Assembly: GCA_017406465.1 (NCBI GenBank)
Contig: JAFQYM010000017.1
Span: 1-64,000, forward strand
Length of the DNA stretch: 64,000 nucleotides
Origin: Kiritimatiellia bacterium
GTDB lineage: Bacteria; Verrucomicrobiota; Kiritimatiellia; RFP12; UBA1067
Direction of reading: 5' to 3'
Under the pieces are notes generated by a model that was not told where the DNA came from, searched no databases, and worked only from the letters and a program-made list of their open reading frames with translations. Position numbers and translations under genes: made by a program. Every line of letters begins with the position of its first letter. Position 1 is the first letter of the stretch. This document shows positions 1 through 64,000 of the stretch, piece by piece.

Positions 1-7
1 CTCAATT

Positions 8-736
8 TCAGTCCGGCTGCTGTCCGTCGTGCGCCTTCCATGCGCATTCGGTGATCTTCATGGCGGTGAAGACAGCAGTGAACGAGGAGTCCTCGGGCGA
101 GCAGGCGTAGATTCCGAAACGTATCTCGTCCGCCGCGGCGCGCATGTGGCAGACGCGCATCTGACTGAACTCGACGCCGTCATGGGAGCACTCGATGCAG
201 AAGTCGTCCGCTCTTCGCGAGAAGCGGTACCACATCGTCTTCACGTCGGCAGGAATCGCCGTCGTCGCCCAGTCGGAGTATCCGTCGTTCGTCACGACGC
301 TGCCGAGGTGCTGGAAGCTGTCGTTCTCGTACTCCACGGACGCTTTCAGCCAGTTCTCGCTGTCAAGATACATGACGACGCCGCACTGGTCGAAGCGATG
401 ATGACTCTGGGAGAAGTCCGTCTTTACGACGAAGCTAAAGTACTTCTCCCCGGTGCTCATCTGCAGGGCAGGCGCGTTGTCGTTGCGGAAATGGTAGTAT
501 GTGCGTTGCCAGAGGTCGGTGCGCGGAGCGGTTTTTATCGAAATCGCGCCGTTCTGGACGGAAAAGCCCGCTGGCTCGCGCGTCCACTTTAGAGAGACTG
601 CATCTATGCATCCGCCGTTGGCAAGCGCAATCGCGACCGCATCGTCGCGTTCATGCGCAACCTCCGGCAGGCTCGCGCACGACGTCGCAATCTGACACGC
701 GCCGACTGCTATTATCGTTTTCGACAGTTTCTTCAT
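8..736 (-). CDS. DUF1349-like secreted lipoprotein
   Basis: A 242-aa protein matching by eye the concanavalin-like DUF1349 fold: a beta-rich body with the typical WLK...E, LGSVVTN, SDW and WYR blocks and a DG...F..MR segment near the C-terminus. DUF1349 proteins are usually carbohydrate-binding-like modules; no enzymatic residues are evident. The first ~20 residues (MKKLSKTIIAVG...SC) form a lipoprotein-type signal peptide ending in a Cys, so the product probably sits in the envelope. The ORF can be opened four codons earlier at a TTG, but the ATG at 736 has a GAGG Shine-Dalgarno seven bases upstream and lies about 27 nt from a good -10 box. It appears to be transcribed alone. Confidence 0.72.
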   Translation of the reverse strand: MKKLSKTIIAVGACQIATSCASLPEVAHERDDAVAIALANGGCIDAVSLKWTREPAGFSVQNGAISIKTAPRTDLWQRTYYHFRNDNAPALQMSTGEKYFSFVVKTDFSQSHHRFDQCGVVMYLDSENWLKASVEYENDSFQHLGSVVTNDGYSDWATTAIPADVKTMWYRFSRRADDFCIECSHDGVEFSQMRVCHMRAAADEIRFGIYACSPEDSSFTAVFTAMKITECAWKAHDGQQPD

Positions 737-763
737 TTCGACCCTCAATTCGTTTATGCGTCA

Positions 764-775
764 ATTATACCAAAT
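764..775 (-). promoter_or_regulatory. TTTGGTATAAT-type extended -10 promoter
   Basis: Reads ATTTGGTATAAT on the minus strand, 27 nt upstream of the ATG at 736. It is the first of many copies of this motif in the window. Confidence 0.6.
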
Positions 776-800
776 CCCCTTCTTCCCGCATAGCCGCGCA

Positions 801-820
801 CCGCGGCAAATCCGCCGCGG
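801..820. repeat. CCGCGG palindromic repeat, copy 1
   Basis: A 20-bp sequence with CCGCGG at both ends that is repeated exactly at 3231-3250. Both copies lie just upstream of a promoter motif serving a minus-strand secreted protein. The ends can pair as a short hairpin. Confidence 0.7.
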
Positions 821-852
821 AGGACTAACCACAAAATAAAGGTTCTTCAAAG

Positions 853-1197
853 AATTTAGTGGAACAGCATGCCTCTAAGTAATAGAAACTCCGAGCGTTG
901 GGGCTCCCGCTACCGCTCCGCAGCTTCGCGCCACTCAACGACTTTGCATATGTCGATAGAAGTATTTGGGGATGCGACTGCGTCGCATAAATCGGCCGAA
1001 GGCCGCTCTAAACACTATGAATGGAGCCAATTGGTCGTGGTTGAAAAGCGCGAAGCAGTGAAGCGGGAATGCGCCTGTCGCGGAGCGATCAGGTTGCCCG
1101 ACGAGCAAAGCGAGGAGCCTTGCGAAGCAAGGTCGCAAGAGGTCGCGCGAGAACCCTAACCATCGGAGTTTTTACTCATACTCTTCCACTAAATACT
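853..1197. mobile_element. MITE-like element with long terminal inverted repeats
   Basis: About 345 bp with no credible ORF, bounded by imperfect inverted repeats of roughly 50 bp. ATTTAGTGGAA at 854-864 pairs with its complement at 1186-1196, and the match continues inward through AG.ATG, AGTAA, AACTCCGA and GTT.GGG with one 6-7 nt gap. The interior is full of short palindromes (GCGACTGCGTCGC near 975, CGGCCGAAGGCCG near 992, CCTTGCGAAGCAAGG near 1118). This fits a non-autonomous miniature transposon, or a large structured RNA whose closing stem is the terminal repeat. No transposase is present and no target duplication is clear. Together with the palindrome at 801 it accounts for the gene-free stretch 749-1247. 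Confidence 0.5.
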
Positions 1198-1247
1198 CCG
1201 AAGAGCCAAAATAAACGAAAACGGGACTATCGCGGGGTTGTCCCCAA

Positions 1248-2036
1248 TCACTCCACGTTGATTATACCTCGGCACTTGGGGTAGGACTTGCAGCCGTAGA
1301 ACGACTTGCCGTCGCCCCTGCGCTTGCGAAGGAGCATCTCGCCGCCGCAGTACGGACACAAAGGGGCGTCGCCTTCTCGCACAGAAGAATGACGCTTCTG
1401 CAGATTGGCAACATGACTGTCGATCTGCTTTTCGCTCAGTGTCCCCTGCCATTCGGCGATTGCAGAAGCGAGTTCATCCAGTTGACTGGGCTTGATCATC
1501 GGCGTGTTGTGCGAGAGAATGTACTCGGCAGCGCGGCGAGAATAGACCACGCCGTCAGGCATCTCCGTCTTGAACGTGCAATCTCCGGTGAACGCCACAA
1601 CGCCATGGAAATACGACTTGTCGATTCCGAGGTTGTCCGCGAGCGCGCAGATGTGCTTGTAGTTCTGCCTCATCGGATTTTGGAAGCGGCTCTTCTTGCG
1701 GTAGATGGACTGCGTCCACTCCTTGCTCTTCTCGTCGCCGAATATCCAGCCAGAGTATGTCTTCGTCTCGACGACGAAAACGCCGTACTGCGAAACGACG
1801 ATGTGGTCAATCTGCGTCGTCGTCCCGTCCGGCAGCGGCAGGTAGATGTCGTTCAGAATCCGGTACTCGTCCGGCAACCCTTTCCTCAGCCGTCCCGCCA
1901 CCAGCTTCTCGCCTCTTGCGCCCTTGCGCTTCGGGCTGTTCCACCACCAAAAGAACAGCTTCAACGCAATCACGAGAAAGAGAGCACCCCACAGCATCTT
2001 GAACATTGGCTGGAACGATTCCAGTATTTCATTCAT
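1248..2036 (-). CDS. NERD nuclease-like protein with topoisomerase zinc finger
   Basis: A 262-aa protein. Residues 10-32 are a membrane segment (MLWGALFLVIALKLFFWWW). Residues ~38-150 match the NERD (nuclease-related) domain, including GARGE, the DHIVVS segment and the E-T-K of VVETKTYSG, which fits the PD-(D/E)XK-type core of this family. The C-terminus carries a topoisomerase-type zinc finger (CPYCGGEMLLRK...FYGCKSYPKC). Membrane-anchored NERD-zinc-finger proteins are common and poorly characterised; nucleic acid binding or cleavage is an inference from the family. An AAAGGAG Shine-Dalgarno precedes the ATG. It follows the gene at 2068-3123 by 31 nt, so the two are probably co-transcribed. 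Confidence 0.8.
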   Translation of the reverse strand: MNEILESFQPMFKMLWGALFLVIALKLFFWWWNSPKRKGARGEKLVAGRLRKGLPDEYRILNDIYLPLPDGTTTQIDHIVVSQYGVFVVETKTYSGWIFGDEKSKEWTQSIYRKKSRFQNPMRQNYKHICALADNLGIDKSYFHGVVAFTGDCTFKTEMPDGVVYSRRAAEYILSHNTPMIKPSQLDELASAIAEWQGTLSEKQIDSHVANLQKRHSSVREGDAPLCPYCGGEMLLRKRRGDGKSFYGCKSYPKCRGIINVE

Positions 2037-2067
2037 TTATGCCGCTCCTTTGAGATGCCCTTTTGAT

Positions 2068-3123
2068 CTACTCGGTCAGCAGCCCTGTACCTTTACATGA
2101 CTCGCACTTTTTGCGACCAATGTAAACCTTACCCTTCCCCTTGCAATTGGGACATTTCGCTTTCTTGTCAGGGATCTTGTTCCCATTCAAATCCGTTATC
2201 CGCGTGGAGCGCACGACATATCCAGCCCCATCGCATTTATCGCATGTCTTTTCCGTGATAAACTTCTTCCCATCGCAGTCAGGGCAAGGGACACCGGCGT
2301 TCGGGGATTCTGCCTTATCCTCTTGTATCCCGTCCACTTTGGCACCAACCATGGGCTCTTCTTTCGCTGACGTGGCGAACTGTCGCCAAAATGAATTCGG
2401 CAACGATTTGCGACCATTGATGAAATCCCCTGCTTTAACCTTTGAAGACGCCAACCATTTTATTGTCGTGTTAAATTGCTGATCACAAAGAGCCGCTATC
2501 TTCGCCTCGCCATCTTCCTTGAAAATCCGCGCCATCTTCATGTCTTCTCTCACCTTGTCGCGCGCATCACCGTATCGTTTAATTATGACATTGATTTTGT
2601 CATCAGGCGAATAGATGTAGAAGCACTTTCCCCCTAAAATTTTAAATGTCCAAGTCACATTCTGAAAATCCTGTCCCAACATAACGCCTGTCTGTTTCCC
2701 CGGGAATGCGCGCAACACGACATTAATCTTGTGTGTCAACGAGATTGAAAGCCTGAAATAACACCCGAGACCCTCTCCTTTAAGAAGCGAATGAAAACGC
2801 TTGATTTCGTTCTTGGGCGGATACTCGCGCAGCTTCTCCTTCTTGAGCACACCAATCATGCCAAGATAATCTTTGCTCGCATGTAGTTTCTTCAGCTCGG
2901 TCCACTGTGGATCGTTCACGGCAAATTCCGAAATGTATCGCTTGAGATCTTCCTGGACATAGAAGTAGTCCCCAAGGTTGAATGATATGGGCGCGAAGAG
3001 CTCCTCGGCCAATGCCGCGCGCTCCCTTTGCTCCATATCAAGTTCAGGATCGACAACCCCGACGTTCTGGGCCGCACAATACCCGGCCAGACAAAAGGCA
3101 CCTGCAAGTAGAATCGCTCTCAT
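2068..3123 (-). CDS. Secreted protein with DnaJ-type zinc-finger repeats
   Basis: A 351-aa protein starting with a signal peptide (MRAILLAGAFCLAGYCAAQ). The middle ~230 residues have no family I recognise. The C-terminal ~75 residues hold four CxxCxG-type repeats (CPDCDG, CDKCDGAG, CPNCKGKG, CESCKGTG), as in the cysteine-rich domain of DnaJ but without a J-domain. Such domains bind zinc and often unfolded polypeptides. Export makes a chaperone or scaffold role in the envelope plausible but unproven. A promoter motif lies ~70 nt upstream, and the NERD gene follows 31 nt downstream. Confidence 0.75.
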   Translation of the reverse strand: MRAILLAGAFCLAGYCAAQNVGVVDPELDMEQRERAALAEELFAPISFNLGDYFYVQEDLKRYISEFAVNDPQWTELKKLHASKDYLGMIGVLKKEKLREYPPKNEIKRFHSLLKGEGLGCYFRLSISLTHKINVVLRAFPGKQTGVMLGQDFQNVTWTFKILGGKCFYIYSPDDKINVIIKRYGDARDKVREDMKMARIFKEDGEAKIAALCDQQFNTTIKWLASSKVKAGDFINGRKSLPNSFWRQFATSAKEEPMVGAKVDGIQEDKAESPNAGVPCPDCDGKKFITEKTCDKCDGAGYVVRSTRITDLNGNKIPDKKAKCPNCKGKGKVYIGRKKCESCKGTGLLTE

Positions 3124-3191
3124 GAATTATCCTCCTTGGCTATGACTCATGATTCAAATCATTGCTATCCTGTTCTATTAGGTTCGCAAGT

Positions 3192-3205
3192 AGTATAACA
3201 AAATG
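3192..3205 (-). promoter_or_regulatory. Extended -10 promoter motif
   Basis: Reads CATTTTGTTATACT on the minus strand, a variant of the TTTTGGTATAAT motif, ~70 nt upstream of the ATG at 3123. Confidence 0.4.
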
Positions 3206-3230
3206 CACTATCTTGCGCAATTCACTGCAA

Positions 3231-3250
3231 CCGCGGCAAATCCGCCGCGG
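3231..3250. repeat. CCGCGG palindromic repeat, copy 2
   Basis: Exact 20-bp copy of the sequence at 801-820, again immediately upstream of a promoter-like motif for a secreted protein. It lies in the gene-poor stretch 3124-3552, which otherwise holds only a doubtful short ORF and a direct repeat (CTGTATCAAT) near 3428 and 3440. Confidence 0.7.
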
Positions 3251-3255
3251 GGTTT

Positions 3256-3405
3256 CTAAAATGCTTTTAGATGCGCTTTGGGCGCTGTCGCGAACTGTCG
3301 CGGAACGCCCTTCCCGACAGCACCCTTCATCGGCGGCTTCATCCCCGCCTTCGCGCGCTGCTGCTTCTGCATCGCCGCCAATCTTCTCGTCTTCACAAGT
3401 CCCAT
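3256..3405 (-). CDS. Possible 49-aa basic protein or gene remnant
   Basis: A closed minus-strand ORF beginning MGLVKTRRLAAMQKQQRAKA and continuing as a Lys/Arg-, Gly- and Pro-rich peptide. Third-position G/C preference resembles real genes here. It has only a weak GGAT upstream and an in-frame stop seven codons before the ATG. I recognise no family; it could be a small nucleic-acid-binding protein or the tail of a decayed gene. Confidence 0.28.
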   Translation of the reverse strand: MGLVKTRRLAAMQKQQRAKAGMKPPMKGAVGKGVPRQFATAPKAHLKAF

Positions 3406-3552
3406 GACATCCGCATATGATTGCTACTGTATCAATCAAGCTGTATCAATAAGCTTTGACTCTTTCAAGCTCTCTGTACCCCATGGCACAAATCAAATCC
3501 ATTGCCGATAACAAATAGTGTTTTGCAGTCCATAAGCAGAATTTATAATGTT

Positions 3553-4401
3553 TTAGTTTCTCTCAACGACGCACCATTGCTCACCAGAAACAATCAAATG
3601 ATCCAGCACTTCAACGCCAATTTTTGTGCCTAACCATTTGAGCCGATCTGTAAGTTCATAATCCTGTGCACTAGGCCTTATATCACCACTCGGATGGTTG
3701 TGTGCAACAACAATCGCTTTTGCACTGACTTGCAATGCAGCAAAAAAGACCTCACCGGGATCGACGGTCGTCGTAGATGCATCCCCAATCGAGACAAGAA
3801 CCGGCTCTGCAATAACGCGGCGGCTTTCGTCCAGGGGTAAAACAAAGAAACCCTCGTTCACACCAGCAATGGGCATCGCCAGACAGAAAAGTTCTGCCGC
3901 GTTCTCGGACGACGCAATGCGCTCACCGACAGACCTCGCCAGCCGATCCACGGCCGTCACATGCGCGGCAAACGTGGATGGCAACTGCCACATCCCAACA
4001 TTCCCACGGCAGGGAATCGGATGATCAAAGGCGACCACCTCAGACAAATCCCACCAATAGTCATTCCCCTCATCCCAATTGACATTCCCGCCTCGTTCGT
4101 CCCCATCGATTAGCACGAGATCGTTACGCTTCCGAGATGCATAATCACAAGCACCGACAATCCTGCCGGGCCAGTCCTTCACCTCGCGCCAAGACGGCAG
4201 CTTCTCGAAATCCTCCGGCGGCAGATTCATCGATGCCCACGCGATGAACTGTCCGTACTCTTCCTTGCAGAACGACTTGGAACACGAAATCGCCGCCCTT
4301 CCCTCACTTGGCGACGGCCACACACTGCGATTCTCCGACCTCTTGATTCCACACAGAATCAAGATCGCATAGGAACCAGTGCATGTGAAAGCGTATTCCA
4401 T
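3553..4401 (-). CDS. ASCH-RadC (JAB) fusion protein
   Basis: A 282-aa protein with two parts. Residues ~10-155 look like an ASCH domain, a PUA-like fold that binds nucleic acids or modified nucleosides: LILCGIKRSENRSVW, GRAAIS, GRIVGACDY and a closing GNVGMWQLP. Residues ~160-282 are a RadC/JAB domain with the metal motif HNHPSGDIRPSAQD at ~234-247 and an upstream Glu (PGEVFF). RadC proteins frequent mobile and defence loci and lack a settled function. I do not recall this fusion as a standard architecture. It is the last gene of the island operon, 7 nt after its neighbour. Recognition of a modified base by the ASCH part is an inference. Confidence 0.75.
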   Translation of the reverse strand: MEYAFTCTGSYAILILCGIKRSENRSVWPSPSEGRAAISCSKSFCKEEYGQFIAWASMNLPPEDFEKLPSWREVKDWPGRIVGACDYASRKRNDLVLIDGDERGGNVNWDEGNDYWWDLSEVVAFDHPIPCRGNVGMWQLPSTFAAHVTAVDRLARSVGERIASSENAAELFCLAMPIAGVNEGFFVLPLDESRRVIAEPVLVSIGDASTTTVDPGEVFFAALQVSAKAIVVAHNHPSGDIRPSAQDYELTDRLKWLGTKIGVEVLDHLIVSGEQWCVVERN

Positions 4402-4408
4402 CTTGTTT

Positions 4409-4714
4409 CTATATCATCTTATCATGTAATTCAACCATCATTTCTAACGACGGCGAATCTCCGGAGAAATCAATATTAACAGTTCCATATAAATCGCCGC
4501 CCATCCATTCCGCAACCTTCTCGCAGATGCTTCGCATCTCAAGGGCAGTCAACTGTTCAGCAAAAACGAACGACACCTTACCCAGAATCCGCCCATCCTT
4601 CTCATTCCAACATTTCAAACCAAGCAAGGCAAGCGAATACTTGTCACCAAACATCCATTTGAATTGCTTATGCTTCATTCCCTCAAAGACTGACATGTCA
4701 ACACGTGATTCCAT
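4409..4714 (-). CDS. Small hypothetical protein of the defence island
   Basis: A 101-aa acidic protein with no family I recognise. It reads as an alternating alpha/beta domain (KYSLALLGLKCWNE, GKVSFVFAEQLTALEM, LYGTVNIDFSG). An alternative ATG lies six codons in, but the first has an AGGATC stretch upstream at suitable spacing. It sits 21 nt after the nuclease candidate and 7 nt before the ASCH-RadC gene, so it belongs to the same transcript. An accessory or immunity role is conceivable from position only. Confidence 0.6.
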   Translation of the reverse strand: MESRVDMSVFEGMKHKQFKWMFGDKYSLALLGLKCWNEKDGRILGKVSFVFAEQLTALEMRSICEKVAEWMGGDLYGTVNIDFSGDSPSLEMMVELHDKMI

Positions 4715-4735
4715 TATTTGGATCCTCGCATCTCG

Positions 4736-6007
4736 TCACGTACGCTCATAGATTCTTAGAAATTCCTTCATCTTGTTGGGAATCTTATACTTTGGTTTTC
4801 GGTCTTTGCCAGCGCAAGGGCTTGGTCGATATACCCCTAAATAAGGGATTGTACTTCTGGTTATCTCATAGATGTCCATTTTATGGATCTTGATCGCATA
4901 CTTCATTCGCTTGCTGTAGGACATCAAATTGTCAAGTTTACCCAACTTCTGGTTCCACCACTTTGTCGTTACATACCCATGTTCGGAATCTTTCTCTGGC
5001 GTGAAATCGAGCGCGACATACCAGAGACGCCCACCTTTTTCCAAGACAAGGAAATCAATGTTTTCTTTCAGATTCCCCTGAACATCTTTTTTCTGCGCAT
5101 CCGATTTCATATCCCCATAGAACCAATCCTCATAAGGAAAGCGCAAATCAAAATCAAGTTGGTCTTCGCCTTTCTTCGACCACCAGATGATATTGTCAGT
5201 GGGATGTTCCCGCAGATATCGTTCAACGAAAAACTCATAGTACCAACCTTCCCATGCGCCTTGATTCATTCTGGTCGTATCTTTTGCCTCCATCATTTCT
5301 TGGAAACAGTCTATACCTTTAAGGTACCTAGGCATTGAATCAAACATTGTTCCAATATATTCAAGAACTTCGCGATCCTTTCTGACTACGTCAATCTCAT
5401 CTTTTCCCCTGATGCTATCAATATGCTTAATAAAATTTATCTTATCAAGGACAAGTATCTCATTCCCCGATTTGTCAAGTCGCCTGTAAACGCCCCTCTT
5501 CTGTGCGTTCTGCAAATCAATGGTATGCACATGTGCAGCTGAATTATGAGTAGGTCGCCCAGCATATGTATTCGAACTGAAGCACACAAAAAGAAACACA
5601 CCATGCTTACCATCCGGAAAGTAGTGATAAATACCAAGCAAAATTGTCTCGATATTCTTTGCATGATTCATCCTGTAGATACTTGGGAAATCTTTGCCGA
5701 CTTGTATTCGTTTCTTGTCTGATCCCCAATCTCCGCCAAGATGATTAATGTTTCTTGTATAGAAGCACACCCCTCGCCCCATTTTATTGATCGGCGGCAA
5801 GTATACTCGCCCATTCATCTTCTGCCAATCTGGAAAACATTTCATGAGTAGGTTTTGTATTTCCTTGGCCGCGAATTTCTGATCATAGCCCAAGCATATT
5901 ACGCTGCCATCCACGAGAACCTGATCTATTCTCTTCGGTTTAATTCGGCAGCCGGGCATGATCCGTCCATGCTCAGCCCACGATCCCTTCTTGTAAATCG
6001 TCGCCAT
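4736..6007 (-). CDS. Putative PD-(D/E)XK restriction endonuclease
   Basis: A 423-aa protein I cannot place in a named family. Its context and a plausible nuclease core suggest the restriction partner of the adjacent methyltransferase. Around residues 250-310 a helix with Glu (GAWEGWYYEFFVERYL) is followed by DQLDFDLRFPYEDWFYGDMK: the Asp of DLRF, a short hairpin, then D-M-K, consistent with the PD...(D/E)xK pattern. The C-terminus is basic and Tyr-rich. The start has a near-perfect AGGAGGTGA Shine-Dalgarno that overlaps the upstream methyltransferase stop, so the pair should be translated together. Cleavage activity is an inference. Confidence 0.6.
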   Translation of the reverse strand: MATIYKKGSWAEHGRIMPGCRIKPKRIDQVLVDGSVICLGYDQKFAAKEIQNLLMKCFPDWQKMNGRVYLPPINKMGRGVCFYTRNINHLGGDWGSDKKRIQVGKDFPSIYRMNHAKNIETILLGIYHYFPDGKHGVFLFVCFSSNTYAGRPTHNSAAHVHTIDLQNAQKRGVYRRLDKSGNEILVLDKINFIKHIDSIRGKDEIDVVRKDREVLEYIGTMFDSMPRYLKGIDCFQEMMEAKDTTRMNQGAWEGWYYEFFVERYLREHPTDNIIWWSKKGEDQLDFDLRFPYEDWFYGDMKSDAQKKDVQGNLKENIDFLVLEKGGRLWYVALDFTPEKDSEHGYVTTKWWNQKLGKLDNLMSYSKRMKYAIKIHKMDIYEITRSTIPYLGVYRPSPCAGKDRKPKYKIPNKMKEFLRIYERT

Positions 6008-6017
6008 AAATCACCTC

Positions 6018-7817
6018 CTAGAAGTTCGCTCCTACTTCCTGAAACAGGCTTTGCGCACAACGCTTGATTACTTCAACATTTACAGCATTCCCAAACTGTT
6101 TATACGCCTGATGCATATTAGGATTTGGTATGAATTTGTCGTCAAAACTCTGTAAACGCGCCGCTTCTCTGACAGTCATTCTACGGCGATACTTACCAAT
6201 AATCGGCATTTGCACGATTGCGACCAAAGCAGGCGCACAATCTGGCCTTTTTATCCTCAGTCCAGATGGCCGGAACTGCATAAAAGCATCCCAAGCCGAG
6301 GCCACCGACTTGCCGCACTGCCATTCCATTTTTCGCATAGTTGGCGTGAAGTGAGAAAGATGGTTGTGTCGTTTTAGCCAGCCATCTATGAACGCCTTGT
6401 TATTTTTATACAACTGGTTATTTTTTTTTACGAACAACTGTTTCCATTCTGGCATTTCATCTGGACCAGTAGGCGGCGGCACTTTAAACCAATCAAGCCA
6501 AATCGGAAATCCAATAACCTTCTCCTTGATTCCATGATAAAACTCATCCCATGTATCTATAGCCTCAATCTCCTGCTTCGACAATTCATACTCTGGATCA
6601 TGATTATCACATTCCAATATATCGTCAAGTCTACATTGATCCTTTGACTTTGGCCTTGGCAGTTGTATCTCCAATGGCAAATCAGCATGTTCCGGAGCGT
6701 AAACGCCAAGGACTACCACACGTTCACGCAGTTGCGGCACACCAAAAAAATGAGGACTTACGATCAATGGTTCTGGCGTGAGTCTATAACCAAGTTCAAC
6801 CAAATGACTATGAATAGTTTTCCATGTATTCCCGTTATCGTGCGCTACAAGATTCCTAACATTCTCGAGTATTATGTATTTCGTGTGGTGGTATCTTAAT
6901 ATACGTTCAATATCGAAAAAGAGCGTCCCTTTAGTTTCATCTTCAAATCCTTCCTGTTTTCCTGCTTTAGAAAATGGCTGACAGGGAAATCCCGCGCATA
7001 AAACATCATGTACCGGAATGTCTTTTTCGTCAATCTTGGTTATATCTCCAAACGGGACAATCCCATAATTCGTCTCATATGTTTTCTGCGCGTCTTTATC
7101 CCATTCTGAAGCAAACACGCACTTGCCTCCCAATGCGTGCATCGCAAGGTGAAATCCACCTATACCCGCAAATAAATCGATAAACGTAAATTTAGGATGC
7201 GCTGGTGGCGGGAATGGAACTGTGGGTTTGATTGCCTCCATATTTGGCAAATCCCAAAAACGTAGTTGCACCGCCGCTTCGCAAACGCGCAACCGCTCAC
7301 GCGGCAACTTGGAAAGTTCAGTCGGCAGATAATCGGCGAGGCTTCCGAACTCGCCACCGTCGTGGAATTGCTTGATGGCCTTCGCCACCTTCTTCGACCG
7401 CCCGCTGGAGAAGTCACTCACACGGGCAAAGACGGTTGTGCCTTCAATCTTCGGACCATACGCAAGGCTCTTGGTCTTAAAGACCAAATACCGCATGTGT
7501 CTACTTGGTCCTAGTTTCTTGTATGTCGGATTCGCCGCGAGGAACTCATCCTTGGTCTGAATGCCGACAAACTCTGCGGAGAAGCAATGCCTCTTCGCAT
7601 TCGCGCTCGCATACAACCACAACTCCTTGACATTAGCGCAGGACTCCGGTTTCAGCTCATCGCCTTCGCCGATGGGGTAATTGTACACACTGTTCTTCCG
7701 AATCCACGCAAGTTGTTTTTCCTTGTATGTTCCAACAAGGACTACACCAACGTCAGCAACCGCATCCTTCTTTGGTGCGATCTTCGATTTCTTAGCCCTT
7801 AAAAGTTTCTGTGCCAT
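6018..7817 (-). CDS. DNA (cytosine-5) methyltransferase with N-terminal extension
   Basis: A 599-aa C5-cytosine methyltransferase. Catalytic motifs run in canonical order: motif I FIDLFAGIGG (~212-221), motif IV GFPCQPFS with the nucleophilic Cys (~281), motif VI ENVRNL, motif VIII QLRERV, a target-recognition stretch, and motifs IX/X (REAARLQ...FGNAV). It carries ~210 extra N-terminal residues (VGVVLVGTYKEKQLAWIRKN...) that I do not recognise and that may read sequence or regulate activity. It is translationally close to the nuclease candidate (10-nt gap with shared Shine-Dalgarno) and 11 nt after the DUF262 gene. It is probably the modification half of a type II restriction-modification pair. 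Confidence 0.9.
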   Translation of the reverse strand: MAQKLLRAKKSKIAPKKDAVADVGVVLVGTYKEKQLAWIRKNSVYNYPIGEGDELKPESCANVKELWLYASANAKRHCFSAEFVGIQTKDEFLAANPTYKKLGPSRHMRYLVFKTKSLAYGPKIEGTTVFARVSDFSSGRSKKVAKAIKQFHDGGEFGSLADYLPTELSKLPRERLRVCEAAVQLRFWDLPNMEAIKPTVPFPPPAHPKFTFIDLFAGIGGFHLAMHALGGKCVFASEWDKDAQKTYETNYGIVPFGDITKIDEKDIPVHDVLCAGFPCQPFSKAGKQEGFEDETKGTLFFDIERILRYHHTKYIILENVRNLVAHDNGNTWKTIHSHLVELGYRLTPEPLIVSPHFFGVPQLRERVVVLGVYAPEHADLPLEIQLPRPKSKDQCRLDDILECDNHDPEYELSKQEIEAIDTWDEFYHGIKEKVIGFPIWLDWFKVPPPTGPDEMPEWKQLFVKKNNQLYKNNKAFIDGWLKRHNHLSHFTPTMRKMEWQCGKSVASAWDAFMQFRPSGLRIKRPDCAPALVAIVQMPIIGKYRRRMTVREAARLQSFDDKFIPNPNMHQAYKQFGNAVNVEVIKRCAQSLFQEVGANF

Positions 7818-7828
7818 TTTTCACCTTC

Positions 7829-9832
7829 TCACAAACCGAGAGTGTCCTTGAAGAACTTGAAAAGCGTTTGCTTAACCTCTTGATCCCGCGCATCTATCTG
7901 GGACCTACCCCAAACCAAGTTCTTACAAATCGACTGAACATCAGCAATCGCAGACGCCTTGGCCTTCGCCCGATTCTTCTGGTTCTCCGGCACAACCGGC
8001 GTACGGATGCCGTTCTCATCGACCTGAATCGCACCTTTGTACTTAGAGGAAAATGCACCCTGATAGACACCCGCCTTGAAATCAAAGTATTTGTCTTTAG
8101 CGCCATTATTCAGAGCAGCCTCACACATTACTTTGTTGCCGAATTTCTCCACATATTTGCGAGAGATATCCTCATCGGTAACACCATAGATTCCAACACC
8201 GCGATCATGTGCGGACACATGCTTTTCCCAGCTTCGCGGAAAGACATGCTCCACCTGCGCATCAACAGGAATCAACTGATGTTGATCTGGATTCAAGTAG
8301 GCGTGCAAAAGCGTCAATGCACGAGAAAAATTCGGTTTAATGCGCAGCTCCTCAACACGAGCCGAAAAAGCATCCTGGTCAAATTGGATTGAATCCTCGG
8401 CACTCCATGACAAAAGGCCTTCCGAAACAAAGTCGCCATTATTGTAGACCTCCAAGATAAGGTTATATGCCTTCTTTCGAATATTCGTAAATGGAACATC
8501 GTAAATCAAATACAAAATATTAAACGCAACGGCCTTCCTTAGCAGTCTCTCGAACTTCACATCAAAATCGCTATCGTTCCAATGACGCACGAAGAATACC
8601 GAAACCATGTGCCGCCAATACGTATTCTTGGAGAAGGATGATACTACCTGCAACCATTTTGCGGCCTCATCCGAAATCAACAATCCCATCTGGTCAATCC
8701 ACTCAGGAACAGCCGCAGGCTCTATATCCTCAGACTCATCATCAGATACCTTCACCCGCGCAGACATTGCGGCAAAAAAGGCTGTCAACGGAATCATGAC
8801 ATCGGCAAGAAGCTTGTCCGTTATTACAGCGCCACCCTCTGCCTTCTTCTCAAAGTATGCTCTCAGTTGAATGTCATTGCCCGCATTACTTTTTGTTGCC
8901 TTGACATACATCATGAGCATTCGAAACATTTCATCTTGTGGCTGATTTACCGAAGTCTGAATCGCCTTAGCTCTTCTAGCCAAAATGCTAAACGTCGCCC
9001 ATTCGTCCTTGAAGGAAGTTTTATCGGCCGTAACTGCATAGATTTGAGACTTGAGAATATCCGCGTCCAACAGCTGCATTCCGCGGTTGTTGAGCGTATT
9101 GAAGATTCTCAGGGCATCCTCTTCTTTATTGCTCTTAATGAACAAGAACGTACAATGATCCAAGATTGAATTAACCAGTCGCCACATTGGTGTCTTAGCC
9201 AACTCGCCACCAACAGCAAAAGCCTTGTCAATCAAAGCTTTCATCTCCAAGTAGTTTGTAACATACGCGGACTCGGGATTCCCGGCGGCAAGAGTTAATG
9301 GCGCTAATCCTTTCGTCGTGATAATTTTCGTAAAATCGCCCTTCGAGTTTTCATCATCTATCGCATCCGACGAAAGGATCGGCTTATCGAACACAGGGAC
9401 ATTCTCATCACGTGAATCGTCCCACTCCTGCACCCAGAGGGACTTCTCCAGTCGCTCCAAAACATCTTTTTGCCGTTGTTGATCTGGATCCTGACGGCTT
9501 GTAATAGGATCTATGGCATCGTAGAAGGCCTTAAGCAACAACATAAGAGTTGTGATACGCTGCTGTCCATCAATCACAGCCATGCGCTTAGTCTCATCTG
9601 GGCCATCCTGATAAACTACCAAAGCCCCCAAAAAGTATTTTGGCGCATCGGCCAGTTGAAACTTGTAGGGCGTTTTGCTCAAGAAAAACTCGACCACATC
9701 TTCCCAGAGCTTCTGGCACTCCACCTTCGTCCAGCTATACGGGCGCTGAAAGATAGGAATGTAAAAAGGGCGGAAATCGGTCAGAATCGTACCAACCGAG
9801 TAATCTTTAGACTGAAGATAATCTTGTGACAT
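7829..9832 (-). CDS. GmrSD-like DUF262/DUF1524 (HNH) protein
   Basis: A 667-aa protein with the DUF262 signature IPIFQRPYSW (~25-34) and AVIDGQQRITTL (~88-99), a ParB/Srx-like NTP-binding domain. A C-terminal DUF1524-type HNH nuclease region follows (QVEHVFPRSW near 540, then GNKVM...LN...KYFDFK). This is the single-chain layout of GmrSD-type type IV restriction enzymes, which cut DNA carrying modified cytosines. Its presence between two C5 methyltransferases is notable because self-modification must not trigger it. A GGAG Shine-Dalgarno lies 7 nt upstream; gaps to neighbours are 19 and 11 nt. Confidence 0.85.
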   Translation of the reverse strand: MSQDYLQSKDYSVGTILTDFRPFYIPIFQRPYSWTKVECQKLWEDVVEFFLSKTPYKFQLADAPKYFLGALVVYQDGPDETKRMAVIDGQQRITTLMLLLKAFYDAIDPITSRQDPDQQRQKDVLERLEKSLWVQEWDDSRDENVPVFDKPILSSDAIDDENSKGDFTKIITTKGLAPLTLAAGNPESAYVTNYLEMKALIDKAFAVGGELAKTPMWRLVNSILDHCTFLFIKSNKEEDALRIFNTLNNRGMQLLDADILKSQIYAVTADKTSFKDEWATFSILARRAKAIQTSVNQPQDEMFRMLMMYVKATKSNAGNDIQLRAYFEKKAEGGAVITDKLLADVMIPLTAFFAAMSARVKVSDDESEDIEPAAVPEWIDQMGLLISDEAAKWLQVVSSFSKNTYWRHMVSVFFVRHWNDSDFDVKFERLLRKAVAFNILYLIYDVPFTNIRKKAYNLILEVYNNGDFVSEGLLSWSAEDSIQFDQDAFSARVEELRIKPNFSRALTLLHAYLNPDQHQLIPVDAQVEHVFPRSWEKHVSAHDRGVGIYGVTDEDISRKYVEKFGNKVMCEAALNNGAKDKYFDFKAGVYQGAFSSKYKGAIQVDENGIRTPVVPENQKNRAKAKASAIADVQSICKNLVWGRSQIDARDQEVKQTLFKFFKDTLGL

Positions 9833-9851
9833 AGTTATACTCCATTCAATA

Positions 9852-10928
9852 CTAACTTTTCCTGATACGCTCTATTTTCTTTTCAGAATACGCGCCTCCT
9901 CTCACAGGAAGCAATGAGCGAATTATCTCTCCCTGAGCCTTAGCCATCGGCGGCGGGAATGCTTCACCAATCATTGAGGCGATTTTGCCGATCCCAAGGT
10001 TCGGCGGGAACTTGTAGGTCATAGGAAAACCCTGAAGAATCAGCGCCTCAAGCATATTGATGGCACGATTCTCGGACGGATGAAGGAATCTCCCCTTTGA
10101 CGGGTTTCCGCAACCTCGTGTAATCGTAGGAGAAACTTCATCCCATGCCATGCGCCCATACACATCCCTAAAACCCTTAGGGTAACGCTTATGGCATTCA
10201 AGCGCCATGTCATCCGGCAAGTCGGTTCTGCTCTCTTTTATCCGTTCAATTCTAGCCTGTACTACAGGTGAAAAGTGCTGCCTAAGATTGGCGAGGCGTC
10301 GCGCAGACGCCCCCTTTTCACCAGAAGGAATCTCAATATTCCTAATGGCGTCAGAAACCGTTATCCTCAAATTACTTTTTTCTGGCAGCACAGGTTTTTT
10401 CAGCCTGCACCCGATTAAAATCATCCGCTTACGCCGTTGCGGCACCTTGAAGTCCTTCGCGTCGAGAACTCCATCAACAAATTCATAGCCCCATTTCGCA
10501 GAAAGATGTCGCTTGAACTGCTTAAGACGATCGTCTTTCAGCAAACGTGGCACATTCTCGATTAACACACAACGCGGCTTGAATGCATCAACAAACCGCT
10601 CCACCTGGAAAATGAGTTCATTCCGTGGATCGTTTGCAACTTCACCATTGTGAGTACGAATGGACGAGAACCCCTGGCATGGGGGACACCCAGCAAGCAA
10701 ATCCAATTGCCCTCGCCTTATCCCAAGCTTCTTCTTCAAATCTACGGGATCGGCCGTCCTAACATCTTCCAAGAGGACAGTGTCGGGATGATTTAACTTG
10801 TAGGCAGCGCGCGCCTCTTGGCGTATCTCGCAACACGCCAAGACTTTAAAGCCCGCATCCTCAAGGCCCTGACTCAATCCACCACAGCCAGAGAAGAGGT
10901 CGATAGCAACACACTTACGCTTATTCAT
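9852..10928 (-). CDS. Second DNA (cytosine-5) methyltransferase
   Basis: A 358-aa enzyme with motif I AIDLFSGCGGLSQGL at the N-terminus, motif IV GCPPCQGFS (~79-87, catalytic Cys), motif VI ENVPRLL, motif VIII PQRRKRMILIG and a short target-recognition region. The final motif reads IGEAFPPPMA instead of the usual GNAVPP. It is clearly distinct from the methyltransferase at 6018 and has no nuclease of its own beside it. The start overlaps the receiver-like gene by 8 nt, so it is coupled to the signalling pair rather than to the restriction pair. Confidence 0.9.
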   Translation of the reverse strand: MNKRKCVAIDLFSGCGGLSQGLEDAGFKVLACCEIRQEARAAYKLNHPDTVLLEDVRTADPVDLKKKLGIRRGQLDLLAGCPPCQGFSSIRTHNGEVANDPRNELIFQVERFVDAFKPRCVLIENVPRLLKDDRLKQFKRHLSAKWGYEFVDGVLDAKDFKVPQRRKRMILIGCRLKKPVLPEKSNLRITVSDAIRNIEIPSGEKGASARRLANLRQHFSPVVQARIERIKESRTDLPDDMALECHKRYPKGFRDVYGRMAWDEVSPTITRGCGNPSKGRFLHPSENRAINMLEALILQGFPMTYKFPPNLGIGKIASMIGEAFPPPMAKAQGEIIRSLLPVRGGAYSEKKIERIRKS

Positions 10929-12372
10929 CTAAACCTTTCTCTCCACGAAGATTTCGAGATATAGAAGGTTGATCAACTCCTACACGCCGAATATGTGTCA
11001 TAAAGCGACTAGTAAGACGATTGACTATATCACATCTTAGGACACCGACAGGCGCCAAAGAGCAGATGTCATTTTTGCTCTTCCACATCAACGACGACGG
11101 TTGACTACAAAAGACATAAGCACATCCATTAAAGCGCAAAACCGTTTTGCCTCCTTTAAACTTTTCATCAGACACAACCTCTGTCCACAATTTACTATTG
11201 TCGGAATGCTCTGCCTTTTGTATGCAAGTACCAATTAGGAACAATAATGATGGGCTACGCAAGCAATCACAAGCACCCGAAATACAGACTGCTATATCAT
11301 CGCTACCAGCAATCAGCCCATTATATACTGCTCCAGGGCAAACTAGGCTCTGTCTATTGCCCCCACTCTGAACTTCACAAAATTCGGTAAAAGCTTCTAT
11401 CCCATTTAGTAAAGCCTTTATGTCCGGATCATTCCTTGCCTTTAGCAACTTCTTGAAGTCTTTTGCCGCCATATTCTGCGGGCGTTCATCTCTGACACAA
11501 TTCCTTAATCCGCTTAGCGCCGTCTGAAGCTCGCCCTCTTTTACAGGAATATCTAAGTGCTGATTATTAGAAGGCTTCAATACATCTTCATCAAACGATG
11601 AAAAATCTCCCCTTAAAATTATTGCATCCAGGTCCTCTAGCAAATTAGATGCTACACATTTCTTAAGGTTATCCCTCCACGATGCCTCCTGGAATGTATT
11701 GCCACGCTCGACTAACAAGCCCAAATCAGCATTAGAAGGAATCGACGAAAGCCACATAGGCGCGAGATCTTTAACTCGGCCAGCTATCTCCAACGCCACG
11801 AGATGAAGATAATCAGGATAAATCTGGTGTAGCGCAATACAAATATGATCAAACAAATTCACGTCTTTAAATTCGTCTTTCCGTAAACTCAACAAAAACT
11901 GTCCTGTTTCATTCCTCCATAACGCCTCATCCATAGCATTGAAACCAAGCCCTTCTAGGGAAGATGAGCTAAGGTCTATTTGCGAAAGCACGACTATGAA
12001 TCGGAACCCTTTGTCTTCACCAACTAGTTTTTGAATAATCTGCTCAGCATATTCACTAGAATCAGTGCCGCCCAACATCCAATCGACAATAAACACGTCG
12101 GATTGTGCCGCAAGGGTAAGGCATGTATTTATCGCGCTCTCGACCTCTTCCTGTGGCACAAATGGGTCTGCACCTTGACGCACTTCCGGGAAACCTAATA
12201 AATGACATATCAATCCCGCCTGGGTAAACTCATCAAATTTATTTTTAAAAAGAGGATTCGCCTTTGGCGCAACGAGTCCCTTGTCTAGATTTATTTCGTC
12301 GTCAATCCACAAGATTGTCCGACAAAATCTCCTTATAATCCCATCGCGGATCTTTTTAACCTCTTCGGTCAT
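10921..12372 (-). CDS. Receiver-like (response regulator) protein of defence island
   Basis: A 483-aa protein whose first ~135 residues read as a divergent receiver domain: the acidic pair in TILWIDDE (~19-26), a candidate phospho-acceptor Asp in DVFIVDWMLGG (Asp97), and VVLSQ at the position of the conserved Ser/Thr strand. The usual Lys-Pro after the last strand is not evident. The remaining ~350 residues are helical and unrecognised. ATG 12372 is chosen over an upstream GTG because GAGGAG lies 7 nt before it. It directly follows the double-GHKL gene, so the two resemble a sensor-kinase/receiver pair embedded in a restriction island. Confidence 0.68.
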   Translation of the reverse strand: MTEEVKKIRDGIIRRFCRTILWIDDEINLDKGLVAPKANPLFKNKFDEFTQAGLICHLLGFPEVRQGADPFVPQEEVESAINTCLTLAAQSDVFIVDWMLGGTDSSEYAEQIIQKLVGEDKGFRFIVVLSQIDLSSSSLEGLGFNAMDEALWRNETGQFLLSLRKDEFKDVNLFDHICIALHQIYPDYLHLVALEIAGRVKDLAPMWLSSIPSNADLGLLVERGNTFQEASWRDNLKKCVASNLLEDLDAIILRGDFSSFDEDVLKPSNNQHLDIPVKEGELQTALSGLRNCVRDERPQNMAAKDFKKLLKARNDPDIKALLNGIEAFTEFCEVQSGGNRQSLVCPGAVYNGLIAGSDDIAVCISGACDCLRSPSLLFLIGTCIQKAEHSDNSKLWTEVVSDEKFKGGKTVLRFNGCAYVFCSQPSSLMWKSKNDICSLAPVGVLRCDIVNRLTSRFMTHIRRVGVDQPSISRNLRGEKGLDE

Positions 12373-12382
12373 TTCGCACTCC

Positions 12383-15340
12383 TCACTCACGATTTTTCTC
12401 TATGACAAAGTTTGCCCCAGTCAACGCGCCCAGTTCCTGAACATTTGCCAATTTAAGCTCAAAACCAAACTCCCTAAGGGATTCTCTTGCGATATAGAGT
12501 CCAAGACCTTGTCCCCCTGGTCGCCGCGAAAAGCCAGGCTCAAAGATAAATGCGGCATCCATCTTTGACACTCCAGGTCCAGAATCAGACAGCACCAGAG
12601 CACCATCATCCGACAACGAGAGTCGCACTGCAGGCAACAGTGTCCCCTGTTTTGCCCAATAAAGGGAGTTTATGAAAAGATTGTGGATTGCGCCCAGGAA
12701 CACTGGACGATTAAGTCCAGACCACTTAGCATGTCTAAATGAATCCGTAAATTCACCAGACACCACATCAAGTTCCTTGGTGAATCTGCGTTTCAAGAAG
12801 CCCTCAATCTCAGAACCCGTAAGACTTTCGTTTTTAGAACTACGACGGCGTATGAGCGGATCCATCAAGCGGATGCGCTCTTCAATAATACCAAATGAAT
12901 CCTTAAGGGCCAAAAGGCTCTCAAGGTCCTCTCCTGAAAGTCGTTTAGAAAGGCGCTGGATAGCATCACACACAATACCAACTTGCTTTTCATACTCATG
13001 CGTCGCCGTCTCGAACACAAGCCCCAACTGTGCCGCAGTGACAATATGGGAATGTTGCTCGCGCAACATCTGTAACTCGCGTGTCTGATCTGAGAGGACA
13101 AAGACGCCATTCTCACCATCGGTAAGGTGTTGCAGATTTGTGCAAAGTGTTTTAAGTCGCGGAAGTACATTTGACTCCAACTCGTCAATCTCCGCCTGAA
13201 TTGCCATCTCAAAAATTTCGACAGCTTGCCCCGAACGATCCGCAGCCACCATCCCAGGTGTCATACCGTTTAAGAAATTGTCGCGAACTAGTCTTAGCTT
13301 TGCGATCTCTTTTTCAACAAACTCATCCAATGCAGGAGAAAGATTCTCCACCTGCTTGAATGGAACCGACACTAACTTTGATATTCTTTTACGAACGAGT
13401 TCATCAACTTTCTGCAAGCGATCCGCAAAATGTCGTTCACGCTCTTTCATAGGTCGAGCACGTGCCGCCATCTTTTGAAAATCTTGTTCTTCTCGGGCAA
13501 TCTCTCCTTGCAGATTTGTAATCTGAACAGCACGCTTGGAAATATAATCGGTAATAACTTCCCAAGCATCACCGCGTATAACAACGCCATCCGGAGGTTC
13601 TGCAACGGAAGTCTGTAACTCGTTCAGGTATTCCCGAAGTTTTTCAATGGCCACCTCACACTCGTGCAATCCTTCCTCAGAAATCGCATTCATTGTACGG
13701 TTTATCAACTGGCGCGAATGTCTAACGGCCGCAACAATTGTCTCTTTGAAATTATCTAGCCATCCACGGGCATAACGAATCTTGCCTTGATACTCTTCCT
13801 TTTCTCGGTCAAGTCGCGCTTGTGCAGCGGCCTTTTTCTTCTCTTCTCTCAAACGTCTTTTATCCTCACGGTCCGCCTTGCGCCCCAGAAAGCGGTCTGC
13901 TATGTCGACAAAGACATCTTCGAGCCAAAAGCGCAGTCCACGACTCGCTCCATTGACTATAAACCCTTCCCGACCAGCTTTCTCCTTCACGATACTGTCC
14001 GCTGGCAGGAAAACGCCGCCGAACATGCGCAAATGAGAAAAGTAATAGCGACCAGCATTTTTTAGGCGCCGTTGTTCAAACCCAGCAAAGTCACTATCTG
14101 GCGCGCCGTATGGCTGAATATGAACACCTCCCTTATAGATAGCGAAGCCACCCGCGCTCCTCAAACGCTTATCCATCTGCATGTGCAAGTCCGCTGGCAA
14201 GAACGAGACCGCCGGCGTGCCCTGTACATAACCAATTTCAATCACGAACTTCCCAGGGCTTTTCATACCTTGGGGCAATTTCTTAAGTTGCCGTTTGTAC
14301 TCTTGTTTTTCTGAATGATAATTGGCAATGTACCCATCTGCAAACCCATCTGCAGACACCTCAATGCGAATATGATGATCACATTGATCGAAGTCCACTG
14401 GGCTCCAATACCGATATTTATCATCCTTGCGAACGTCTAAACCATTTTTAAGAACATCAATATAGAACGGCCTGTTTACATCAAACGGCCTGTTTTTATC
14501 TGAGTGAAAAGGGTCCCAGAAACTGGAAAATGCATTGACCGATTTAAGCGTCAACGAAGATAGCGTATCTTCCAGTTCGTTATCACGAGTTGATGTAGTC
14601 CTGAACAAGTCATCGAGATCATCATTTGTATGAACACACAAGAATGTTGTGCCCATATCAAAGTCGCACCGTAATTGCTTATACAACTCTGACGCAGGGA
14701 TATTAACGTCGTCACTAAGTTCTGCACGAAGTGAGGCATCCCATGTGCCATCGTTAAGAAGATCGTTGACAAGTGGTGACTTCCTCAATGAAGTAAGTAC
14801 AGCATCAAACTCTGCAAGGCTTGGCACATGATCAAACGAAGCACAAGGTATTGGCAACTCACTCAACAATTTAGTTGGATGTTGAAAAAGATGCCAATGG
14901 ACAACACACAACGCACCGCGTTTTTCTACGCCTTCACCCCAAACGGACCAAAGGACCGTCATACGGCCAAGCGATGCAACAGAAAGCCTCCCGATCCCTT
15001 TCTCGCCATACGCGGTTTTAATCCATTGCCGCTGTTCTTTCGTCGCGAACTTCGCCCAGCCATCATCTGACTTTTTAGCAAACTTTGATTCCGTCGCCAA
15101 AACAAGCCATTTGCCAACGACATCTTCTTTGAGCCGCATTCCAAGGCCATTATCGCTGATGCGAAGGAACCCAATACCATTACTATTCTTCACATCAACA
15201 TAATCAACCTGGACCTTCCATGCTCCAGCATCAAGTGCATTCTTGAAAAGTTCACCTGTTGCAGTAGGTGCATCAGCGATCTGCTGCCGCCCCAACAGGT
15301 CAATTACACGTGCCCTACTTCTGAAAGTCTCAATGGCCAT
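12383..15340 (-). CDS. Double-GHKL ATPase, Hsp90/MutL-like plus histidine-kinase-like
   Basis: A 985-aa protein with two separate GHKL ATP-binding modules. The N-terminal one has an N-box (GELFKNALDA, ~29-38), DNGLGM and GEKGIGR, as in MutL/Hsp90-type ATPases. Residues ~480-680 are rich in charged heptads and probably coiled coil. The C-terminal one has a HisKA-like helix with His-Glu (ATHEYEKQVGIV, ~778), an N-box (HNLFINSLYWAK), DSGPGV, FEPGFSRRPG and GQGLGLYIARE. It is the first gene of the island operon, with AAGGAGG 10 nt upstream and a ~260-nt leader from the promoter. It may sense phage components and signal to the receiver protein that follows; that is inference from domains and order. 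Confidence 0.78.
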   Translation of the reverse strand: MAIETFRSRARVIDLLGRQQIADAPTATGELFKNALDAGAWKVQVDYVDVKNSNGIGFLRISDNGLGMRLKEDVVGKWLVLATESKFAKKSDDGWAKFATKEQRQWIKTAYGEKGIGRLSVASLGRMTVLWSVWGEGVEKRGALCVVHWHLFQHPTKLLSELPIPCASFDHVPSLAEFDAVLTSLRKSPLVNDLLNDGTWDASLRAELSDDVNIPASELYKQLRCDFDMGTTFLCVHTNDDLDDLFRTTSTRDNELEDTLSSLTLKSVNAFSSFWDPFHSDKNRPFDVNRPFYIDVLKNGLDVRKDDKYRYWSPVDFDQCDHHIRIEVSADGFADGYIANYHSEKQEYKRQLKKLPQGMKSPGKFVIEIGYVQGTPAVSFLPADLHMQMDKRLRSAGGFAIYKGGVHIQPYGAPDSDFAGFEQRRLKNAGRYYFSHLRMFGGVFLPADSIVKEKAGREGFIVNGASRGLRFWLEDVFVDIADRFLGRKADREDKRRLREEKKKAAAQARLDREKEEYQGKIRYARGWLDNFKETIVAAVRHSRQLINRTMNAISEEGLHECEVAIEKLREYLNELQTSVAEPPDGVVIRGDAWEVITDYISKRAVQITNLQGEIAREEQDFQKMAARARPMKERERHFADRLQKVDELVRKRISKLVSVPFKQVENLSPALDEFVEKEIAKLRLVRDNFLNGMTPGMVAADRSGQAVEIFEMAIQAEIDELESNVLPRLKTLCTNLQHLTDGENGVFVLSDQTRELQMLREQHSHIVTAAQLGLVFETATHEYEKQVGIVCDAIQRLSKRLSGEDLESLLALKDSFGIIEERIRLMDPLIRRRSSKNESLTGSEIEGFLKRRFTKELDVVSGEFTDSFRHAKWSGLNRPVFLGAIHNLFINSLYWAKQGTLLPAVRLSLSDDGALVLSDSGPGVSKMDAAFIFEPGFSRRPGGQGLGLYIARESLREFGFELKLANVQELGALTGANFVIEKNRE

Positions 15341-15343
15341 GAT

Positions 15344-15499
15344 TCAAGAGCCTCCTTGTGAACTTCCACACCCTAACACCAGAGCCTTAGCGTGACAATA
15401 TCCTACCGAGATAATGAAACAGACACCAGAGCCGGGGCCGAACTCGACCTCGCCTTTGATCTTCTTTCTGAAGAACCTCTTCGCCTCCTGCCCTATCAT
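15344..15499 (-). CDS. Possible 51-aa leader ORF of the defence operon
   Basis: A minus-strand ORF (starting MIGQEAKRFFRKKIKGEVEF) lies wholly in the leader of the double-GHKL gene. Its stop is 3 nt before that gene's ATG and its last codons contain that gene's Shine-Dalgarno. Translation of this ORF would therefore affect initiation on the large gene. Its own AGGAG is too close to its ATG, so it may instead be the tail of a truncated gene. Confidence 0.3.
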   Translation of the reverse strand: MIGQEAKRFFRKKIKGEVEFGPGSGVCFIISVGYCHAKALVLGCGSSQGGS

Positions 15500-15603
15500 T
15501 CTCCTCTCGTTTGCAAACAGAATGTCTTGGTCAACTCATCTCCTCGCGGCGGTTCGCGCCACAGGACTATGTATGCTCAGACATTCCTATCCAAGTCTTA
15601 AAT

Positions 15604-15616
15604 ATTATACCAAAAA
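15604..15616 (-). promoter_or_regulatory. Promoter of the defence operon
   Basis: Reads TTTTTGGTATAAT on the minus strand. It lies ~265 nt upstream of the first island gene with no other gene between, so it is the likely start of the eight-gene transcript. The rest of the 398-nt gap 15341-15738 holds the leader ORF and a terminator hairpin. Confidence 0.6.
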
Positions 15617-15662
15617 TGAATGTCTCTGTGGCAAAAAGGATTTGAGTTTTGACGCCGAAAAC

Positions 15663-15689
15663 GGCCCAAAAAACTGGCATTTTGGGGCC
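15663..15689 (-). terminator. Hairpin terminator after the Nudix gene
   Basis: On the minus strand GGCCCCAAAA, a 7-nt loop, then TTTTTGGGCC, followed by a short T-containing run. It lies 50 nt after the stop of the Nudix gene and just before the defence-operon promoter, insulating the two units. Confidence 0.55.
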
Positions 15690-15738
15690 AAATATTGCTG
15701 ACGGCGCAAGATGCCGCCCCCGCCGCGCGGCGGCGCGG

Positions 15739-16206
15739 TCAGGTGAACTTAGACTCGACGAGGATTTCGCCCTCGTAACGGAGCTTGAGCGTGAAGAAGT
15801 CGCTGCGCTCGTCGAAGGCGCGGAGGAAGAGCTTGTCCCCTTCCCACAGCTTCTTCGTCAGGAGCTCGCCCTTCGGCAGCCAAACTAGCTCGCCTTCGTC
15901 GCAGTCGGTGAGCGTGCCGGAGAACTTCGTGCAGGTGAAGAGGTGCATGTATTCGACGCCCCATTCGTCGGACACGAACGTGACGAGTCCGCGGAAGCGC
16001 GGATTGAGCATGGTGAGCCCCGTCTCCTCCTTCACCTCGCGCATCGCGCATTCCTCGGGGCTTTCGCCGTACTCGAACTTTCCGCCGACGCCGATCCACT
16101 TGTCGCCGTTTTCGTCGTGCTGCTTCTTGGTGCGGTGCAGAATCAGATAGCATCCGTCCTTCTCGATGTAGCAGAGAGTCGTCAGTCTCGGGGAATTCTG
16201 TTCCAT
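15739..16206 (-). CDS. Nudix hydrolase (8-oxo-dGTPase-like)
   Basis: A 155-aa Nudix protein with a complete Nudix box beginning GGKFEYGESPEECAMREVKE and ending ETGL, spaced as G-x5-E-x7-REUxEExGU. It hydrolyses a nucleoside diphosphate linked to another moiety. The HRTKKQHDENGDKWIGVGG region resembles MutT-type 8-oxo-dGTP diphosphatases, but the substrate cannot be fixed from sequence. The Shine-Dalgarno is weak. A promoter motif lies ~140 nt upstream and a terminator hairpin ~50 nt downstream, so it is probably monocistronic. Confidence 0.88.
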   Translation of the reverse strand: MEQNSPRLTTLCYIEKDGCYLILHRTKKQHDENGDKWIGVGGKFEYGESPEECAMREVKEETGLTMLNPRFRGLVTFVSDEWGVEYMHLFTCTKFSGTLTDCDEGELVWLPKGELLTKKLWEGDKLFLRAFDERSDFFTLKLRYEGEILVESKFT

Positions 16207-16345
16207 GTCTTAAAATGGAAAATTATTTACTGTAGCAGTTCAAAATCCAATGTTTGCAACCGATGGCCGATCCTGCCGGCCTCTCCGCGGCGGTTCTCGT
16301 CGGGGAGCTATGAGGTCAGATGCGTTCCCGTTTCTGACAGTGAGC

Positions 16346-16357
16346 ATTATACCAAAA
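16346..16357 (-). promoter_or_regulatory. Promoter of the Nudix gene
   Basis: Reads TTTTGGTATAAT on the minus strand, ~140 nt upstream of the ATG at 16206. Confidence 0.55.
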
Positions 16358-16410
16358 GCAACGGCTTTCGGGAAAGATTGTTAGGCGTTCGTAGTCGCTG
16401 GTTTTCCATT

Positions 16411-16446
16411 TCTTTGCGCCCTTTGCGTTCTTTGCGGCGAAAGAAA
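16411..16446 (-). repeat. R2 dispersed repeat (CGCAAAGAA family)
   Basis: On the minus strand, tandem ~9-nt units of the type CGCAAAGAA, CGCAAAGGG, CGCAAAGAA. Further copies lie at 18091, 30640, 37916, 38861 and 50730. This copy is just downstream of the RhuM-like gene stop. Confidence 0.7.
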
Positions 16447-16473
16447 TTGAAAGAGAGCGGCCGCCTCCTTGAT

Positions 16474-17361
16474 TCACGACGTGGCGAAAGCCGTTTTCTT
16501 GATGCGGGGGATTTCGCCGGGGTCGAGCTTCATGAAGGCGAAGCACTTTCTGCCGAGATCCTTGAGAGATGCGCCGATGAGGTAGAGCTCCTTGTCGTCG
16601 ATGATCAGGAATCGATCGTGGAACGCTTCGCTGTAGCGGACGGCGAGCTTCGGATACTGGGTGTTGAAGGTAGTGATGTCCGAAGGGGAAATCTTATGGT
16701 GCGGAGCATGTTTCTTGTCGTAGTGCTCCGATGTGAAGACCGTAACTTTCACTCCTTTGCCTTTCTTCGCAAGGAGATCAAGTGTCTCAGGTGCCGCCCA
16801 GTTGTCGATGAGAATCAACGATCGCTTCGCGCTTGCAACGAGCTGCAGCACCAGCGCGCGCGCATCCCACAGCTGCCCGTCGTAAAACACGCCCTGAATA
16901 GGCGGTAAAGCGGTTTGCAACACAAGATTGATCTGCTCCTCATGCTTGAGAACCTTCTGCTCCAATCGCACAATTCGCTCGTTGACGGCGTATCCGCGCA
17001 AAACATACTCTTTCAGAATTCTATTGGCCCACCGCCTGAATCTGGTGCCAATTACTGATTTTATGCGGTATCCGACGGAAATAATCACATCTAGGCTATA
17101 TAAGGCCACTGGTCTGTCCGAGGTTGCAATTTGCAAATAATGCAAATTGCTTTCCTTGTCCAGCTCACCCTCGGAAAAGATGTTCTTTATGTGGCGGCTT
17201 ATTACAGATACATCGCGTTGAAACAGCTCGCACAATTGCGACTGTGTCAGCCACACCGTCTCGTTTTCAAGACGGACGGCGAGTCGGATTGTTTCATCAG
17301 GCTGATAGACGACAATCTCGTTCTTCGGCTCAGGCAGATCTTCAGTTTTATTATTATCCAT
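16474..17361 (-). CDS. RhuM-family DNA-binding protein with HKD-like C-terminus
   Basis: A 295-aa protein. Residues ~12-130 match the RhuM/virulence-associated family: VVYQPDETIRLAVRLENETV, WLTQSQLCELFQ, HIKNIFSEGEL and the YSLDVIISVGYRI block. The C-terminal part has HDRFLIIDDKELYLIGASLK and DLGRKCFAF, a half-HKD (phospholipase-D-like) motif often seen on RhuM and ORF6N proteins. These genes are common in mobile and phage-derived regions; DNA binding is likely and nuclease activity possible. A well-spaced AAGGGA precedes the ATG. It follows a small Cys-rich gene by 27 nt. Confidence 0.85.
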   Translation of the reverse strand: MDNNKTEDLPEPKNEIVVYQPDETIRLAVRLENETVWLTQSQLCELFQRDVSVISRHIKNIFSEGELDKESNLHYLQIATSDRPVALYSLDVIISVGYRIKSVIGTRFRRWANRILKEYVLRGYAVNERIVRLEQKVLKHEEQINLVLQTALPPIQGVFYDGQLWDARALVLQLVASAKRSLILIDNWAAPETLDLLAKKGKGVKVTVFTSEHYDKKHAPHHKISPSDITTFNTQYPKLAVRYSEAFHDRFLIIDDKELYLIGASLKDLGRKCFAFMKLDPGEIPRIKKTAFATS

Positions 17362-17388
17362 GGCAATATTCCCTTTGGATGCCTTCGC

Positions 17389-17571
17389 TCAGCGCGACTG
17401 TTCATTTGAACCGAATCCGCGGAAGATTTCGGCGAAGCCAGGCGGAAGGTCTTTGAGAAGGTCCTCTCCGCTCTTCCCGACATCATCCCTCGCGCAGACA
17501 TAATTCCTGCACATGATTCCATCACGCCAAGGGCATATTCCCGTGGCGCACTTCGGACATATTTGATCCAT
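17389..17571 (-). CDS. Small cysteine-rich protein
   Basis: A 60-aa protein with Cys at MDQICPKCATGICPWRDG and two more Cys soon after (MCRNYVCA), suggesting a zinc-binding knuckle. A good AGGAG lies 6 nt before the ATG. The gene is 27 nt upstream of the RhuM-like gene and probably co-transcribed. No family recognised. Confidence 0.55.
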   Translation of the reverse strand: MDQICPKCATGICPWRDGIMCRNYVCARDDVGKSGEDLLKDLPPGFAEIFRGFGSNEQSR

Positions 17572-17599
17572 TTCGGACTCCTATTCCTTTCTGCGTTGT

Positions 17600-18090
17600 G
17601 TCGGCGCATTGCGCAGCCGGACCACGGCCACTGGATACAATACGCCTACGGCGCATTTTCGGAATAGGCGATGCCTCGCCAAATGCCGACGACGCCTGGG
17701 CCGCGCATCTCGCGCTCAAGCCCGCGGAGGAAGCCTCCTCCTCACGTTCCAAATCGGCGGCCGCGGTTCCCGACATCGACGCCCCCTCCCGGACCGTCCG
17801 CCCACCCTTCAGGCTTTTCGATCCGTTCTCAGCGAGACTCGGCACTCGCCTTTGGCTCGGCTATCCCCTCGGCCTTTCGGCCTCGGCCCTCAAAGCAAAG
17901 CTTTTCGGCGGCTACCCTTCGGTTTCAACCCAACGGCTCATCAAAGGCTCCCGTTCGTACCTCCGTCGCCACGGAGTTCAATCCCGGGGAGCAACGATAT
18001 CATACCATAAACTTACTCTTTCAGTCTATCGGAAATTCTGCTGCGCGCGGAAAGCGTGTAGACGGACGGGGCAAAGCCCACCCCCAACAC
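17600..18090. other. Gene-free GC-rich intergenic stretch
   Basis: About 490 bp with overlapping spurious frames on both strands and no codon pattern or ribosome site supporting any. It contains short palindromes, for example GGAGGCTTCCTCC near 17728. It separates the small Cys-rich gene from the R2 repeat behind the nitroreductase. I see no RNA gene here. Confidence 0.5.
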
Positions 18091-18123
18091 CTTTGCGATC
18101 TTTGCGTTCTTTGCGGCTAAAAA
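18091..18123 (-). repeat. R2 repeat abutting the nitroreductase stop
   Basis: On the minus strand the stop TAA is followed directly by TTTTTAGCCGCAAAGAACGC and further CGCAAAG units. The repeat begins exactly where the gene ends. Confidence 0.75.
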
Positions 18124-18963
18124 TTATCTGTAGTCGATGCGGGCGTAGGATTCGCGCTGGACGCAGCGCGCGTAGTGCACCGCCGGGCGGCCGAAGAGCA
18201 TCGCGTAGAACGGCGTCGTGCGGCGAATGCCGACCGTCGCCTCGAGAATCTCCGGCACTTCCTTCTGCACGAGGCCGAGGAAGCCGCACCAGCACGTCGC
18301 GATTCCCGCCGCGTTCGCAAGCATCTCGAACTGGGCGCAGGCGATGGTCACGTCCTCGCGCGGAGTGGTTACGCCGGGAGCAGTCTCGTCGGACGACACG
18401 ATGAGGATCCCGCTCGCGCCGCGGAAGAACATGTCCTCCCCGCCCTTGCGCAGCCTGATCGCGGGAACGGCGAGCCAGCGCGGAAGAAGGCGCGTGCCGT
18501 CGCGATGCTGCTCAATCGCGGATATGAATCCGGCGCGAAAGCGGTCCGTCGCCGCGCGCGTCGGGAAGCACGTAAAGGTTAGGGATCGCGCGTTGCATCC
18601 GGTCGGCGCGTTGCCGAGCGAAGCGAGAATCCTGTCGAGAGTCGCGCGGTCTACGTCTTCAGCGGCGAAGCGACGGACCGACCGGCGCGCGCGCATCCAG
18701 TTCTCCACCTCGTCGAGCGTCGGCAAGGCGAGGCCCTTCACCGGGACGGAATCCTCGGGTTTTCTCCCGTCGAGCGTTACGGCACCCGTGGGGCATATCG
18801 CGAGGCAGTGCTGGCATTTCATGCACCGTTCCGGAAAGACCATGCGCGGCGCTCCGTCCGCCATCTTGAGCGCCCCGAAGGCGCAGTCGCGAACGCATGC
18901 GCCGCATTTGACGCATTTTGCCCCGTCAACTTCAAAAACATCTTTCATGGCAGCATTTTCCAT
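18124..18963 (-). CDS. Ferredoxin-nitroreductase fusion
   Basis: A 279-aa protein. Residues ~12-65 carry two 4Fe-4S ferredoxin motifs (CVKCGACVRDC and CMKCQHCLAIC). From ~88 a nitroreductase-family FMN domain follows (MRARRSVRRF, APTGCNARS, then GIATCWCGFL). Such fusions reduce nitro or other substrates using ferredoxin-type electrons and are common in anaerobes. The first ATG lies only 6 nt after a TATAAT box, so the mRNA is probably leaderless; a second ATG five codons in has no better ribosome site. Confidence 0.88.
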   Translation of the reverse strand: MENAAMKDVFEVDGAKCVKCGACVRDCAFGALKMADGAPRMVFPERCMKCQHCLAICPTGAVTLDGRKPEDSVPVKGLALPTLDEVENWMRARRSVRRFAAEDVDRATLDRILASLGNAPTGCNARSLTFTCFPTRAATDRFRAGFISAIEQHRDGTRLLPRWLAVPAIRLRKGGEDMFFRGASGILIVSSDETAPGVTTPREDVTIACAQFEMLANAAGIATCWCGFLGLVQKEVPEILEATVGIRRTTPFYAMLFGRPAVHYARCVQRESYARIDYR

Positions 18964-18969
18964 GCCTGA

Positions 18970-18981
18970 ATTATAGCAAAA
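18970..18981 (-). promoter_or_regulatory. Promoter giving a leaderless mRNA
   Basis: Reads TTTTGCTATAAT on the minus strand and ends 6 nt before the ATG at 18963. Transcription would start at or near the A of the ATG. Confidence 0.55.
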
Positions 18982-19030
18982 TCCTGGGGACAGACCCCAC
19001 GGAAGCCGCGATTTTATTGGCCGACGCCGA

Positions 19031-19795
19031 TCAAGTGCGGACGGGAAGGCCGCGGGAGGCGAGGAACGACTTGAGTTCCGGGATGCCGATCACGTGGAAG
19101 TGAAACACCGACGCCGCGAGAAGGACATCGGCACCCGCCTCGGCCGCCTCGGCGAAATGCTCCATCGTGCCCGCGCCGCCAGACGCGACTACTGAGGCGT
19201 CCGTGATCTCGCGGATCTTCCTGATGAGCGGGAGGTCATAGCCCGTGCGAACGCCGTCCGTGGACTTGGAAGTCGGCAGGATGCAGGCGACACCGTAGTC
19301 GTTCACCTGCTTCGCCCATTCGATGGCGTCCTTGCCGGTCGCGGTGCGTCCGCCGTCGATGAACACCTCGTAGCCGGACGGCATCGCGGCGTTCTGCGCC
19401 ACGTCGATCGCGACCGTCACCTTGTCGGCGCCGAGCTCCTTGACCATTTCGCCGATCATCTCCGGACGGCGGAAAACCGCGGAGGACGTGGAAACCTTGT
19501 TCGCGCCCGCCTTGAGAACTTCCTCGGCGGCTGCGACTGACGAAATACCACCGCCCATCGTGAAGGGAACCGTGACGGCGTCCGCGACCTTGCGGACCAC
19601 CTCGAGCATCGTCTTGCGGCCTTCCACGGTCGCCGTGATGTCGAGCATCGCGAGCTCGTCCGCCCCGGCCGCGCAGTACGCCTTGCAGCACTCGACGGGA
19701 TCGCCGGCATCCTTGATGTTAACAAAATTCACACCCTTAACCACGCGTCCATTGATCATGTCGAGGCACGGCATAATCGTAAGCTTCCTGTTCAT
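19031..19795 (-). CDS. hisF: Imidazole glycerol phosphate synthase subunit HisF
   Basis: A 254-aa (beta/alpha)8 cyclase subunit that uses ammonia delivered by HisH to convert PRFAR to imidazole glycerol phosphate and AICAR in histidine synthesis. Catalytic Asp residues are visible in MPCLDM (~11) and VTVAIDVAQN (~130); phosphate-binding loops GGGISS and SGGAGT are present. ATG 19795 is preferred to the in-frame TTG two codons earlier because AAGGAG lies 9 nt upstream. It stands alone: no hisH or other his gene is adjacent, though a hisI-type gene lies at 49467. Confidence 0.95.
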   Translation of the reverse strand: MNRKLTIMPCLDMINGRVVKGVNFVNIKDAGDPVECCKAYCAAGADELAMLDITATVEGRKTMLEVVRKVADAVTVPFTMGGGISSVAAAEEVLKAGANKVSTSSAVFRRPEMIGEMVKELGADKVTVAIDVAQNAAMPSGYEVFIDGGRTATGKDAIEWAKQVNDYGVACILPTSKSTDGVRTGYDLPLIRKIREITDASVVASGGAGTMEHFAEAAEAGADVLLAASVFHFHVIGIPELKSFLASRGLPVRT

Positions 19796-19858
19796 CTTCA
19801 AGCGCTCCTTTTTCGGTTTTGTTTCCTTCGCCAGCTTTCCGTCCGGCGGAACTCGTAA

Positions 19859-19871
19859 ATTATATCAAAAA
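19859..19871 (-). promoter_or_regulatory. Promoter of hisF
   Basis: Reads TTTTTGATATAAT on the minus strand, ~64 nt upstream of the hisF ATG. Confidence 0.55.
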
Positions 19872-19959
19872 CCATCGCATCCGGCGGAAAACTTACCTCG
19901 CGAGTTTGCAACGCATGGAACCTGTCTCAAGATGCGCCACAATCGCATTCGCGCGCTTC

Positions 19960-20655
19960 TCACGCCACTCCGCAGGCGAGAGGGGAAAGCCCGGCGCGGA
20001 CGAGCATATACCGGCGTTCGCCGTCTGGGCGCAGTACAATTGCCGCGGAGTCGAGGAACCGCGGCCAATTGTCGGGATTGAAGTCGGTCTTGACGCCGCG
20101 TGCGTGAAGAAAAGCCGCCACATAGACGTCGTGCGTAGCGAAAACGCCGAGTTGCGCCGAAAACACCGACAGCGCATACTCCTCGAAGGCGTCGGTCGCC
20201 TGCTCGAGAGGATTGAACCCGCGCTGCTCGCCTGCTTGCATGTACTCGCCCATCCGCTGAAAGAACGACCCATCGCGGAAAAGCCGCCAGAGCTCGAGCT
20301 CAGACGCAACGTATGCTGACCCGTTGCCGACGAGCGCATCGCGGACTACTTCCGCGCCAGCGAGCCCCATGCCCTCTGCGACAAGTTCGGCCGTCATTAC
20401 CGTCCGAAGAAGCGGACTCGCCCTGAACTCGACGCTCGGCGTCGCACCCGCCAGCATCCGCCCGAACTCGACGCAAAGCCGCTTCCCGTTCTCCGTCAGC
20501 GGCAGAGACGCGCCGAAAGTCTTGTCCTCATAGCCGATCTTCGGGCGCTCCGAGTGGCGAAGGAGCAGCAAGACGCGGCTCCCGCACCCAAGCTCGGCAA
20601 TGACATCCGAAACCGACACCTCACCTGAAATTGCACTGGACTTGATGTTTTTCAC
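19960..20655 (-). CDS. Histidine phosphatase superfamily protein
   Basis: A 231-aa phosphoglycerate-mutase-like protein with the catalytic motif LLLLRHSERP (RHG-like, ~32-41), a second Arg in ASPLLRTVMTAEL, and the distal His-Asp in FATHDVY. The fold uses a phospho-His intermediate; the substrate cannot be deduced. The start is a GTG roughly 9 nt after a -10-like TTTTGGTAAAAT with no Shine-Dalgarno, which suggests a near-leaderless transcript. It ends ~90 nt upstream of the hisF promoter. Confidence 0.85.
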   Translation of the reverse strand: MKNIKSSAISGEVSVSDVIAELGCGSRVLLLLRHSERPKIGYEDKTFGASLPLTENGKRLCVEFGRMLAGATPSVEFRASPLLRTVMTAELVAEGMGLAGAEVVRDALVGNGSAYVASELELWRLFRDGSFFQRMGEYMQAGEQRGFNPLEQATDAFEEYALSVFSAQLGVFATHDVYVAAFLHARGVKTDFNPDNWPRFLDSAAIVLRPDGERRYMLVRAGLSPLACGVA

Positions 20656-20664
20656 GGCAAGAAC

Positions 20665-20676
20665 ATTTTACCAAAA
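20665..20676 (-). promoter_or_regulatory. Promoter-like motif before the histidine phosphatase
   Basis: Reads TTTTGGTAAAAT on the minus strand, a one-base variant of the common motif, ~10 nt before the GTG start. Confidence 0.4.
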
Positions 20677-20677
20677 G

Positions 20678-22330
20678 CTATCGGGCTACGGGGACACAAC
20701 GCTTGAGTTGCTCGATGGCGGTGGGGTTCAGCAAGCCGGATCGGTCGACATCAACATTGAGCGTGACGGCGCACCCGTCAGAGAGGTGGCGCGCGAGCCA
20801 GGCACGGAGGTAGTCGTCCGTAAAGCGCATCTTTGCGAAGCCACTGCCGCGATGAACCCAGTCGCGGTTGTCCATCGTAAGCCAGAGGTGCATCTGCATG
20901 CCCTGCGCGTTTGTGCGGCCGCAAAGCGGGAAATCTACGAGCTCCTCGCCGCTGAAATACTCCTGGCAAGGCGTATAGACGAAAGTGCCGCCCTGAGAGT
21001 TCACGGAGACGAGCGTGTCGCGGTTACCCGCCTTGGCCGCCAGCGCAAGCTCGCGAAAGGGAAACTTGTAGTCGCCGATCCGTACCGACGCGACGCGATG
21101 CGGGCCAGCGTCGGAGACGGCACCTGGGCTGTCAAACCACCATCCCGCCACATTTGGACCGGCGGAAAGAGAGAGGTCGTGCACAATCGAGACGATGTTC
21201 GATCCGAACTCCCCAAGCCGCCCTTCCGCGTAGCCAACTGCCTTCATCCACTCAGGGTCCTCGCCGTTGCAACCGTGGTTGTAGTAGAGGATCGTGCGAA
21301 TCCCCTCCGCGGCAAGAGCGTCGGCAATCTCGCGAAGCAGGTTGCGTTTCGTCGTACGGCCGGGAAGTATGCGGTCGAGCGCGGAGCATGGCGCGGGAGG
21401 ATGCTGCTCGGCCCACGAGGAAGTGAAGATGACATGCCGCGCGCCGGCCTCCTTGAGCTGCGCGACGAATCGCGGCACATCGAACGCGTCAACGGCCTTA
21501 TCGAAGTCGCCACGCTGTCCGTCCTGGTCTGTGGTCCATGTCGTCCAGTGAACGCCGATCCCAAACGAGCCCGCGAGCCAGTCGGTCGATGCGCGCGGAT
21601 AGCCGTTCGTCGCATCAGCCGCGCGGAGCGAATCCGCAACACGGCGCTTGAACGGCTCGCCGAAGACAGTGCGCTCCGGTCCGCATCCGATGAACGCCTC
21701 AGGGTCGATCCGCTCCAGCGCCTCGCACGGAGAGAAGTCTACCGTGCCGCGCAAGCCTCCGCACCGCTTGAATGCGAGAGTGTCAATCCGCTTCAGGCGC
21801 GAACCTTGCGCGAAGGCAAGCCCCGTCAGGCCTGGGCATCCATAGAACGACTCCATCTCGATGACACGCACGCCCGCCGGAATCACAAGATTGCCGCGAA
21901 GATTCTTGCAACCCATGAAAGCCGCACGACCAAGAGTCTCAAGATTCGACGGGAGGGCGAGGGTGTTCGTCGCGTTCTCGCACGCGAAGAACGCGGCGCG
22001 TTCAATTGATTGGACCGTGTCTGGGAGCGCGAAGGAACGCAACCCGCTATTCCACGCCACGAAGCTGCCGTCAATCGCCGTGGGACGAAGCCCCGTGTCT
22101 GCCTCAATGCGCGGGAGCGAATCAAGAGTCCAGTCGCCCTTTGGCGCCTGGCGCACCTTCTTTAACACGATGCCGCCATCATGCGCAGCATCTGGCCCGA
22201 TCGTGATCTCGATCTCTCCGTCGTGAATGGCGCTATTATCGGCATCGACCGTCCACGCCGCGAAGACGGGCTCGGCGGCAAACGCGAAGAAAAGCGAAAT
22301 GGAGATTATTCGAATTGTGTCCTTGTTCAT
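20678..22330 (-). CDS. Secreted LRR_5 / alpha-L-fucosidase-like fusion
   Basis: A 550-aa protein with signal peptide (MNKDTIRIISISLFFAFAAE). Residues ~60-215 are BspA-type leucine-rich repeats (repeated IERAAFFAC, LGRAAFMGC, IEMESFYGC, IDTLAFKRC). From ~250 the sequence resembles the catalytic barrel of GH29-like alpha-L-fucosidases: FGIGVHWTTWT, DVPRFVAQLKEAGARHVIFT, GIRTILYYNHG and GWWFDSPG, whose Asp would match the nucleophile. Fucose release from host glycans would suit a gut bacterium, but the specificity is inferred. ATG 22330 is chosen because it starts the signal peptide and has AAAAGG upstream; the frame is open further. Confidence 0.75.
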   Translation of the reverse strand: MNKDTIRIISISLFFAFAAEPVFAAWTVDADNSAIHDGEIEITIGPDAAHDGGIVLKKVRQAPKGDWTLDSLPRIEADTGLRPTAIDGSFVAWNSGLRSFALPDTVQSIERAAFFACENATNTLALPSNLETLGRAAFMGCKNLRGNLVIPAGVRVIEMESFYGCPGLTGLAFAQGSRLKRIDTLAFKRCGGLRGTVDFSPCEALERIDPEAFIGCGPERTVFGEPFKRRVADSLRAADATNGYPRASTDWLAGSFGIGVHWTTWTTDQDGQRGDFDKAVDAFDVPRFVAQLKEAGARHVIFTSSWAEQHPPAPCSALDRILPGRTTKRNLLREIADALAAEGIRTILYYNHGCNGEDPEWMKAVGYAEGRLGEFGSNIVSIVHDLSLSAGPNVAGWWFDSPGAVSDAGPHRVASVRIGDYKFPFRELALAAKAGNRDTLVSVNSQGGTFVYTPCQEYFSGEELVDFPLCGRTNAQGMQMHLWLTMDNRDWVHRGSGFAKMRFTDDYLRAWLARHLSDGCAVTLNVDVDRSGLLNPTAIEQLKRCVPVAR

Positions 22331-22362
22331 TGTATTGCCTTTTATGCTTTTTATCCAACTGT

Positions 22363-23748
22363 CTACGACTCCTGCTTCGGCGGGTTGGTCGACTTGATAA
22401 GCCAGATGCAGATGAGGCCAAGCGCGACAAAGACGATTACCGAGATGAACGGTATCACATCGAATGGCGTCGTGAGCCAGATTGCTGTCGGACCGTCCGC
22501 GCCGCCGATGATGAAAGGACCCCAACCCACGGTATTTAGGCCGATCTCGAACCGCACCGGATCCTGTACGCGGTCGATGTAGCCGAGAATCGCCTCGTCG
22601 TAGCGCGGACGGTCCGCACCTGGCTCGACGACGAGTGAATACTTCTCGCCGGGGGTAGCGACAAAGACGATGTCGTACTGCGTCACCTTGAGCGTCACGG
22701 GAAACCCCTCGACGCCTGCGTCCGAAGTCGTCGCAAGCGTTAGCGGCGGGTTGTCGTCGTTCTCAATCTCGATGCGAAGCGCCATTTCGCGCACTTCGCG
22801 CCCAAAGGCGATCTCAAGGTTGCTCTTCCTCTCTCCCGGAAGGTTGACGGCGCTGATACGGCCAGAGGTTAGCGGATGCCAGCGCCCGTCCATGCGGCGG
22901 AAGACAGCGACCTTGCGCGAGAAGTTGCGGTCGGTCGCGTTGACGGCAATCGCCGTCACTGGAAGTCCGAACACCGAGGTCTCGAGCACAGTCTTCTTCG
23001 CCTTCTCGTCCGTCTCCACCGTGCAGGCGGTGCTCACTATCATCGGCGGAGCCGCCTCGAACGACACGCGCGTCCGAGGAACGGCGACGGACAGGGAGTC
23101 GATGCGGAAAGGACGGTTAACGACCGACTCGCGCACGCTCTTCGCCTCGAGCTTCCCCTCTCCGTTCTCGCGGATCGTCCTCTCGAACGCCGCAGCCGCC
23201 GCCTCGCTCGTCGGCTTTGCGAAGGTGACGGTCAGCGTGCGGCGATATGATGCCTCGAGCGGCATCTCGGTTACGCGAAGGTCTGCAAACTTGCGGTAGT
23301 CGCATAGAACTCCGCTCGCAAGCGGCACGCCCTCGGACGACACTTCGACGGACTGCTCAAAGTCGGTCAAGGGCGTTGCGACCTTGAGCGCGAGAAAGCG
23401 TTCGGGGTTCGATGATCCAGCCGGAAACTCGGCGTCAACGACGAGCCGTCCGTCCGCCTCCGTGACACGCGTTATCTTGAGCTCGCGCCAATCCTTCACT
23501 TCGTCGACAACGCGCGTCTTCGCGGCGCGGAAGGCATATGGGATGTCGTGCCCCTTCGAGTCGCGGACGCGTAGTTCGCTCTTGATGGCGTCTTCTCGGC
23601 CCTGCGTCGCCGCCGCGTAGAGCATCGGATGGCAGTTGACGGCGACAGCGCACTCTTCAGTGACAACACCTGTCAACGGCCAGGATTGAGGTTCCTTCGC
23701 GGCAAAAACGGCGAGCGGAAGGATAGCGAGGAGAATTGACTTATGCAT
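22363..23748 (-). CDS. DUF3999 family envelope protein
   Basis: A 461-aa protein with signal peptide (MHKSILLAILPLAVFAA), a long beta-rich extracytoplasmic region and one C-terminal membrane helix (VIPFISVIVFVALGLICIWL). It matches DUF3999, a family usually encoded beside DUF2339. The start overlaps the DUF2339 stop by 8 nt (ATGCATAA), so the two are coupled; an in-frame TTG three codons earlier is not needed. Just before the membrane helix it carries [14 protein letters not shown], which is the signature of the OadB sodium-pump subunit and is also found in OadB of this window. Function unknown. Confidence 0.8.
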   Translation of the reverse strand: MHKSILLAILPLAVFAAKEPQSWPLTGVVTEECAVAVNCHPMLYAAATQGREDAIKSELRVRDSKGHDIPYAFRAAKTRVVDEVKDWRELKITRVTEADGRLVVDAEFPAGSSNPERFLALKVATPLTDFEQSVEVSSEGVPLASGVLCDYRKFADLRVTEMPLEASYRRTLTVTFAKPTSEAAAAAFERTIRENGEGKLEAKSVRESVVNRPFRIDSLSVAVPRTRVSFEAAPPMIVSTACTVETDEKAKKTVLETSVFGLPVTAIAVNATDRNFSRKVAVFRRMDGRWHPLTSGRISAVNLPGERKSNLEIAFGREVREMALRIEIENDDNPPLTLATTSDAGVEGFPVTLKVTQYDIVFVATPGEKYSLVVEPGADRPRYDEAILGYIDRVQDPVRFEIGLNTVGWGPFIIGGADGPTAIWLTTPFDVIPFISVIVFVALGLICIWLIKSTNPPKQES

Positions 23749-25810
23749 GGTCTTCAAACCTTTCTTTGAACTTCATGTAGAGGAACGCACCGATGATGAG
23801 CAGGACGCCTGCGAGGGCGAACACGCCGACGCGCGCCGGCGTCGCAAGCCGCGCCGTGTCCATCAGAAGGACCTTCACGACCGAGACGCCGAGAAGCGAG
23901 AGCGCCGTGATGCGCGTCGCGCGACTGCGGCGGACGATGCCGGCCCAGAGCCCCGCGAACGCGGCGAGAAGCCACGCGACGGAAACGGTGCCCGTCTTGA
24001 GCGCCGGCAGGAATACATAGCCGAATATCCGCGCCTCGCCGGTGAAGAAGAGGAACGCGACTATCAGCGCGGCAACGGCGAGAGCACCCACCTTCACGCG
24101 CCGCGCAATAAGCGCCGCCGCAACAGGAAGCGACCAGAGGCGGACGAGCCGCAGGGCGAGCTCCTTGAAATACGCGTCCGCCGTCAACTCCGTCAGCTTG
24201 TAGACCGGACGTTCGCAATAGGCGAGCGGTGCGTAGTAGAAGAGCCCGCCGAGCGCGGCGACGGCGAGAAGCAGATAGGAGAGGACACCAAGTATGCGCT
24301 CTCCGCTGCGCGCCTCGGCCTCAGAAGCGGCGACGGCAAGCGCCGCCCACGAGACGATGCACCACGGATGGTCGAAGAGAAGGAGCGGCACAATTGCGAG
24401 GAAGACGAGCGCGAACACGAGAAGAATGTTCACCGTGGCGCGATCGGCCCAGCCGCGGCGAATCGCCAGCGTCGCGACGGCGAGATATGCGGCGACGAGA
24501 GCGAGCAGTATAAGCCCTGCGTAGTTGCTGGAGAACGATTCGCGGAAGACTGCGGCGAGCCACGCGAAGTAGGCGACTGCGTTGATGCAGAGTCCTGACC
24601 ACGCGACTGCGTTGCCGACCTTGCCGCGCGCTTTGGCCCCGACGATGACGCCAGTCATATAGAGCGCGTGGACGACCGAGAGGAACGCGAGGTTCACGAG
24701 CACCGCAAACTGTCCGCCGCTGTTCGGGTGGGAAGCGCTCCAGATAAAGCACATCAGAACGGCCAGCATCGAGGCGAGGAAGTCGAGAGCCGACCACAGG
24801 CACTTGCGCGAGACATAGAACGCGCCGAGGTTGAGGACGAGAAGGTAGAGATCAAGTCCAAGCGGGAAGCCGCTGTCGCGCCCTGCGATGACCGGTACGA
24901 GATAGCCGCCGATGAGCCCCATCATCGCGATGTGCGGCGAGCGGAGGTAGACGGCCATCACTCCTGCGAAGAGCGTAACGCCGGCGAGCGCGGCGAACGC
25001 GAAGACTGGCGAGGCGATGACCGGCGGGTCGAAGAAGCGGTGGCCGAGCCCGAAGCCAAGATAGAGGGCGACGACGCCAAGCGCTGATACGGCGTGTCCA
25101 ATGAGTGAATATCTCCCTTTCTTGACGAGCCACGAGCCGCCGACACAGCCGACCATGCCCCAGAAGAGGGTAGCGGCGACGCGCCCGGTAGGGCCCATCC
25201 AGCCACGGTCGATCGACAGCTTCACGAAGTAGATGATCGCGCCGATGATAAGTACTGCGCCAACGCGGATGAGCCAGCGCGTCGCAAAGGCGAACTCGTG
25301 GGTCATTCCCTTTGGAGCGAAGTCGCCGCGAACGGCGAGCCAGTCCTCAATTCGCATCCAGAACATGTCGAACGCCGTCGGCTCGTAGGGAGTTCTGGGA
25401 AGAGGGGCCGGGGGAACGGATGGAGAAGAAGTTGGAGTTGGAGAGTTGGAGTTGGAGAGCGGTTTTTCAACATTCTCTTTTGCTGCCGAAACTTTGACTT
25501 GCGTCGGGGCGACCGGCGGTTTGGCGGCCGGCGGCGCAGCAACTGTCGACGCGACGACTGGCGACGGCGCGGCGACCGCCACCTTCTTCTCTGTGTCTCT
25601 CGGCACTCGCTCCGCTCGGCTTGGCTCGCTACGAATCGCGAGCCCCGCTTGCGCGGCGGTTACGTGACTCTGTGTGAAATCAATCACACCAACTTTCTTA
25701 GTGAGGTCGGCGACCTTGTTTTCAAGCCCACAGACCTTCACGAGTATTACGATAAGCAAAACCGGCACGCTCAAGAGAGCGAGCACGGCAAGTACTATTC
25801 CTTCCATCAT
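23741..25810 (-). CDS. DUF2339 polytopic membrane protein
   Basis: A 689-aa membrane protein. After one N-terminal helix and a short coiled stretch (VCGLENKVADLTKKVGVID) comes a ~80-residue Ala/Pro-rich low-complexity linker, then about 20 hydrophobic segments from residue ~165 to the end (FATRWLIRVGAVLIIGAIIY and onward). This is the usual DUF2339 layout. The family co-occurs with DUF3999, which is the overlapping next gene; a role in envelope polymer export or modification has only been guessed. A strong AAGGAGG lies 4-5 nt before the ATG. Confidence 0.85.
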   Translation of the reverse strand: MMEGIVLAVLALLSVPVLLIVILVKVCGLENKVADLTKKVGVIDFTQSHVTAAQAGLAIRSEPSRAERVPRDTEKKVAVAAPSPVVASTVAAPPAAKPPVAPTQVKVSAAKENVEKPLSNSNSPTPTSSPSVPPAPLPRTPYEPTAFDMFWMRIEDWLAVRGDFAPKGMTHEFAFATRWLIRVGAVLIIGAIIYFVKLSIDRGWMGPTGRVAATLFWGMVGCVGGSWLVKKGRYSLIGHAVSALGVVALYLGFGLGHRFFDPPVIASPVFAFAALAGVTLFAGVMAVYLRSPHIAMMGLIGGYLVPVIAGRDSGFPLGLDLYLLVLNLGAFYVSRKCLWSALDFLASMLAVLMCFIWSASHPNSGGQFAVLVNLAFLSVVHALYMTGVIVGAKARGKVGNAVAWSGLCINAVAYFAWLAAVFRESFSSNYAGLILLALVAAYLAVATLAIRRGWADRATVNILLVFALVFLAIVPLLLFDHPWCIVSWAALAVAASEAEARSGERILGVLSYLLLAVAALGGLFYYAPLAYCERPVYKLTELTADAYFKELALRLVRLWSLPVAAALIARRVKVGALAVAALIVAFLFFTGEARIFGYVFLPALKTGTVSVAWLLAAFAGLWAGIVRRSRATRITALSLLGVSVVKVLLMDTARLATPARVGVFALAGVLLIIGAFLYMKFKERFEDHA

Positions 25811-25826
25811 TTTGCCTCCTTTTGTA

Positions 25827-26711
25827 TTACTTCAATTGTTGTTTCACCTTTTCGAACGCCGAGCGCATTTCGGCCTCGCGGCCCCACGCCTTGCGAAGCT
25901 TGTCCGGGTCGATGATGCGGCAGTGTCCGGTTACCTTGTTCTTCTCGAGCTTCCATCCGCCCGACGAGTCAAGGACGTCCCACCACACCATCGAATCCAT
26001 GACATGCCCCTCTACGCCGGGGAAGCCCTGCGGCACCATGACCTTCCCAGACGGCTCCTCGCCGCCGAGGATGCGACGGGCATACTCCAAGTAGAACTTT
26101 TCGTGATGGTTGGCGATGTCCTTGATCACCTTCTTCGCCCAGATTCCACCGATATCGACCTCACTCGTGATGTTCGTCGGCGTCACGCACTCGACGACAT
26201 TCTCGCAAGGAGTCGGCGTGCCGTTCGCGCCGAACGCGACCGAGCCCTCTCCGCCGACGGTCGCGTAGACATAGCGAAGGACATGGTCTTTCGGATTGCA
26301 GACGGCGAGGACGGGGAGTTCCGTCGCAAGACCCATCTTCACGAGATCGGGGTCATTCGCCGGAATCGCCGCGCCCATCAAGATCGCCTGCTTCACCTTG
26401 AGCCCATTCTCGGCGAGCCGCGCGAGGACGCGCGCGGTGATGCGTCCGCCGAGCGAATGCCCAACGAGCGTCAGGTTCGTGCGCGCCTCGGGCGGCATCA
26501 TCGCGACCTCGAACGCGAAGCGCCACGACTCCTTGTCCGCCGAGTCGACCGAAAGTGGCCACACGAGATTGTCGCCATCCCACGCCTTGAACTCGACGCT
26601 CGCCTCAGGAAACGCATTCGAGACGCACTCCATAATCCCCTCGTGTGGTTCCGCCGTGCGGAGCCACCCGGGAATAAACCACACCGTCGCCGCTAAAACT
26701 GCCATTGTCAT
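25827..26711 (-). CDS. Alpha/beta hydrolase (lipase/esterase-like)
   Basis: A 294-aa protein with a short hydrophobic N-terminus (MTMAVLAATVWFIPGWLRTA) and a nucleophile elbow TLVGHSLGGRITARVL (GHSLG). Candidate triad partners are Asp in CNPKDHVLRY and a His nearer the C-terminus (EGHVMDS or TGHCRI). The fold predicts ester or amide hydrolysis; substrate unknown. The frame is open 68 codons further upstream, through a truncated signal-peptide head and an R3 repeat. The real start is ATG 26711, with AAAGGAG 5 nt before it. Gap to the DUF2339 gene is 16 nt. Confidence 0.78.
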   Translation of the reverse strand: MTMAVLAATVWFIPGWLRTAEPHEGIMECVSNAFPEASVEFKAWDGDNLVWPLSVDSADKESWRFAFEVAMMPPEARTNLTLVGHSLGGRITARVLARLAENGLKVKQAILMGAAIPANDPDLVKMGLATELPVLAVCNPKDHVLRYVYATVGGEGSVAFGANGTPTPCENVVECVTPTNITSEVDIGGIWAKKVIKDIANHHEKFYLEYARRILGGEEPSGKVMVPQGFPGVEGHVMDSMVWWDVLDSSGGWKLEKNKVTGHCRIIDPDKLRKAWGREAEMRSAFEKVKQQLK

Positions 26712-26745
26712 TTCGCTCCTTTGTTTAGGTTGTTCCTTGTTTAAT

Positions 26746-26853
26746 GTGCAAATATCCAACAGCCAATACTCAATATCTTTCCGCCATCGTTGGATATTGC
26801 ATACTGCATATTTGATAATGGATACTGGATATTGGATAATTGCACATTTGCAC
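26746..26853. repeat. R3 dispersed repeat (GGATATTG family), inverted
   Basis: About 108 bp of degenerate units such as GGATATTGG, with outer arms GTGCAAATATCC and GGATAATTGCACATTTGCAC that can pair across the whole segment. It lies between a truncated signal-peptide ORF and the hydrolase start and is open in the hydrolase frame. Confidence 0.55.
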
Positions 26854-26858
26854 ATTTC

Positions 26859-26915
26859 CATCTCCCCTGCTCGCGCAAGGGATGAGACGAGAATTGCATT
26901 TGTCTGTTTCTTCAT
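26859..26915 (-). pseudogene. Truncated signal-peptide gene head
   Basis: An AAAGGAATAAAGA ribosome site and ATG lead into MKKQTNAILVSSLARAGEM, then straight into the R3 repeat. The ILVSSLA core matches the signal peptide of the lipoprotein at 27012-28130 (GILVSSLALVAAA), so this looks like the 5' end of a similar gene cut off at the repeat. Confidence 0.45.
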
Positions 26916-27011
26916 TCTTTATTCCTTTCGTTTACCGCCGCAGGACGCGTTCCGCCCGCACGTGCATGGTCGTACCCACGGCGTGCCCGAAACGCTCCAC
27001 GCAATTCCGAC

Positions 27012-28130
27012 TCAAAATCGTTCCTTGATGCGCAACGGCCCACGGAGCCGAACACCGCTACGCCACGCTTCTTTGAATTCCGAGGTCTTTGCCTCGCGCA
27101 CTTCGCCCGTCTTGGCACTTATCGCGAGCATCCCGTACTTCCCCTCTGAGATTCTGTTCTTACAGACAATCGTCTCGTCGTCCGCCCAGACGTACGTTAC
27201 AAACAGGTCGTCCGCCACAAAATCGGGATGTGTCTTGGAAAGCCGGACATGATGTACCTGCTTGCAGTCCATGTCATATATCCGCACGTCCCCGTTCACT
27301 GTCTTCACGGCGAAATATGCCGCGCTCCATCCAGGCACAAGCTCAAGTCTCGAAGCCCTGTGGTCCTGTTCGCTGATGATCTTCGTGACGACGCCATCAT
27401 GCCCAACACGAAAAACACCGCCCGCATCGTCCTTTAGTCTGCGTATTCCTCTGGGCGGCGGACAGGGTACGCCATTCGGATCCGTACGTACATACTGGCC
27501 ATGCCGCGTGAGGACTACGATTCCGTTGTTGCAGTAGGCGAAGTGGGGAGAAGTGGATTCATTGTTCCAATCCTTCTCTCCGAAGCGAACAATCGAGTAC
27601 CTGCCCGTCTTCAAGTCATACCGCCGAAATTCCTCATGGTCTGTGTCCGTCATGACATATCGGCGTTCCGTGCCATTGATGATTTCCGGCGGTTTAACGT
27701 CCACTTCGACAGTGACATAGTGCCACAGATAGAGTCCGCCGCCGCTAACGATAAAACCCGAAGGAGAAACTTGTAGATACCCTTCCAGCTTCCGCTCCCA
27801 TCGCAGCACCCCGGAAAAATCGTACTCTCGCAGGACATACAGACCGTCATCTTTGCCGTTCGCAGGTTTAATATCCTGTAGCGTATGAAAGCACTCGTTC
27901 TTCGGGTCGACGACACCAGCGAATGCTTCGCGCCATGAGCTGTCAGTCCCAATGCTCCCCCAGACTATCTTGTCGGTACCCCCATCGTAGATGACCACGT
28001 CGGACCCGCGACAGCCGCAGATAGCCGCCGCCACAAGCGCGAGGGATGAGACGAGGATGCCACTACGCAGAGCGGCGGCGGGCAAACTGATTCGTGAAAA
28101 TGGTTTCATGGATTGAGACTTTCTATGCAT
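27012..28130 (-). CDS. Hypothetical lipoprotein, propeller-like
   Basis: A 372-aa protein with a lipoprotein signal (RSGILVSSLALVAAAICGC). The body has spaced beta-rich blocks with Trp and Asp (VIYDGGTDKIVWGS, LYVLREYDFSGVLRWER, VRIYDMDCKQVHHVRL, CKNRISEGKYGMLAI), which read like blades of a beta-propeller, but no family is recognised. The ATG at 28130 overlaps the previous stop (TAATG); a second ATG seven codons in is possible. Probably on the periplasmic side of a membrane. Confidence 0.65.
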   Translation of the reverse strand: MHRKSQSMKPFSRISLPAAALRSGILVSSLALVAAAICGCRGSDVVIYDGGTDKIVWGSIGTDSSWREAFAGVVDPKNECFHTLQDIKPANGKDDGLYVLREYDFSGVLRWERKLEGYLQVSPSGFIVSGGGLYLWHYVTVEVDVKPPEIINGTERRYVMTDTDHEEFRRYDLKTGRYSIVRFGEKDWNNESTSPHFAYCNNGIVVLTRHGQYVRTDPNGVPCPPPRGIRRLKDDAGGVFRVGHDGVVTKIISEQDHRASRLELVPGWSAAYFAVKTVNGDVRIYDMDCKQVHHVRLSKTHPDFVADDLFVTYVWADDETIVCKNRISEGKYGMLAISAKTGEVREAKTSEFKEAWRSGVRLRGPLRIKERF

Positions 28131-28381
28131 TACTTTTCAATTAGTTCCTTGTCGAGCAGGAACGGAATTACCCCGATATGGACGACGCCACCTTCGTCTT
28201 TCCATGGGTCTTGATAATCCCCGGTGACGATGATCTTTCGAAACGAGTCGCCCGTCTTGCGAAGCGGCAATGTCTCCTGCTCGCGCTTCTCGTCCGTCTC
28301 CATTATCAGATAAGCCGACTTGAGATAGCCCAGATGACGGCGCACAATCATCAGCCCTCCAATTCTTAGGCGGATATCCAC
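28130..28381 (-). pseudogene. C-terminal remnant of a DUF4143 ATPase
   Basis: An 83-codon ORF beginning at GTG. Its sequence (YLKSAYLIMETDEKREQETL, PLRKTGDSFRKIIVTGDY, VIPFLL) matches the C-terminal tail of DUF4143-type ATPases and lacks the AAA domain (~300 residues missing). It keeps its own promoter motif ~22 nt upstream and couples by TAATG to the lipoprotein gene, so it may act as a leader cistron. An intact relative is at 58835-60019. Confidence 0.6.
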
Positions 28382-28402
28382 CTAACTTTTGTTTGTGCAG
28401 AC

Positions 28403-28414
28403 ATTATACCATCC
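28403..28414 (-). promoter_or_regulatory. Promoter upstream of the DUF4143 remnant
   Basis: Reads GGATGGTATAAT on the minus strand, ~22 nt before the GTG at 28381. Confidence 0.5.
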
Positions 28415-28449
28415 TTTCGCCGCAGGAATCAAGACGTGAATACAGCGCC

Positions 28450-28500
28450 TCACTCTCTCGCGAGGAATGAGACGATTATCATTCGTGCAATTGATTTCAT
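28450..28500 (-). pseudogene. 16-codon signal-peptide head
   Basis: AAAGGAACGGAAACA precedes an ATG that starts MKSIARMIIVSFLARE and then a stop. The core resembles the signal peptides at 26859 and 27012. It lies 54 nt after the membrane-protein gene at 28555, with a partial R1 repeat (TTAGACAGGATTTAC near 28527) between them. Probably a truncated secretory gene, possibly still translated. Confidence 0.4.
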
Positions 28501-28554
28501 TGTTTCCGTTCCTTTCGGTTTTGCATTAGACAGGATTTACAAAAACATCTCGTT

Positions 28555-29331
28555 CTAACGGCCAGATGGCTCAACAGTGCGTTCGACCGGCAACATGCAT
28601 CCCTGTATCTCGTATATAGTAATGGTTCGCGCCCAGGGATCGACATCCCATCGGCAGCCATTGTCCTCGCAGACCAGGCGCAGGGCATCTCGCGTCTTGA
28701 TGTCTGTCGCGCGCATCTGATGCATCGGCTTTTTCATCAGCTCTTCGTCTATATTGGCGATGACCCTTATTCTCCCCTTGTCGTCATGTCCTTTCGGGCA
28801 AAGACAGTTGAACACGCATTTGTCGAAATACTCAACCGCGTCACCGAAAGTGACAGGCGGAGCGAACGACAGCGACGGAATCACCTGCTCCAACACGGCG
28901 TCCATGTAGTTAACATGTTCTATAGATTCAGCCGAGTATCGTTGCTTTTTCCACACGCCTGCAAGGACTGCCACGCCAATCAGACCAAGCAAAAGTAAAA
29001 GTTCAACTGTTTGTACCACTCCGCGCGCAAGCGTCGTCGTTGCCATTGCATCCAAGGCTCCGTTTGCATCTCCCTTTCGGCGATACAAGCGGCAGATTAC
29101 AACAGAAAGAGCAACAAACAAAAGCGCAAGGACAAATACCCAGCCTCCAAGAAAGGAAAACATCTTGACGACTGCCGTAAAACCGGTTGAACTCCGAGAA
29201 TCCGGCCCCAGTCCGTCCCTTAAAACCCAGGCAAACAGAAGCATTATCGTCAGAGCAACGCCGACAATCCACCTTAGACAATCTAGGACCTCAATCCAGA
29301 TTTTCGTCGGGAACACCATTCTCTTCTTCAT
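28555..29331 (-). CDS. Hypothetical membrane protein with periplasmic domain
   Basis: A 258-aa protein with three hydrophobic segments (WIVGVALTIMLLFAWVL, FLGGWVFVLALLFVALSVVI, VELLLLLGLIGVAVLAGVW) and a C-terminal ~120-residue soluble domain ending DNGCRWDVDPWARTITI. The TRDALRLVC...W motif resembles the STN/secretin-type short domain, but this is only a resemblance. ATG 29331 is chosen over a TTG nine codons upstream that lies inside an R1 repeat; AAGAAGGGA, the repeat's end, supplies the Shine-Dalgarno. Confidence 0.6.
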   Translation of the reverse strand: MKKRMVFPTKIWIEVLDCLRWIVGVALTIMLLFAWVLRDGLGPDSRSSTGFTAVVKMFSFLGGWVFVLALLFVALSVVICRLYRRKGDANGALDAMATTTLARGVVQTVELLLLLGLIGVAVLAGVWKKQRYSAESIEHVNYMDAVLEQVIPSLSFAPPVTFGDAVEYFDKCVFNCLCPKGHDDKGRIRVIANIDEELMKKPMHQMRATDIKTRDALRLVCEDNGCRWDVDPWARTITIYEIQGCMLPVERTVEPSGR

Positions 29332-29344
29332 TCGCTTGTCCCTT

Positions 29345-29379
29345 CTTAATCCTGTCAATCATGTTAATCCTGTCTAAAA
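29345..29379 (-). repeat. R1 dispersed repeat (CAGGATTAA family)
   Basis: On the minus strand TTTTTAGACAGGATTAACAT continues into GATTGACAGGATTAAG. Three ~9-nt units lie between a micro-ORF and the ribosome site of the gene at 29331. Confidence 0.8.
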
Positions 29380-29421
29380 ACTCCCCGCAATAGCCCGCAC
29401 AAACATCAGCCGAGCATTCAT
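29374..29421 (-). CDS. 15-aa micro-ORF coupled to the preceding gene
   Basis: An ATG overlapping the stop of the membrane-protein gene (ATGA) starts MNARLMFVRAIAG, then SF and a TAG supplied by the R1 repeat. It is the same kind of head as the 31-aa ORFs at 37082 and 37803, but out of frame with the repeat. It could be a leader peptide or a gene cut off by the repeat. Confidence 0.4.
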   Translation of the reverse strand: MNARLMFVRAIAGSF

Positions 29422-30587
29422 TTCGTTTCCTCCAGTGATTGTTGCGGCGCGGCGGTTTTCATGTTCTCCTTGGTGATTGTGATCACCTTGCAGCCTGGAA
29501 CAGAAATCAGTGCTTCGGCTGTCACAGCCAGGCCCTCGAAGGAATTGGCAAAGACATAATTGTCAACGCTTCTACGTCTGACGGCTTTCATCGCCTTTAC
29601 CCGTTCGCGCAATCTTGAAGAAAGCTCTTGCAACGCTTCCTTGCGACGATCCGCGTCCTCAATCGCCGCCGCTTCCTGCAACTCTTGCCGCGCCGCCGAG
29701 AATTCCGCGCAGTAATCCAACACCTCGTCTATCCCCTTCTGCGCACGCTTGCCGCACTTGGCCTTCTGCACCTCGGCAACCGCCAGATAGTCGCCGCCGT
29801 TGTGGAACGCCTCGTATATTTCCTTCTGCGCACGCTCTTCTTCCTTTGTCGGCTTGCTACAGCTGTCAATGAAATGCATGGCGATTACAATCGTCGCGGA
29901 AACAACAACGAAAGCCCACCACTTTCTCGACAGCGATTTGTCACGCAAAGTGCATTCACGATACTTTTCCGCAATGTCCCGAGCGGACTTCTCTTCGTCT
30001 TCGTCGCGCGAAAGATAACCCGTCACGACAAGCGAGAAGTAGTCGTAGTGAGGAAGCTTCATCGCCTGCTTTGTGCGAAACAGGATGCTGCCCGCCTCAT
30101 CCACAAATCCGTATTCCGATATGACGAACCCACGGGCGAACGGTGGCAGGCGGGAGAAGATCCTCGTCCTGTCGTTGTAGGGGAACGACCACTCACGCTT
30201 CCAGTGTTCCGCCATTGAATAGCGCACGGTGCAGATTCCTCGCCTGAACTCATACTCCATGCGAACCCATCCAAGGCGCATGGCGCGAACCACCACGCTG
30301 ACAGCAAAAGCCAAGATTAGCGGTCCGCCTATCAAGATGGCGCACATTGGCTGAAAGGCACGACAAAGGAGAGCGGTAATCGCCGCCAAGACGACACATG
30401 TCGCGAACCCAAGCAGGAGCAGGGATACGCCCTCTTCCTTCGGCGTCCTGTATACGACCTTCAAGTCCGCGCCACTTTCCGGATCGTCCCACAGAACGGC
30501 AAACGGCTTTGTCGCCTTGTCGCCACTCCAGGATTTGGCGCCTTCCCATTTGGCTATCTCCTCGGCATACACTCTGTTGACATTCAT
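29418..30587 (-). CDS. Hypothetical membrane protein
   Basis: A 389-aa protein with two hydrophobic segments near residues 55-100 (VSLLLLGFATCVVLAAITAL, AILIGGPLILAFAVSVVV) and a third near ~225 (WWAFVVVSATIVIAM), followed by a charged helical C-terminal domain that may be coiled coil. The middle (FPYNDRTRIFSRLPPF, ...GFVDEAGSILFRT) resembles PH-like membrane domains only loosely. ATG 30587 follows GGAGG by 5-6 nt and lies 2 nt after the Fic stop, so it is coupled to fic. No function assigned. Confidence 0.65.
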   Translation of the reverse strand: MNVNRVYAEEIAKWEGAKSWSGDKATKPFAVLWDDPESGADLKVVYRTPKEEGVSLLLLGFATCVVLAAITALLCRAFQPMCAILIGGPLILAFAVSVVVRAMRLGWVRMEYEFRRGICTVRYSMAEHWKREWSFPYNDRTRIFSRLPPFARGFVISEYGFVDEAGSILFRTKQAMKLPHYDYFSLVVTGYLSRDEDEEKSARDIAEKYRECTLRDKSLSRKWWAFVVVSATIVIAMHFIDSCSKPTKEEERAQKEIYEAFHNGGDYLAVAEVQKAKCGKRAQKGIDEVLDYCAEFSAARQELQEAAAIEDADRRKEALQELSSRLRERVKAMKAVRRRSVDNYVFANSFEGLAVTAEALISVPGCKVITITKENMKTAAPQQSLEETK

Positions 30588-30589
30588 GC

Positions 30590-31594
30590 TCACCCTCCTT
30601 TCTTAATCCTGTCAATCTTGTTAATCCTGTCGAAAACACCTCTCGGCGTCTCTGCGTCTCTGCGCGAGATATCATCCGCGTATTTAGTGTTGTTTGCAGC
30701 CTTTGACAGCAGATTTGCCGTGGTCGTCTTGAACACATCTTGTCCAGTGAGGCAGACATCCATCAGCCGAGCGCGGCGGTTCTGCCGCCATTCGTCGAGT
30801 CCGAGGTAATAGAATTTCCGCAAGCCCTCGGCAATGACAAACGGCATGATACCGTTCTTCAGGCACTCCTTCAGCATCAAAAGCCGCCCGACGCGTCCAT
30901 TGCCGTCCTGGAACGGATGTATCGCCTCGAACTTCACATGGAAGTCGATGATGTCCTCCAGCGTTTTTCCGCTCGCCGCATATTCCCTGACGAGCGCCGC
31001 CATCCGGCGCGGCACCTCGCTCGCGGGACAAGTCTCGCGCTCGCCCACCACATTGTCGAGCTTCTTATATTCGCCGACGGCAAACCACGCCTTGCGCGAA
31101 TCGCTCGTGCCGCTCTTGAGCTGCGCGTGAAGACGCTTGATGTAGCTTTCCGTCAACGCCGCGCCAGCCGTCTCGATGACGATGTCAAGGCAACGGAAAT
31201 GGTTCGCCGTCTCCACCACGTCATCCACTGGCGTGTCCTCGCCGAGCGAACCAATGGTCTTGGTCTCGAATATCCAACGCGTCTGCTCGTGCGTCAGGCG
31301 GCTGCCCTCCATGTGGTTGGAGTTGTAGGCAAAGTCGATTTGTAGCCGATGGTAGATTCCGTTCTTGGTTCCCGAACGCTTCTCCGCCTTCAGCACATCC
31401 CAGATCGACTTCGCCCTCACCTTGCGCCGCGTGCTCTGCCCAGGATCGACCGCATCCGCCGGTATCAGCCAGCACCTGCCCTCGAAGGTCGCGCCAGGAA
31501 CATGCCCCCTCTGGCATCTTAGCCGCACATTCCGCGCGGTTTTCCCCCATTTCTTGGCGGCTTCCTCGACAGAAATATACTTTTCTTTATTCAT
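30590..31594 (-). CDS. Fic-domain protein with HTH and repeat-encoded tail
   Basis: A 334-aa Fic protein. Residues ~5-60 form a MerR/excisionase-like DNA-binding head (ISVEEAAKKWGKTARNVRLR). An inhibitory-helix motif S-xxx-EG occurs in NSNHMEGSRLT, and the catalytic loop HPFQDGNGRVGR is complete, so it should transfer AMP or another nucleotide moiety and be self-inhibited through its N-terminal helix. The last ~25 residues (DISRRDAETPRG, then VFDRINKIDRIKKGG) are translated from adjoining R2 and R1 repeats. ATG 31594 is chosen because the upstream ATG lies inside the -10 box. Confidence 0.88.
   Translation of the reverse strand: MNKEKYISVEEAAKKWGKTARNVRLRCQRGHVPGATFEGRCWLIPADAVDPGQSTRRKVRAKSIWDVLKAEKRSGTKNGIYHRLQIDFAYNSNHMEGSRLTHEQTRWIFETKTIGSLGEDTPVDDVVETANHFRCLDIVIETAGAALTESYIKRLHAQLKSGTSDSRKAWFAVGEYKKLDNVVGERETCPASEVPRRMAALVREYAASGKTLEDIIDFHVKFEAIHPFQDGNGRVGRLLMLKECLKNGIMPFVIAEGLRKFYYLGLDEWRQNRRARLMDVCLTGQDVFKTTTANLLSKAANNTKYADDISRRDAETPRGVFDRINKIDRIKKGG
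30603..30670 (-). repeat. R2 plus R1 repeat pair inside the Fic 3' end
   Basis: An R2 variant (CGCAGAGACGCAGAGACGCC, 30640-30670) abuts an R1 copy (GACAGGATTAACAAGATTG onward, 30603-30636). Both are read through in the Fic frame to the stop at 30590, and the R1 end supplies the GGAGG for the next gene. Confidence 0.8.
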
Positions 31595-31604
31595 GACTGC
31601 GGAC

Positions 31605-31617
31605 ATTATACCATGTT
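31605..31617 (-). promoter_or_regulatory. Fic promoter giving near-leaderless mRNA
   Basis: Reads AACATGGTATAAT on the minus strand. The ATG used for fic (31594) is only 10 nt downstream. Confidence 0.55.
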
Positions 31618-31701
31618 TAAGGAAGCGAAACCAGCGGTTTTTGCCATCACTTTTCCTTTCTTCATTTCCGCAACACCTAGTGTTTGTTCTTTACGAGTTT
31701 T

Positions 31702-31713
31702 ATTATACCATTT
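31702..31713 (-). promoter_or_regulatory. Second upstream promoter motif of fic
   Basis: Reads AAATGGTATAAT on the minus strand, ~108 nt upstream of the fic start and 10 nt beyond the preceding gene's stop. Confidence 0.45.
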
Positions 31714-31722
31714 CCCACTCAA

Positions 31723-34203
31723 CTATCTCCACACCGGGATGAAGAGAAGGTCGACCTTCTTGCCCTTCTCGGGATCGTTCTCGTAGCGGAAGAAGCGCCA
31801 GAGGAAGGACGTCTTTGAATAGCCGTTCGTCTTCGAGTCGTAGGTGAAGCCAGGGAAGACATCGAGCGCGACATCTCCGTTCTCCTCCTCCCAGTCCCAG
31901 AGCTTCCAGATGACTTTGTGGCTCGTGTAGCTTGTGCCTTTCACCGTGTCCGCGCGATGCTCTCCGTTGTAGAGGAGCAGAAGAAGCGATGTATCGCCCT
32001 CCTCGCTGTCGGAGATCTTCTCGCGTGTCGCCGTGTCAAAGCAGACCTTCCGATTGCTCTCGTGGTTGAAGACGAGCTTGTTGCCAAGCTTGTGCCTTTC
32101 CGTCATTTCGTAGCGGTTCGTGGTGCCGTATGGAAGACAGCCATTGAAATGCCTGTCGTTATCAGAAACAAGGAAAGCCGTCCGCACGTCCTTTGCCCAT
32201 ACGTCGGTCGCCTGCAACCTCTGTTCGACAGTTCTGTCATATGCTTCCCTTGAAGAATTCCAGACACGATTCGTATATGTCGCCGTCCATATCTTGATGT
32301 CGTCGGGCAGCTTCTCCGCGTCCATCCATGCCGACTTTGAGCTGTAGCCGACATCCGCCTCCCTCTTGTAAAGCGGGAACAACCATCCGCCCTCCTTCTT
32401 GCCGGACCAGAGCCCAGCGAGCCCCGCCGCGAAATATGTGTTCGTGTATGACGAGCCGCCGCCGTTCCATCCGAATGGAATGGAGTAGAACGACTCTCCC
32501 GCCTCGCGGAGAAAGAGTGGAAGCGCCCAATTCGTCTTGTGCGAGCCAGAGGCATTTGACGATCCTCCGACGAGCCCCGCAAGCGTGAACCAGGTCTTGT
32601 CGCATGAATTCGTCTCCCAGTTCGCGCCAGAGAGAAGCGGCAAGGAGAAGAAGCCGCGAGTTCCCTTCTTCGCGTCGTCCCAATACGAATAGACCGGCGA
32701 GTTGAACTGCGCCTCGTCGCGGCAGTAGAGCGGGAAGAGCCACGACGCCTCGCCCGACTTCCCGTAAAGTGGAGTGATGAACGACTCCTTGTCGCGGTAG
32801 TAGAGGGGAATGAGCCAGTCGCTGCCGTCCTTCTTGTTGCGCCCGTAGAACGGAGTGATGTATGTGCGTTCCTCGCCGTCGAAGTAGACGGGGAAGAGCC
32901 AAGTGCGGCGCGGGTTGTGCCCGTAGAGGAGAGTGTAGAAGCTTTCGCGGTCCTTGTAGAAAAGCGGGAACACCCAGCTCGCGCCGCCTGTCGCGTCGTT
33001 CCAGACATGGCCGCCAAGCCCCATGAGAAGGTAGAGAAGCCGATCGCCGCTCTTGTGGTCGCGCTCGTAGCCGGAGAGAAGCGGGAGGGAAAACGCCCTG
33101 TCGATCTCGCCGTCCGACCCAAGCTGCCGCCAATAGGGAAGCGAGGCGAAAGTCCTCTTGTTGCGCCAGTAGAACGGCACAACCCAGTCGGCATCGCCGT
33201 CCTTGCCGCCGATCAGCGTCAGGAACTTCTCTTTGTCCTTGTAGTAGAGCGGCAGCGTCCAGTTGGCCTCGACCGTCTTGCCGTAGAGCGGAGTGAGCGT
33301 CAGGTGCTCGTCGTGGTAGAAGAGCGGGATAAGCCAGCTCGCATCCTTTGTCTTGCCGTAGAGCGGAGTCAGGAACTCGCCCTTGGCCTTGTCGTGTGAA
33401 TAGAGCGGGAAGAGCCACGACGCCTCGTAGTCGCCGTTCGTCGTCGAGTCCATTCCGGCGAGTCCGCAGAAATAGCGGCTCTTGACGTGGCTGCCTCCGC
33501 TGTAGCGGGAATACGGGATCGAGTATAAGTCGTCGTCGTCATAGAGATAGAACGGCAGGCAGCGATGGTTGGTGAATTTACCATCGCGGCGATTGAAGCC
33601 CGCGAGCCCGCAGAACGCCCAAAATTTGCTTTTCTCTTCGCTCCACGAGGAGCGCTCTCTCGACTCGTAGTAGTAGAGCGGCCAAATCGTGTTCCACAAG
33701 TCTCCACTCTTCTCCCACCCAGCCCAGCAAAGCGGGAAGACGCAGAAGCCGCCGTCATCGTCGTCGTCGTTGTCCCAGAAGATCGGGAATACTCCGGCGA
33801 ACTCCCTGTTCCACCACAGGGCAGGGAAGAGGCAGAAATATGGCTTGTCGCTATAGCTCTCTCCCCAGAAAAGCGGGAACACGCGATAGTCTCTGTGCTT
33901 TGTGTCGAACTGGCTTATCGGCCAAAAGAAGTTGAACTCGTCATAGTCGCCGCTGCCGCTCTGCTTGTACTGCGAGTAAAGCGGCCTAAGCGCGAGGTGG
34001 TCGTCACCCCACGAGATGAGCGGCCAGGCGAGCGAGCCGACGGGCTCGCGGTAGTACGCGACCGGCCACAGGTTGACGCGATCCTCGACCGCGCCAGTGA
34101 ACTTCACTTCGTTTCCTTCGTAGAACGGCGACGAAGAAAACTCCTTCATCTTACACCCGCCCAGCAGCATCACGCCGAGAACGGCAGTCATTATCTTTTT
34201 CAT
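31723..34203 (-). CDS. Large tandem-repeat lipoprotein (W-x-x-P-L-Y repeats)
   Basis: An 826-aa protein with a lipoprotein signal (MKKIMTAVLGVMLLGGC). From residue ~45 to ~640 it is built of about 16 degenerate units of 20-25 residues around W[LV][FI]PL[FY], often followed by YxDxE and then TPLYGK (for example ASWLIPLFYHDE, ANWTLPLYYKDK, SDWLIPLYYRDK, ASWLFPLYCRDE). The last ~180 residues are non-repetitive. Alternating aromatic beta-strands suggest a beta-solenoid, propeller or outer-membrane barrel. I know no named family. It ends the TetR-headed envelope cluster, behind an R1 inverted repeat. Confidence 0.8.
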   Translation of the reverse strand: MKKIMTAVLGVMLLGGCKMKEFSSSPFYEGNEVKFTGAVEDRVNLWPVAYYREPVGSLAWPLISWGDDHLALRPLYSQYKQSGSGDYDEFNFFWPISQFDTKHRDYRVFPLFWGESYSDKPYFCLFPALWWNREFAGVFPIFWDNDDDDDGGFCVFPLCWAGWEKSGDLWNTIWPLYYYESRERSSWSEEKSKFWAFCGLAGFNRRDGKFTNHRCLPFYLYDDDDLYSIPYSRYSGGSHVKSRYFCGLAGMDSTTNGDYEASWLFPLYSHDKAKGEFLTPLYGKTKDASWLIPLFYHDEHLTLTPLYGKTVEANWTLPLYYKDKEKFLTLIGGKDGDADWVVPFYWRNKRTFASLPYWRQLGSDGEIDRAFSLPLLSGYERDHKSGDRLLYLLMGLGGHVWNDATGGASWVFPLFYKDRESFYTLLYGHNPRRTWLFPVYFDGEERTYITPFYGRNKKDGSDWLIPLYYRDKESFITPLYGKSGEASWLFPLYCRDEAQFNSPVYSYWDDAKKGTRGFFSLPLLSGANWETNSCDKTWFTLAGLVGGSSNASGSHKTNWALPLFLREAGESFYSIPFGWNGGGSSYTNTYFAAGLAGLWSGKKEGGWLFPLYKREADVGYSSKSAWMDAEKLPDDIKIWTATYTNRVWNSSREAYDRTVEQRLQATDVWAKDVRTAFLVSDNDRHFNGCLPYGTTNRYEMTERHKLGNKLVFNHESNRKVCFDTATREKISDSEEGDTSLLLLLYNGEHRADTVKGTSYTSHKVIWKLWDWEEENGDVALDVFPGFTYDSKTNGYSKTSFLWRFFRYENDPEKGKKVDLLFIPVWR

Positions 34204-34233
34204 GTTTTTCTCCCTTCCTTTAAGCTTTTTGTT

Positions 34234-34310
34234 TTAGACAGGATTTACAGGATTGACAGGATTGAGAACCTTTCCCGCAATCCTGTTAATCTTGTTAATC
34301 CTGTCTAAAA
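34234..34310. repeat. R1 repeats in inverted pair (long hairpin)
   Basis: One copy in each orientation (34234-34263 and 34279-34310) separated by ~15 nt, so the pair can fold into a ~30-bp imperfect stem. The outer copy supplies the last codons (FRQD) and the stop of the alpha/beta hydrolase gene. Confidence 0.75.
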
Positions 34311-35116
34311 CCTTCCCTGATTCCGTTTTCCATAAAATCGACAATGAGTTCGCGGTAGCGGTTCTCGCCCAAGCTGATGGGCAGGAGATTATGATAGCCG
34401 CAATCGACCGATACAAAGTGCTTCGGATCTTTGGCGAGCTCGAAGAGCGCCTTGCCCTGGTTGTAGGGGATGACGTTGTCCTTTGTGCCGTGCATGATAA
34501 GCAAAGGACATTTCACGTCGGCTATGCGCTTCAAGTTCGGGAATGGATCAACCGGCAGCAGGCGCACACGAGTGACGACGCGCGGCGCAGAGAGAAACGG
34601 CGCCTCAAGAATCAGTCCGCCAACAGGCTTCGTCGCCGCAAGCTCGGTCGCAGGTCCAGAGCCAATCGAAAATCCGTCGACAATGATGTCCTCGGGCTTG
34701 AAGCCACGCGTCTCGACAAGCCAGTCGTAAAGGCGGTGAACGTTGCGGTAGCATCCCTCCTCGGTCGGGCTTCCATCGGAGAGTCCGTAGCCTGGGTAGT
34801 CAACCGCCGCAATGGTGTACCCCTGCTCCGCAAGATCTTTGAGCGCCCAGAGGGTTCCCATCATGTCCTCGGCATTGCCATGGCAGCGAATGAGCGCCTT
34901 CGTGCCGTGCTCTGGGCCGTGCACAACCGCTGCGATTCTGACGCCGTTCGTTCCGATGTCGACAAAGCCTGGTGACTTTTCGTCGTAACCGTCCCGGGCG
35001 AACTCGGGATGGAACATAATCGTGTTGATGCACCCCGTGCCGACTACGAACCCAAGCACGATCACGAGAATGACGATCCTCAACAGCGATTTCAGTAGTT
35101 TCTTAATCATAGCCAT
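34295..35116 (-). CDS. Membrane-anchored alpha/beta hydrolase (BEM46-like)
   Basis: A 273-aa protein with an N-terminal membrane anchor (IVILVIVLGFVVGTGC, possibly a lipoprotein Cys). The hydrolase core has the oxyanion-region RCHGNAED, a nucleophile elbow VDGFSIGSG, Asp in MHGTKDNVIP and His in GYHNLLP, matching BEM46/YpfH-like serine hydrolases. Substrate unknown; envelope location suggests lipid or ester turnover. The final residues FRQD and the stop are encoded by an R1 repeat. GGGAG lies 6 nt before the ATG. An R1 copy separates it from the gene at 35182. Confidence 0.82.
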   Translation of the reverse strand: MAMIKKLLKSLLRIVILVIVLGFVVGTGCINTIMFHPEFARDGYDEKSPGFVDIGTNGVRIAAVVHGPEHGTKALIRCHGNAEDMMGTLWALKDLAEQGYTIAAVDYPGYGLSDGSPTEEGCYRNVHRLYDWLVETRGFKPEDIIVDGFSIGSGPATELAATKPVGGLILEAPFLSAPRVVTRVRLLPVDPFPNLKRIADVKCPLLIMHGTKDNVIPYNQGKALFELAKDPKHFVSVDCGYHNLLPISLGENRYRELIVDFMENGIREGFRQD

Positions 35117-35153
35117 TAGTCGCTCCCTTCGGTTTAGGCAAGCTTTACGTTTT

Positions 35154-35186
35154 TTAGACAGGATTTACAGGATTGACAGGATTAAG
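35154..35186. repeat. R1 repeat supplying a stop codon
   Basis: In plus orientation TTAGACAGGATTTACAGGAT then TGACAGGATTAAGAA. On the minus strand its TAA terminates the gene at 35182. Confidence 0.75.
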
Positions 35187-35985
35187 AATTTTTCCTTTTC
35201 CCATTATTCTGTTTCTCATCAACGTTCCGCAACTCGCGTTCCGTCGGCGCTTTGCGCTCCGCAACGCCGCACGAGACAATTCGCGCAACCGCGGCCGGCG
35301 AGAGAACCGCCCGTTCAGCTTCGTTCAGTTCAGGGGCGAAGAAGGTTCGCACGCTCTTTTCGTCCGCATTCAGCGCAAACGCCTCGAGTTCAGCCGCGAC
35401 CGCCGGATGTTCCTTAGCAAGCGAGACTGACGACCATTGCGCCGCACGCGCAGTCAGATCGACCACGCACGGCTCGTCGGGAACCGTCATTCCGCCACGT
35501 CGAATCACGCGGCGCGGCGCTTCCGCTTCGCCAGTCGCCAAGAAGTAGCCCCACAGGAAATCAAGGATTCCCGGCGCATAGTCCGTCAAATCCGGCGGCA
35601 CCATGTCGCCAAGGGCCTTTCCGTCCAAGGCCGCGCCGATGGCGTATGCAATCTCCTTGCCCCCTCGCTTCTTCGCCGCTTCCCATTCCGCCCGATGCGT
35701 CGCCAGCGACGACTTTGCCGCGCCGAAATAGAACCCCATGACCGGCGGGATGCCGCCAGGCTTCATCTTGCCGATCTTCTTGACCGTCGGCAACACGGCA
35801 ATGGCCGATTCTACATCGTTTGAGCGATAGTAGTCTTTGAAAAGCGAATCAACCTTCTCCATTTCGGCCTGCGTCGGCTTTGACTCGAACAGCCCAAGAA
35901 AAGCAAAGGCTTCTCCTGGCATCAGCGCCATTACCGCAATCGCCGCGCCCGCGACGATCCGCACAAGTATCTTTTGTGTATTCAT
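35182..35985 (-). CDS. Hypothetical secreted protein
   Basis: A 267-aa protein with a signal peptide (MNTQKILVRIVAGAAIAVMA, cleavage near EAFA). The rest is helical, with no recognised family; a Gly/Pro stretch (KMKPGGIPPVMGFYFGAAKS) stands out. The head MNTQK..VRIVAG is shared with the lipoproteins at 35982 and 37174 and with the micro-ORFs at 37082 and 37803. AAAGGAGG precedes ATG 35985, and the start overlaps the upstream stop (ATGA). The stop codon is provided by an R1 repeat. Confidence 0.65.
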   Translation of the reverse strand: MNTQKILVRIVAGAAIAVMALMPGEAFAFLGLFESKPTQAEMEKVDSLFKDYYRSNDVESAIAVLPTVKKIGKMKPGGIPPVMGFYFGAAKSSLATHRAEWEAAKKRGGKEIAYAIGAALDGKALGDMVPPDLTDYAPGILDFLWGYFLATGEAEAPRRVIRRGGMTVPDEPCVVDLTARAAQWSSVSLAKEHPAVAAELEAFALNADEKSVRTFFAPELNEAERAVLSPAAVARIVSCGVAERKAPTERELRNVDEKQNNGKRKNS

Positions 35986-36710
35986 TTCGATTCCTCCTTT
36001 GCTTCTCCTTTCGCGTTGAGATTGTCCAGACTTGTCAGATAGCATTCCCCGACAAAGTCAGCGCTCTTCTTGATTGTCGCAAACTCACCCCATTTCCCGC
36101 CTTGCTTCGCAAGCGGTGTAAAATAGACGTTCTTCCTATCTGACGCAAATTCGTCGAACCCAACGTGTGGCGGCGAGATGCGAACAATGTGACGCCCTGG
36201 CTCCGAGAAACTAATGTCGCCGCCAAGGGGTGGTCCTTCCACGGAAAGCGTCAAATTCCCTCTCTTGAGATCGACGATCAGCAGTTGATCGTGCGCTGGA
36301 TCATAGTCATACAAATCCACTTTGCCCTTCCATTTGATTACACCCTCCTCCATCGTCAGGCAGCCGTCTTCATGCAGGAATATACTTGCCGGGAGGTTGT
36401 ATGGCAGAAACAGCGCATCATTTACCAAAGCAACGCCACACTCCAACGCGGCAATAGGTGTAAAACATAAATACCCTAAAGTCACATCATACCATTTCGC
36501 ATCAGGCGAGAAACTAATTATGCCAACAGAATCCGGTTCGTGCGACGTGGCAACTGCATCCTTGACGACTCTTTGCACCGTTGGAAATGGAAGCGGGTTG
36601 ACCTCCGACGAGAAATTGTTTAATTGCGCCGGTATGTTCATACAGCCCGCAAAGCACCCCGCTATCACAGCTACCGCGACAATCCGCGCAAATACCTTTC
36701 GAGTATTCAT
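35982..36710 (-). CDS. YceK/YidQ-like lipoprotein
   Basis: A 242-aa lipoprotein (MNTRKVFARIVAVAVIAGCF, lipid Cys at FAGC). Around residue 75-110 the segment LECGVALVNDALFLPYNLPA resembles the conserved D-x-[LF]-[LF]-L-P core of YceK/YidQ-type small lipoproteins. A C-terminal extension of ~120 residues has a beta-rich pattern. Function unknown. It overlaps the following gene by 4 nt and lies 27 nt after the gene at 36738, inside the envelope cluster. Confidence 0.65.
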   Translation of the reverse strand: MNTRKVFARIVAVAVIAGCFAGCMNIPAQLNNFSSEVNPLPFPTVQRVVKDAVATSHEPDSVGIISFSPDAKWYDVTLGYLCFTPIAALECGVALVNDALFLPYNLPASIFLHEDGCLTMEEGVIKWKGKVDLYDYDPAHDQLLIVDLKRGNLTLSVEGPPLGGDISFSEPGRHIVRISPPHVGFDEFASDRKNVYFTPLAKQGGKWGEFATIKKSADFVGECYLTSLDNLNAKGEAKEESK

Positions 36711-36737
36711 GAGTCAGTTCCTTTCTTGAAGTACGAT

Positions 36738-37085
36738 TCAATCATAGCTATTGCAAAACCAGGCAAAGCCATACATTGAAAGCAGCAACATTACAATATA
36801 GAAAGCAAAGGCCGTCCATCGCGCTCGTCGTTCATCCACCATCAGGAACACAAGCCCGACGGCGATGTACAAAATGTAGGAAACAACGAATAAGAGCAAC
36901 CGCCACTCACCCGTGACATACCATCCCACAACATCATAGAGCGCACCTATGACAGCCCACGCCGTAAAATATGGCAAGAACAGAATGCTCACGGCGGCAA
37001 AACCTAACGCCTTCGGCCATTCGCCAAGCAATAACAACACCCCTGAAATGTAGGAGGCCGCAAGCAACATCAGAAACTTCTTCAT
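36738..37085 (-). CDS. Four-helix inner-membrane protein
   Basis: A 115-aa hydrophobic protein with about four membrane spans (FLMLLAASYISGVLLLL, LGFAAVSILFLPYFTAWAVI, LLLFVVSYILYIAVGLVFLM, AFAFYIVMLLLSMYGFAWF). No family recognised. Its ATG overlaps the stop of the 31-aa repeat-encoded ORF upstream (ATGA), and AAAGGAG from the R1 repeat serves as ribosome site. Translation is thus tied to that micro-ORF. Confidence 0.7.
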   Translation of the reverse strand: MKKFLMLLAASYISGVLLLLGEWPKALGFAAVSILFLPYFTAWAVIGALYDVVGWYVTGEWRLLLFVVSYILYIAVGLVFLMVDERRARWTAFAFYIVMLLLSMYGFAWFCNSYD

Positions 37086-37177
37086 GCTTCCGCTCCTTTC
37101 TTAATCCTGTTAGTCTTGTTAATTCTGTCCAAAAACCTTCCCGCGACGGACAGCGCAAATGTCTTTCGCATATTCAT
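37082..37177 (-). CDS. 31-aa repeat-encoded microprotein A
   Basis: ORF of 31 codons: a head MNMRKTFALSVAG followed by RFLDRINKTNRI and KKGAEA, the second part being the translated R1 repeat. Its ATG overlaps the stop of the lipoprotein at 37174 (ATGA), and its stop overlaps the ATG of the membrane protein at 37085 (ATGA), so it is coupled on both sides. A second ORF at 37803 has the same length and 21 of 31 identical residues. It may be a leader peptide, an inner-membrane microprotein, or a scar of gene truncation. Confidence 0.5.
   Translation of the reverse strand: MNMRKTFALSVAGRFLDRINKTNRIKKGAEA
37100..37135 (-). repeat. R1 repeat within microORF A
   Basis: A diverged R1 copy (GACAGAATTAACAAGACTAA then CAGGATTAAG) read in frame by the 31-aa ORF. 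Confidence 0.75.
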
Positions 37178-37629
37178 TTCGCTTCCTCCGCTTCTACCTT
37201 ATCCGCAGTCTTTCCCAAATACTCGTCGCGTCGATAAAAGTCAACTGGCAGACAAAGCGTATCCCAGACAGGCGCAAGGACCAACGCCTCTCCCGCCCAC
37301 ACTACCGCGCCAGCCGGAGCAAAGACGAGTGGAGTCAACGGCCAATCATCTGCGTCCGCAGTTAGAAACCCTGCGAAGAACAGCATCACGCCCGCAGACG
37401 GCGGCAAACATGTCTGACCTTTCATGTCCTTGTCGGGAATGGCGATGGAAAAAGGCAAAGGCATATATGTGGAATCGCCTATCTCGCAATGGTATTCATC
37501 CAACTTCTGGAATGTCATTGTCTTTGTTGCAACATAATACTCGCCAGTGCGCTCTATGGAACAGCAACCAACCGAGCTGAGCATCGCCGCTCCCGCGACA
37601 ACCCGCGCAAACATCTTTCGCGTATTCAT
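37174..37629 (-). CDS. YceK/YidQ-like lipoprotein
   Basis: A 151-aa lipoprotein (MNTRKMFARVVAGAAMLSSV, lipid Cys at GCC). The C-terminal part AGEALVLAPVWDTLCLPVDF carries the YceK/YidQ-type core. The family comprises small envelope lipoproteins of unknown role. The gene shares its first codons with microprotein A, whose ATG overlaps this stop. A 49-aa ORF ends 27 nt upstream. Confidence 0.72.
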   Translation of the reverse strand: MNTRKMFARVVAGAAMLSSVGCCSIERTGEYYVATKTMTFQKLDEYHCEIGDSTYMPLPFSIAIPDKDMKGQTCLPPSAGVMLFFAGFLTADADDWPLTPLVFAPAGAVVWAGEALVLAPVWDTLCLPVDFYRRDEYLGKTADKVEAEEAK

Positions 37630-37656
37630 GAGTTCTTTTCTTTCAATTGCATTTTG

Positions 37657-37806
37657 TCAAGGCAGAATAGATAGAAAAATGTCAACAATCCTCCAAAACC
37701 AACGCACCAAATCACGGACAATTTCACAGAACAAATCCAGCACATTATAAAGACACTTGCTTAAACGAGATTTCTTCGCTGAATGGTTTTCCACTTTCTC
37801 CTTCAC
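37657..37806 (-). CDS. 49-aa amphipathic/membrane small protein
   Basis: A GTG-started ORF with a good AAAGGAG 7 nt upstream. It has a basic N-terminus (MKEKVENHSAKKSRLSK) and then a long hydrophobic or amphipathic helix (IVRDLVRWFWRIVDIFLSIL) to the end. Its GTG overlaps the stop of microprotein B (GTGA). No family recognised; by composition it should sit on or in a membrane. A peptide toxin is one possibility, but there is no antitoxin signal. Confidence 0.5.
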   Translation of the reverse strand: MKEKVENHSAKKSRLSKCLYNVLDLFCEIVRDLVRWFWRIVDIFLSILP

Positions 37807-37898
37807 GCTCCCGCTCCTTTCGTAATCCTGTAAATCCTGTTAATCCTGTCTAAAAACCTTCCCGCGACGGCCCACATAAATATCATCCGCATATTCAT
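37803..37898 (-). CDS. 31-aa repeat-encoded microprotein B
   Basis: Head MNMRMIFMWAVAG plus repeat-encoded RFLDRINRIYRI and TKGAGA, 31 aa. It matches microprotein A in length, join point and tail. An upstream GGAATCGAA stretch serves as ribosome site, and its stop overlaps the GTG of the 49-aa ORF. Conservation of two such ORFs with the same junction argues against chance, though both may descend from one duplication. Confidence 0.5.
   Translation of the reverse strand: MNMRMIFMWAVAGRFLDRINRIYRITKGAGA
37822..37857 (-). repeat. R1 repeat within microORF B
   Basis: TTTTTAGACAGGATTAACAG then GATTTACAGGATTACG, read in frame by the 31-aa ORF. Confidence 0.8.
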
Positions 37899-37915
37899 TT
37901 CGATTCCTTCTTTCC

Positions 37916-37945
37916 GCTTTGTGCTCTTTGTGTTCTTCGTGGCAA
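37916..37945 (-). repeat. R2 repeat variant (CACAAAGA type)
   Basis: On the minus strand CACGAAGAACACAAAGAGCA then CAAAGCGG. It is located between the lipoprotein stop at 37970 and microORF B, ending ~18 nt before its ATG. Confidence 0.65.
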
Positions 37946-37969
37946 ATCTCGCACTGTTGAAGTCTTCAG

Positions 37970-38809
37970 TTAGTCCCTTTGCCCGTTGGCTTCCTTTTCG
38001 CGTTTCTCTTGGCGCATCTTGAGAAGCCAATCGATCTCTGCTCTCATGATATCGGCATCCCGGAGAACCATCAGTTGTTCGTCGCTGAACTTCACATTGT
38101 CTTTTCCCTCCGACGCTGAGCTAATGGAATACTCAATTTTATGAGGAATTACCTGAAACATAGGCACCTTTGTTGCTTCCTTAATCTCGACCAGCCCCTT
38201 AGCCAACATATCCAGAGATTCACGCTCGCAAGATTTCTCGTACACGGACCCAACTATGCCCTGGAACTGATACATAGTTCTCCAATCAATGTCTGATTGC
38301 CCTTTTAGCCACGATCTGAGAATCGAGAGAATAGCCGACACTTGCTTATCTGACAAGTTCTTCAAGTCTGATTTCTCTGAAAGCCATCGGTTTAGATAAT
38401 ATAGCTTATCACACGCCCGCGATTCCCAATATTCCGAATCTGCAAGCGTTGCATCAAGATCTGATTCCAGTCGACGCCGCACATCCTGGTAATTCGCCTC
38501 CTCAATCTGCGAAAGCGCGTTGTCGAGAAAGTCGATAGGCAGCATGACGGTGTCAAACGCTGGCGCAACGACGCAACGTTCTGCAAGAGTTGCAACAGCA
38601 CCGGCAGGAATCAGCGTGACCCAGCCGACAACAGGTATCACTGCCCCCGTCAGCATCATAGCGTCGCCCGCTGTTTTGAAACTTTTTCCTCCAGACCAAA
38701 GATCTTTCGTCGAGGCATAATATTTCCCTTCCCGGTCAACAAACATGTAGCACCCCTGCTGCGACAGACACACTGCCGCAAAAACAATCGCCGTCATTAT
38801 CTTTTTCAT
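37970..38809 (-). CDS. YceK/YidQ-like lipoprotein with helical domain
   Basis: A 279-aa lipoprotein (MKKIMTAIVFAAVCLSQQGC). Residues ~45-100 include ERCVVAPAFDTVMLPIDFL, the YceK/YidQ core, followed by a ~180-residue charged helical region ending in EKREKEANGQRD. ATG 38809 has AAAGGAG upstream; an in-frame TTG nine codons earlier lies in an R1 repeat. It is the next gene after the transporter/acyltransferase fusion, separated by abutting R2 and R1 repeats. Function unknown. Confidence 0.68.
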   Translation of the reverse strand: MKKIMTAIVFAAVCLSQQGCYMFVDREGKYYASTKDLWSGGKSFKTAGDAMMLTGAVIPVVGWVTLIPAGAVATLAERCVVAPAFDTVMLPIDFLDNALSQIEEANYQDVRRRLESDLDATLADSEYWESRACDKLYYLNRWLSEKSDLKNLSDKQVSAILSILRSWLKGQSDIDWRTMYQFQGIVGSVYEKSCERESLDMLAKGLVEIKEATKVPMFQVIPHKIEYSISSASEGKDNVKFSDEQLMVLRDADIMRAEIDWLLKMRQEKREKEANGQRD

Positions 38810-38823
38810 AATCTTCTCCTTTC

Positions 38824-38890
38824 CCAATCCTGTCAATCTTGTTAATCCTGTCTAAAAACACTTTGCGTCCTTTGCGTTCTTTGCGGCTAA
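38824..38890 (-). repeat. Abutting R2 and R1 repeats filling an intergenic gap
   Basis: Starting at the base after the stop of the gene at 38893, an R2 copy (TTTTAGCCGCAAAGAACGCA, 38861-38890) runs into an R1 copy (38824-38859), which ends at the ribosome site of the next gene. The repeats make up essentially the whole intergenic region. Confidence 0.82.
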
Positions 38891-38892
38891 AA

Positions 38893-40869
38893 TCACTCCG
38901 CGTTATACCACTCCTCCAGCTTGCGATTGAACTCAAGCCGCGTGAGTTTCGACCATTCCTTGACGCGATCCGTCATGTCCTCGACATGCATCGTCACGCG
39001 GCGGCGCGGAACGAACGGCGACCAGAAGAACCACAGGAAAACGCTCTTGATGAAAGTCGGCACGAACGAGGGCGAGGTCTTGCGCCCCTTGCGAGACCAG
39101 ATCGACCCCCAGAGTCCGCGCGTCCGGACACCAATAACGCGCACATTCTCCGGCAAGTCGCCGCACATGTTGTACGCAAGCTGGCGCGTGCCGATGTCTT
39201 CGTGCTCGCCCTCGGTCTGAATATGTCCCGAAGGATAGAAGATCACGTTCCCGCCGTCTTCGAGAGTTGACTTCACGATGTCGCCCAAGCCCCGCGCGAT
39301 TGTCGCGCCCTTCGCCGTGCGGTGCTTGCGAAGATCGGGAACAGCCACCGCGCCAAGCGTCTTCAAAACGCGCGGCGCGACGATGCCGGTGTGGAAGAAG
39401 AGTTCGTCCGAAAGCGGCTTAAGCGGAGTCTTCCAGAACGTTACGCCCACGAGCATCGGATCGACCATCGCCGGGTGATTGGGGAGAACGAGCAACGATG
39501 TTTTCTTGACAGGATTTACAGGATTAACAAGATTTTCGGGGGTCTGGGGGTCTCCCCCAGCTCTTAATCCTGTCAATCCTGTTAATCCTGTTAATCCTGT
39601 CTGATCTCCCCAACCCTCTACCTCCACCCTATATCTCCAGGCGAAGACCCAACGGCCGACATAAAGCAGCACCGGCCTATAGCTGAACACAAAGAGAAAC
39701 GGCGCGACGAGAAACGCGATCGCAAGAAGCAGGAGAAACGCCTTCGGGCCGAACGCCCAGCTCACGAGCGCGTAGCATCCGCTCGCCGCGAGCATGAAGA
39801 GAAACGACACCTGGTTGAAGTAGGCGAGCATCGTGTTCAGCTTCGGCCCCTTCACGACCTTCTGAATCTCAGCGTCGAACGGCAGCTTGAAGAATCCGAG
39901 GTCAAACGCCAAAAGCCCCAGCACAACGCCAAACCACCGCGGCGAAAGCGGCGCGAAGTAGAGAACCGCAAGTAACGCCGCTGCGATCCAGCCCGTGAGA
40001 AGCGTCGCGCCGAGAAGAAAGCGCCGCCTGTCGACAAATCCCGCGACGATCTGCCCCGTGACAATGCCAACGGCAGCGCCGCAAAGAAGCACCCCCGTGC
40101 CGGTGTCGCTCAAGTTTAGCCCCGCCTCTGCCTTGCCATAGACGAGAAGCCCCATCTGGAGCATCGCCGCGCCCCACCAGAAAATGGAGAGCGTGAAGAT
40201 GACAGCATTGAGCCCGTCGTAGCGCCCAGCCATTCGGTAGGCACGGGCAATATAGCGAATCGGGTTGATGGCGTGGAAAGAGCGGTTGAGCTCCTCTTTC
40301 GCCCTGACTGTGTAGCTCGCCGCAAGGCCAAGCACGGCGAATGTCGCAAGGCAGCAGTAGGCGAGATTCCACTCGGGATGGCGGACTTGAAGGTCGGCCA
40401 CAAGGCCACCCGCCACCGTGCCGAGCAGCACGCCGAGAAACGAGACGCCCTCCATGCCGCCCATGCCGGTCGAGATTCTCTCCGCGCCGCCTATGTCGCG
40501 CACAAGCGCGTATTTCGCTGGCGAATAGAGCGAGCTCTGGAGCCCCATCAACAGCACCGCGCCGATGACGAGCCACGGCGAGTGGAGCGCGAAGCCCGCA
40601 ATCGCGACGGCCATTATCGGAAGTTCCGCCCATTTTGCCGCACGTACGATCCGACGCTTCGGCCACACGGCGGTCAGCCGGTCGGCAAGCGGCGAACAGA
40701 GAATGTAGGGCAGGACGAGCATTCCCGCGACAACACTCGTCAGGAGCGACCGCACGCGCTCGTCGGCAATCCATCCGATGACGGTCAGGCACGCCAGCGT
40801 CTTCAGGAAGTTGTCGTTCAGCGTCCCGAAGAAGTTGGTCACATAAAGCGACAAAAATGAATTTTTCAC
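38893..40869 (-). CDS. LplT-like MFS transporter / PlsC acyltransferase fusion
   Basis: A 658-aa protein. Residues 1-~410 are an MFS transporter of the lysophospholipid-flippase (LplT) type (LYVTNFFGTLNDNFLKTLA at the start, ~12 spans). From ~445 an acyltransferase domain follows with the HX4D motif in PNHPAMVDP and downstream blocks FYPSGHIQTEGE and VIGVRTRGLWGS. This layout resembles LplT-Aas systems that import and re-acylate lysophospholipids. The linker (~420-455) is encoded by inverted R1 repeats (TGLTGLTGLTGL, NLVNPVNPV). The start is a GTG after AAAGGGGG, not the ATG 14 codons earlier. Confidence 0.85.
   Translation of the reverse strand: MKNSFLSLYVTNFFGTLNDNFLKTLACLTVIGWIADERVRSLLTSVVAGMLVLPYILCSPLADRLTAVWPKRRIVRAAKWAELPIMAVAIAGFALHSPWLVIGAVLLMGLQSSLYSPAKYALVRDIGGAERISTGMGGMEGVSFLGVLLGTVAGGLVADLQVRHPEWNLAYCCLATFAVLGLAASYTVRAKEELNRSFHAINPIRYIARAYRMAGRYDGLNAVIFTLSIFWWGAAMLQMGLLVYGKAEAGLNLSDTGTGVLLCGAAVGIVTGQIVAGFVDRRRFLLGATLLTGWIAAALLAVLYFAPLSPRWFGVVLGLLAFDLGFFKLPFDAEIQKVVKGPKLNTMLAYFNQVSFLFMLAASGCYALVSWAFGPKAFLLLLAIAFLVAPFLFVFSYRPVLLYVGRWVFAWRYRVEVEGWGDQTGLTGLTGLTGLRAGGDPQTPENLVNPVNPVKKTSLLVLPNHPAMVDPMLVGVTFWKTPLKPLSDELFFHTGIVAPRVLKTLGAVAVPDLRKHRTAKGATIARGLGDIVKSTLEDGGNVIFYPSGHIQTEGEHEDIGTRQLAYNMCGDLPENVRVIGVRTRGLWGSIWSRKGRKTSPSFVPTFIKSVFLWFFWSPFVPRRRVTMHVEDMTDRVKEWSKLTRLEFNRKLEEWYNAE
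39505..39603. repeat. Inverted R1 repeats inserted inside a coding sequence
   Basis: R1 copies in opposite orientation (39505-39533 and 39572-39603) flank a GGGGGTCTCCCCC hairpin. Together they form a ~100-bp in-frame insertion between the MFS and acyltransferase parts of the gene. Confidence 0.8.
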
Positions 40870-40912
40870 AATACCCCCTTTCACATGCCTGCCGTGACAC
40901 AGCTCTTTCATG

Positions 40913-41146
40913 TCATTTGGCGGAAAAAGCGTCCATCAGTCCAAAAAAGCCCGCCTGGCCTCCGGTGAGGAAAAGGCACGTCACCTCCAGAGCCACGAAC
41001 TCCACCGGCAACAGAGCGGCATCCACTGGCACGGTTGCGGGGACCGCCCATTTGTTGTCGTTCGCCATCGCAATCGTCGTGCAGCACCCCGAACCCAGGA
41101 TCGAGGCGACCAGCACAATCAAGACCGTTCGAATCATCTTGTTCAT
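40913..41146 (-). CDS. Small YceK-like lipoprotein
   Basis: A 77-aa lipoprotein (MNKMIRTVLIVLVASILGSG, then CC). The core PVDAALLPVEFVALEV resembles the short conserved block of YceK/YidQ lipoproteins. ATG 41146 has AAAAAAGGAG upstream and overlaps the TetR stop by 4 nt (ATGA), so it is co-expressed with the regulator. The transporter/acyltransferase follows after 43 nt. Confidence 0.68.
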   Translation of the reverse strand: MNKMIRTVLIVLVASILGSGCCTTIAMANDNKWAVPATVPVDAALLPVEFVALEVTCLFLTGGQAGFFGLMDAFSAK

Positions 41147-41799
41147 CTTGCTCCTTTTTTGTCTTGCAACGAAGAAAAAACGCTTTCGCAGATGCTGTCC
41201 GTGACCTTCTCGGCCCAAGCGCGATTGTCGACGCCCGCAGGACGGAAGGACTTGTGCCATTTGACGTCCGCAAGCGCATAGACCGAAACTTGCGCCCAGA
41301 TGGACGTCGTCAGAAGCTCCAGCCGCTCTTCATCCTTCACCTTCATCGCAAGGAGTTTCCTAAGCCCTTCGTAGACAGGTCGGCCAAACGCCTCCTTGAA
41401 CTCGTCATGGAATTTCGTGGGGCGCGTGACTTCGTGGCGGAAGAGACCCGCGCAAAGTTTCTGGGCGCGCTCGGTCGGAAGCGTCATGAAAAGCATATCA
41501 TCCACCCACTCGCGCACAGCCGCACGCCACGACTTCTCGTCCTTGACGCCGTCTGCAAGCGTGGCAAGAGGAGCGCCGAGATCGCCGAAAAGCCGCTTCG
41601 CGACGAGGCGGTAAAGCGCCTCCTTGGAGCCGAAGTAGCGGTTCATGAGCGCCGAGTTCGCACCCGCGCGGCGGCAAATCTCCCGCGCCGAGGCAAGCTC
41701 GAAGCCCTTGTCGGAAAACTCCTGCTCAGCCGCCGCGAGTATCGCCTCACGCGTCTCCACGCCGTCCTGCCGCGCCTTCCTCGCCCTTTTCAGTTGCAT
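41143..41799 (-). CDS. TetR/AcrR-family regulator
   Basis: A 218-aa regulator with a TetR helix-turn-helix (TREAILAAAEQEFSDKGFEL, then ICRRAGANSALMNRYFGSKE) and a CerR/DUF1956-like C-terminal ligand domain. AAAGGAG lies 8 nt before ATG 41799; an in-frame GTG nine codons earlier is within the operator. It heads the cluster with a lipoprotein and the LplT/PlsC fusion, so it may respond to a lipid or membrane-active compound. A perfect inverted repeat upstream suggests autoregulation. Confidence 0.88.
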   Translation of the reverse strand: MQLKRARKARQDGVETREAILAAAEQEFSDKGFELASAREICRRAGANSALMNRYFGSKEALYRLVAKRLFGDLGAPLATLADGVKDEKSWRAAVREWVDDMLFMTLPTERAQKLCAGLFRHEVTRPTKFHDEFKEAFGRPVYEGLRKLLAMKVKDEERLELLTTSIWAQVSVYALADVKWHKSFRPAGVDNRAWAEKVTDSICESVFSSLQDKKGAR

Positions 41800-41818
41800 C
41801 TCGAAATCTCCTTTTATC

Positions 41819-41834
41819 GTAATCACGCGATTAC
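41819..41834. promoter_or_regulatory. Probable TetR operator
   Basis: GTAATC-ACGC-GATTAC, arms perfectly inverted, 19 nt upstream of the TetR start and overlapping a -10-like GATAAAGT. Position and symmetry fit an autoregulatory operator. Confidence 0.6.
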
Positions 41835-41846
41835 TTTATCATAAAA

Positions 41847-42230
41847 CGACCGCCCCTGTCAATGGCGAACTGGAAGAAAAATTACATCTCGGCAAGTTTA
41901 TTGAGGATGGCGTATAAGGCGGACGTTCGCTCACCATTCGGAAGCCGCAACGCCGATTCAACCATTCCCCCAACCATCCAACAACCACGACACAACTATC
42001 CTTCGTGTCGAATCCAAGAACGATTTCGACTCAACCATCCCACATCCGATATTCTCCAACCACAACTCAACCACTCGCAAAAGAATCCGTGAGGCGGCGG
42101 CCGAAAGCTCATGGAGCCTCGGCGAATACGCCGTATCCATTCGCTCGGACTTTCGCTCCACCGCCTCACTGCCGCCGCGTCCACAACACGCTGCGACGCT
42201 ACAAGACGCTATCCGACTTTATTTCGACCA
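41847..42230. other. Gene-free intergenic stretch with repeats
   Basis: No supported gene. It holds a pyrimidine-rich stretch with repeated CAACCA and CCATCC words (41955-42075) and, at 42089-42169, an REP-like element. A short frame near 41862 on the plus strand has no ribosome site. Confidence 0.5.
42089..42169. repeat. REP-like palindromic element, copy 1
   Basis: An 81-bp element beginning GTGAGGCGG and ending CCGCCTCAC (perfect 9-bp terminal inversion, weaker match for ~19 bp). Its right part, 42118-42167, recurs inverted at 50018-50067 with about four differences in 50. Confidence 0.7.
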
Positions 42231-43001
42231 CTACAACCCTTTGCAAGCGAAGTGCAATCTGATTCGGGGGAGATTGCGGCGAACGCGGTCGAACGCTCCC
42301 CAGAGATTGGAGGATTCGCAGTGGGGATCGTGGAGAACTACGGCTGTGGCGTCGAGCTTTTGCGAGAGACGAGCGCTGCGTTTGAGACGCAATCCTTCTC
42401 GCTTCGCACCAGCCGCGATCCATGCGAGAGCAAGGTCGGCGACAAGGTGATTGTCGTCGTAAAGTCCGCCGACATCGCTATGGCTGCCGGGGAAAAGCAT
42501 TTCGGCAACCTGCCCTTTGCCGCCCTTGAGCGGAACATACTGAAAGAACCTCCGCGTTTCGTCGCGCGACACGGCATGCCGCGCCTTCTTGACGTTGCGC
42601 GGACAATCCGCCGCGACATCCAGCCCGATGGTAGCGTCAACTGTGTCCCACAATCCAAGATAGTCAACCTCGACGCCAAGCTTGTCGAGCCACGCCGCGA
42701 AGTGCCGAGCAATAAGCGCCCCGCGTGAGAAGCCGAAGAGGAAAACAGAAGTGCCAATCCCGTCTTTCGGCAACGATTCGTAGTTCGCCTCGAACCACCG
42801 CCGCGCCGAGCGGAATGTCGTTCTCCAGTCCACGCCCGCGATCTTCCCCGCGAGATACGAACCGAAATGAGTCCCAGGCCCCGCTTCAAGATGTAGCTTC
42901 TGCCGCGAGTCATCCACGCAAAGGTCGCGCAAGCGCGTCACATTTGTGATACACCCCGCGACGCCCCGCCCCGTACCCTCGAAGAAAAGACAGAGATTCA
43001 T
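42231..43001 (-). CDS. DUF2235 phospholipase/hydrolase-like protein
   Basis: A 256-aa protein with the DUF2235 pattern: N-terminal MNLCLFFEGTGRG, an elbow VFLFGFSRGALIARHFA (GFSRG nucleophile) and FPGSHSDVGGLY with Asp and His. This alpha/beta-hydrolase family includes Tle1-type type VI secretion lipases, but many members are chromosomal orphans. At 256 aa it is only the catalytic domain. No secretion signal or VgrG/immunity neighbour is visible, so an effector role is not supported here. Confidence 0.82.
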   Translation of the reverse strand: MNLCLFFEGTGRGVAGCITNVTRLRDLCVDDSRQKLHLEAGPGTHFGSYLAGKIAGVDWRTTFRSARRWFEANYESLPKDGIGTSVFLFGFSRGALIARHFAAWLDKLGVEVDYLGLWDTVDATIGLDVAADCPRNVKKARHAVSRDETRRFFQYVPLKGGKGQVAEMLFPGSHSDVGGLYDDNHLVADLALAWIAAGAKREGLRLKRSARLSQKLDATAVVLHDPHCESSNLWGAFDRVRRNLPRIRLHFACKGL

Positions 43002-43454
43002 CCTATGTAATTCCTATCGCGGCGGATTTGTCGCGCCTGTTTCAGCGCCCGTCCGGAAACAGCCGCTTCGCATGGTTTCTACCCGCTTCCGAGGTCATTC
43101 AACGGGTTGAGATCGCGGAAAGCCCTCTTATGGGAACAATAGTCAAGGGCCAATCGCGTGCGATTTTCCCCGTCCGCTTTCTGCGTAGTTTCGCTCGTCA
43201 GTTCATCGTCGCCTTTCCGCCGAGTCGCTCCGTCTTCGAAAAAAGTCAGTCGTGTCTTCCTCTTATTCGCAATCCGCAGCCTTCGCCGCGCTTGCATCGT
43301 ATAGTCCGTCTTCAGGGGTGCAATCTGTAAAACGCACTTCTGTGCAAAGGCTTTCTCGCACTCACCTGGGACGGGACATCGTGACTTCGTGAAGCCGGGC
43401 GCATTGGCGAACTACCGAGCCCTGTTTCGCCTTGCCCGAAATCCTTTCGCCTGG
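43002..43454. other. Gene-free stretch downstream of the IS110 transposase
   Basis: I find no supported gene. It should contain the other end of the IS110 element, whose exact boundary I cannot define because these elements lack terminal inverted repeats. A short stem GTTTC...GGAAAC lies near 43040. Confidence 0.45.
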
Positions 43455-44597
43455 CTACGCCACCTTCTTATCCTTCCGCGATGCCTTCTGCATCGTCAGG
43501 TATTCCATCTCGGCGCGGTAGCGCTCAAATCCTTTCTTGCCTTCCTCCGACAACGGGACGTATTCCCGCTCCGGGTGCTGCAGCAAGGCGAGCATCGCCA
43601 CGGCGAGTCCCCTTGCCACGGCGACCTTGGCCTTCTTCCTCGCGATCTTGCCTCCCCTCATCGCGATGCGCAGACCCTTGAGCTTGAGGTCGGTGTCCTT
43701 CGACTTCTCCATCATCACCACGCCCGCGCACTCCACGAGCGCCGTGCGGACGATTTCAGGCCCGGCGTGGGTGATGTGGAGCTGCTTGTCGTCGTCGCCC
43801 GACTGGTCCTGTTTTGGAATCATCCCGAAGTAGGGGCCGATGTCGCGTACGCGGTCGAACCGGTCGGGCCGTCCGCCGATCGCCGCGACGAACACGGTCG
43901 ATCCGATGGTGCCGACGCCGTACACGACGCGTACGCGTTCGACCATCGGCTTGAACTCCGGCCTCTCGGCGAGTCTCGCGATGAGCTTGTCGTACGCCTT
44001 GATCTTGAGGTTGATCGCCTTGAGCACCCCCATCAGAGGCCATGCGCACTCCTCCAGCTCTCTTGGCCAGTCCGCCTTGCCCAGCTCGTGGAACTTCTCG
44101 GTCGAAGAGCATTCAATGCGATACCCCATCGACTTGGCGAACCCGCGGATCTGGTTGATCGTCTGCGTCCGTTGCGAAAGCAGGACGTTGCGGGCGTGGT
44201 GGAACCTCAGCATCTGCTGGTAGACTTCGTCGCGCAGGAACACCGGATGAAGCATCGCAGGGTCGGCTATGGCCAACCTCGCCAGCTCCCGCGCATCGTT
44301 GCGGTCGTTCTTCGTGTTGGACTTCGTGATGGACGGTATCTTGCCGGGGTTGCCGACGATCGTCTTGAAGCCCATCCTCCGGAACAGCCTGTCCATCCAC
44401 CGGCAGTGCGTCCCGGTCTCGAAGACGACGGGCCAGGATCGGTCGAACTTCGAGAACGCCTCCTCGAAGCCAGCCTTTGTCGTCGCGCAGGTCGTCTCGA
44501 CGACGATGCGCCTCTCGCCTCCGTCGGCCTTCGTCATCACGCAGATTTTCGTGGTGCGGTCGCTCACGTCGGCCCCGATTGTGGTACAATACTCCAT
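43455..44597 (-). CDS. IS110-family transposase (DEDD recombinase)
   Basis: A 380-aa transposase. The N-terminal RuvC-like DEDD domain shows GADVSDRT (Asp), VVFETGTHCRWMDRLF (Glu) and KNDRNDARELARL (Asp pair). The C-terminal Tnp_IS116/IS110/IS902 domain has VYGVGTIGSTVFVAAIGG, YFGMIPKQDQSG with the expected catalytic Ser, and HAGPEIVRTALVE. It is full length for the family and uninterrupted, so possibly active. GGAGGGG precedes ATG 44597; the frame is open 23 codons further upstream without support. Confidence 0.95.
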   Translation of the reverse strand: MEYCTTIGADVSDRTTKICVMTKADGGERRIVVETTCATTKAGFEEAFSKFDRSWPVVFETGTHCRWMDRLFRRMGFKTIVGNPGKIPSITKSNTKNDRNDARELARLAIADPAMLHPVFLRDEVYQQMLRFHHARNVLLSQRTQTINQIRGFAKSMGYRIECSSTEKFHELGKADWPRELEECAWPLMGVLKAINLKIKAYDKLIARLAERPEFKPMVERVRVVYGVGTIGSTVFVAAIGGRPDRFDRVRDIGPYFGMIPKQDQSGDDDKQLHITHAGPEIVRTALVECAGVVMMEKSKDTDLKLKGLRIAMRGGKIARKKAKVAVARGLAVAMLALLQHPEREYVPLSEEGKKGFERYRAEMEYLTMQKASRKDKKVA

Positions 44598-44670
44598 GTC
44601 AGCCCCTCCTGGGGTTTTGTTGTTTTTGTTTTTGCACCTCCCACCGTGGAAGAGTGCGGTTCTCAAATCA

Positions 44671-44682
44671 ATTATAGCAGAG
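44671..44682 (-). promoter_or_regulatory. Transposase promoter -10 box
   Basis: Reads CTCTGCTATAAT on the minus strand, ~74 nt upstream of the transposase ATG. Confidence 0.5.
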
Positions 44683-44716
44683 TCGGGGAGGGGCTGGCTT
44701 TGCCTTTGGCGGGAAG

Positions 44717-44860
44717 ACTTGTGAACATGTCAACGCGCGCGATGCGCCTCAAAACGCAAGCGCGCGTGTTGGCATGTTTGCAAGTCGTCTATCCTACACT
44801 CTCGGTTGTCAAAGAACAATCCCTCTCCGCAAGCCTGGTATGGCTTGAAAAAGAATTGTT
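44717..44860 (-). ncRNA. Candidate IS110 bridge RNA region
   Basis: Two structured segments lie upstream of the transposase. At 44717-44741 and 44761-44785, 25-nt arms match at 21 positions around a 19-nt loop. At 44815-44860, AACAATCC and GAATTGTT enclose an inner stem CAAGCC/GGCTTG. Many IS110 elements encode a bridge RNA with target- and donor-binding loops in this upstream end. That these stems are it is inference. Confidence 0.4.
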
Positions 44861-45750
44861 CCCATTATATCTGTAAAAGGCGAGGTGAGCGCGAGGGCAA
44901 GCCCGACCGTCACGAAGACGCAGTAGACGCGCAGGATTCGTGCGCCGCCGAAGCGATTTACGAAACGGTCCGTAACCAAACGCCCGAACGTCATCATGGC
45001 GCAAACGGCGCAGAAGCCCCACTTCACGCGGCTATCTGGCGCGGCCAGCGTCTCGCGGTAGAAGACGTTCACCCAACCATTTATCGAGCCCTCGCACCCC
45101 ATGATGACGAGAGCCGCAACGCCGATGAAAAAGAGAGCTGCGTCTGGGCGGCGAAACCCCGTGCCCTTCTCCTTCTTCGCTATGTCGTTCTCCTTGGGAA
45201 GCCAGGAGAAGAACACGATGTGCGCGACTGCGGAAAGCGCGAGGACGCCAAAGAAGCGATACGCGACCGGGACATGCATCGCCGCCGCGAAGAGAGCGAG
45301 AAGCCCGCCAATAAGACTGAGCAGGCTGAACATCGCGTGGAACGAGTTCATTATCGTGCATCCAGCCTTCCTCTCGACTATGCCGCCCTGCGTGTTGACG
45401 GAGATGTTGAAGACCGTCCCAACGCAGGCAAGCAACGCAATCGCCGCGCACCAGCACGGAATGGGCGCGCGCCAGAAAAAACAGGCCGCCAGGCCAAACG
45501 CCACAAGAATATAGGCCGCCACCGCCATGATGAGACTGCGGCGGCTCCCGAGCCGAGTTACTATCGCACTCGCGCACAAGAGACTGACGAGACTCCCCAT
45601 CGGCCCTGAAAACAGAAGCCACCCCTGCTGGGCAGCGTTGAGCCCCAGGAGCAGCTTCATGTCGTCGATGGACGAAGCCCAGGTCGCGCAAATGACCCCC
45701 AGGACCGCGAAGTACGCGGCAACGGCGATGCGCTCGCGCGACCAAGCCAT
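44809..45750 (-). CDS. MFS transporter, probably truncated at the C-terminus
   Basis: A 313-aa MFS protein with about nine spans (VAAYFAVLGVICATWASSID, GWLLFSGPMGSLVSLLCASA, ...FGRLVTDRFVNRFGG) resembling YbjJ-type sugar/drug permeases, which are normally ~380-400 aa. The last residues (FQAIPGLRRGIVL) run into the structured end of the IS110 element and the last spans are missing, so it is probably inactivated. It starts 3 nt after the oadB stop. Confidence 0.7.
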   Translation of the reverse strand: MAWSRERIAVAAYFAVLGVICATWASSIDDMKLLLGLNAAQQGWLLFSGPMGSLVSLLCASAIVTRLGSRRSLIMAVAAYILVAFGLAACFFWRAPIPCWCAAIALLACVGTVFNISVNTQGGIVERKAGCTIMNSFHAMFSLLSLIGGLLALFAAAMHVPVAYRFFGVLALSAVAHIVFFSWLPKENDIAKKEKGTGFRRPDAALFFIGVAALVIMGCEGSINGWVNVFYRETLAAPDSRVKWGFCAVCAMMTFGRLVTDRFVNRFGGARILRVYCVFVTVGLALALTSPFTDIMGTILFQAIPGLRRGIVL

Positions 45751-45753
45751 TAT

Positions 45754-47271
45754 TTAGCGGCAGAGCGTGTAGAGAATGCCCGCCACGACAGCGGAACCGA
45801 TCACGCCCGAGACGTTCGGGCCCATCGCCTGCATGAGGACGAAGTTCGTCGGGTCGTTCGCGAGCGACACCTTGTTGGAGACGCGCGCCGCCATCGGGAC
45901 GGCCGAGACGCCCGCGGAGCCGATGAGCGGGTTGATCTTGTTGTCCTTCGACGAGAAGACGTTCATGAGCTTCGCCATGAGGACTCCCGCCGCGGTGCCG
46001 ACGCAGAACGCGCAGAGGCCGAGCGCGAGGATCGCGAGCGTCGTCCCGGAGAGGAACTTCTCGCACGCGAGCTTCGAGCCGACGGAGAGGCCGAGCATGA
46101 TCGTGACGATGTTGCAGAGCGCGTTCGACATCGTGTCCGCGATGCGCGAGACGGACGGGCCGACCTCCTTCGCGAGGTTGCCGAGCATCAGCGCGCCGAT
46201 GAGCGGCACGGCGGACGGCAGCAGGAGCGCGCAGAGCAGGAGCACGATGAGCGGGAAGCATATCTTCTCGATCTTCTTGACGGGACGGAGCTGCGGCATC
46301 CTGATGAGGCGCTCCTCCTTCGTCGTGAGGGCGTTCATGATCGGCGGCTGGATGATCGGGACGAGCGCCATGTAGGAGTAAGCGGCGACCGCGATCGCGC
46401 CGAGGAGGTTCGGGGCGAGGCGGCTCGTGAGCCAGATCGCAGTCGGACCGTCAGCTCCGCCGATGATGCCGATGGACGCGGCGGCCTTGATCGGCTCGCA
46501 GCCGAAGAAGTCCTGTCCGAATATCGCGGCGAGGCCTAGCGCGCCGAAGAGCGCGAAGAAGATGCCGAACTGCGCGGCGCCGCCGAGGAGCGCGGCCTTG
46601 GGGTTCGCGATCAGCGGACCGAAGTCGGTCATCGCTCCGACGCCCATGAAGATCATGATCGGGAACACGCCCGTGTCGATGCCGAAGCGGAAGAAGTAGT
46701 ACAGGAATCCGCCGGGCTCGACGATGCCGCCCTGCATGACGGGAATGCCGCTCTGAAGGAACGTTATCACGCCGTCGTGCAGCATCGCGGGCGCGGTGAC
46801 GCCGGCGAGCGGGCAGTTCGCGAGGAGTCCGCCGAAGCCGATCGGCAGCAGCAGGAGCGGCTCGAAGCCCTTGACGATGGCGAGGTAGAGCAGGACGAGG
46901 CAGATCGGAATCATGATGAGCTGCCCGATGCCGTAGGGCATTCCGCCGAGCACCTTGACCGCATGGCCCTCGACGAAGCGTCCGCCGTCGTCGAAGTATC
47001 CGCCGTGCCAGTTGAGGTCCTTGTCCCAGTATCCGTTGCGGTTGGCCGACAGCGGCTTCCTCTCCGGACGCGCCGCCTCGTCGAAGTTGCCCGTGATGAA
47101 CGCGGGCGCCTCCTTCTTGAGGAACGAGCACAGACCGGTGTCGGGCCACATGTCCTTGACCTTGGCGAGAGTCGTCTCCCAGGCGGGCTTCTCGGCCGGA
47201 ACGTCCGCTTCCGCCGCCTGCGCGCCGAACGCGCAGAGGGCCATTAACAGTGCTGCAAGATAGCGTTTCAT
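45754..47271 (-). CDS. oadB: Sodium-pump decarboxylase beta subunit
   Basis: A 505-aa polytopic membrane protein of the OadB/GcdB/MmdB family that couples decarboxylation of carboxybiotin to Na+ export. The signature [18 protein letters not shown] is intact, with the usual later spans ([35 protein letters not shown]). It is longer than the usual 380-430 aa because of a signal-peptide-like N-terminus ([19 protein letters not shown]) and ~90 extra residues with [20 protein letters not shown]. It follows oadA by 68 nt. Confidence 0.92.
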
Positions 47272-47339
47272 TGATTTGCCCTTCTTTGACGCGAGACGCG
47301 AGACGAGCCAACTCGTCCCCCGTCCAGCGTCTCATGTCC

Positions 47340-49160
47340 TTACCCGATCACCGCAAGCGTGTCGCCCGTCGCGACCTTGTCGGTCGCCGCGACCGTGACC
47401 GTGACCGTGCCGTCGCACGGAGCGGTGACGGGCGTTTCCATCTTCATGACGTCCATGACGAGGATTTCGTCGCCCTTCGAGACCTTCGTGCCGCTCGACG
47501 CGGTGACGCGGAGAATCGTTCCGGGAACAGGAGCCTTGACTTCCTGCCCGCCCGCGGGCGCGGCGGCTGCAGGCGCTACGGCCTTGAGGCCCGCCTCGGC
47601 CTTGAAGTCGACCGGCTTGCCGTTGACAACGGCCTTGCCGTCGCCCTTGATCTCGACGCCGTAGGCCTTGCCGTTGATCGTGACGGTGACCGCGCCACCC
47701 TTGGCGGCGGGCTTGGCCTCTTCCGCGAAGCGGCAGCCCATCGGGGCCTTCGAAGGATCCTTGAGGAAGAGGATGCCCTTCTCCTTGCAGGACGCGGCGA
47801 TGAAGATGTTCTCGTCGGTGATGGGAAGCCCCGCGTCCTCGAGCATCTTCTTCGCGACCGCGCCGCCCTTCTTCGGGTCGGCGTCGTTCATCTCAAGCAC
47901 CGTCTTCGTGGTGGGCTCGCTGTACGCCTTGTTGAGGTCGCTCGACGCCATGAACTCGCTCGCCTTCTTGACGATCTCGGGGTCCGGCGGAACGGGGGTC
48001 TTCCCGAAGTAGCCGAGCACCATCTTGGCGTAGCCGGGCGCGAACTTCTTGAACTTGCCGAACATGACGTTCTGGATCGCCTGCTGCGCGTAGAACTGCG
48101 AGACGGGCGTGACGGACGTGCCGAAGCCGCCGAGACGGACGCAGTCGTACATCTCCGCGATCATGTCGTCGTACTTGTCCATCATGTTGTTGTCGCGAAG
48201 CATCTGCGTGTTCGCAGTGAGCGCGCCGCCTGGCATCGGGCTCCACACGATCTGCGGATTGACGCTCATCGCCTCTGGCGGGAGGAAGTACTTCTGCATC
48301 GCGTTCTTGAAGGAGTCCTCGGCCTTCTTGATCTTGTTGATGTCGAAGTCGAAGCCGAAGTCGGGATCGCCGTCGAGGCAGTGCCACATCGTGATGATGT
48401 CGGGCTGGCAGGTGCCGCCGGACATAGGCGCCATCGAAAGGTCAAGGCCGTCGGCACCGCCGCGAAGAGCCGCGAGGTAGCACGCGACGCCGTTGCCGGC
48501 CGTCTCGTGGCTGTGGAACTGGATGTGAATGTCCTTGCCGAGAAGCTGGCGGGCGAGCTTCATCGTGTTGTAGACGGTCGCGGGCGTCGAAGTGCCGGAC
48601 GCGTCCTTGAACGCCACACGCTTGAACGGAATGCCCGCGTCCATGATCATCTTCAGGCGGTCGCGGTAGAACTCGGGCGTGTGAGTGCCCTTGTTGTCGA
48701 TCCCGGGAGGAAGGCCCATCATCGTCACGACGACTTCGTGGTTGAGCCCCGCGTCGTGGATGCACTGGCCGGACCACTTGAGGTTGTTGACGTCGTTCAA
48801 GGCGTCGAAGTTGCGGATGGACGACATGCCGTGCTTCTTGAACATCTGCGCATGAAGCTTGATCATGTCCGAGCTCTGCGACTCAAGGCCGACGACGTTC
48901 ACGCCGCGCGAAAGCGTCTGGAGGTCGGCTTCGGGCGCGGCCTTGCGGAACTTGTCCATGACGTCGAACGCGTCTTCCTGGCAGTAGAAATAGCAACTCT
49001 GGAACCTCGCGCCGCCGCCCGCCTCAAACCAGCGGACGCCCGCCGCATACGCCTCTTCGACGCAGGGGAGGAAGTCTTTCGAGAGAACGCGCGCGCCGAT
49101 GACGGACTGGAAGCCGTCGCGGAACGCTGTGAGCATGAACTTTACATTTTTCTTGGCCAT
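47340..49160 (-). CDS. oadA: Biotin-dependent carboxyltransferase alpha subunit
   Basis: A 606-aa OadA-type protein. The carboxyltransferase barrel shows MLTAFRDGFQSVIGARV near the N-terminus, GLPPG, VAFKDASGTSTP and the metal-binding IQFHSHETAGNG. A linker leads to a C-terminal biotinyl domain with the biotin site VMDVMKMETP (Lys ~573). It decarboxylates oxaloacetate or a related beta-keto or malonyl-type acid; the exact substrate cannot be fixed. The first motif reads TAFRDGFQS where classical OadA has TTLRDAHQS. It lies in the order oadG-oadA-oadB. Confidence 0.9.
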   Translation of the reverse strand: MAKKNVKFMLTAFRDGFQSVIGARVLSKDFLPCVEEAYAAGVRWFEAGGGARFQSCYFYCQEDAFDVMDKFRKAAPEADLQTLSRGVNVVGLESQSSDMIKLHAQMFKKHGMSSIRNFDALNDVNNLKWSGQCIHDAGLNHEVVVTMMGLPPGIDNKGTHTPEFYRDRLKMIMDAGIPFKRVAFKDASGTSTPATVYNTMKLARQLLGKDIHIQFHSHETAGNGVACYLAALRGGADGLDLSMAPMSGGTCQPDIITMWHCLDGDPDFGFDFDINKIKKAEDSFKNAMQKYFLPPEAMSVNPQIVWSPMPGGALTANTQMLRDNNMMDKYDDMIAEMYDCVRLGGFGTSVTPVSQFYAQQAIQNVMFGKFKKFAPGYAKMVLGYFGKTPVPPDPEIVKKASEFMASSDLNKAYSEPTTKTVLEMNDADPKKGGAVAKKMLEDAGLPITDENIFIAASCKEKGILFLKDPSKAPMGCRFAEEAKPAAKGGAVTVTINGKAYGVEIKGDGKAVVNGKPVDFKAEAGLKAVAPAAAAPAGGQEVKAPVPGTILRVTASSGTKVSKGDEILVMDVMKMETPVTAPCDGTVTVTVAATDKVATGDTLAVIG

Positions 49161-49228
49161 GATTTTACCTTTCTAAATATTCCGTGGGTTGGGGTGCGGG
49201 CGCGCCAGAGCACTCGTCCGTTCCAATA

Positions 49229-49450
49229 CTAACCATTCATCGCAACGGCGATTGCGAGCGCGATATCGGCGTCATCCGAGGCCGCCTTGGCCGCAGGGGC
49301 CTTCTTGGGCGTTTCCTTCGGGAAGATCGAATCGAACCTTCCAATGCCGCTCATCGAGACCTTTGTGACGACGATGAGAATAGAGAGAAAGAAGTAGACG
49401 ATGCCCATTCCGGCAATCATCAAAACCAAACCCTGTCCGAGCACTTCCAT
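49229..49450 (-). CDS. oadG: Sodium-pump decarboxylase gamma subunit
   Basis: A 73-aa protein with one N-terminal membrane span (GLVLMIAGMGIVYFFLSILI) and a Pro/Ala-rich tail (FPKETPKKAPAAKAASDDAD), the layout of OadG subunits that anchor alpha to beta. AAGGATC lies 6-7 nt before ATG 49450; the longer overlapping frame is a shadow of hisI. It precedes oadA by 68 nt and follows hisI by 16 nt. Confidence 0.82.
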   Translation of the reverse strand: MEVLGQGLVLMIAGMGIVYFFLSILIVVTKVSMSGIGRFDSIFPKETPKKAPAAKAASDDADIALAIAVAMNG

Positions 49451-49466
49451 TTTTTGATCCTTCCGT

Positions 49467-49928
49467 TTAAATCGTCTCTTTTCCGCACGAATCGACGAAC
49501 GAGAGCTTGAGCGTATCGAAGTCGATCTTCCTGTAATAGCAGTTCCTCGGGGCGCCCGCCTTGTCCTTCGTGTGGCAGATCCCGCCGCGGCAGGGGCGGA
49601 CGATGTAGAGGAGAGAGTTCTGCTCGCAGTTGACATATGCCTCGAGGAGATCGAACGTCTCGCCCGACGTCTCGCCCTTGAACCAGAGCTTGTTGCGGCT
49701 CGTCGACCAAAGTATGAGCTTCCTCTTGGCGAAGCTCTCCTTCATGGCGTATTCGTTCGTGTAGGCGACGAGGATGACTTCCTTCGTGTCGGCGTTCTGC
49801 ACGGCTACGGGAATTACCCCCGGGTCGTGTTCAACTGCGGCGGCGCGGCTGTCCGCGACCTGCTTGCCGACTTTCTCAAGCTTCGTAAAATCAAGTGTTA
49901 GTTCCGACGATTCTTCGAGCTGTCCCAT
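49467..49928 (-). CDS. hisI: Phosphoribosyl-AMP cyclohydrolase, variant metal site
   Basis: A 153-aa HisI-type protein (NADTKEVILVAYTNEYAMKE, LWSTSRNKLWFKGETSGETF). It catalyses ring opening of phosphoribosyl-AMP in histidine synthesis. The zinc cysteines are kept (NCEQN, GICHTK, NCYYRK), but the usual DCDxD magnesium-site aspartates read N-C-E-Q-N. This could mark a HisI subfamily with a different metal site or a changed substrate. A promoter motif lies 31 nt upstream, and the oad genes follow closely, so they may be co-transcribed. Confidence 0.82.
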   Translation of the reverse strand: MGQLEESSELTLDFTKLEKVGKQVADSRAAAVEHDPGVIPVAVQNADTKEVILVAYTNEYAMKESFAKRKLILWSTSRNKLWFKGETSGETFDLLEAYVNCEQNSLLYIVRPCRGGICHTKDKAGAPRNCYYRKIDFDTLKLSFVDSCGKETI

Positions 49929-49958
49929 GTGTTCCCCTAAAGTGGAATGTTTCGGTAT

Positions 49959-49973
49959 ATTATATCAAAAATT
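49959..49973 (-). promoter_or_regulatory. Promoter of hisI-oad
   Basis: Reads AATTTTTGATATAAT on the minus strand, 31 nt upstream of the hisI ATG. Confidence 0.6.
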
Positions 49974-50015
49974 GCCCCAATGTGGACGCCCCATGAAAAA
50001 TCTTAGGCGCAATGC

Positions 50016-50102
50016 GTGAGGCGGCGGAGCGAAGGTCCGAGCGAAGGGATACGGCGTATTCGCCGAGGGCCCCTGAGGAGGAGCCTTCGGACGCCGCCTT
50101 AC
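50016..50102. repeat. REP-like palindromic element, copy 2
   Basis: An 87-bp element with ends GTGAGGCGGCG and CGCCGCCTTAC. Its 50018-50067 part is the inverted copy of 42118-42167. The thiE stop codon TAA lies inside its terminal repeat, so the element starts exactly at the gene end. Internally CCGAAGGCTCC-type palindromes occur. Confidence 0.7.
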
Positions 50103-50716
50103 GAACCATGCTGCGCTATGTCGCGGAGATGCAGAATCGCCGAATACGGGTCGCCAGAACCGCATACCGCGCGCACCACCGCCCAGTTGCGAGCTCCGGC
50201 GGCGAGAACAGACTTGAGGTTCTCCGCGTCTATGCCGCCGATAGCGACGGCAGGATAAGGAACGGACGCTATCATCTTGCCCGCAAGTTCCGTGCCGAGG
50301 ACGGGGTCTGGAATCTTCTTCGTCGGCGTCTTGAACACCGGCCCGACGCCAATGTAGTCGGGATTGTGGCGAATGGAATCAAGCGCCTGCGCGAGACTAT
50401 GGGTCGAAAGCCCGACAATGCGGATGCCAAGATATTTCGCGCGCACTTCCTCTACCGGCATGTCGTCCTGCCCGACATGCACGCCGTCCGCGCCAGACTC
50501 CTCCGCTACCGACGCGTCGTCGTCTATGATGAGGTTCGTCTCGCTGCCGCGTGTTATCCCGACAAGCCGCTTCGCCATCTGGAGAAGTTCGTCGCGCGAT
50601 ACATCCTTCATTCGGAGCTGCACCATCTTGACCCCCGCCTTGACAGCCGCCTCGCAGCAGCGTTCATAGCCAACCTTGGGGTTTGTCATGACAAGATAAA
50701 ATCCGAAATCTTCCAT
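50099..50716 (-). CDS. thiE: Thiamine-phosphate synthase
   Basis: A 205-aa ThiE that joins HMP-PP and thiazole phosphate. Motifs: VKMVQLRMKD (~30), LIIDDDASVAEESGADGVHV with GQDDM, GPVFKTPTKK and AIGGID. The frame is open 20 codons upstream, but that part is an R2-type repeat; ATG 50716 follows CAGGATTGGCA, whose AGGA belongs to a repeat fragment. No TPP riboswitch is visible. It lies downstream of queE with a 170-nt gap filled with repeats. Confidence 0.93.
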   Translation of the reverse strand: MEDFGFYLVMTNPKVGYERCCEAAVKAGVKMVQLRMKDVSRDELLQMAKRLVGITRGSETNLIIDDDASVAEESGADGVHVGQDDMPVEEVRAKYLGIRIVGLSTHSLAQALDSIRHNPDYIGVGPVFKTPTKKIPDPVLGTELAGKMIASVPYPAVAIGGIDAENLKSVLAAGARNWAVVRAVCGSGDPYSAILHLRDIAQHGS

Positions 50717-50729
50717 ATTGCCAATCCTG

Positions 50730-50755
50730 TACTCTTTGTGTCCTTTGTGACTAAA
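50730..50755 (-). repeat. R2 repeat variant before thiE
   Basis: TTTTTAGTCACAAAGGACAC then AAAGAG on the minus strand, ending at a partial R1 unit (ACAGGATTG) that serves as the thiE ribosome site. Confidence 0.65.
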
Positions 50756-50788
50756 AATGCGAAACCCTCTTTCCAAAGATGATTAGCC

Positions 50789-50843
50789 GTGTAGAACGTG
50801 TAGAAACATGTAGAAGTTCTGCATGCTCTACATGTTCTGCATG
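50789..50843. repeat. R4 dispersed repeat (TGTAGAAC family), inverted
   Basis: Three units of ~9 nt (TGTAGAACG, TGTAGAAAC, ATGTAGAAG) face three inverted units (TTCTGCATG, CTCTACATG, TTCTGCATGG). The pair can form a ~27-bp imperfect hairpin between queE and thiE. Confidence 0.65.
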
Positions 50844-50886
50844 GTTAAATTGGATGTTTTGCAACTGGCTCATAGATATGATAGCT

Positions 50887-51471
50887 TCATCTAAAACCAA
50901 GCAGCTTGTGGAGCTGGACGGAGAGCGACCAGCCGTCGAGTTGCGCGAGGACGGCCTTTGCCGTCGCGAAATCCATCTCTCCGCCGCGCTCGCACGGCGA
51001 AATGTAGTAGTCGGTCGCGGCAATTCTGCCGCGCACTTCGCGGCAGAAGTCGACGATCTTCTCCGAAGACGCGACAACACGCACTTCGTCCGCGCGAGGA
51101 AGCGCAAGACGATCGGGAAACTCGGCCTTCGGCGAGCAGGCGACATAGTCGACGAACCCAAGCCAGTCCGCGTCGTCAGTTCCATTCGTCTCGACCGCGA
51201 TCCAGTAGCCGCGCTCCTTTAGCGCCGCGACGAGTTCTGGCATCTCCTTTACAAGCGTCGGCTCGCCGCCTGTGAGAACGACGCTCTTTGGCTTGTATTG
51301 TCCTATTTCCGCAACAAGGTCGTCAAGCGACGAGGAAAAGCGCTTTGCAACATCAGTATCGCACCACGGACACGCGAGATTGCAGCCGGCAAAGCGGACG
51401 AAGACGCACGGCCGCCCCATATTGCGGCCTTCGCCCTGAAGCGACTCGAAGATCTCGACTAAATCGTACAT
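50887..51471 (-). CDS. queE: 7-carboxy-7-deazaguanine synthase
   Basis: A 194-aa short QueE, a radical-SAM enzyme in queuosine/7-deazaguanine synthesis. The N-terminus EIFESLQGEGRNMGRPCVFV is typical, the cluster motif is CNLACPWCDT (CX3CX2C), and GGEPTL follows. No queC/queD/queF neighbours are present. 7-Deazaguanine can also feed DNA modification (dpd) systems, but none is seen here. It is 33 nt after rsmE. Confidence 0.92.
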   Translation of the reverse strand: MYDLVEIFESLQGEGRNMGRPCVFVRFAGCNLACPWCDTDVAKRFSSSLDDLVAEIGQYKPKSVVLTGGEPTLVKEMPELVAALKERGYWIAVETNGTDDADWLGFVDYVACSPKAEFPDRLALPRADEVRVVASSEKIVDFCREVRGRIAATDYYISPCERGGEMDFATAKAVLAQLDGWSLSVQLHKLLGFR

Positions 51472-51504
51472 AGGAGAGCTGAAGGGCTGAAGGGTTAAAG
51501 GGCG

Positions 51505-52278
51505 TTAGGGAGTAGTGCTGTAGGCGGCGTCAAGAAACGACTTGAGAACGCTAACACCGTATATCGCGGCAGTCTCGGCGCGGAGAATCGTCGAGCCGAA
51601 CGAAACTGGCGTCGCGATATCGATAAGCGCGGCAAGTTCCTCGGGCGAGAAGTCGCCTTCGGGGCCCACGTAGACGGCGAATGAACGAGGGGAATCTGGT
51701 AGGGGCGCATCTCCGAGGCGCCCGCATGAAGACCGCATCGCCTCAACCATTGGCCGGGGCGGCGGGTTCGTGAGCGCACCGACAAAGCATGTGGTCTCAC
51801 GCACAAGCGGCAACGACTCCGCAAAAGAAACCGGCTCGTGGATTTCCGGAATCCACTTCGCATCCGACTGGCGCGCAGCGTCCTCTGCTATGCGAATCCA
51901 ACGCGCACGCTTCGCCTCTCGCTCGTCCGCGCCGATCCTGACGATAGTCCGCGCGGAAACGACAGGAACGATGCGCGTCACGCCGAGTTCAGTCGCCTTC
52001 TCTATCGTCCAATCCCAGCGCGAGCCCTTCGTGACGCATGCGAAAAGCGTAAGCGACCATGGCGCACGAAGTGCGGCGCAGACAGGGGAGAGCGCGGCGA
52101 GGCGAAAGTTCTTCCCGCCGCCCTCTACCGAAAAGCGGCGAGACTTTCCAGAGCCGTCGAAAAGCTCAATCTCCTCGCCGTCCTTCGGGCGCAAGACCTT
52201 CAGGTGGTTCGCCGCCTCCTTGGGAAGAACGGGCGAATCCGAGGCCAGCTGTTCGGAGGGAACGAGGAGACGGTGCAT
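51505..52278 (-). CDS. rsmE: 16S rRNA m3U1498 methyltransferase
   Basis: A 257-aa SPOUT methyltransferase of the RsmE family: N-terminal PUA-like part (NHLKVLRPKDGEEIELFDGS), KATELGVTRIVPVVSART, YVGPEGDFSPEE and the knot STILRAETAAI, which binds S-adenosylmethionine. It methylates U1498 of 16S rRNA. The ATG at 52278 overlaps the kinase stop (TAATG), giving translational coupling; the frame upstream of it is not used. Confidence 0.93.
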   Translation of the reverse strand: MHRLLVPSEQLASDSPVLPKEAANHLKVLRPKDGEEIELFDGSGKSRRFSVEGGGKNFRLAALSPVCAALRAPWSLTLFACVTKGSRWDWTIEKATELGVTRIVPVVSARTIVRIGADEREAKRARWIRIAEDAARQSDAKWIPEIHEPVSFAESLPLVRETTCFVGALTNPPPRPMVEAMRSSCGRLGDAPLPDSPRSFAVYVGPEGDFSPEELAALIDIATPVSFGSTILRAETAAIYGVSVLKSFLDAAYSTTP

Positions 52279-53390
52279 TACAGTTTCTTGAGAACGGAGC
52301 GGATCGAGCGCTCGCGCGCCTCGACCGACTCGCACAGGCGGAACTGCACGCGGGCGCGGTTCAGGTTCTGCTCGGGCTGCGACGTCTTGAAGTAGACGTT
52401 GCCGGCGAGGTAGTCCTGGAAGAAGCGAAGCCCCAGTTCGAACGGCAGCAAGCGGATCGAGTCGTAGAGATACGCGCGGTCGGCGTCGGTGAGGAACGCG
52501 CCAGCCTCGCGCATGTATCCCTTGCAGAACGCCGTCGCAAGGTCTTCGTCGAACACGACCTTCGCGAGGTTCGTCTCCTCTTCGCCAGCGGGGTTGCAGA
52601 TGGACCTGAGCGCGTCGCCGAAGTCGAGGTGGATGAGACCGGGGCTCACGGTATCGAGGTCAATCATCGCCGTGCCCTTGCCGGTCACGTCGTCGATCAT
52701 GATGTTGTTGACCTTCGGGTCGCCGTGGAACATGCGCTTCTTGAGCTCGCCCTTCTTCTGCGCCTTCTCGAGGCAGAGCGCGAGGTCGCGGCGCTCCTCG
52801 ATGAACTTCGCGAGGCGCTTCGCCTCCATCGAGGACTTCAGGAGCTCCTTCGCCTCCTTCGACTTGAGCGTCTGGTCGTACTTCTTGAGGTAGCCGCTCG
52901 TAATGTGGAAGCCGGGAAGCGGGTCCTTGATCTCCTTCGGGTCCATGTCGCTGATGAGGTAGTGGAAGTGGCCGAGCGCGGCACCGCACTCCATCGCGTG
53001 TTCAGGCCCCTGCGCGACATCGAACGCGTGGGCGGACATGATGCGCGTGATGACGCGCCAGACTTCGCCCTTGTCGTCGACGACGAAATCCTTGGAATCC
53101 TTCGCCTTGATGATGCGCGGCATCTGCCACACGCGGTCGTCGCGCCCCTTCTGCGCGTCGTCCTCGAGCTTCTCGTGGCAGTGGCGCGTGAGGTTGTGCA
53201 TGTTCTCCATGATCACCTCGGGCTCAGGGAAGACGTTCCTGTTCACACGCTGGAGGATGACCTGCGTCTCGGTAAAGGTGTTACGGTAGATCGCGAGGAA
53301 CGTATCGTTGATGTTGCCGTTGCCAAACGGCTGCAACGAGACGAGACGACCCTTGATGTTGAACTTGTTTATGAGGATCGAGAGTTCCAT
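52278..53390 (-). CDS. NahK-like sugar 1-kinase (APH family)
   Basis: A 370-aa phosphotransferase of the aminoglycoside-phosphotransferase fold: GNGNINDTFLA glycine loop, catalytic HGDPKVNNIMID and metal-binding MIDLDTVSPG with LDFGDALR. It most resembles N-acetylhexosamine 1-kinases (NahK), which phosphorylate GlcNAc/GalNAc in mucin-sugar salvage. The sugar is an inference. It heads a kinase-rsmE-queE transcript with a promoter motif ~42 nt upstream and a short hairpin in its leader. Confidence 0.82.
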   Translation of the reverse strand: MELSILINKFNIKGRLVSLQPFGNGNINDTFLAIYRNTFTETQVILQRVNRNVFPEPEVIMENMHNLTRHCHEKLEDDAQKGRDDRVWQMPRIIKAKDSKDFVVDDKGEVWRVITRIMSAHAFDVAQGPEHAMECGAALGHFHYLISDMDPKEIKDPLPGFHITSGYLKKYDQTLKSKEAKELLKSSMEAKRLAKFIEERRDLALCLEKAQKKGELKKRMFHGDPKVNNIMIDDVTGKGTAMIDLDTVSPGLIHLDFGDALRSICNPAGEEETNLAKVVFDEDLATAFCKGYMREAGAFLTDADRAYLYDSIRLLPFELGLRFFQDYLAGNVYFKTSQPEQNLNRARVQFRLCESVEARERSIRSVLKKL

Positions 53391-53410
53391 TTTGCGCTCT
53401 TTCTTGGTTC

Positions 53411-53430
53411 TTCTTCTATGTTTAGAAGAA
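53411..53430 (-). promoter_or_regulatory. Perfect hairpin in the kinase 5' leader
   Basis: TTCTTCTA, loop TGTT, TAGAAGAA: an 8-bp perfect stem 21 nt upstream of the start and immediately after the -10 box. It may affect mRNA stability or bind a regulator. Confidence 0.4.
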
Positions 53431-53431
53431 G

Positions 53432-53445
53432 ATTATATCAAAAAA
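53432..53445 (-). promoter_or_regulatory. Promoter of the kinase-rsmE-queE unit
   Basis: Reads TTTTTTGATATAAT on the minus strand, ~42 nt upstream of the ATG at 53390. Confidence 0.6.
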
Positions 53446-53532
53446 GCCGCGCTTACGGTCTGACTGTTGTATGGTTTTTCATCGAAAACCGCAACCCCGA
53501 TCCCGCGAAGTCGACCGCCGAGGTAGCCATTG

Positions 53533-54732
53533 CTATTGCTTCTGCGGCTTGCGGCAGATTAGCTCGTCAATACCGCGACCGACATCTGCCTTGGAGACCT
53601 TCTCGATGATGCGAAGATGGCGGCCGTTCTCGGCATCGGGAACCCACTCGTCCGCGCCCGCATTGCCGACCATGCGAAAACATCCGCGCTCGACATTGCA
53701 GTATTTCTCCCAGCCGCGCACGGCAATCAGGACGGCCGTCTCATCCCACGAGCTGCGCCCGCCCGGTCCGTAGCAGTTAGCGTGCCACTTTGCAGGGTCC
53801 TTTTCCATCTGCTCCTTGGTTGGAAGGTTCTCAGCGAAGATGTCGCGCACGGGATTGCGCCCCTCCGCCGCCGACTCCGCCATGGCGCGTCCGGAGAAAA
53901 TGTTACGCCCGTAGTCGAATGCCGAGAACACCGCCGGGGTGGGCCAGTTTTCCAGCACAATCCGAGAAGACGCGGCGTCCCACTTTGAGTTGTATTCCTT
54001 GCCTTTCGGATACTTGCAGGCCATAGCCACCCACAGCTTTACCTTCTTGGCGACGAGTTCCTTGCCGTCAAGCGGCGAGATGTCGTCGGGCTTCGTCTCG
54101 AGCAGACGGCGCAAGTTCGTAAGAAAGCCGACGGAGCAAATCGTAACACTGCCGTCTGGTTGCGCCGCGAGAACACGGCGGTAAACCTCGTTTGCGTCTG
54201 GCGCGGCGTCGGCGTCGGCATAGCGATACCATCCGGGATAGTCCGCAAGCATCTTCCGGTACTTGTAGTGCCCACCGTCGCCGCCTTTCTTCTCGCCGAG
54301 CGGCGCGGCAGGATCGACTTTCGTCTTCGCGCCGGGATGGGCGCCCATGACGCCCATCCCCTTCGGTGCGCCGACGGGAAGATCGCTCCGTCCGTAATAG
54401 TGGTTTATCACTTCGATTGCGCCGACGGAAGCGTTGCCGCGAGTCGAACTGACCGTAGCGAGAATCTCGCACTCACCCGCATCCGCAAGAGCATGCAGAC
54501 ACGCGAGCGCGCCAACGTCGTCAAAGTCGGTGATCATGTCGGTGTCGAAGATGACTCGGGGAACGTATCCCCCGAGCGAAGCGAGCGCCGAAGGCGGCTC
54601 AATGCGGGGTGGTAACGGGGATCGGGGAACGGGCTGTGCAGTGGCGTGCGACGAATACGCAAACGCAAGCGAAAGAAGTAGCGAACTGGCAAGCGCCATG
54701 CGGTGCTTCATGCATTCAGAAACTGTATTCAC
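53533..54732 (-). CDS. Secreted nucleoside-hydrolase-like protein
   Basis: A 399-aa protein with a signal peptide (MALASSLLLSLAFAYSSHA) and a nucleoside-hydrolase core: VIFDTDMITDFDDVGALACL gives the Asp cluster that binds Ca2+ in inosine-uridine hydrolases, with VSSTRGNASVGAIEVINHYY following. The GGRSSWDETAVL near the C-terminus supplies the last Asp. Such secreted relatives cleave N-glycosidic bonds of nucleosides or related glycans. A GTG at 54732 has GGAG upstream; ATG 54711 is an alternative start for the signal peptide. Confidence 0.78.
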   Translation of the reverse strand: MNTVSECMKHRMALASSLLLSLAFAYSSHATAQPVPRSPLPPRIEPPSALASLGGYVPRVIFDTDMITDFDDVGALACLHALADAGECEILATVSSTRGNASVGAIEVINHYYGRSDLPVGAPKGMGVMGAHPGAKTKVDPAAPLGEKKGGDGGHYKYRKMLADYPGWYRYADADAAPDANEVYRRVLAAQPDGSVTICSVGFLTNLRRLLETKPDDISPLDGKELVAKKVKLWVAMACKYPKGKEYNSKWDAASSRIVLENWPTPAVFSAFDYGRNIFSGRAMAESAAEGRNPVRDIFAENLPTKEQMEKDPAKWHANCYGPGGRSSWDETAVLIAVRGWEKYCNVERGCFRMVGNAGADEWVPDAENGRHLRIIEKVSKADVGRGIDELICRKPQKQ

Positions 54733-54750
54733 GGTTTCATATCTCCGTTT

Positions 54751-54778
54751 TGCACTTTACACTTTCAACTTTACACTC
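54751..54778 (-). repeat. R5 dispersed repeat (GTGTAAAG type)
   Basis: On the minus strand GAGTGTAAAGTTGAAAGTGT then AAAGTGCA: three ~9-nt units filling most of the gap before the nucleoside-hydrolase-like gene. It is the only copy I see in this window. Confidence 0.5.
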
Positions 54779-54785
54779 TCTCCCC

Positions 54786-55061
54786 CTACTGCCCTGCTGC
54801 GATGATGAGGGCGAGCCCCACGAGGAAGAGGACGATCATCGCGAAGTTCAGGAAGCCCGCCTTTTTCGGAGCGCCCTTGAACTCCTTCCAGACGAGAATG
54901 CCCCAAAGAGCCGAAACGAGTGTCGCGCCCTGCCCAAGCGCGTAGGCGATGGCGGCGCCGGCAGTGCCCGCCGTCACGAACGAAAGGAGCGTACCCGTCG
55001 CCCAGATCGAGCCGCCGAGAATGCCGACGAGATGGACGAAGGGACTCCCCGCAGACTCCAT
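54786..55061 (-). pseudogene. C-terminal fragment of a GRP-type sugar transporter
   Basis: A 91-codon ORF with three hydrophobic segments (GGSIWATGTLLSFVTAGTAG, AIAYALGQGATLVSALWGIL, AMIVLFLVGLALIIAAG) and the VWKEFKGA loop, matching the last third of ~300-aa glucose/ribose-type (GRP) transporters. The first ~200 residues are missing; the upstream gene ends 12 nt before. Probably a remnant, with a small chance of a functional half-transporter. Confidence 0.6.
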
Positions 55062-55073
55062 GTCTTGTCGTTT

Positions 55074-56192
55074 TCATTTTCCTAAGGGCTTCACGTGCTT
55101 GAGATCGTTCGCGTCATTCGGCGGCGCCCACAGATGGAACCCGGCCGTTATCTTGCGCTCGACGCCATTCCTGAACAGCTTGCCGTCCCTGACGCGGTGG
55201 CGTTTCGCCGACGGCTTAATGGACTTGCAGTGGTTGCCCTCTATCGTGTACAGTTTTTCGCCGTCGCGGTACGCCACGATCAACTTGTGTCCGCCGTTTA
55301 TGCGGATGTAGTCGCCCGTACGTATCTCCTCCGGGTCGGAAAACCGTTCGGAGCCGCCGTCATACCGCTTCCCGAACACATACATCGAAAAGTCGTTGGC
55401 AAAGGCGGCGCATGCATACCGGCGATGCTTTGGATGCCATGAGATGATGGGGAAATGGCCCCTGCCCCATGGGGCGTTCGGGCGGTAGACGTATTCGCCG
55501 TAGAGTTCGCTGACGCGCTTATGGTAGTCCGCCATCGTATTGACTGGCGGGGCCTCGCGCGCCAATACCACGCTGCACTGGTTGGTCAAGGCATGCCCCT
55601 CTGTCATCGGCCTCAACACGTCCTGCAGGATGACCTTGTAGTCGGTCTCGCCGACCGATGCGGTGCCAAGCTGCTTGCAGTCGCAATTGCCGGCAACGCG
55701 TCCTGTCAGCTCTACCGGCTCCTTGCCCCTGGCAAAATACAGCAGGTTCTGCTCCTTGGTCTTGTAGTTCCGCAAATCCCACTTGATACTGCCGAACACG
55801 TCCTCCGCAACGAACCAGCGCTCGACGCATTCCTTTTCCCCTGGTTTCACGGGAACGGAAAGCTCCACCGCCTTGCCATCCTTTGAGACCGCCGTCAGGC
55901 AAAACGGCTCGTCGACAAGCATCACTGCGAGCGACTTGTTCGGCGAAAGCCGAGTCTCGGACATTACGGGGCTGATCTTCTCCACCTTCGCGGCGGGCAT
56001 TGGCGAGACGAGAACCGGCGCACTCTTGCGAAGCGCCGAGACCACATTCGCCGGAAGCGCAATGGACTTTGCGAATCCCGGCACGGCAGGGAATACCGCA
56101 AGCGCAACCGCCGCCGCCCTTTTGCAGGGGCCGGCGAGCACGCCACGCCGCGCGGTCATGCACGCGAACAGAGTCATCAAGGAATTCAACAT
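55074..56192 (-). CDS. Secreted protein with possible NlpC/CHAP-like cysteine hydrolase fold
   Basis: A 372-aa protein with a basic N-terminus and hydrophobic segment (AAAVALAVFPAVPGFA). The C-terminal ~130 residues show YACAAFANDFSMYVFG with a Cys, then GDYIRINGGHKLIVAYRDG with a His and YTIEGNHCKS, a Cys-His-polar pattern like NlpC/P60 or CHAP cell-wall hydrolases. This is a resemblance, not a clear match. ATG 56192 has AAAGGA 8 nt upstream. It lies 43 nt after the autotransporter-like gene. Confidence 0.58.
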   Translation of the reverse strand: MLNSLMTLFACMTARRGVLAGPCKRAAAVALAVFPAVPGFAKSIALPANVVSALRKSAPVLVSPMPAAKVEKISPVMSETRLSPNKSLAVMLVDEPFCLTAVSKDGKAVELSVPVKPGEKECVERWFVAEDVFGSIKWDLRNYKTKEQNLLYFARGKEPVELTGRVAGNCDCKQLGTASVGETDYKVILQDVLRPMTEGHALTNQCSVVLAREAPPVNTMADYHKRVSELYGEYVYRPNAPWGRGHFPIISWHPKHRRYACAAFANDFSMYVFGKRYDGGSERFSDPEEIRTGDYIRINGGHKLIVAYRDGEKLYTIEGNHCKSIKPSAKRHRVRDGKLFRNGVERKITAGFHLWAPPNDANDLKHVKPLGK

Positions 56193-56235
56193 TGCCAAAA
56201 TCCTTTCTGCCATGGCAAGGGCCAACGGCCTGTCC

Positions 56236-58717
56236 CTACCTGACGACGATTACCGTGCCCATCGGCTTGACGGAGAGGACGATATTGCCGTCGGCGTTGA
56301 CGCTGAGGCCTTTCGCCCAATCCGGCGCGCCGGCGGCGAGCGCAACGTCTTTGCCCGCGAACGCGCCGCCCTGCGTCAGCACGGTCGCACTGCCTCCTGG
56401 CTTCACGCCATCCGCAGCGGAGACCTTCACCGCGATCGTCCCGCTCGCCGTCACGGTCTTGCCCGTCACGTCGAGAACCGGAGCTGTCGCATTGTCCGTG
56501 TAGTTGAACGCAAGCGTCGTCCCCGCCGCAAGCGACAGGTTGCCACCGAGCGCGACCGTGCCAGACTGCGCCAGCTTCAGGGTCGATGTCCCCTGCAGCG
56601 TCACCGTGCCCTTCCCGGGCCTCGCGTTCGGCATGACGGACACCGTTGCGGAATCCTGCACCGTCAGCCCACCGGCAAAGATGTTGCCGTCCGACGTGTT
56701 GGCGAACACGAACCCGCCGCAGCCTTTGACGTTGACCTTGAACGCATTGGCGCTGTTCGCGTTTTCCGCCGCAATGGGCGCCTCGCAGGTTATCGTGCGA
56801 CCGACGGACGGATCGTAGTAGTCGGAAGTGTCGAATGTGAGAGTGGATGTGGTCGTGCTGTTGTGCTTGTAGATCGCAGGATTGGCGGTGTCGGTGTGGC
56901 CGTAATCTTCGTAACGCATCGTCCAGTCGGCGCTTGAACCAATCTCCATCGATCCCGAGTTGTACACCCTTATGTAGCCTACCCCGCGAACAATGCCGCC
57001 GGAACCAATCACCGCCTTGCTTCCCCCCGACGTATACGGCACGAAATACGCACCATTGGAGATCCTTATGCCTCCAACGACAAGAACGCCGTTTCCTCCA
57101 TTCGCTAGGTAGTGCGTCGGGCGGTTATTACCTCCCTTGACCTGAAACTCTCCCTCGACGATGAACGTCCCGGAAAGGTTGTCCAGAAGCCGTTTCCCAT
57201 CATTATTGTTATGATCGATTTTGGCGCTTTTGACGACCGCCTTGCCGCCGACCTCTACAGTGAAGTCGCCATTGTGCTTGTAGAAGCATCCGTTCGGCAG
57301 ACGGTATTCGCCGTCGCTCTTCACCGTGGTGTTGGCGATTTCCGTATGGTCGCCGGAAACGGTGAGCGTGTACAGACCGTGGATGTTGGTGGCGCGCGCG
57401 AGTTTCACGCCCGTCGCGCCGCCGCTGAACTTGACCGCGCCGGGATTCTGCACAACGTCGATGTTCGTCGCGAAACCGACTGGAGTTGCCAATTCCATGG
57501 TGCTTGCGGAATTGTTCTCCACGTTGGACACGCCAGAAAACGCGCCGTCGCCACCGATCGACACCGAGGCGCAATACCGTTGAAACACGATGGACGACGG
57601 CGAGAGCGTCACCCCCTCGGGAACGGTCAGCGAGGCGGACGTCGTGCAGAAGAACACGGCGGGGATGCCGCTGGGGACGGCCCCGCCCGTCCAGTTTGCG
57701 CCAACGCTCAAATCGCCGTCCGCCGGGCCGACATACCAGCCGGGGGCGTGCGCGGTGCAGGTGACGACGATGGACTTGCCGTCGGCGCCGAACGCCGCCG
57801 TGAACGCCGCCGCCGCCGGACACGTAACGCCGGAGAGGTCGAGGTCGCTGAGGTCTTCCGTGGACGTCAGCACCGTGATGGGCGTATCGAGAGCCGGAAT
57901 GCCGACAAGCTCGAGCCCGTGCGAAAGAATCGCCGCCGCGTTGTCGTGCGAGACGTCGAGCACGGTGCCGGGCATGACGGATGTCTTGCCTGTGTATTCC
58001 GCCGCGCCGACGAGCGCGACGCTGCCGCCGCCAGTCAATAGGACGTTTCCGGCCTCGCTGGATTTGTCGTTGAGCGCCGCGTTGATTGTCAGGGTGCCGC
58101 CGGCGGTGTCATACGTCGCGCCAGCCGCTCCAACGTTCACCGTAAGGCTTGCGGCGATGGACGTCGCCTTCAACGTTGCGCTGTCAAAGACGAGCGTCCC
58201 GGATCCGGAAACGGCCCCCGTCTCGTATGAAACGAAGTGATTGCCGTCGCCGAGCCTTAGATGTCCGTTAACGGAGAGGTTTGATTTGTACGTGCCCCTC
58301 TGAATGTGCAAACCGCCCCCATTGACACTAAACGAAACACTGGGTTTGGAAAAACCGTGGGCATCGTCTTCCGCAGAGAAGACGACCGGCTGGCTCTCGC
58401 TTCCAGCGTTGAAGCTCAACGCGCTGCCAAAGGTTCCGACGGTTCTGAATGTGATGATTTTCGGATTCCAGCCGGACGCAAACTTGCTGCTGTTGAGGTT
58501 GTTCAACACCGACTCGTCGATGTTCCAGTTGCAACCGGTAGGCACGGAACTTGGAGTTGACCACCTGGGGTCGCTCTGTTTACGGGAATTGTAGCGCCAG
58601 TTGCTCGCGTCGTCCCAGTAGAATGGGGACGAACCGCCGCCGTACCATGCCACGTAAGCCGCACGCAACCATGACTGCGGCAAGAATTGGCATCGTCTTC
58701 ATTGTATCAAGCATCAT
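56236..58717 (-). pseudogene. Autotransporter-like beta-strand-repeat protein, frameshifted at the signal peptide
   Basis: An ~815-codon beta-rich passenger with autotransporter-associated strand repeats (LLTGGGSVALVGAAEYTGKT, GTVTLQGTSTLKLAQSGTVA, LGGNLSLAAGTTLAFNY) and Gly/Thr/Val bias, but no C-terminal barrel or PEP-CTERM sorting tail. The strong AAGGAGG and ATG at 58717 start a signal peptide (MKTMPILAAVMVACG) in one frame, while the mature part (AAYVAWYGGGSSPFYW) continues in another; the shift lies near 58670. Loss of GC in a GC run would explain it. It may be a pseudogene, a phase-variable gene or an assembly error. Confidence 0.68.
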
Positions 58718-58747
58718 GCTATCCTCCTTATGACGGATTATGAAGAT

Positions 58748-58758
58748 AGTATAGCACA
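58748..58758 (-). promoter_or_regulatory. Promoter-like motif before the autotransporter-like gene
   Basis: Reads TTGTGCTATAC on the minus strand, ~31 nt upstream of the ATG at 58717. Confidence 0.4.
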
Positions 58759-58800
58759 ACCGTTGCAGCCGCCTCAACGCCGAATTCTTATAAAATACAA

Positions 58801-58825
58801 AAGGCGGATTATAAAATATGAAAGC
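58801..58825. repeat. 25-bp direct repeat, left copy
   Basis: AAGGCGGATTATAAAATATG then AAAGC. A 24/25 match to 60113-60137 in the same orientation. The two copies flank the DUF4143 ATPase gene. Confidence 0.75.
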
Positions 58826-58834
58826 GAGATAAGG

Positions 58835-60019
58835 TCACAAGAACCTATCCACCTCACACGAGAAGAACATTTCCGGAGACATGCCTTGCCCCCCTATCAG
58901 ATATGGCTTTGCACGAGCATACTTGGCCTTGAATTCCTTCATTCCAGAAACGCTGTCCGCATCTTCGGACTTCACCTCCATCGCGACGAGCCGATCGCCT
59001 TTACTCAGGACGAAATCGACCTCCTTGTTGCCAATGTTCCAGTATCGCAGCTGGATGTCGTTTCTACGGCAGCCCGGTATGAGACGCGCACCAACGGCAG
59101 ACTCAAAGACATGTCCCCATAGTTCATGTCGCGAACGGAGATCATCGAATCCGTATGGAAGCATCGCCGTCATCAGCGCCGTGTTGCAAACCGCCAGTTT
59201 TGGGCTGGACGCCTTGACACGGACTACCTCTTCATAGTATTTCTCTATCCCCATGACCAGTCCCGCCTCGCCAAGTAGCGCAAGGTAATGCGCAAGCGTC
59301 GTGGCGTTTCCAGCGTCTTGGAGCTGTCCAAGCATTTTCTGATAGGACAGAATCTTGCCCGAATATGTGCAGGCCAGCGCAAAGAGCTGACGAAGAAGAG
59401 CTGGCTTTGAAATGCGCTCAAGCTGAATTATGTCGCGACTTATGCTCGGCTCTATAATCGACTCCCTAAGATATGCCCTCCAGCGCTCCTCGTCTCGGAT
59501 GTATGAAACCGCGCCGGGATACCCTCCGAACATCACAAAATCGTCAATCGAAAACCCAAATGCCTCATTCATCTGCTCGTAGGACCAGTGCCATGCCTCA
59601 ATGAGTTCAAAGCGCCCCTCAAGACTCTCATTCAAGCCCTTTTGAAGCAAGAGACGAGAACTCCCGAGAATCAGAACCTTCAAGGGAACATCTTCGAACG
59701 TATCTTCATCCCAAAGTCGCTTGACGACCTCGGACCACCCTACAATCTTCTGCACTTCATCGACAACAAGAAGATATTCCCCAAGAGACTTTGCCTGAAG
59801 CCGAGCTTGTTGCCACTCGCTCTCCAACCATGCAAGGGGATTTACGCCCAGTCCCTCTGCAAGTCGGTATGTGAACGGCTTGCCATAATGCTTCAGGGCT
59901 TGCTTGACGGCAGTCGTCTTGCCAACTTGCCTGGGCCCGGCGACAACTTGAATCCGAAGCCGTTTCTCATTTAAACGACTCGCTATTATCTTTACCAGCG
60001 GCAATTCATACATAATCAT
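58835..60019 (-). CDS. DUF4143-type AAA ATPase
   Basis: A 394-aa ATPase: Walker A GPRQVGKTTAVKQAL, Walker B EYLLVVDEVQKI, and a C-terminal DUF4143 part with LRYWNIGNKEVDFVLS and VAMEVKS, the pattern of a PD-(D/E)XK-like nuclease fold. These proteins are frequent in gut anaerobes, mobile-like and uncharacterised. The start is ATG 60019 with a weak ribosome site; the frame is open 58 codons further through the direct repeat. It is flanked by 25-bp direct repeats and has a truncated relative at 28130. Confidence 0.88.
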   Translation of the reverse strand: MIMYELPLVKIIASRLNEKRLRIQVVAGPRQVGKTTAVKQALKHYGKPFTYRLAEGLGVNPLAWLESEWQQARLQAKSLGEYLLVVDEVQKIVGWSEVVKRLWDEDTFEDVPLKVLILGSSRLLLQKGLNESLEGRFELIEAWHWSYEQMNEAFGFSIDDFVMFGGYPGAVSYIRDEERWRAYLRESIIEPSISRDIIQLERISKPALLRQLFALACTYSGKILSYQKMLGQLQDAGNATTLAHYLALLGEAGLVMGIEKYYEEVVRVKASSPKLAVCNTALMTAMLPYGFDDLRSRHELWGHVFESAVGARLIPGCRRNDIQLRYWNIGNKEVDFVLSKGDRLVAMEVKSEDADSVSGMKEFKAKYARAKPYLIGGQGMSPEMFFSCEVDRFL

Positions 60020-60056
60020 TCGTCCCACTGAACAAATTTGTTCACTTCGATGAGGA

Positions 60057-60069
60057 TTATACAATATGA
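60057..60069 (-). promoter_or_regulatory. Promoter of the DUF4143 gene
   Basis: Reads CATATTGTATAAT on the minus strand, 38 nt upstream of the ATG at 60019. Confidence 0.5.
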
Positions 60070-60112
60070 GGGTCGCCCCTGTCAAGGGAGGCGCGACAGT
60101 TCTTGGATACGA

Positions 60113-60137
60113 AAGGCGGCTTATAAAATATGAAAGC
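60113..60137. repeat. 25-bp direct repeat, right copy
   Basis: AAGGCGGCTTATAAAATATG then AAAGC, the partner of 58801-58825. It lies between the divergent promoters of the DUF4143 gene and the regulator. Confidence 0.75.
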
Positions 60138-60186
60138 CGCCGCACCCTTGCCATGTAGCAGGAAGTATGGTAGAATCCATGAGCAA

Positions 60187-61368
60187 ATGGCACATTCTAT
60201 AAAGAACATTCGGCAGATGCGGACAGTCGCCGTGGTATGCGGGGAAAACGACTTCTGCACCGAACTGATAAAGGGCATATCGCAATACGCCCATGCTCGG
60301 CACAATTTCATTCTGCGGCATTTCCCGCCTCGCTATATCGACGAAGGCGGATCCTTCGCCGGTTGCGACGGAATCATTGCCGCTGCCTACACACGAAAGC
60401 GCACCCTTCGGCTGAAAGAGACAGGGCTGCCGATTGTCGATCTCTCAGGCGAAGTCGAAGACGACCCCACGTTCATTTGCGTGGACATTGACATCGACAA
60501 GGCGGCGGCAATGGCCGCAGAAACCTTTCTTCGACGCGGATTCACCAGTTTCGCATACTTGGGATACCTTGGGCGACGCTACTCTGACAACATGGGAGAG
60601 GCCTTTGAGTCGGCGTTGGGCAAGGGGGGGCATGACTGCATCAGATTCGACACGGACATCACGATCGAAGCCGGCAAATCGGCCAACGCAAACAAGAAAC
60701 GCCTCAAGAAATGGGCCGCCGACCTTCCAGCCCATACCGCCGTATTTTGCTTCAACGACGTGTTTGCCGATGTCCTGCGACAGAGCTGCCTCGACCTTGG
60801 AAGGTCGATTCCAGACGAAATCGCCATATTGGGCAGTTGCAACCATGTATTCCTGTGCGAACGACCGCCAGTCACGCTGTCCTCCATTGACCTTAACTAC
60901 CATGACCTTGGCTACGCCGCAATGAGAATTTTGGCGTCAGCCATAGAAAACCCCGTCAAGCCGAAACCACGCCCCACCTTCCGCACAACCACAATGAAGG
61001 TCGTCGAACGGGAATCGACGGCGGTCTATCCCGTCGAACCGCCCTGGCTTGCAAGAGCCCTTTCTCTTTTGGAAATCAACATGGACCGTCCGATGACGAC
61101 TGCCGACCTCGCAACGGAAGCGGGAGTGTCGCAGCCGACGTTTCAGGCCGCAATGCGCAAGCAATTCGGGATGCGCACCGGCGAATACATCCTTTCGGTG
61201 AAGATGCGCGAGGCACAGCGACTCATCGACGAAGGACGCCTCAGCATGAAGGAAATCGCCGCCCGCACCGGCTTCGCCAACCAGAGCTACTTCACCAACG
61301 TCTACAAGAAATACTACGGCCGCGCACCGAGCAAGAGAGCCATCTGCCGCTCTACCTGGCGTACTTAA
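60187..61368 (+). CDS. XylR-type transcriptional regulator (LacI-like plus AraC)
   Basis: A 393-aa regulator on the plus strand. Residues ~10-275 are a periplasmic-binding-like sensor (TVAVVCGENDFCTELIKGIS, FICVDIDIDKAAAMAAETFL, DEIAILGSCNHVFLCE). The C-terminal ~100 residues carry two AraC helix-turn-helix motifs (ADLATEAGVSQPTFQAAMRK and MKEIAARTGFANQSYFTNVY). XylR relatives sense sugars. Targets are unknown, with the divergent DUF4143 gene as one candidate. ATG 60187 lies ~10 nt after a TATGGTAGAAT box, suggesting a very short leader; its 3' end overlaps the convergent protease gene by 17 nt. Confidence 0.88.
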   Translation: MAHSIKNIRQMRTVAVVCGENDFCTELIKGISQYAHARHNFILRHFPPRYIDEGGSFAGCDGIIAAAYTRKRTLRLKETGLPIVDLSGEVEDDPTFICVDIDIDKAAAMAAETFLRRGFTSFAYLGYLGRRYSDNMGEAFESALGKGGHDCIRFDTDITIEAGKSANANKKRLKKWAADLPAHTAVFCFNDVFADVLRQSCLDLGRSIPDEIAILGSCNHVFLCERPPVTLSSIDLNYHDLGYAAMRILASAIENPVKPKPRPTFRTTTMKVVERESTAVYPVEPPWLARALSLLEINMDRPMTTADLATEAGVSQPTFQAAMRKQFGMRTGEYILSVKMREAQRLIDEGRLSMKEIAARTGFANQSYFTNVYKKYYGRAPSKRAICRSTWRT

Positions 61369-64000
61369 GCGGCGGTGGCGGCGCGGCCTTGCGAGCAGCG
61401 GCCTCCTTTGCAAGCGCCTTGATAGCCGCGTCGAGCTGCGGATCGCGTCCTGCGGCGATGTCGGCCGGCGTCGTCTCCACCTCGATGTCGGGCTTCGCGC
61501 CGTGGCATTCCATGTCGGTTCCGTCGGGGAGGAAGAATCCGATGCGAGGCCGCCGCATGACGCCGTAGTCGAGAAGGCAAAGATCGAAAGTCCCGATCAC
61601 GTCACCAGCCGTCTCGGTGCCGACGACCTTGGCGCGGCCGAGAGTCTTCATCGCGTGGGTGAACTCCTCGGCGTTAGACTGGCTGCGCTCGTTTGCGAGC
61701 ACGACGACTGGAAGCGACGTAATGACGGGCCGCCCGAAGCGGGAGATTATGTAGCCCTCGTCCTCGACGCCGCGATAGAGCGTACGGACATGGCGGCGTC
61801 CGCAGAGTATGTCGATGAGCCGGTCTGCCGTGTGTCCGCCGGTGTTGAAGCGCACGTCGATGATCACGCCGTCCTTGCCGAAGCATTCCGCGAACACCGC
61901 GTCGGTGAACGCGTCCGCCGTGTCGTCTCGCATCGCGTCTATTGCGAGGTAGCCGAAGTTGCCCTTCTCGCGCACGTGTCTGCGTATCTCGACGACCTCT
62001 GCCGCGCGAAGGAGCTGGCGCGCCTTCGAGAAGTTCACGCCCTCGACTTCGCGTACGAGGGAATTCGTCTCGCCCTCGCGCTTGACAGAGAGCGTGAACT
62101 TGTGCGGCAGGGGAACTGTCATGGGCTCCGCGTAGTCCATCCCGGGAAACACCTCCTTGCCGTCTATCGAAAGGACTATGTCGCCCGCCAAGAGGCCCTC
62201 GCGGCCGCGGTCAGCCGGCGAATCGCGTATAACGTCCTTGACGCGCCACCCCTCGCCCTTCCAGTCGGGATCGAAGCGGGTGCCGAGATGCGAGGTGATC
62301 GGCTTCCAGTCGCTTGAACTTGCCGCCGGGATCCAGCGCGACCGCGTCGCGTTGTTCGCCCAGAAGCCGAAATGCGAGCCATCCACCTCGCCGTACATCA
62401 TCTCCATGACATGGGCAAAGACGCTCCACGCGGGAGCGTTGCGGGCGGCGAGAATGTATTTCTCCCTGACCGCCTGCCAGTCTGTTCCGTGGGTCGCCGG
62501 ATCGCAGAATCCGTCTCGCATGTCGGCCCACGCGATCAAAAAGGCGAGTTCCTGCCAGTCTGCGACGTCGATCGTCTGGTAAACCGTGAAGCCGAACGAC
62601 TTGTCGCCGCGCGTCGGCAGACCGTCAAGTATGCCAAGCGCCACCTCTTCGTCCTTCTTTTCGCCTCCGGACTTTGTCCACGACTTCAGGAGAATCGCCT
62701 TGCCAAACATCTCCTTGTCCTTGTTGTCGGTAATCTTGGCCTTCCATGTCTTGCCGTTCCAGTTCCACGCGAGGGTCCTGCCGTCCGGCGAGAAAAGAGG
62801 ATCCTCGCCTCTCATGCCAAGGTTCCTCACGCGCTCGAAAAGTCCGTCGAAGACAACTCGATACGACCCCTCCCTTACGCCAAGCTCCGCCTTCTCGTGA
62901 GCTTCGTCCTCCGGATCAAGATAGACGTAGAATATGCGCGGATCCCGTCCGCTTGCCGCGCGCTTTCCCGAGAACGCGAGGACGCGCCCGTCGGACGACC
63001 ACGTTGGATCGCCGTCCCAGTCGTAGTTGCGCGAGACATTGTACGGCGCGGGCGTAGGCGAGCCGTCCTCCTCCTTCGCCCAAGTCGGGATTATCCACAC
63101 GTCGCAGTTGCCGTAGCCGTCGCGCAGCGTTGCGGCGACATAGCGTCCGTCGGGCGACCACACGTAGCTGTAACAGTCGGAAGACTGTAACGGCGCGACG
63201 TGACGCACAACGCCGTTCGTGTCGGCAAACGAAAGACGCCCCGCGAGATCGGCCCATGCGAGAGAAGCGCCGTCAGGCGAGACGGACAGACTCCTGCGGC
63301 AAACGTCACCGCTGACAATCCGCTCGCGGACGAACGACACGTTCTTCCACCACGCGAGAGAGGGGTCGGCACGACGGGTGCGCCACACGTCCGCGCCGTC
63401 GCCATGGTCGGAAAGGTAGTAGAGCGTCTCGCCGTCGGGTGAGAACGAGCAGTCGCGCTCGTGCGTCCGCGACATGCCGTGTATCAGGACGGGGCGCCTT
63501 TTCTTCTCGTCTTCGGAAAGCTCCATCGCCCAGACATCGCCGCCCGCAGTGAACGCGACGCCGTTGCCGCCCGGGAGAAACGCATAGTTGCCAAGCCCGT
63601 AGTTATTGTCTGCATTTGAATACCTGTGTCGAACGGTCCGCGGAGACGCAGGGTCGAAGCCGGCAGGCCTGACGGAGATGCGCGTCGCCACCGGCTTCCT
63701 GGCCGTCGGGTCAAGCCGCCAGAAATCGAGCCCCTTGCAGAAAACCATCGTACGCCCGTCGCGCGAAAGCGAAGGCATACGCACATGGTCATCAGAGAAC
63801 GCCGTGATCGCGCAATCCTCGCCCGACTTCAAGTCCCGGTGGCGGACATTCCTCACGCCGCCAGCGCCGGACAGGTAGTAGAACGACTCGCCGCCGGGAG
63901 CCCATATCGGGTCATACGCGCCGTCGCGGCCGGTCACCATGGCCGAGAACTTGCCGCTGTCGCGGTCGTAGAGCCATATCTCACCAGCGAACGACGAGGA
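61352..64000 (-). CDS. Tricorn-type S41 protease (5' end beyond window)
   Basis: At least 882 residues; the frame stays open to the window edge, so the start is missing. The N-terminal part is WD40/TolB-like propeller repeats (SFSPDGETLYYLSDHGDGAD, YVWSPDGRYVAATLRDGYGN, LFSPDGRTLAWNWNG). Then come a PDZ-like segment (SPADRGREGLLAGDIVLSID) and the S41 catalytic core (IIDVRFNTGGHTADRLI and ANERSQSNAEEFTHA, nucleophile Ser). KPDIEVETTPADIAAGRDPQ near the C-terminus is typical of tricorn proteases. It degrades peptides, probably outside the inner membrane; localisation is uncertain because the N-terminus is unseen. Confidence 0.9.
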   Translation of the reverse strand, partial: SSSFAGEIWLYDRDSGKFSAMVTGRDGAYDPIWAPGGESFYYLSGAGGVRNVRHRDLKSGEDCAITAFSDDHVRMPSLSRDGRTMVFCKGLDFWRLDPTARKPVATRISVRPAGFDPASPRTVRHRYSNADNNYGLGNYAFLPGGNGVAFTAGGDVWAMELSEDEKKRRPVLIHGMSRTHERDCSFSPDGETLYYLSDHGDGADVWRTRRADPSLAWWKNVSFVRERIVSGDVCRRSLSVSPDGASLAWADLAGRLSFADTNGVVRHVAPLQSSDCYSYVWSPDGRYVAATLRDGYGNCDVWIIPTWAKEEDGSPTPAPYNVSRNYDWDGDPTWSSDGRVLAFSGKRAASGRDPRIFYVYLDPEDEAHEKAELGVREGSYRVVFDGLFERVRNLGMRGEDPLFSPDGRTLAWNWNGKTWKAKITDNKDKEMFGKAILLKSWTKSGGEKKDEEVALGILDGLPTRGDKSFGFTVYQTIDVADWQELAFLIAWADMRDGFCDPATHGTDWQAVREKYILAARNAPAWSVFAHVMEMMYGEVDGSHFGFWANNATRSRWIPAASSSDWKPITSHLGTRFDPDWKGEGWRVKDVIRDSPADRGREGLLAGDIVLSIDGKEVFPGMDYAEPMTVPLPHKFTLSVKREGETNSLVREVEGVNFSKARQLLRAAEVVEIRRHVREKGNFGYLAIDAMRDDTADAFTDAVFAECFGKDGVIIDVRFNTGGHTADRLIDILCGRRHVRTLYRGVEDEGYIISRFGRPVITSLPVVVLANERSQSNAEEFTHAMKTLGRAKVVGTETAGDVIGTFDLCLLDYGVMRRPRIGFFLPDGTDMECHGAKPDIEVETTPADIAAGRDPQLDAAIKALAKEAAARKAAPPPPLKYAR

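Follow-up and report, generated by a model that had tools for sequence, protein, structure and literature searches.

Two short open reading frames of 31 codons, A and B, lie on the minus strand of the analysed DNA (the window, 64,000 nt of a Kiritimatiellia genome) and raise the question of whether they encode microproteins, act as translational leaders or arise as by-products where genes of this genus are joined. The initial annotation had described a pair of 31-aa ORFs with tails translated from a repeat (R1) and with 4-nt overlaps to their neighbours, and all of this was recovered at the exact coordinates: the two peptides share 21/31 residues, the tail of each is an R1 copy, the stop of A overlaps the start of a 115-aa membrane protein gene (ATGA), the stop of B overlaps the GTG of a 49-aa ORF (GTGA), and at its 5' end A starts on the stop of a 151-aa lipoprotein gene (ATGA). 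The ORFs and the genes around them are as follows.

37082..37177, minus strand: ORF A, putative 31-aa leader ORF composed of head, R1 and SD tail, with ATGA at both ends; sequence MNMRKTFALSVAGRFLDRINKTNRIKKGAEA
37803..37898, minus strand: ORF B, putative 31-aa leader ORF, terminating with GTGA on the 49-aa ORF; sequence MNMRMIFMWAVAGRFLDRINRIYRITKGAGA
36738..37085, minus strand: gene F5 for a 115-aa membrane protein, following A
37657..37806, minus strand: 49-aa ORF VKEKVENHSAKKSRLSKCLYNVLDLFCEIVRDLVRWFWRIVDIFLSILP, following B; also kept in the congeners G330 and G335
37174..37629, minus strand: 151-aa lipoprotein-like gene with the full head, upstream of A
35982..36710, minus strand: 242-aa lipoprotein-like gene with the full head
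37970..38809, minus strand: F4, a 279-aa lipoprotein-like gene preceding B

The 49-aa ORF is probably a real small gene because it is conserved in two congeners, in one of which it carries an in-frame 15-nt insertion.

The head block (MNTRKMFARVVAG...), made up of an SD, an ATG and about 13 codons, supplies the first 42 nt of A and B. The same block opens the 151-aa and 242-aa lipoprotein-like genes, and a weaker version of it is found on a 267-aa gene; the 242-aa and 267-aa proteins fall into separate blastp clusters, and the lipoprotein-like genes with this block are unrelated.

37136..37177, minus strand: head block of A, ATG and 13 codons, as in the adjoining lipoprotein genes
37857..37898, minus strand: head block of B

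What had been taken for a secretory-type head is thus the start block of nearby genes, and since the block stops short of a hydrophobic core in both ORFs, it is unlikely to work as a signal peptide in either.

R1 is built of the nonamer ACAGGATTN, repeated three times and followed by the SD of the next gene. In A and B, a T-run is followed by GACAGGATTNACARGATTNACAGGATT and then by a tail (AAGAAAGGAGCGGAAGC in A, ACGAAAGGAGCGGGAGC in B) that holds the SD for the gene behind it. R1 is free of stop codons in the DRI frame, the one that runs into ATGA or GTGA, and R1 with its SD travels with the downstream gene, in agreement with the annotated claim that R1 supplies codons, ribosome site and junction. 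A total of 22 R1-like sites were counted in the window against 0.36 expected from shuffles, and 44 copies in the genome, many of them in inverted pairs, against none for the reversed pattern.

37103..37135, minus strand: R1 of A, T-run and three nonamers with 3 mismatches
37824..37856, minus strand: R1 of B, T-run and three nonamers, exact
37086..37102, minus strand: SD tail AAGAAAGGAGCGGAAGC of A, preceding the 115-aa gene; found with R1 in 7/7 orthologs
37807..37823, minus strand: SD tail ACGAAAGGAGCGGGAGC of B, preceding the 49-aa ORF; found with R1 in 3/3 orthologs
38826..38852, minus strand: R1 ahead of the 279-aa gene, with a CGCAAAGRA repeat (about 38859-38889), not a head, as its 5' neighbour
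29348..29374, minus strand: R1 of another head+R1 junction, out of frame (MNARLMFVRAIAGSF, then stop)
34237..34305, strand not applicable: inverted pair of R1 that separates the 273-aa gene from the 826-aa gene; fold of -39.4 kcal/mol, z -10.3
39508..39601, strand not applicable: R1 inverted pair, an in-frame insertion in the MFS-acyltransferase linker; absent from several congeners

No RNA fold beyond that of shuffles was predicted around A and B (z -0.3 and +0.7 for the single R1 copies), and scans of the window for Rfam families and tRNAs gave no matches.

In seven congeners carrying the 115-aa gene, R1 and SD are present upstream in 7/7 and the 31-aa ORF with full head in 3/7; in the other four orthologs, the sequence 5' of R1 is a startless head fragment (two) or tandem repeats of ACGCAGAG or CGCAAAGRA (two). 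For the 49-aa gene, R1 and SD are kept in 3/3 and the head and 31-aa ORF in 1/3, the two congeners having R1 and SD each time and the head neither time; in one of these two, R1 follows immediately on the stop of another gene. A new class of microprotein had been proposed for A and B, and the presence of the 31-aa frame in only these few orthologous places speaks against it. Relatives were searched for the same ORF at gene junctions as the proposal had recommended, and 40 distinct head+R1 junctions were found across congeners, ahead of many unrelated genes. The head has a start codon in 34 of these copies, and this start is in frame with R1 in 22 and out of frame in 12, mostly through an altered length of the T-run; the frameshifts in the repeat part, on which the proposal of a peptide was to stand or fall, are thus frequent. 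Divergence among the 22 in-frame copies is 0.141, 0.304 and 0.233 at the three codon positions, the second being highest, and the out-of-frame copies likewise bear no sign of protein conservation.

A and B differ at 16 nucleotides, 12 of these in nonsynonymous codons (pairwise dN 0.175, dS 0.276), and two copies 16 random substitutions apart are expected to share 20.2 residues against the 21 observed, so that the identity of A and B is no evidence of protein constraint. Judged by these comparisons, A and B are not a conserved microprotein, and their peptide shows no amino-acid constraint. That they are functional secreted or membrane microproteins is very improbable: the 31-aa length does recur and about ten copies have a conserved look, but the ORF is missing at most orthologous junctions, frameshifts are common, the third codon position has no excess of divergence, a Pfam search with A gave no match, and the hydrophobic core is absent after the head.

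A and B belong to a variable island, in which the sets of small genes between an MFS-acyltransferase (MFS-PlsC) gene and the 826-aa gene differ among congeners. The lipoprotein-like 826-aa protein (window 31723-34203), which anchors the island, contains internal sequence repeats and gave no confident family in Pfam. In G000, A, the 151-aa gene and B occupy the place of a single module in G325, a difference consistent with duplication or insertion at the joints. Further tandem repeats (CACRAAGAN, CGCAAAGRA and ACGCAGAG) are seen at the same joints, at 37916-37945, 38859-38889 and about 30632-30655 of the window, and in the R1 loci of other organisms 11/18 of these short-unit tandem repeats are found no more than 200 nt from R1.

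BLAST ends between the islands of 13 congeners, 527 distinct ends in total, were used as a sample of breakpoints. Of these, 174 are no more than 10 nt away from a head or R1, where circular shifts give 34 +/- 10, and none of 2000 shuffles reached this number. The density of ends is 30.6 per kb at R1, 32 at heads and 3.0 inside ORFs. At gene boundaries it is 26 per kb with a head or R1 joint and 15 without, and part of the clustering is therefore a general property of gene boundaries. Heads and R1 attract breaks beyond this general preference, and A and B are located at probable junctions of cassette exchange, although boundaries without head or R1 break as well.

Leader starts were analysed by scanning the genus for the final R1 unit joined to SD and overlap, a search that was blind to the middle unit and the head. 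It gave 33 sites in 17 genomes, with the 31-aa head ORF at 10 of them. Six headless sites have an ATG within R1 (ACATGATT), giving for example MINRIKKGAEA and a stop, and at other headless sites the ATG is slightly upstream, as for MFLDRINRIYRITKGAGA in G335 and MVWVYFNAETQRRRVLDRINRIYKIKKGAGA in G304, each again ended by a stop. When any start in frame, up to 45 codons away or in R1 itself, was counted as a leader start, one was present at 15/21 headless overlap junctions and absent from 6/21, compared with 26/100 non-overlap R1 copies having one (Fisher 2e-4, the congeners not being independent); after collapse by gene family, 11/16 headless overlap junctions have a leader start (p 0.0013). 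The ATG internal to R1 is enriched relative to paired R1 (p 0.004), not relative to other single R1 copies (p 0.33). Since the test was designed after the pattern had been seen, the relatives are not independent and the internal ATG gives this latter value, selection for a leader is likely but unproven. One part of the translational relay suggested in the initial annotation thus finds indirect support, an in-frame start being retained at overlaps even where the head is missing, with translation itself predicted.

From these data we infer that the leaders are translated, coupled to the next gene and under selection, and that the joints arise by recombination. We slightly favour the reading that A and B are gene-cassette joints, shuffled between relatives, that also act as translational leaders in the manner of ORF-11 of attI1. 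Gene boundaries in the genus recurrently carry two short blocks, the gene-start block and R1 (three 9-nt units, then SD), and comparison of the islands suggests that small genes are swapped between the MFS-PlsC gene and the 826-aa gene through breaks in these blocks. Where a head lands directly on R1 and SD, its frame would pass through R1 and end on the ATGA or GTGA of the next gene, and ribosomes from the leader would be delivered to the next start by termination-reinitiation, as for attI1 ORF-11. The leader peptide would be disposable, some in-frame start being retained above chance. The downstream genes have good SD sequences of their own, so that coupling is unnecessary for initiation, which counts against this reading.

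The same SD sequences fit an account in which the ORFs are neutral scars, by-products of a head adjoining R1, with the leader unselected, the ATGA following from the SD spacing and the frame inherited with the blocks. The out-of-frame starts in 12 of the 34 copies and a peptide similarity of A to B at the level expected without constraint also agree with it, but overlap junctions are richer in in-frame starts than other R1 copies, and reach them by several different routes; we regard this account as possible, though on the doubtful side. It is quite unlikely, in our estimate, that the function resides in R1 itself, as a structural RNA/DNA element or a site for protein binding beside the ribosome-binding site, with the ORF incidental to it. 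Such a role would suit the conservation of R1 with its SD, the spread of R1 over many phyla and the precedent of upstream tandem repeats near start codons, such as the TAACTGA heptamers (PMC4679880), but the single R1 of A and B has no stable fold, and many copies lie within genes or in inverted pairs, in both orientations.

The reading of A and B as joints doubling as leaders has its model in class 1 integrons. ORF-11 of attI1 boosts downstream translation, and amino-acid changes in it have little effect (PMC8876359). Like ORF-11, ORF-17 and ORF-18 of attI1 (PMC8876359), A and B are short ORFs with their own SD at a cassette junction, they take stop or frame from the joined piece, and the sequence of the peptide is of little importance; as in ORF-11, each has its own SD and start codon and stops at the next start. 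The difference is that the joints here are made of the gene-start block and the repeated nonamer; the exchange is predicted from comparison and need not be enzymatic. The locus is not classed as an integron, a class defined by a tyrosine integrase (IntI) with attI and attC sites. A and B also resemble ATGA-overlapping gene pairs in their 4-nt overlap of start and stop and in their operon-like row, and strict coupling was reported for such pairs in 13/14 tested cases (PMC6728339); here, however, the place of the upstream gene is taken by a leader that is built from a repeat and not conserved.

R1 itself extends far beyond these junctions. Among the matches listed, exact copies were found in Verrucomicrobiota, Chloroflexi, Proteobacteria, Bacteroidota, Planctomycetes, Acidobacteriota and archaeal MAGs; the cross-phylum matches are mostly in MAGs, and binning errors may contribute a few. 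Within its own phylum, R1 with at most one mismatch was present in 35/289 genomes. R1 pairs face inward in 67/70 cases, and the two pairs that were folded gave strong hairpins. In other phyla (contigs L029-L142), R1 often stands between genes as inward-facing pairs. Many single copies are just upstream of start codons, while paired copies occur in both orientations and also inside ORFs. A complementary bias between the arms of a pair (T versus A at the first variable base) was striking in this genome and failed across phyla. In G298 and G290, GxxExxY-type genes start right after a joint of head and R1 (L185 about 1541, L186 about 5253), but a link of R1 to these genes was rejected: one was nearby in only 2/114 R1 loci within the flanking stretches of genome contigs, and neither of the two GxxExxY genes of the own genome shares a contig with a listed R1 copy.

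Long genes of this genome contain R1 pairs in frame, namely CarB (two), GltB (two), PurF (one) and MFS-PlsC, and the frames of MFS-PlsC, CarB and GltB are open through the pairs, as in genes with palindromic elements.

L011:4130-7381, minus strand: CarB-like gene with in-frame R1 pairs
L011:10517-12541, minus strand: PurF-like gene with an in-frame R1 pair
L012:11481-16109, plus strand: GltB-like gene with in-frame R1 pairs

When CarB and GltB were aligned with solved homologs, the read-through (TGL)n...(NPV)n matched poorly or stood opposite gaps. Three congeners lack R1 in the MFS-PlsC linker, which is 35 nt long there, and in seven genomes the linker contains R1 and measures 107-149 nt. This linker (window 39501-39614) takes a short form, carries an R1 pair or has inverted repeats of other 9-nt units (G325/G335, G333), in frame where checked. 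Rickettsia palindromic elements and other MITE-like palindromes of bacteria are hairpins that sit within housekeeping genes without breaking the frame, or in intergenic DNA. R1 resembles the Rickettsia elements in this form and placement, but its units are nonamers, its spacer varies and its hosts span many phyla.

No paper on the R1 repeat sequence was found in a search of the published literature, and its nearest published relatives are the in-gene palindromic elements and the TAACTGA heptamers. The latter, from Beggiatoaceae, Cyanobacteria and Bacteroidetes, are like R1 short tandem units, sparse over distant phyla and sometimes within ORFs, and they stand just 5' of starts, as many single R1 copies do (PMC4679880). 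R1 differs from the TAACTGA type in its unit, which is not the 7-nt one but the nonamer ACAGGATTN, usually in three copies, often in inverted pairs and followed by an SD; the TAACTGA sets are mostly without SD, and a single inverted set is reported (PMC4679880).

For the locus itself, a tempting microprotein call is corrected: similar short ORFs can recur and still not be protein genes. Should the leader role hold true, A and B would represent an integron-like expression trick, in which a single repeat provides a ribosome site and a frame as well as the join. R1 is the larger story, being present in many phyla and in frame in core enzyme genes, and merits separate study. Tentatively, and with a low expectation, nonamer repeats like R1 may be general, horizontally spread gene joints, whose stop-free frame and SD would turn an upstream in-frame start into a leader handing ribosomes to the newly joined gene. 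Gene joints of this type, if true, would allow the exchange of small genes at their boundaries.
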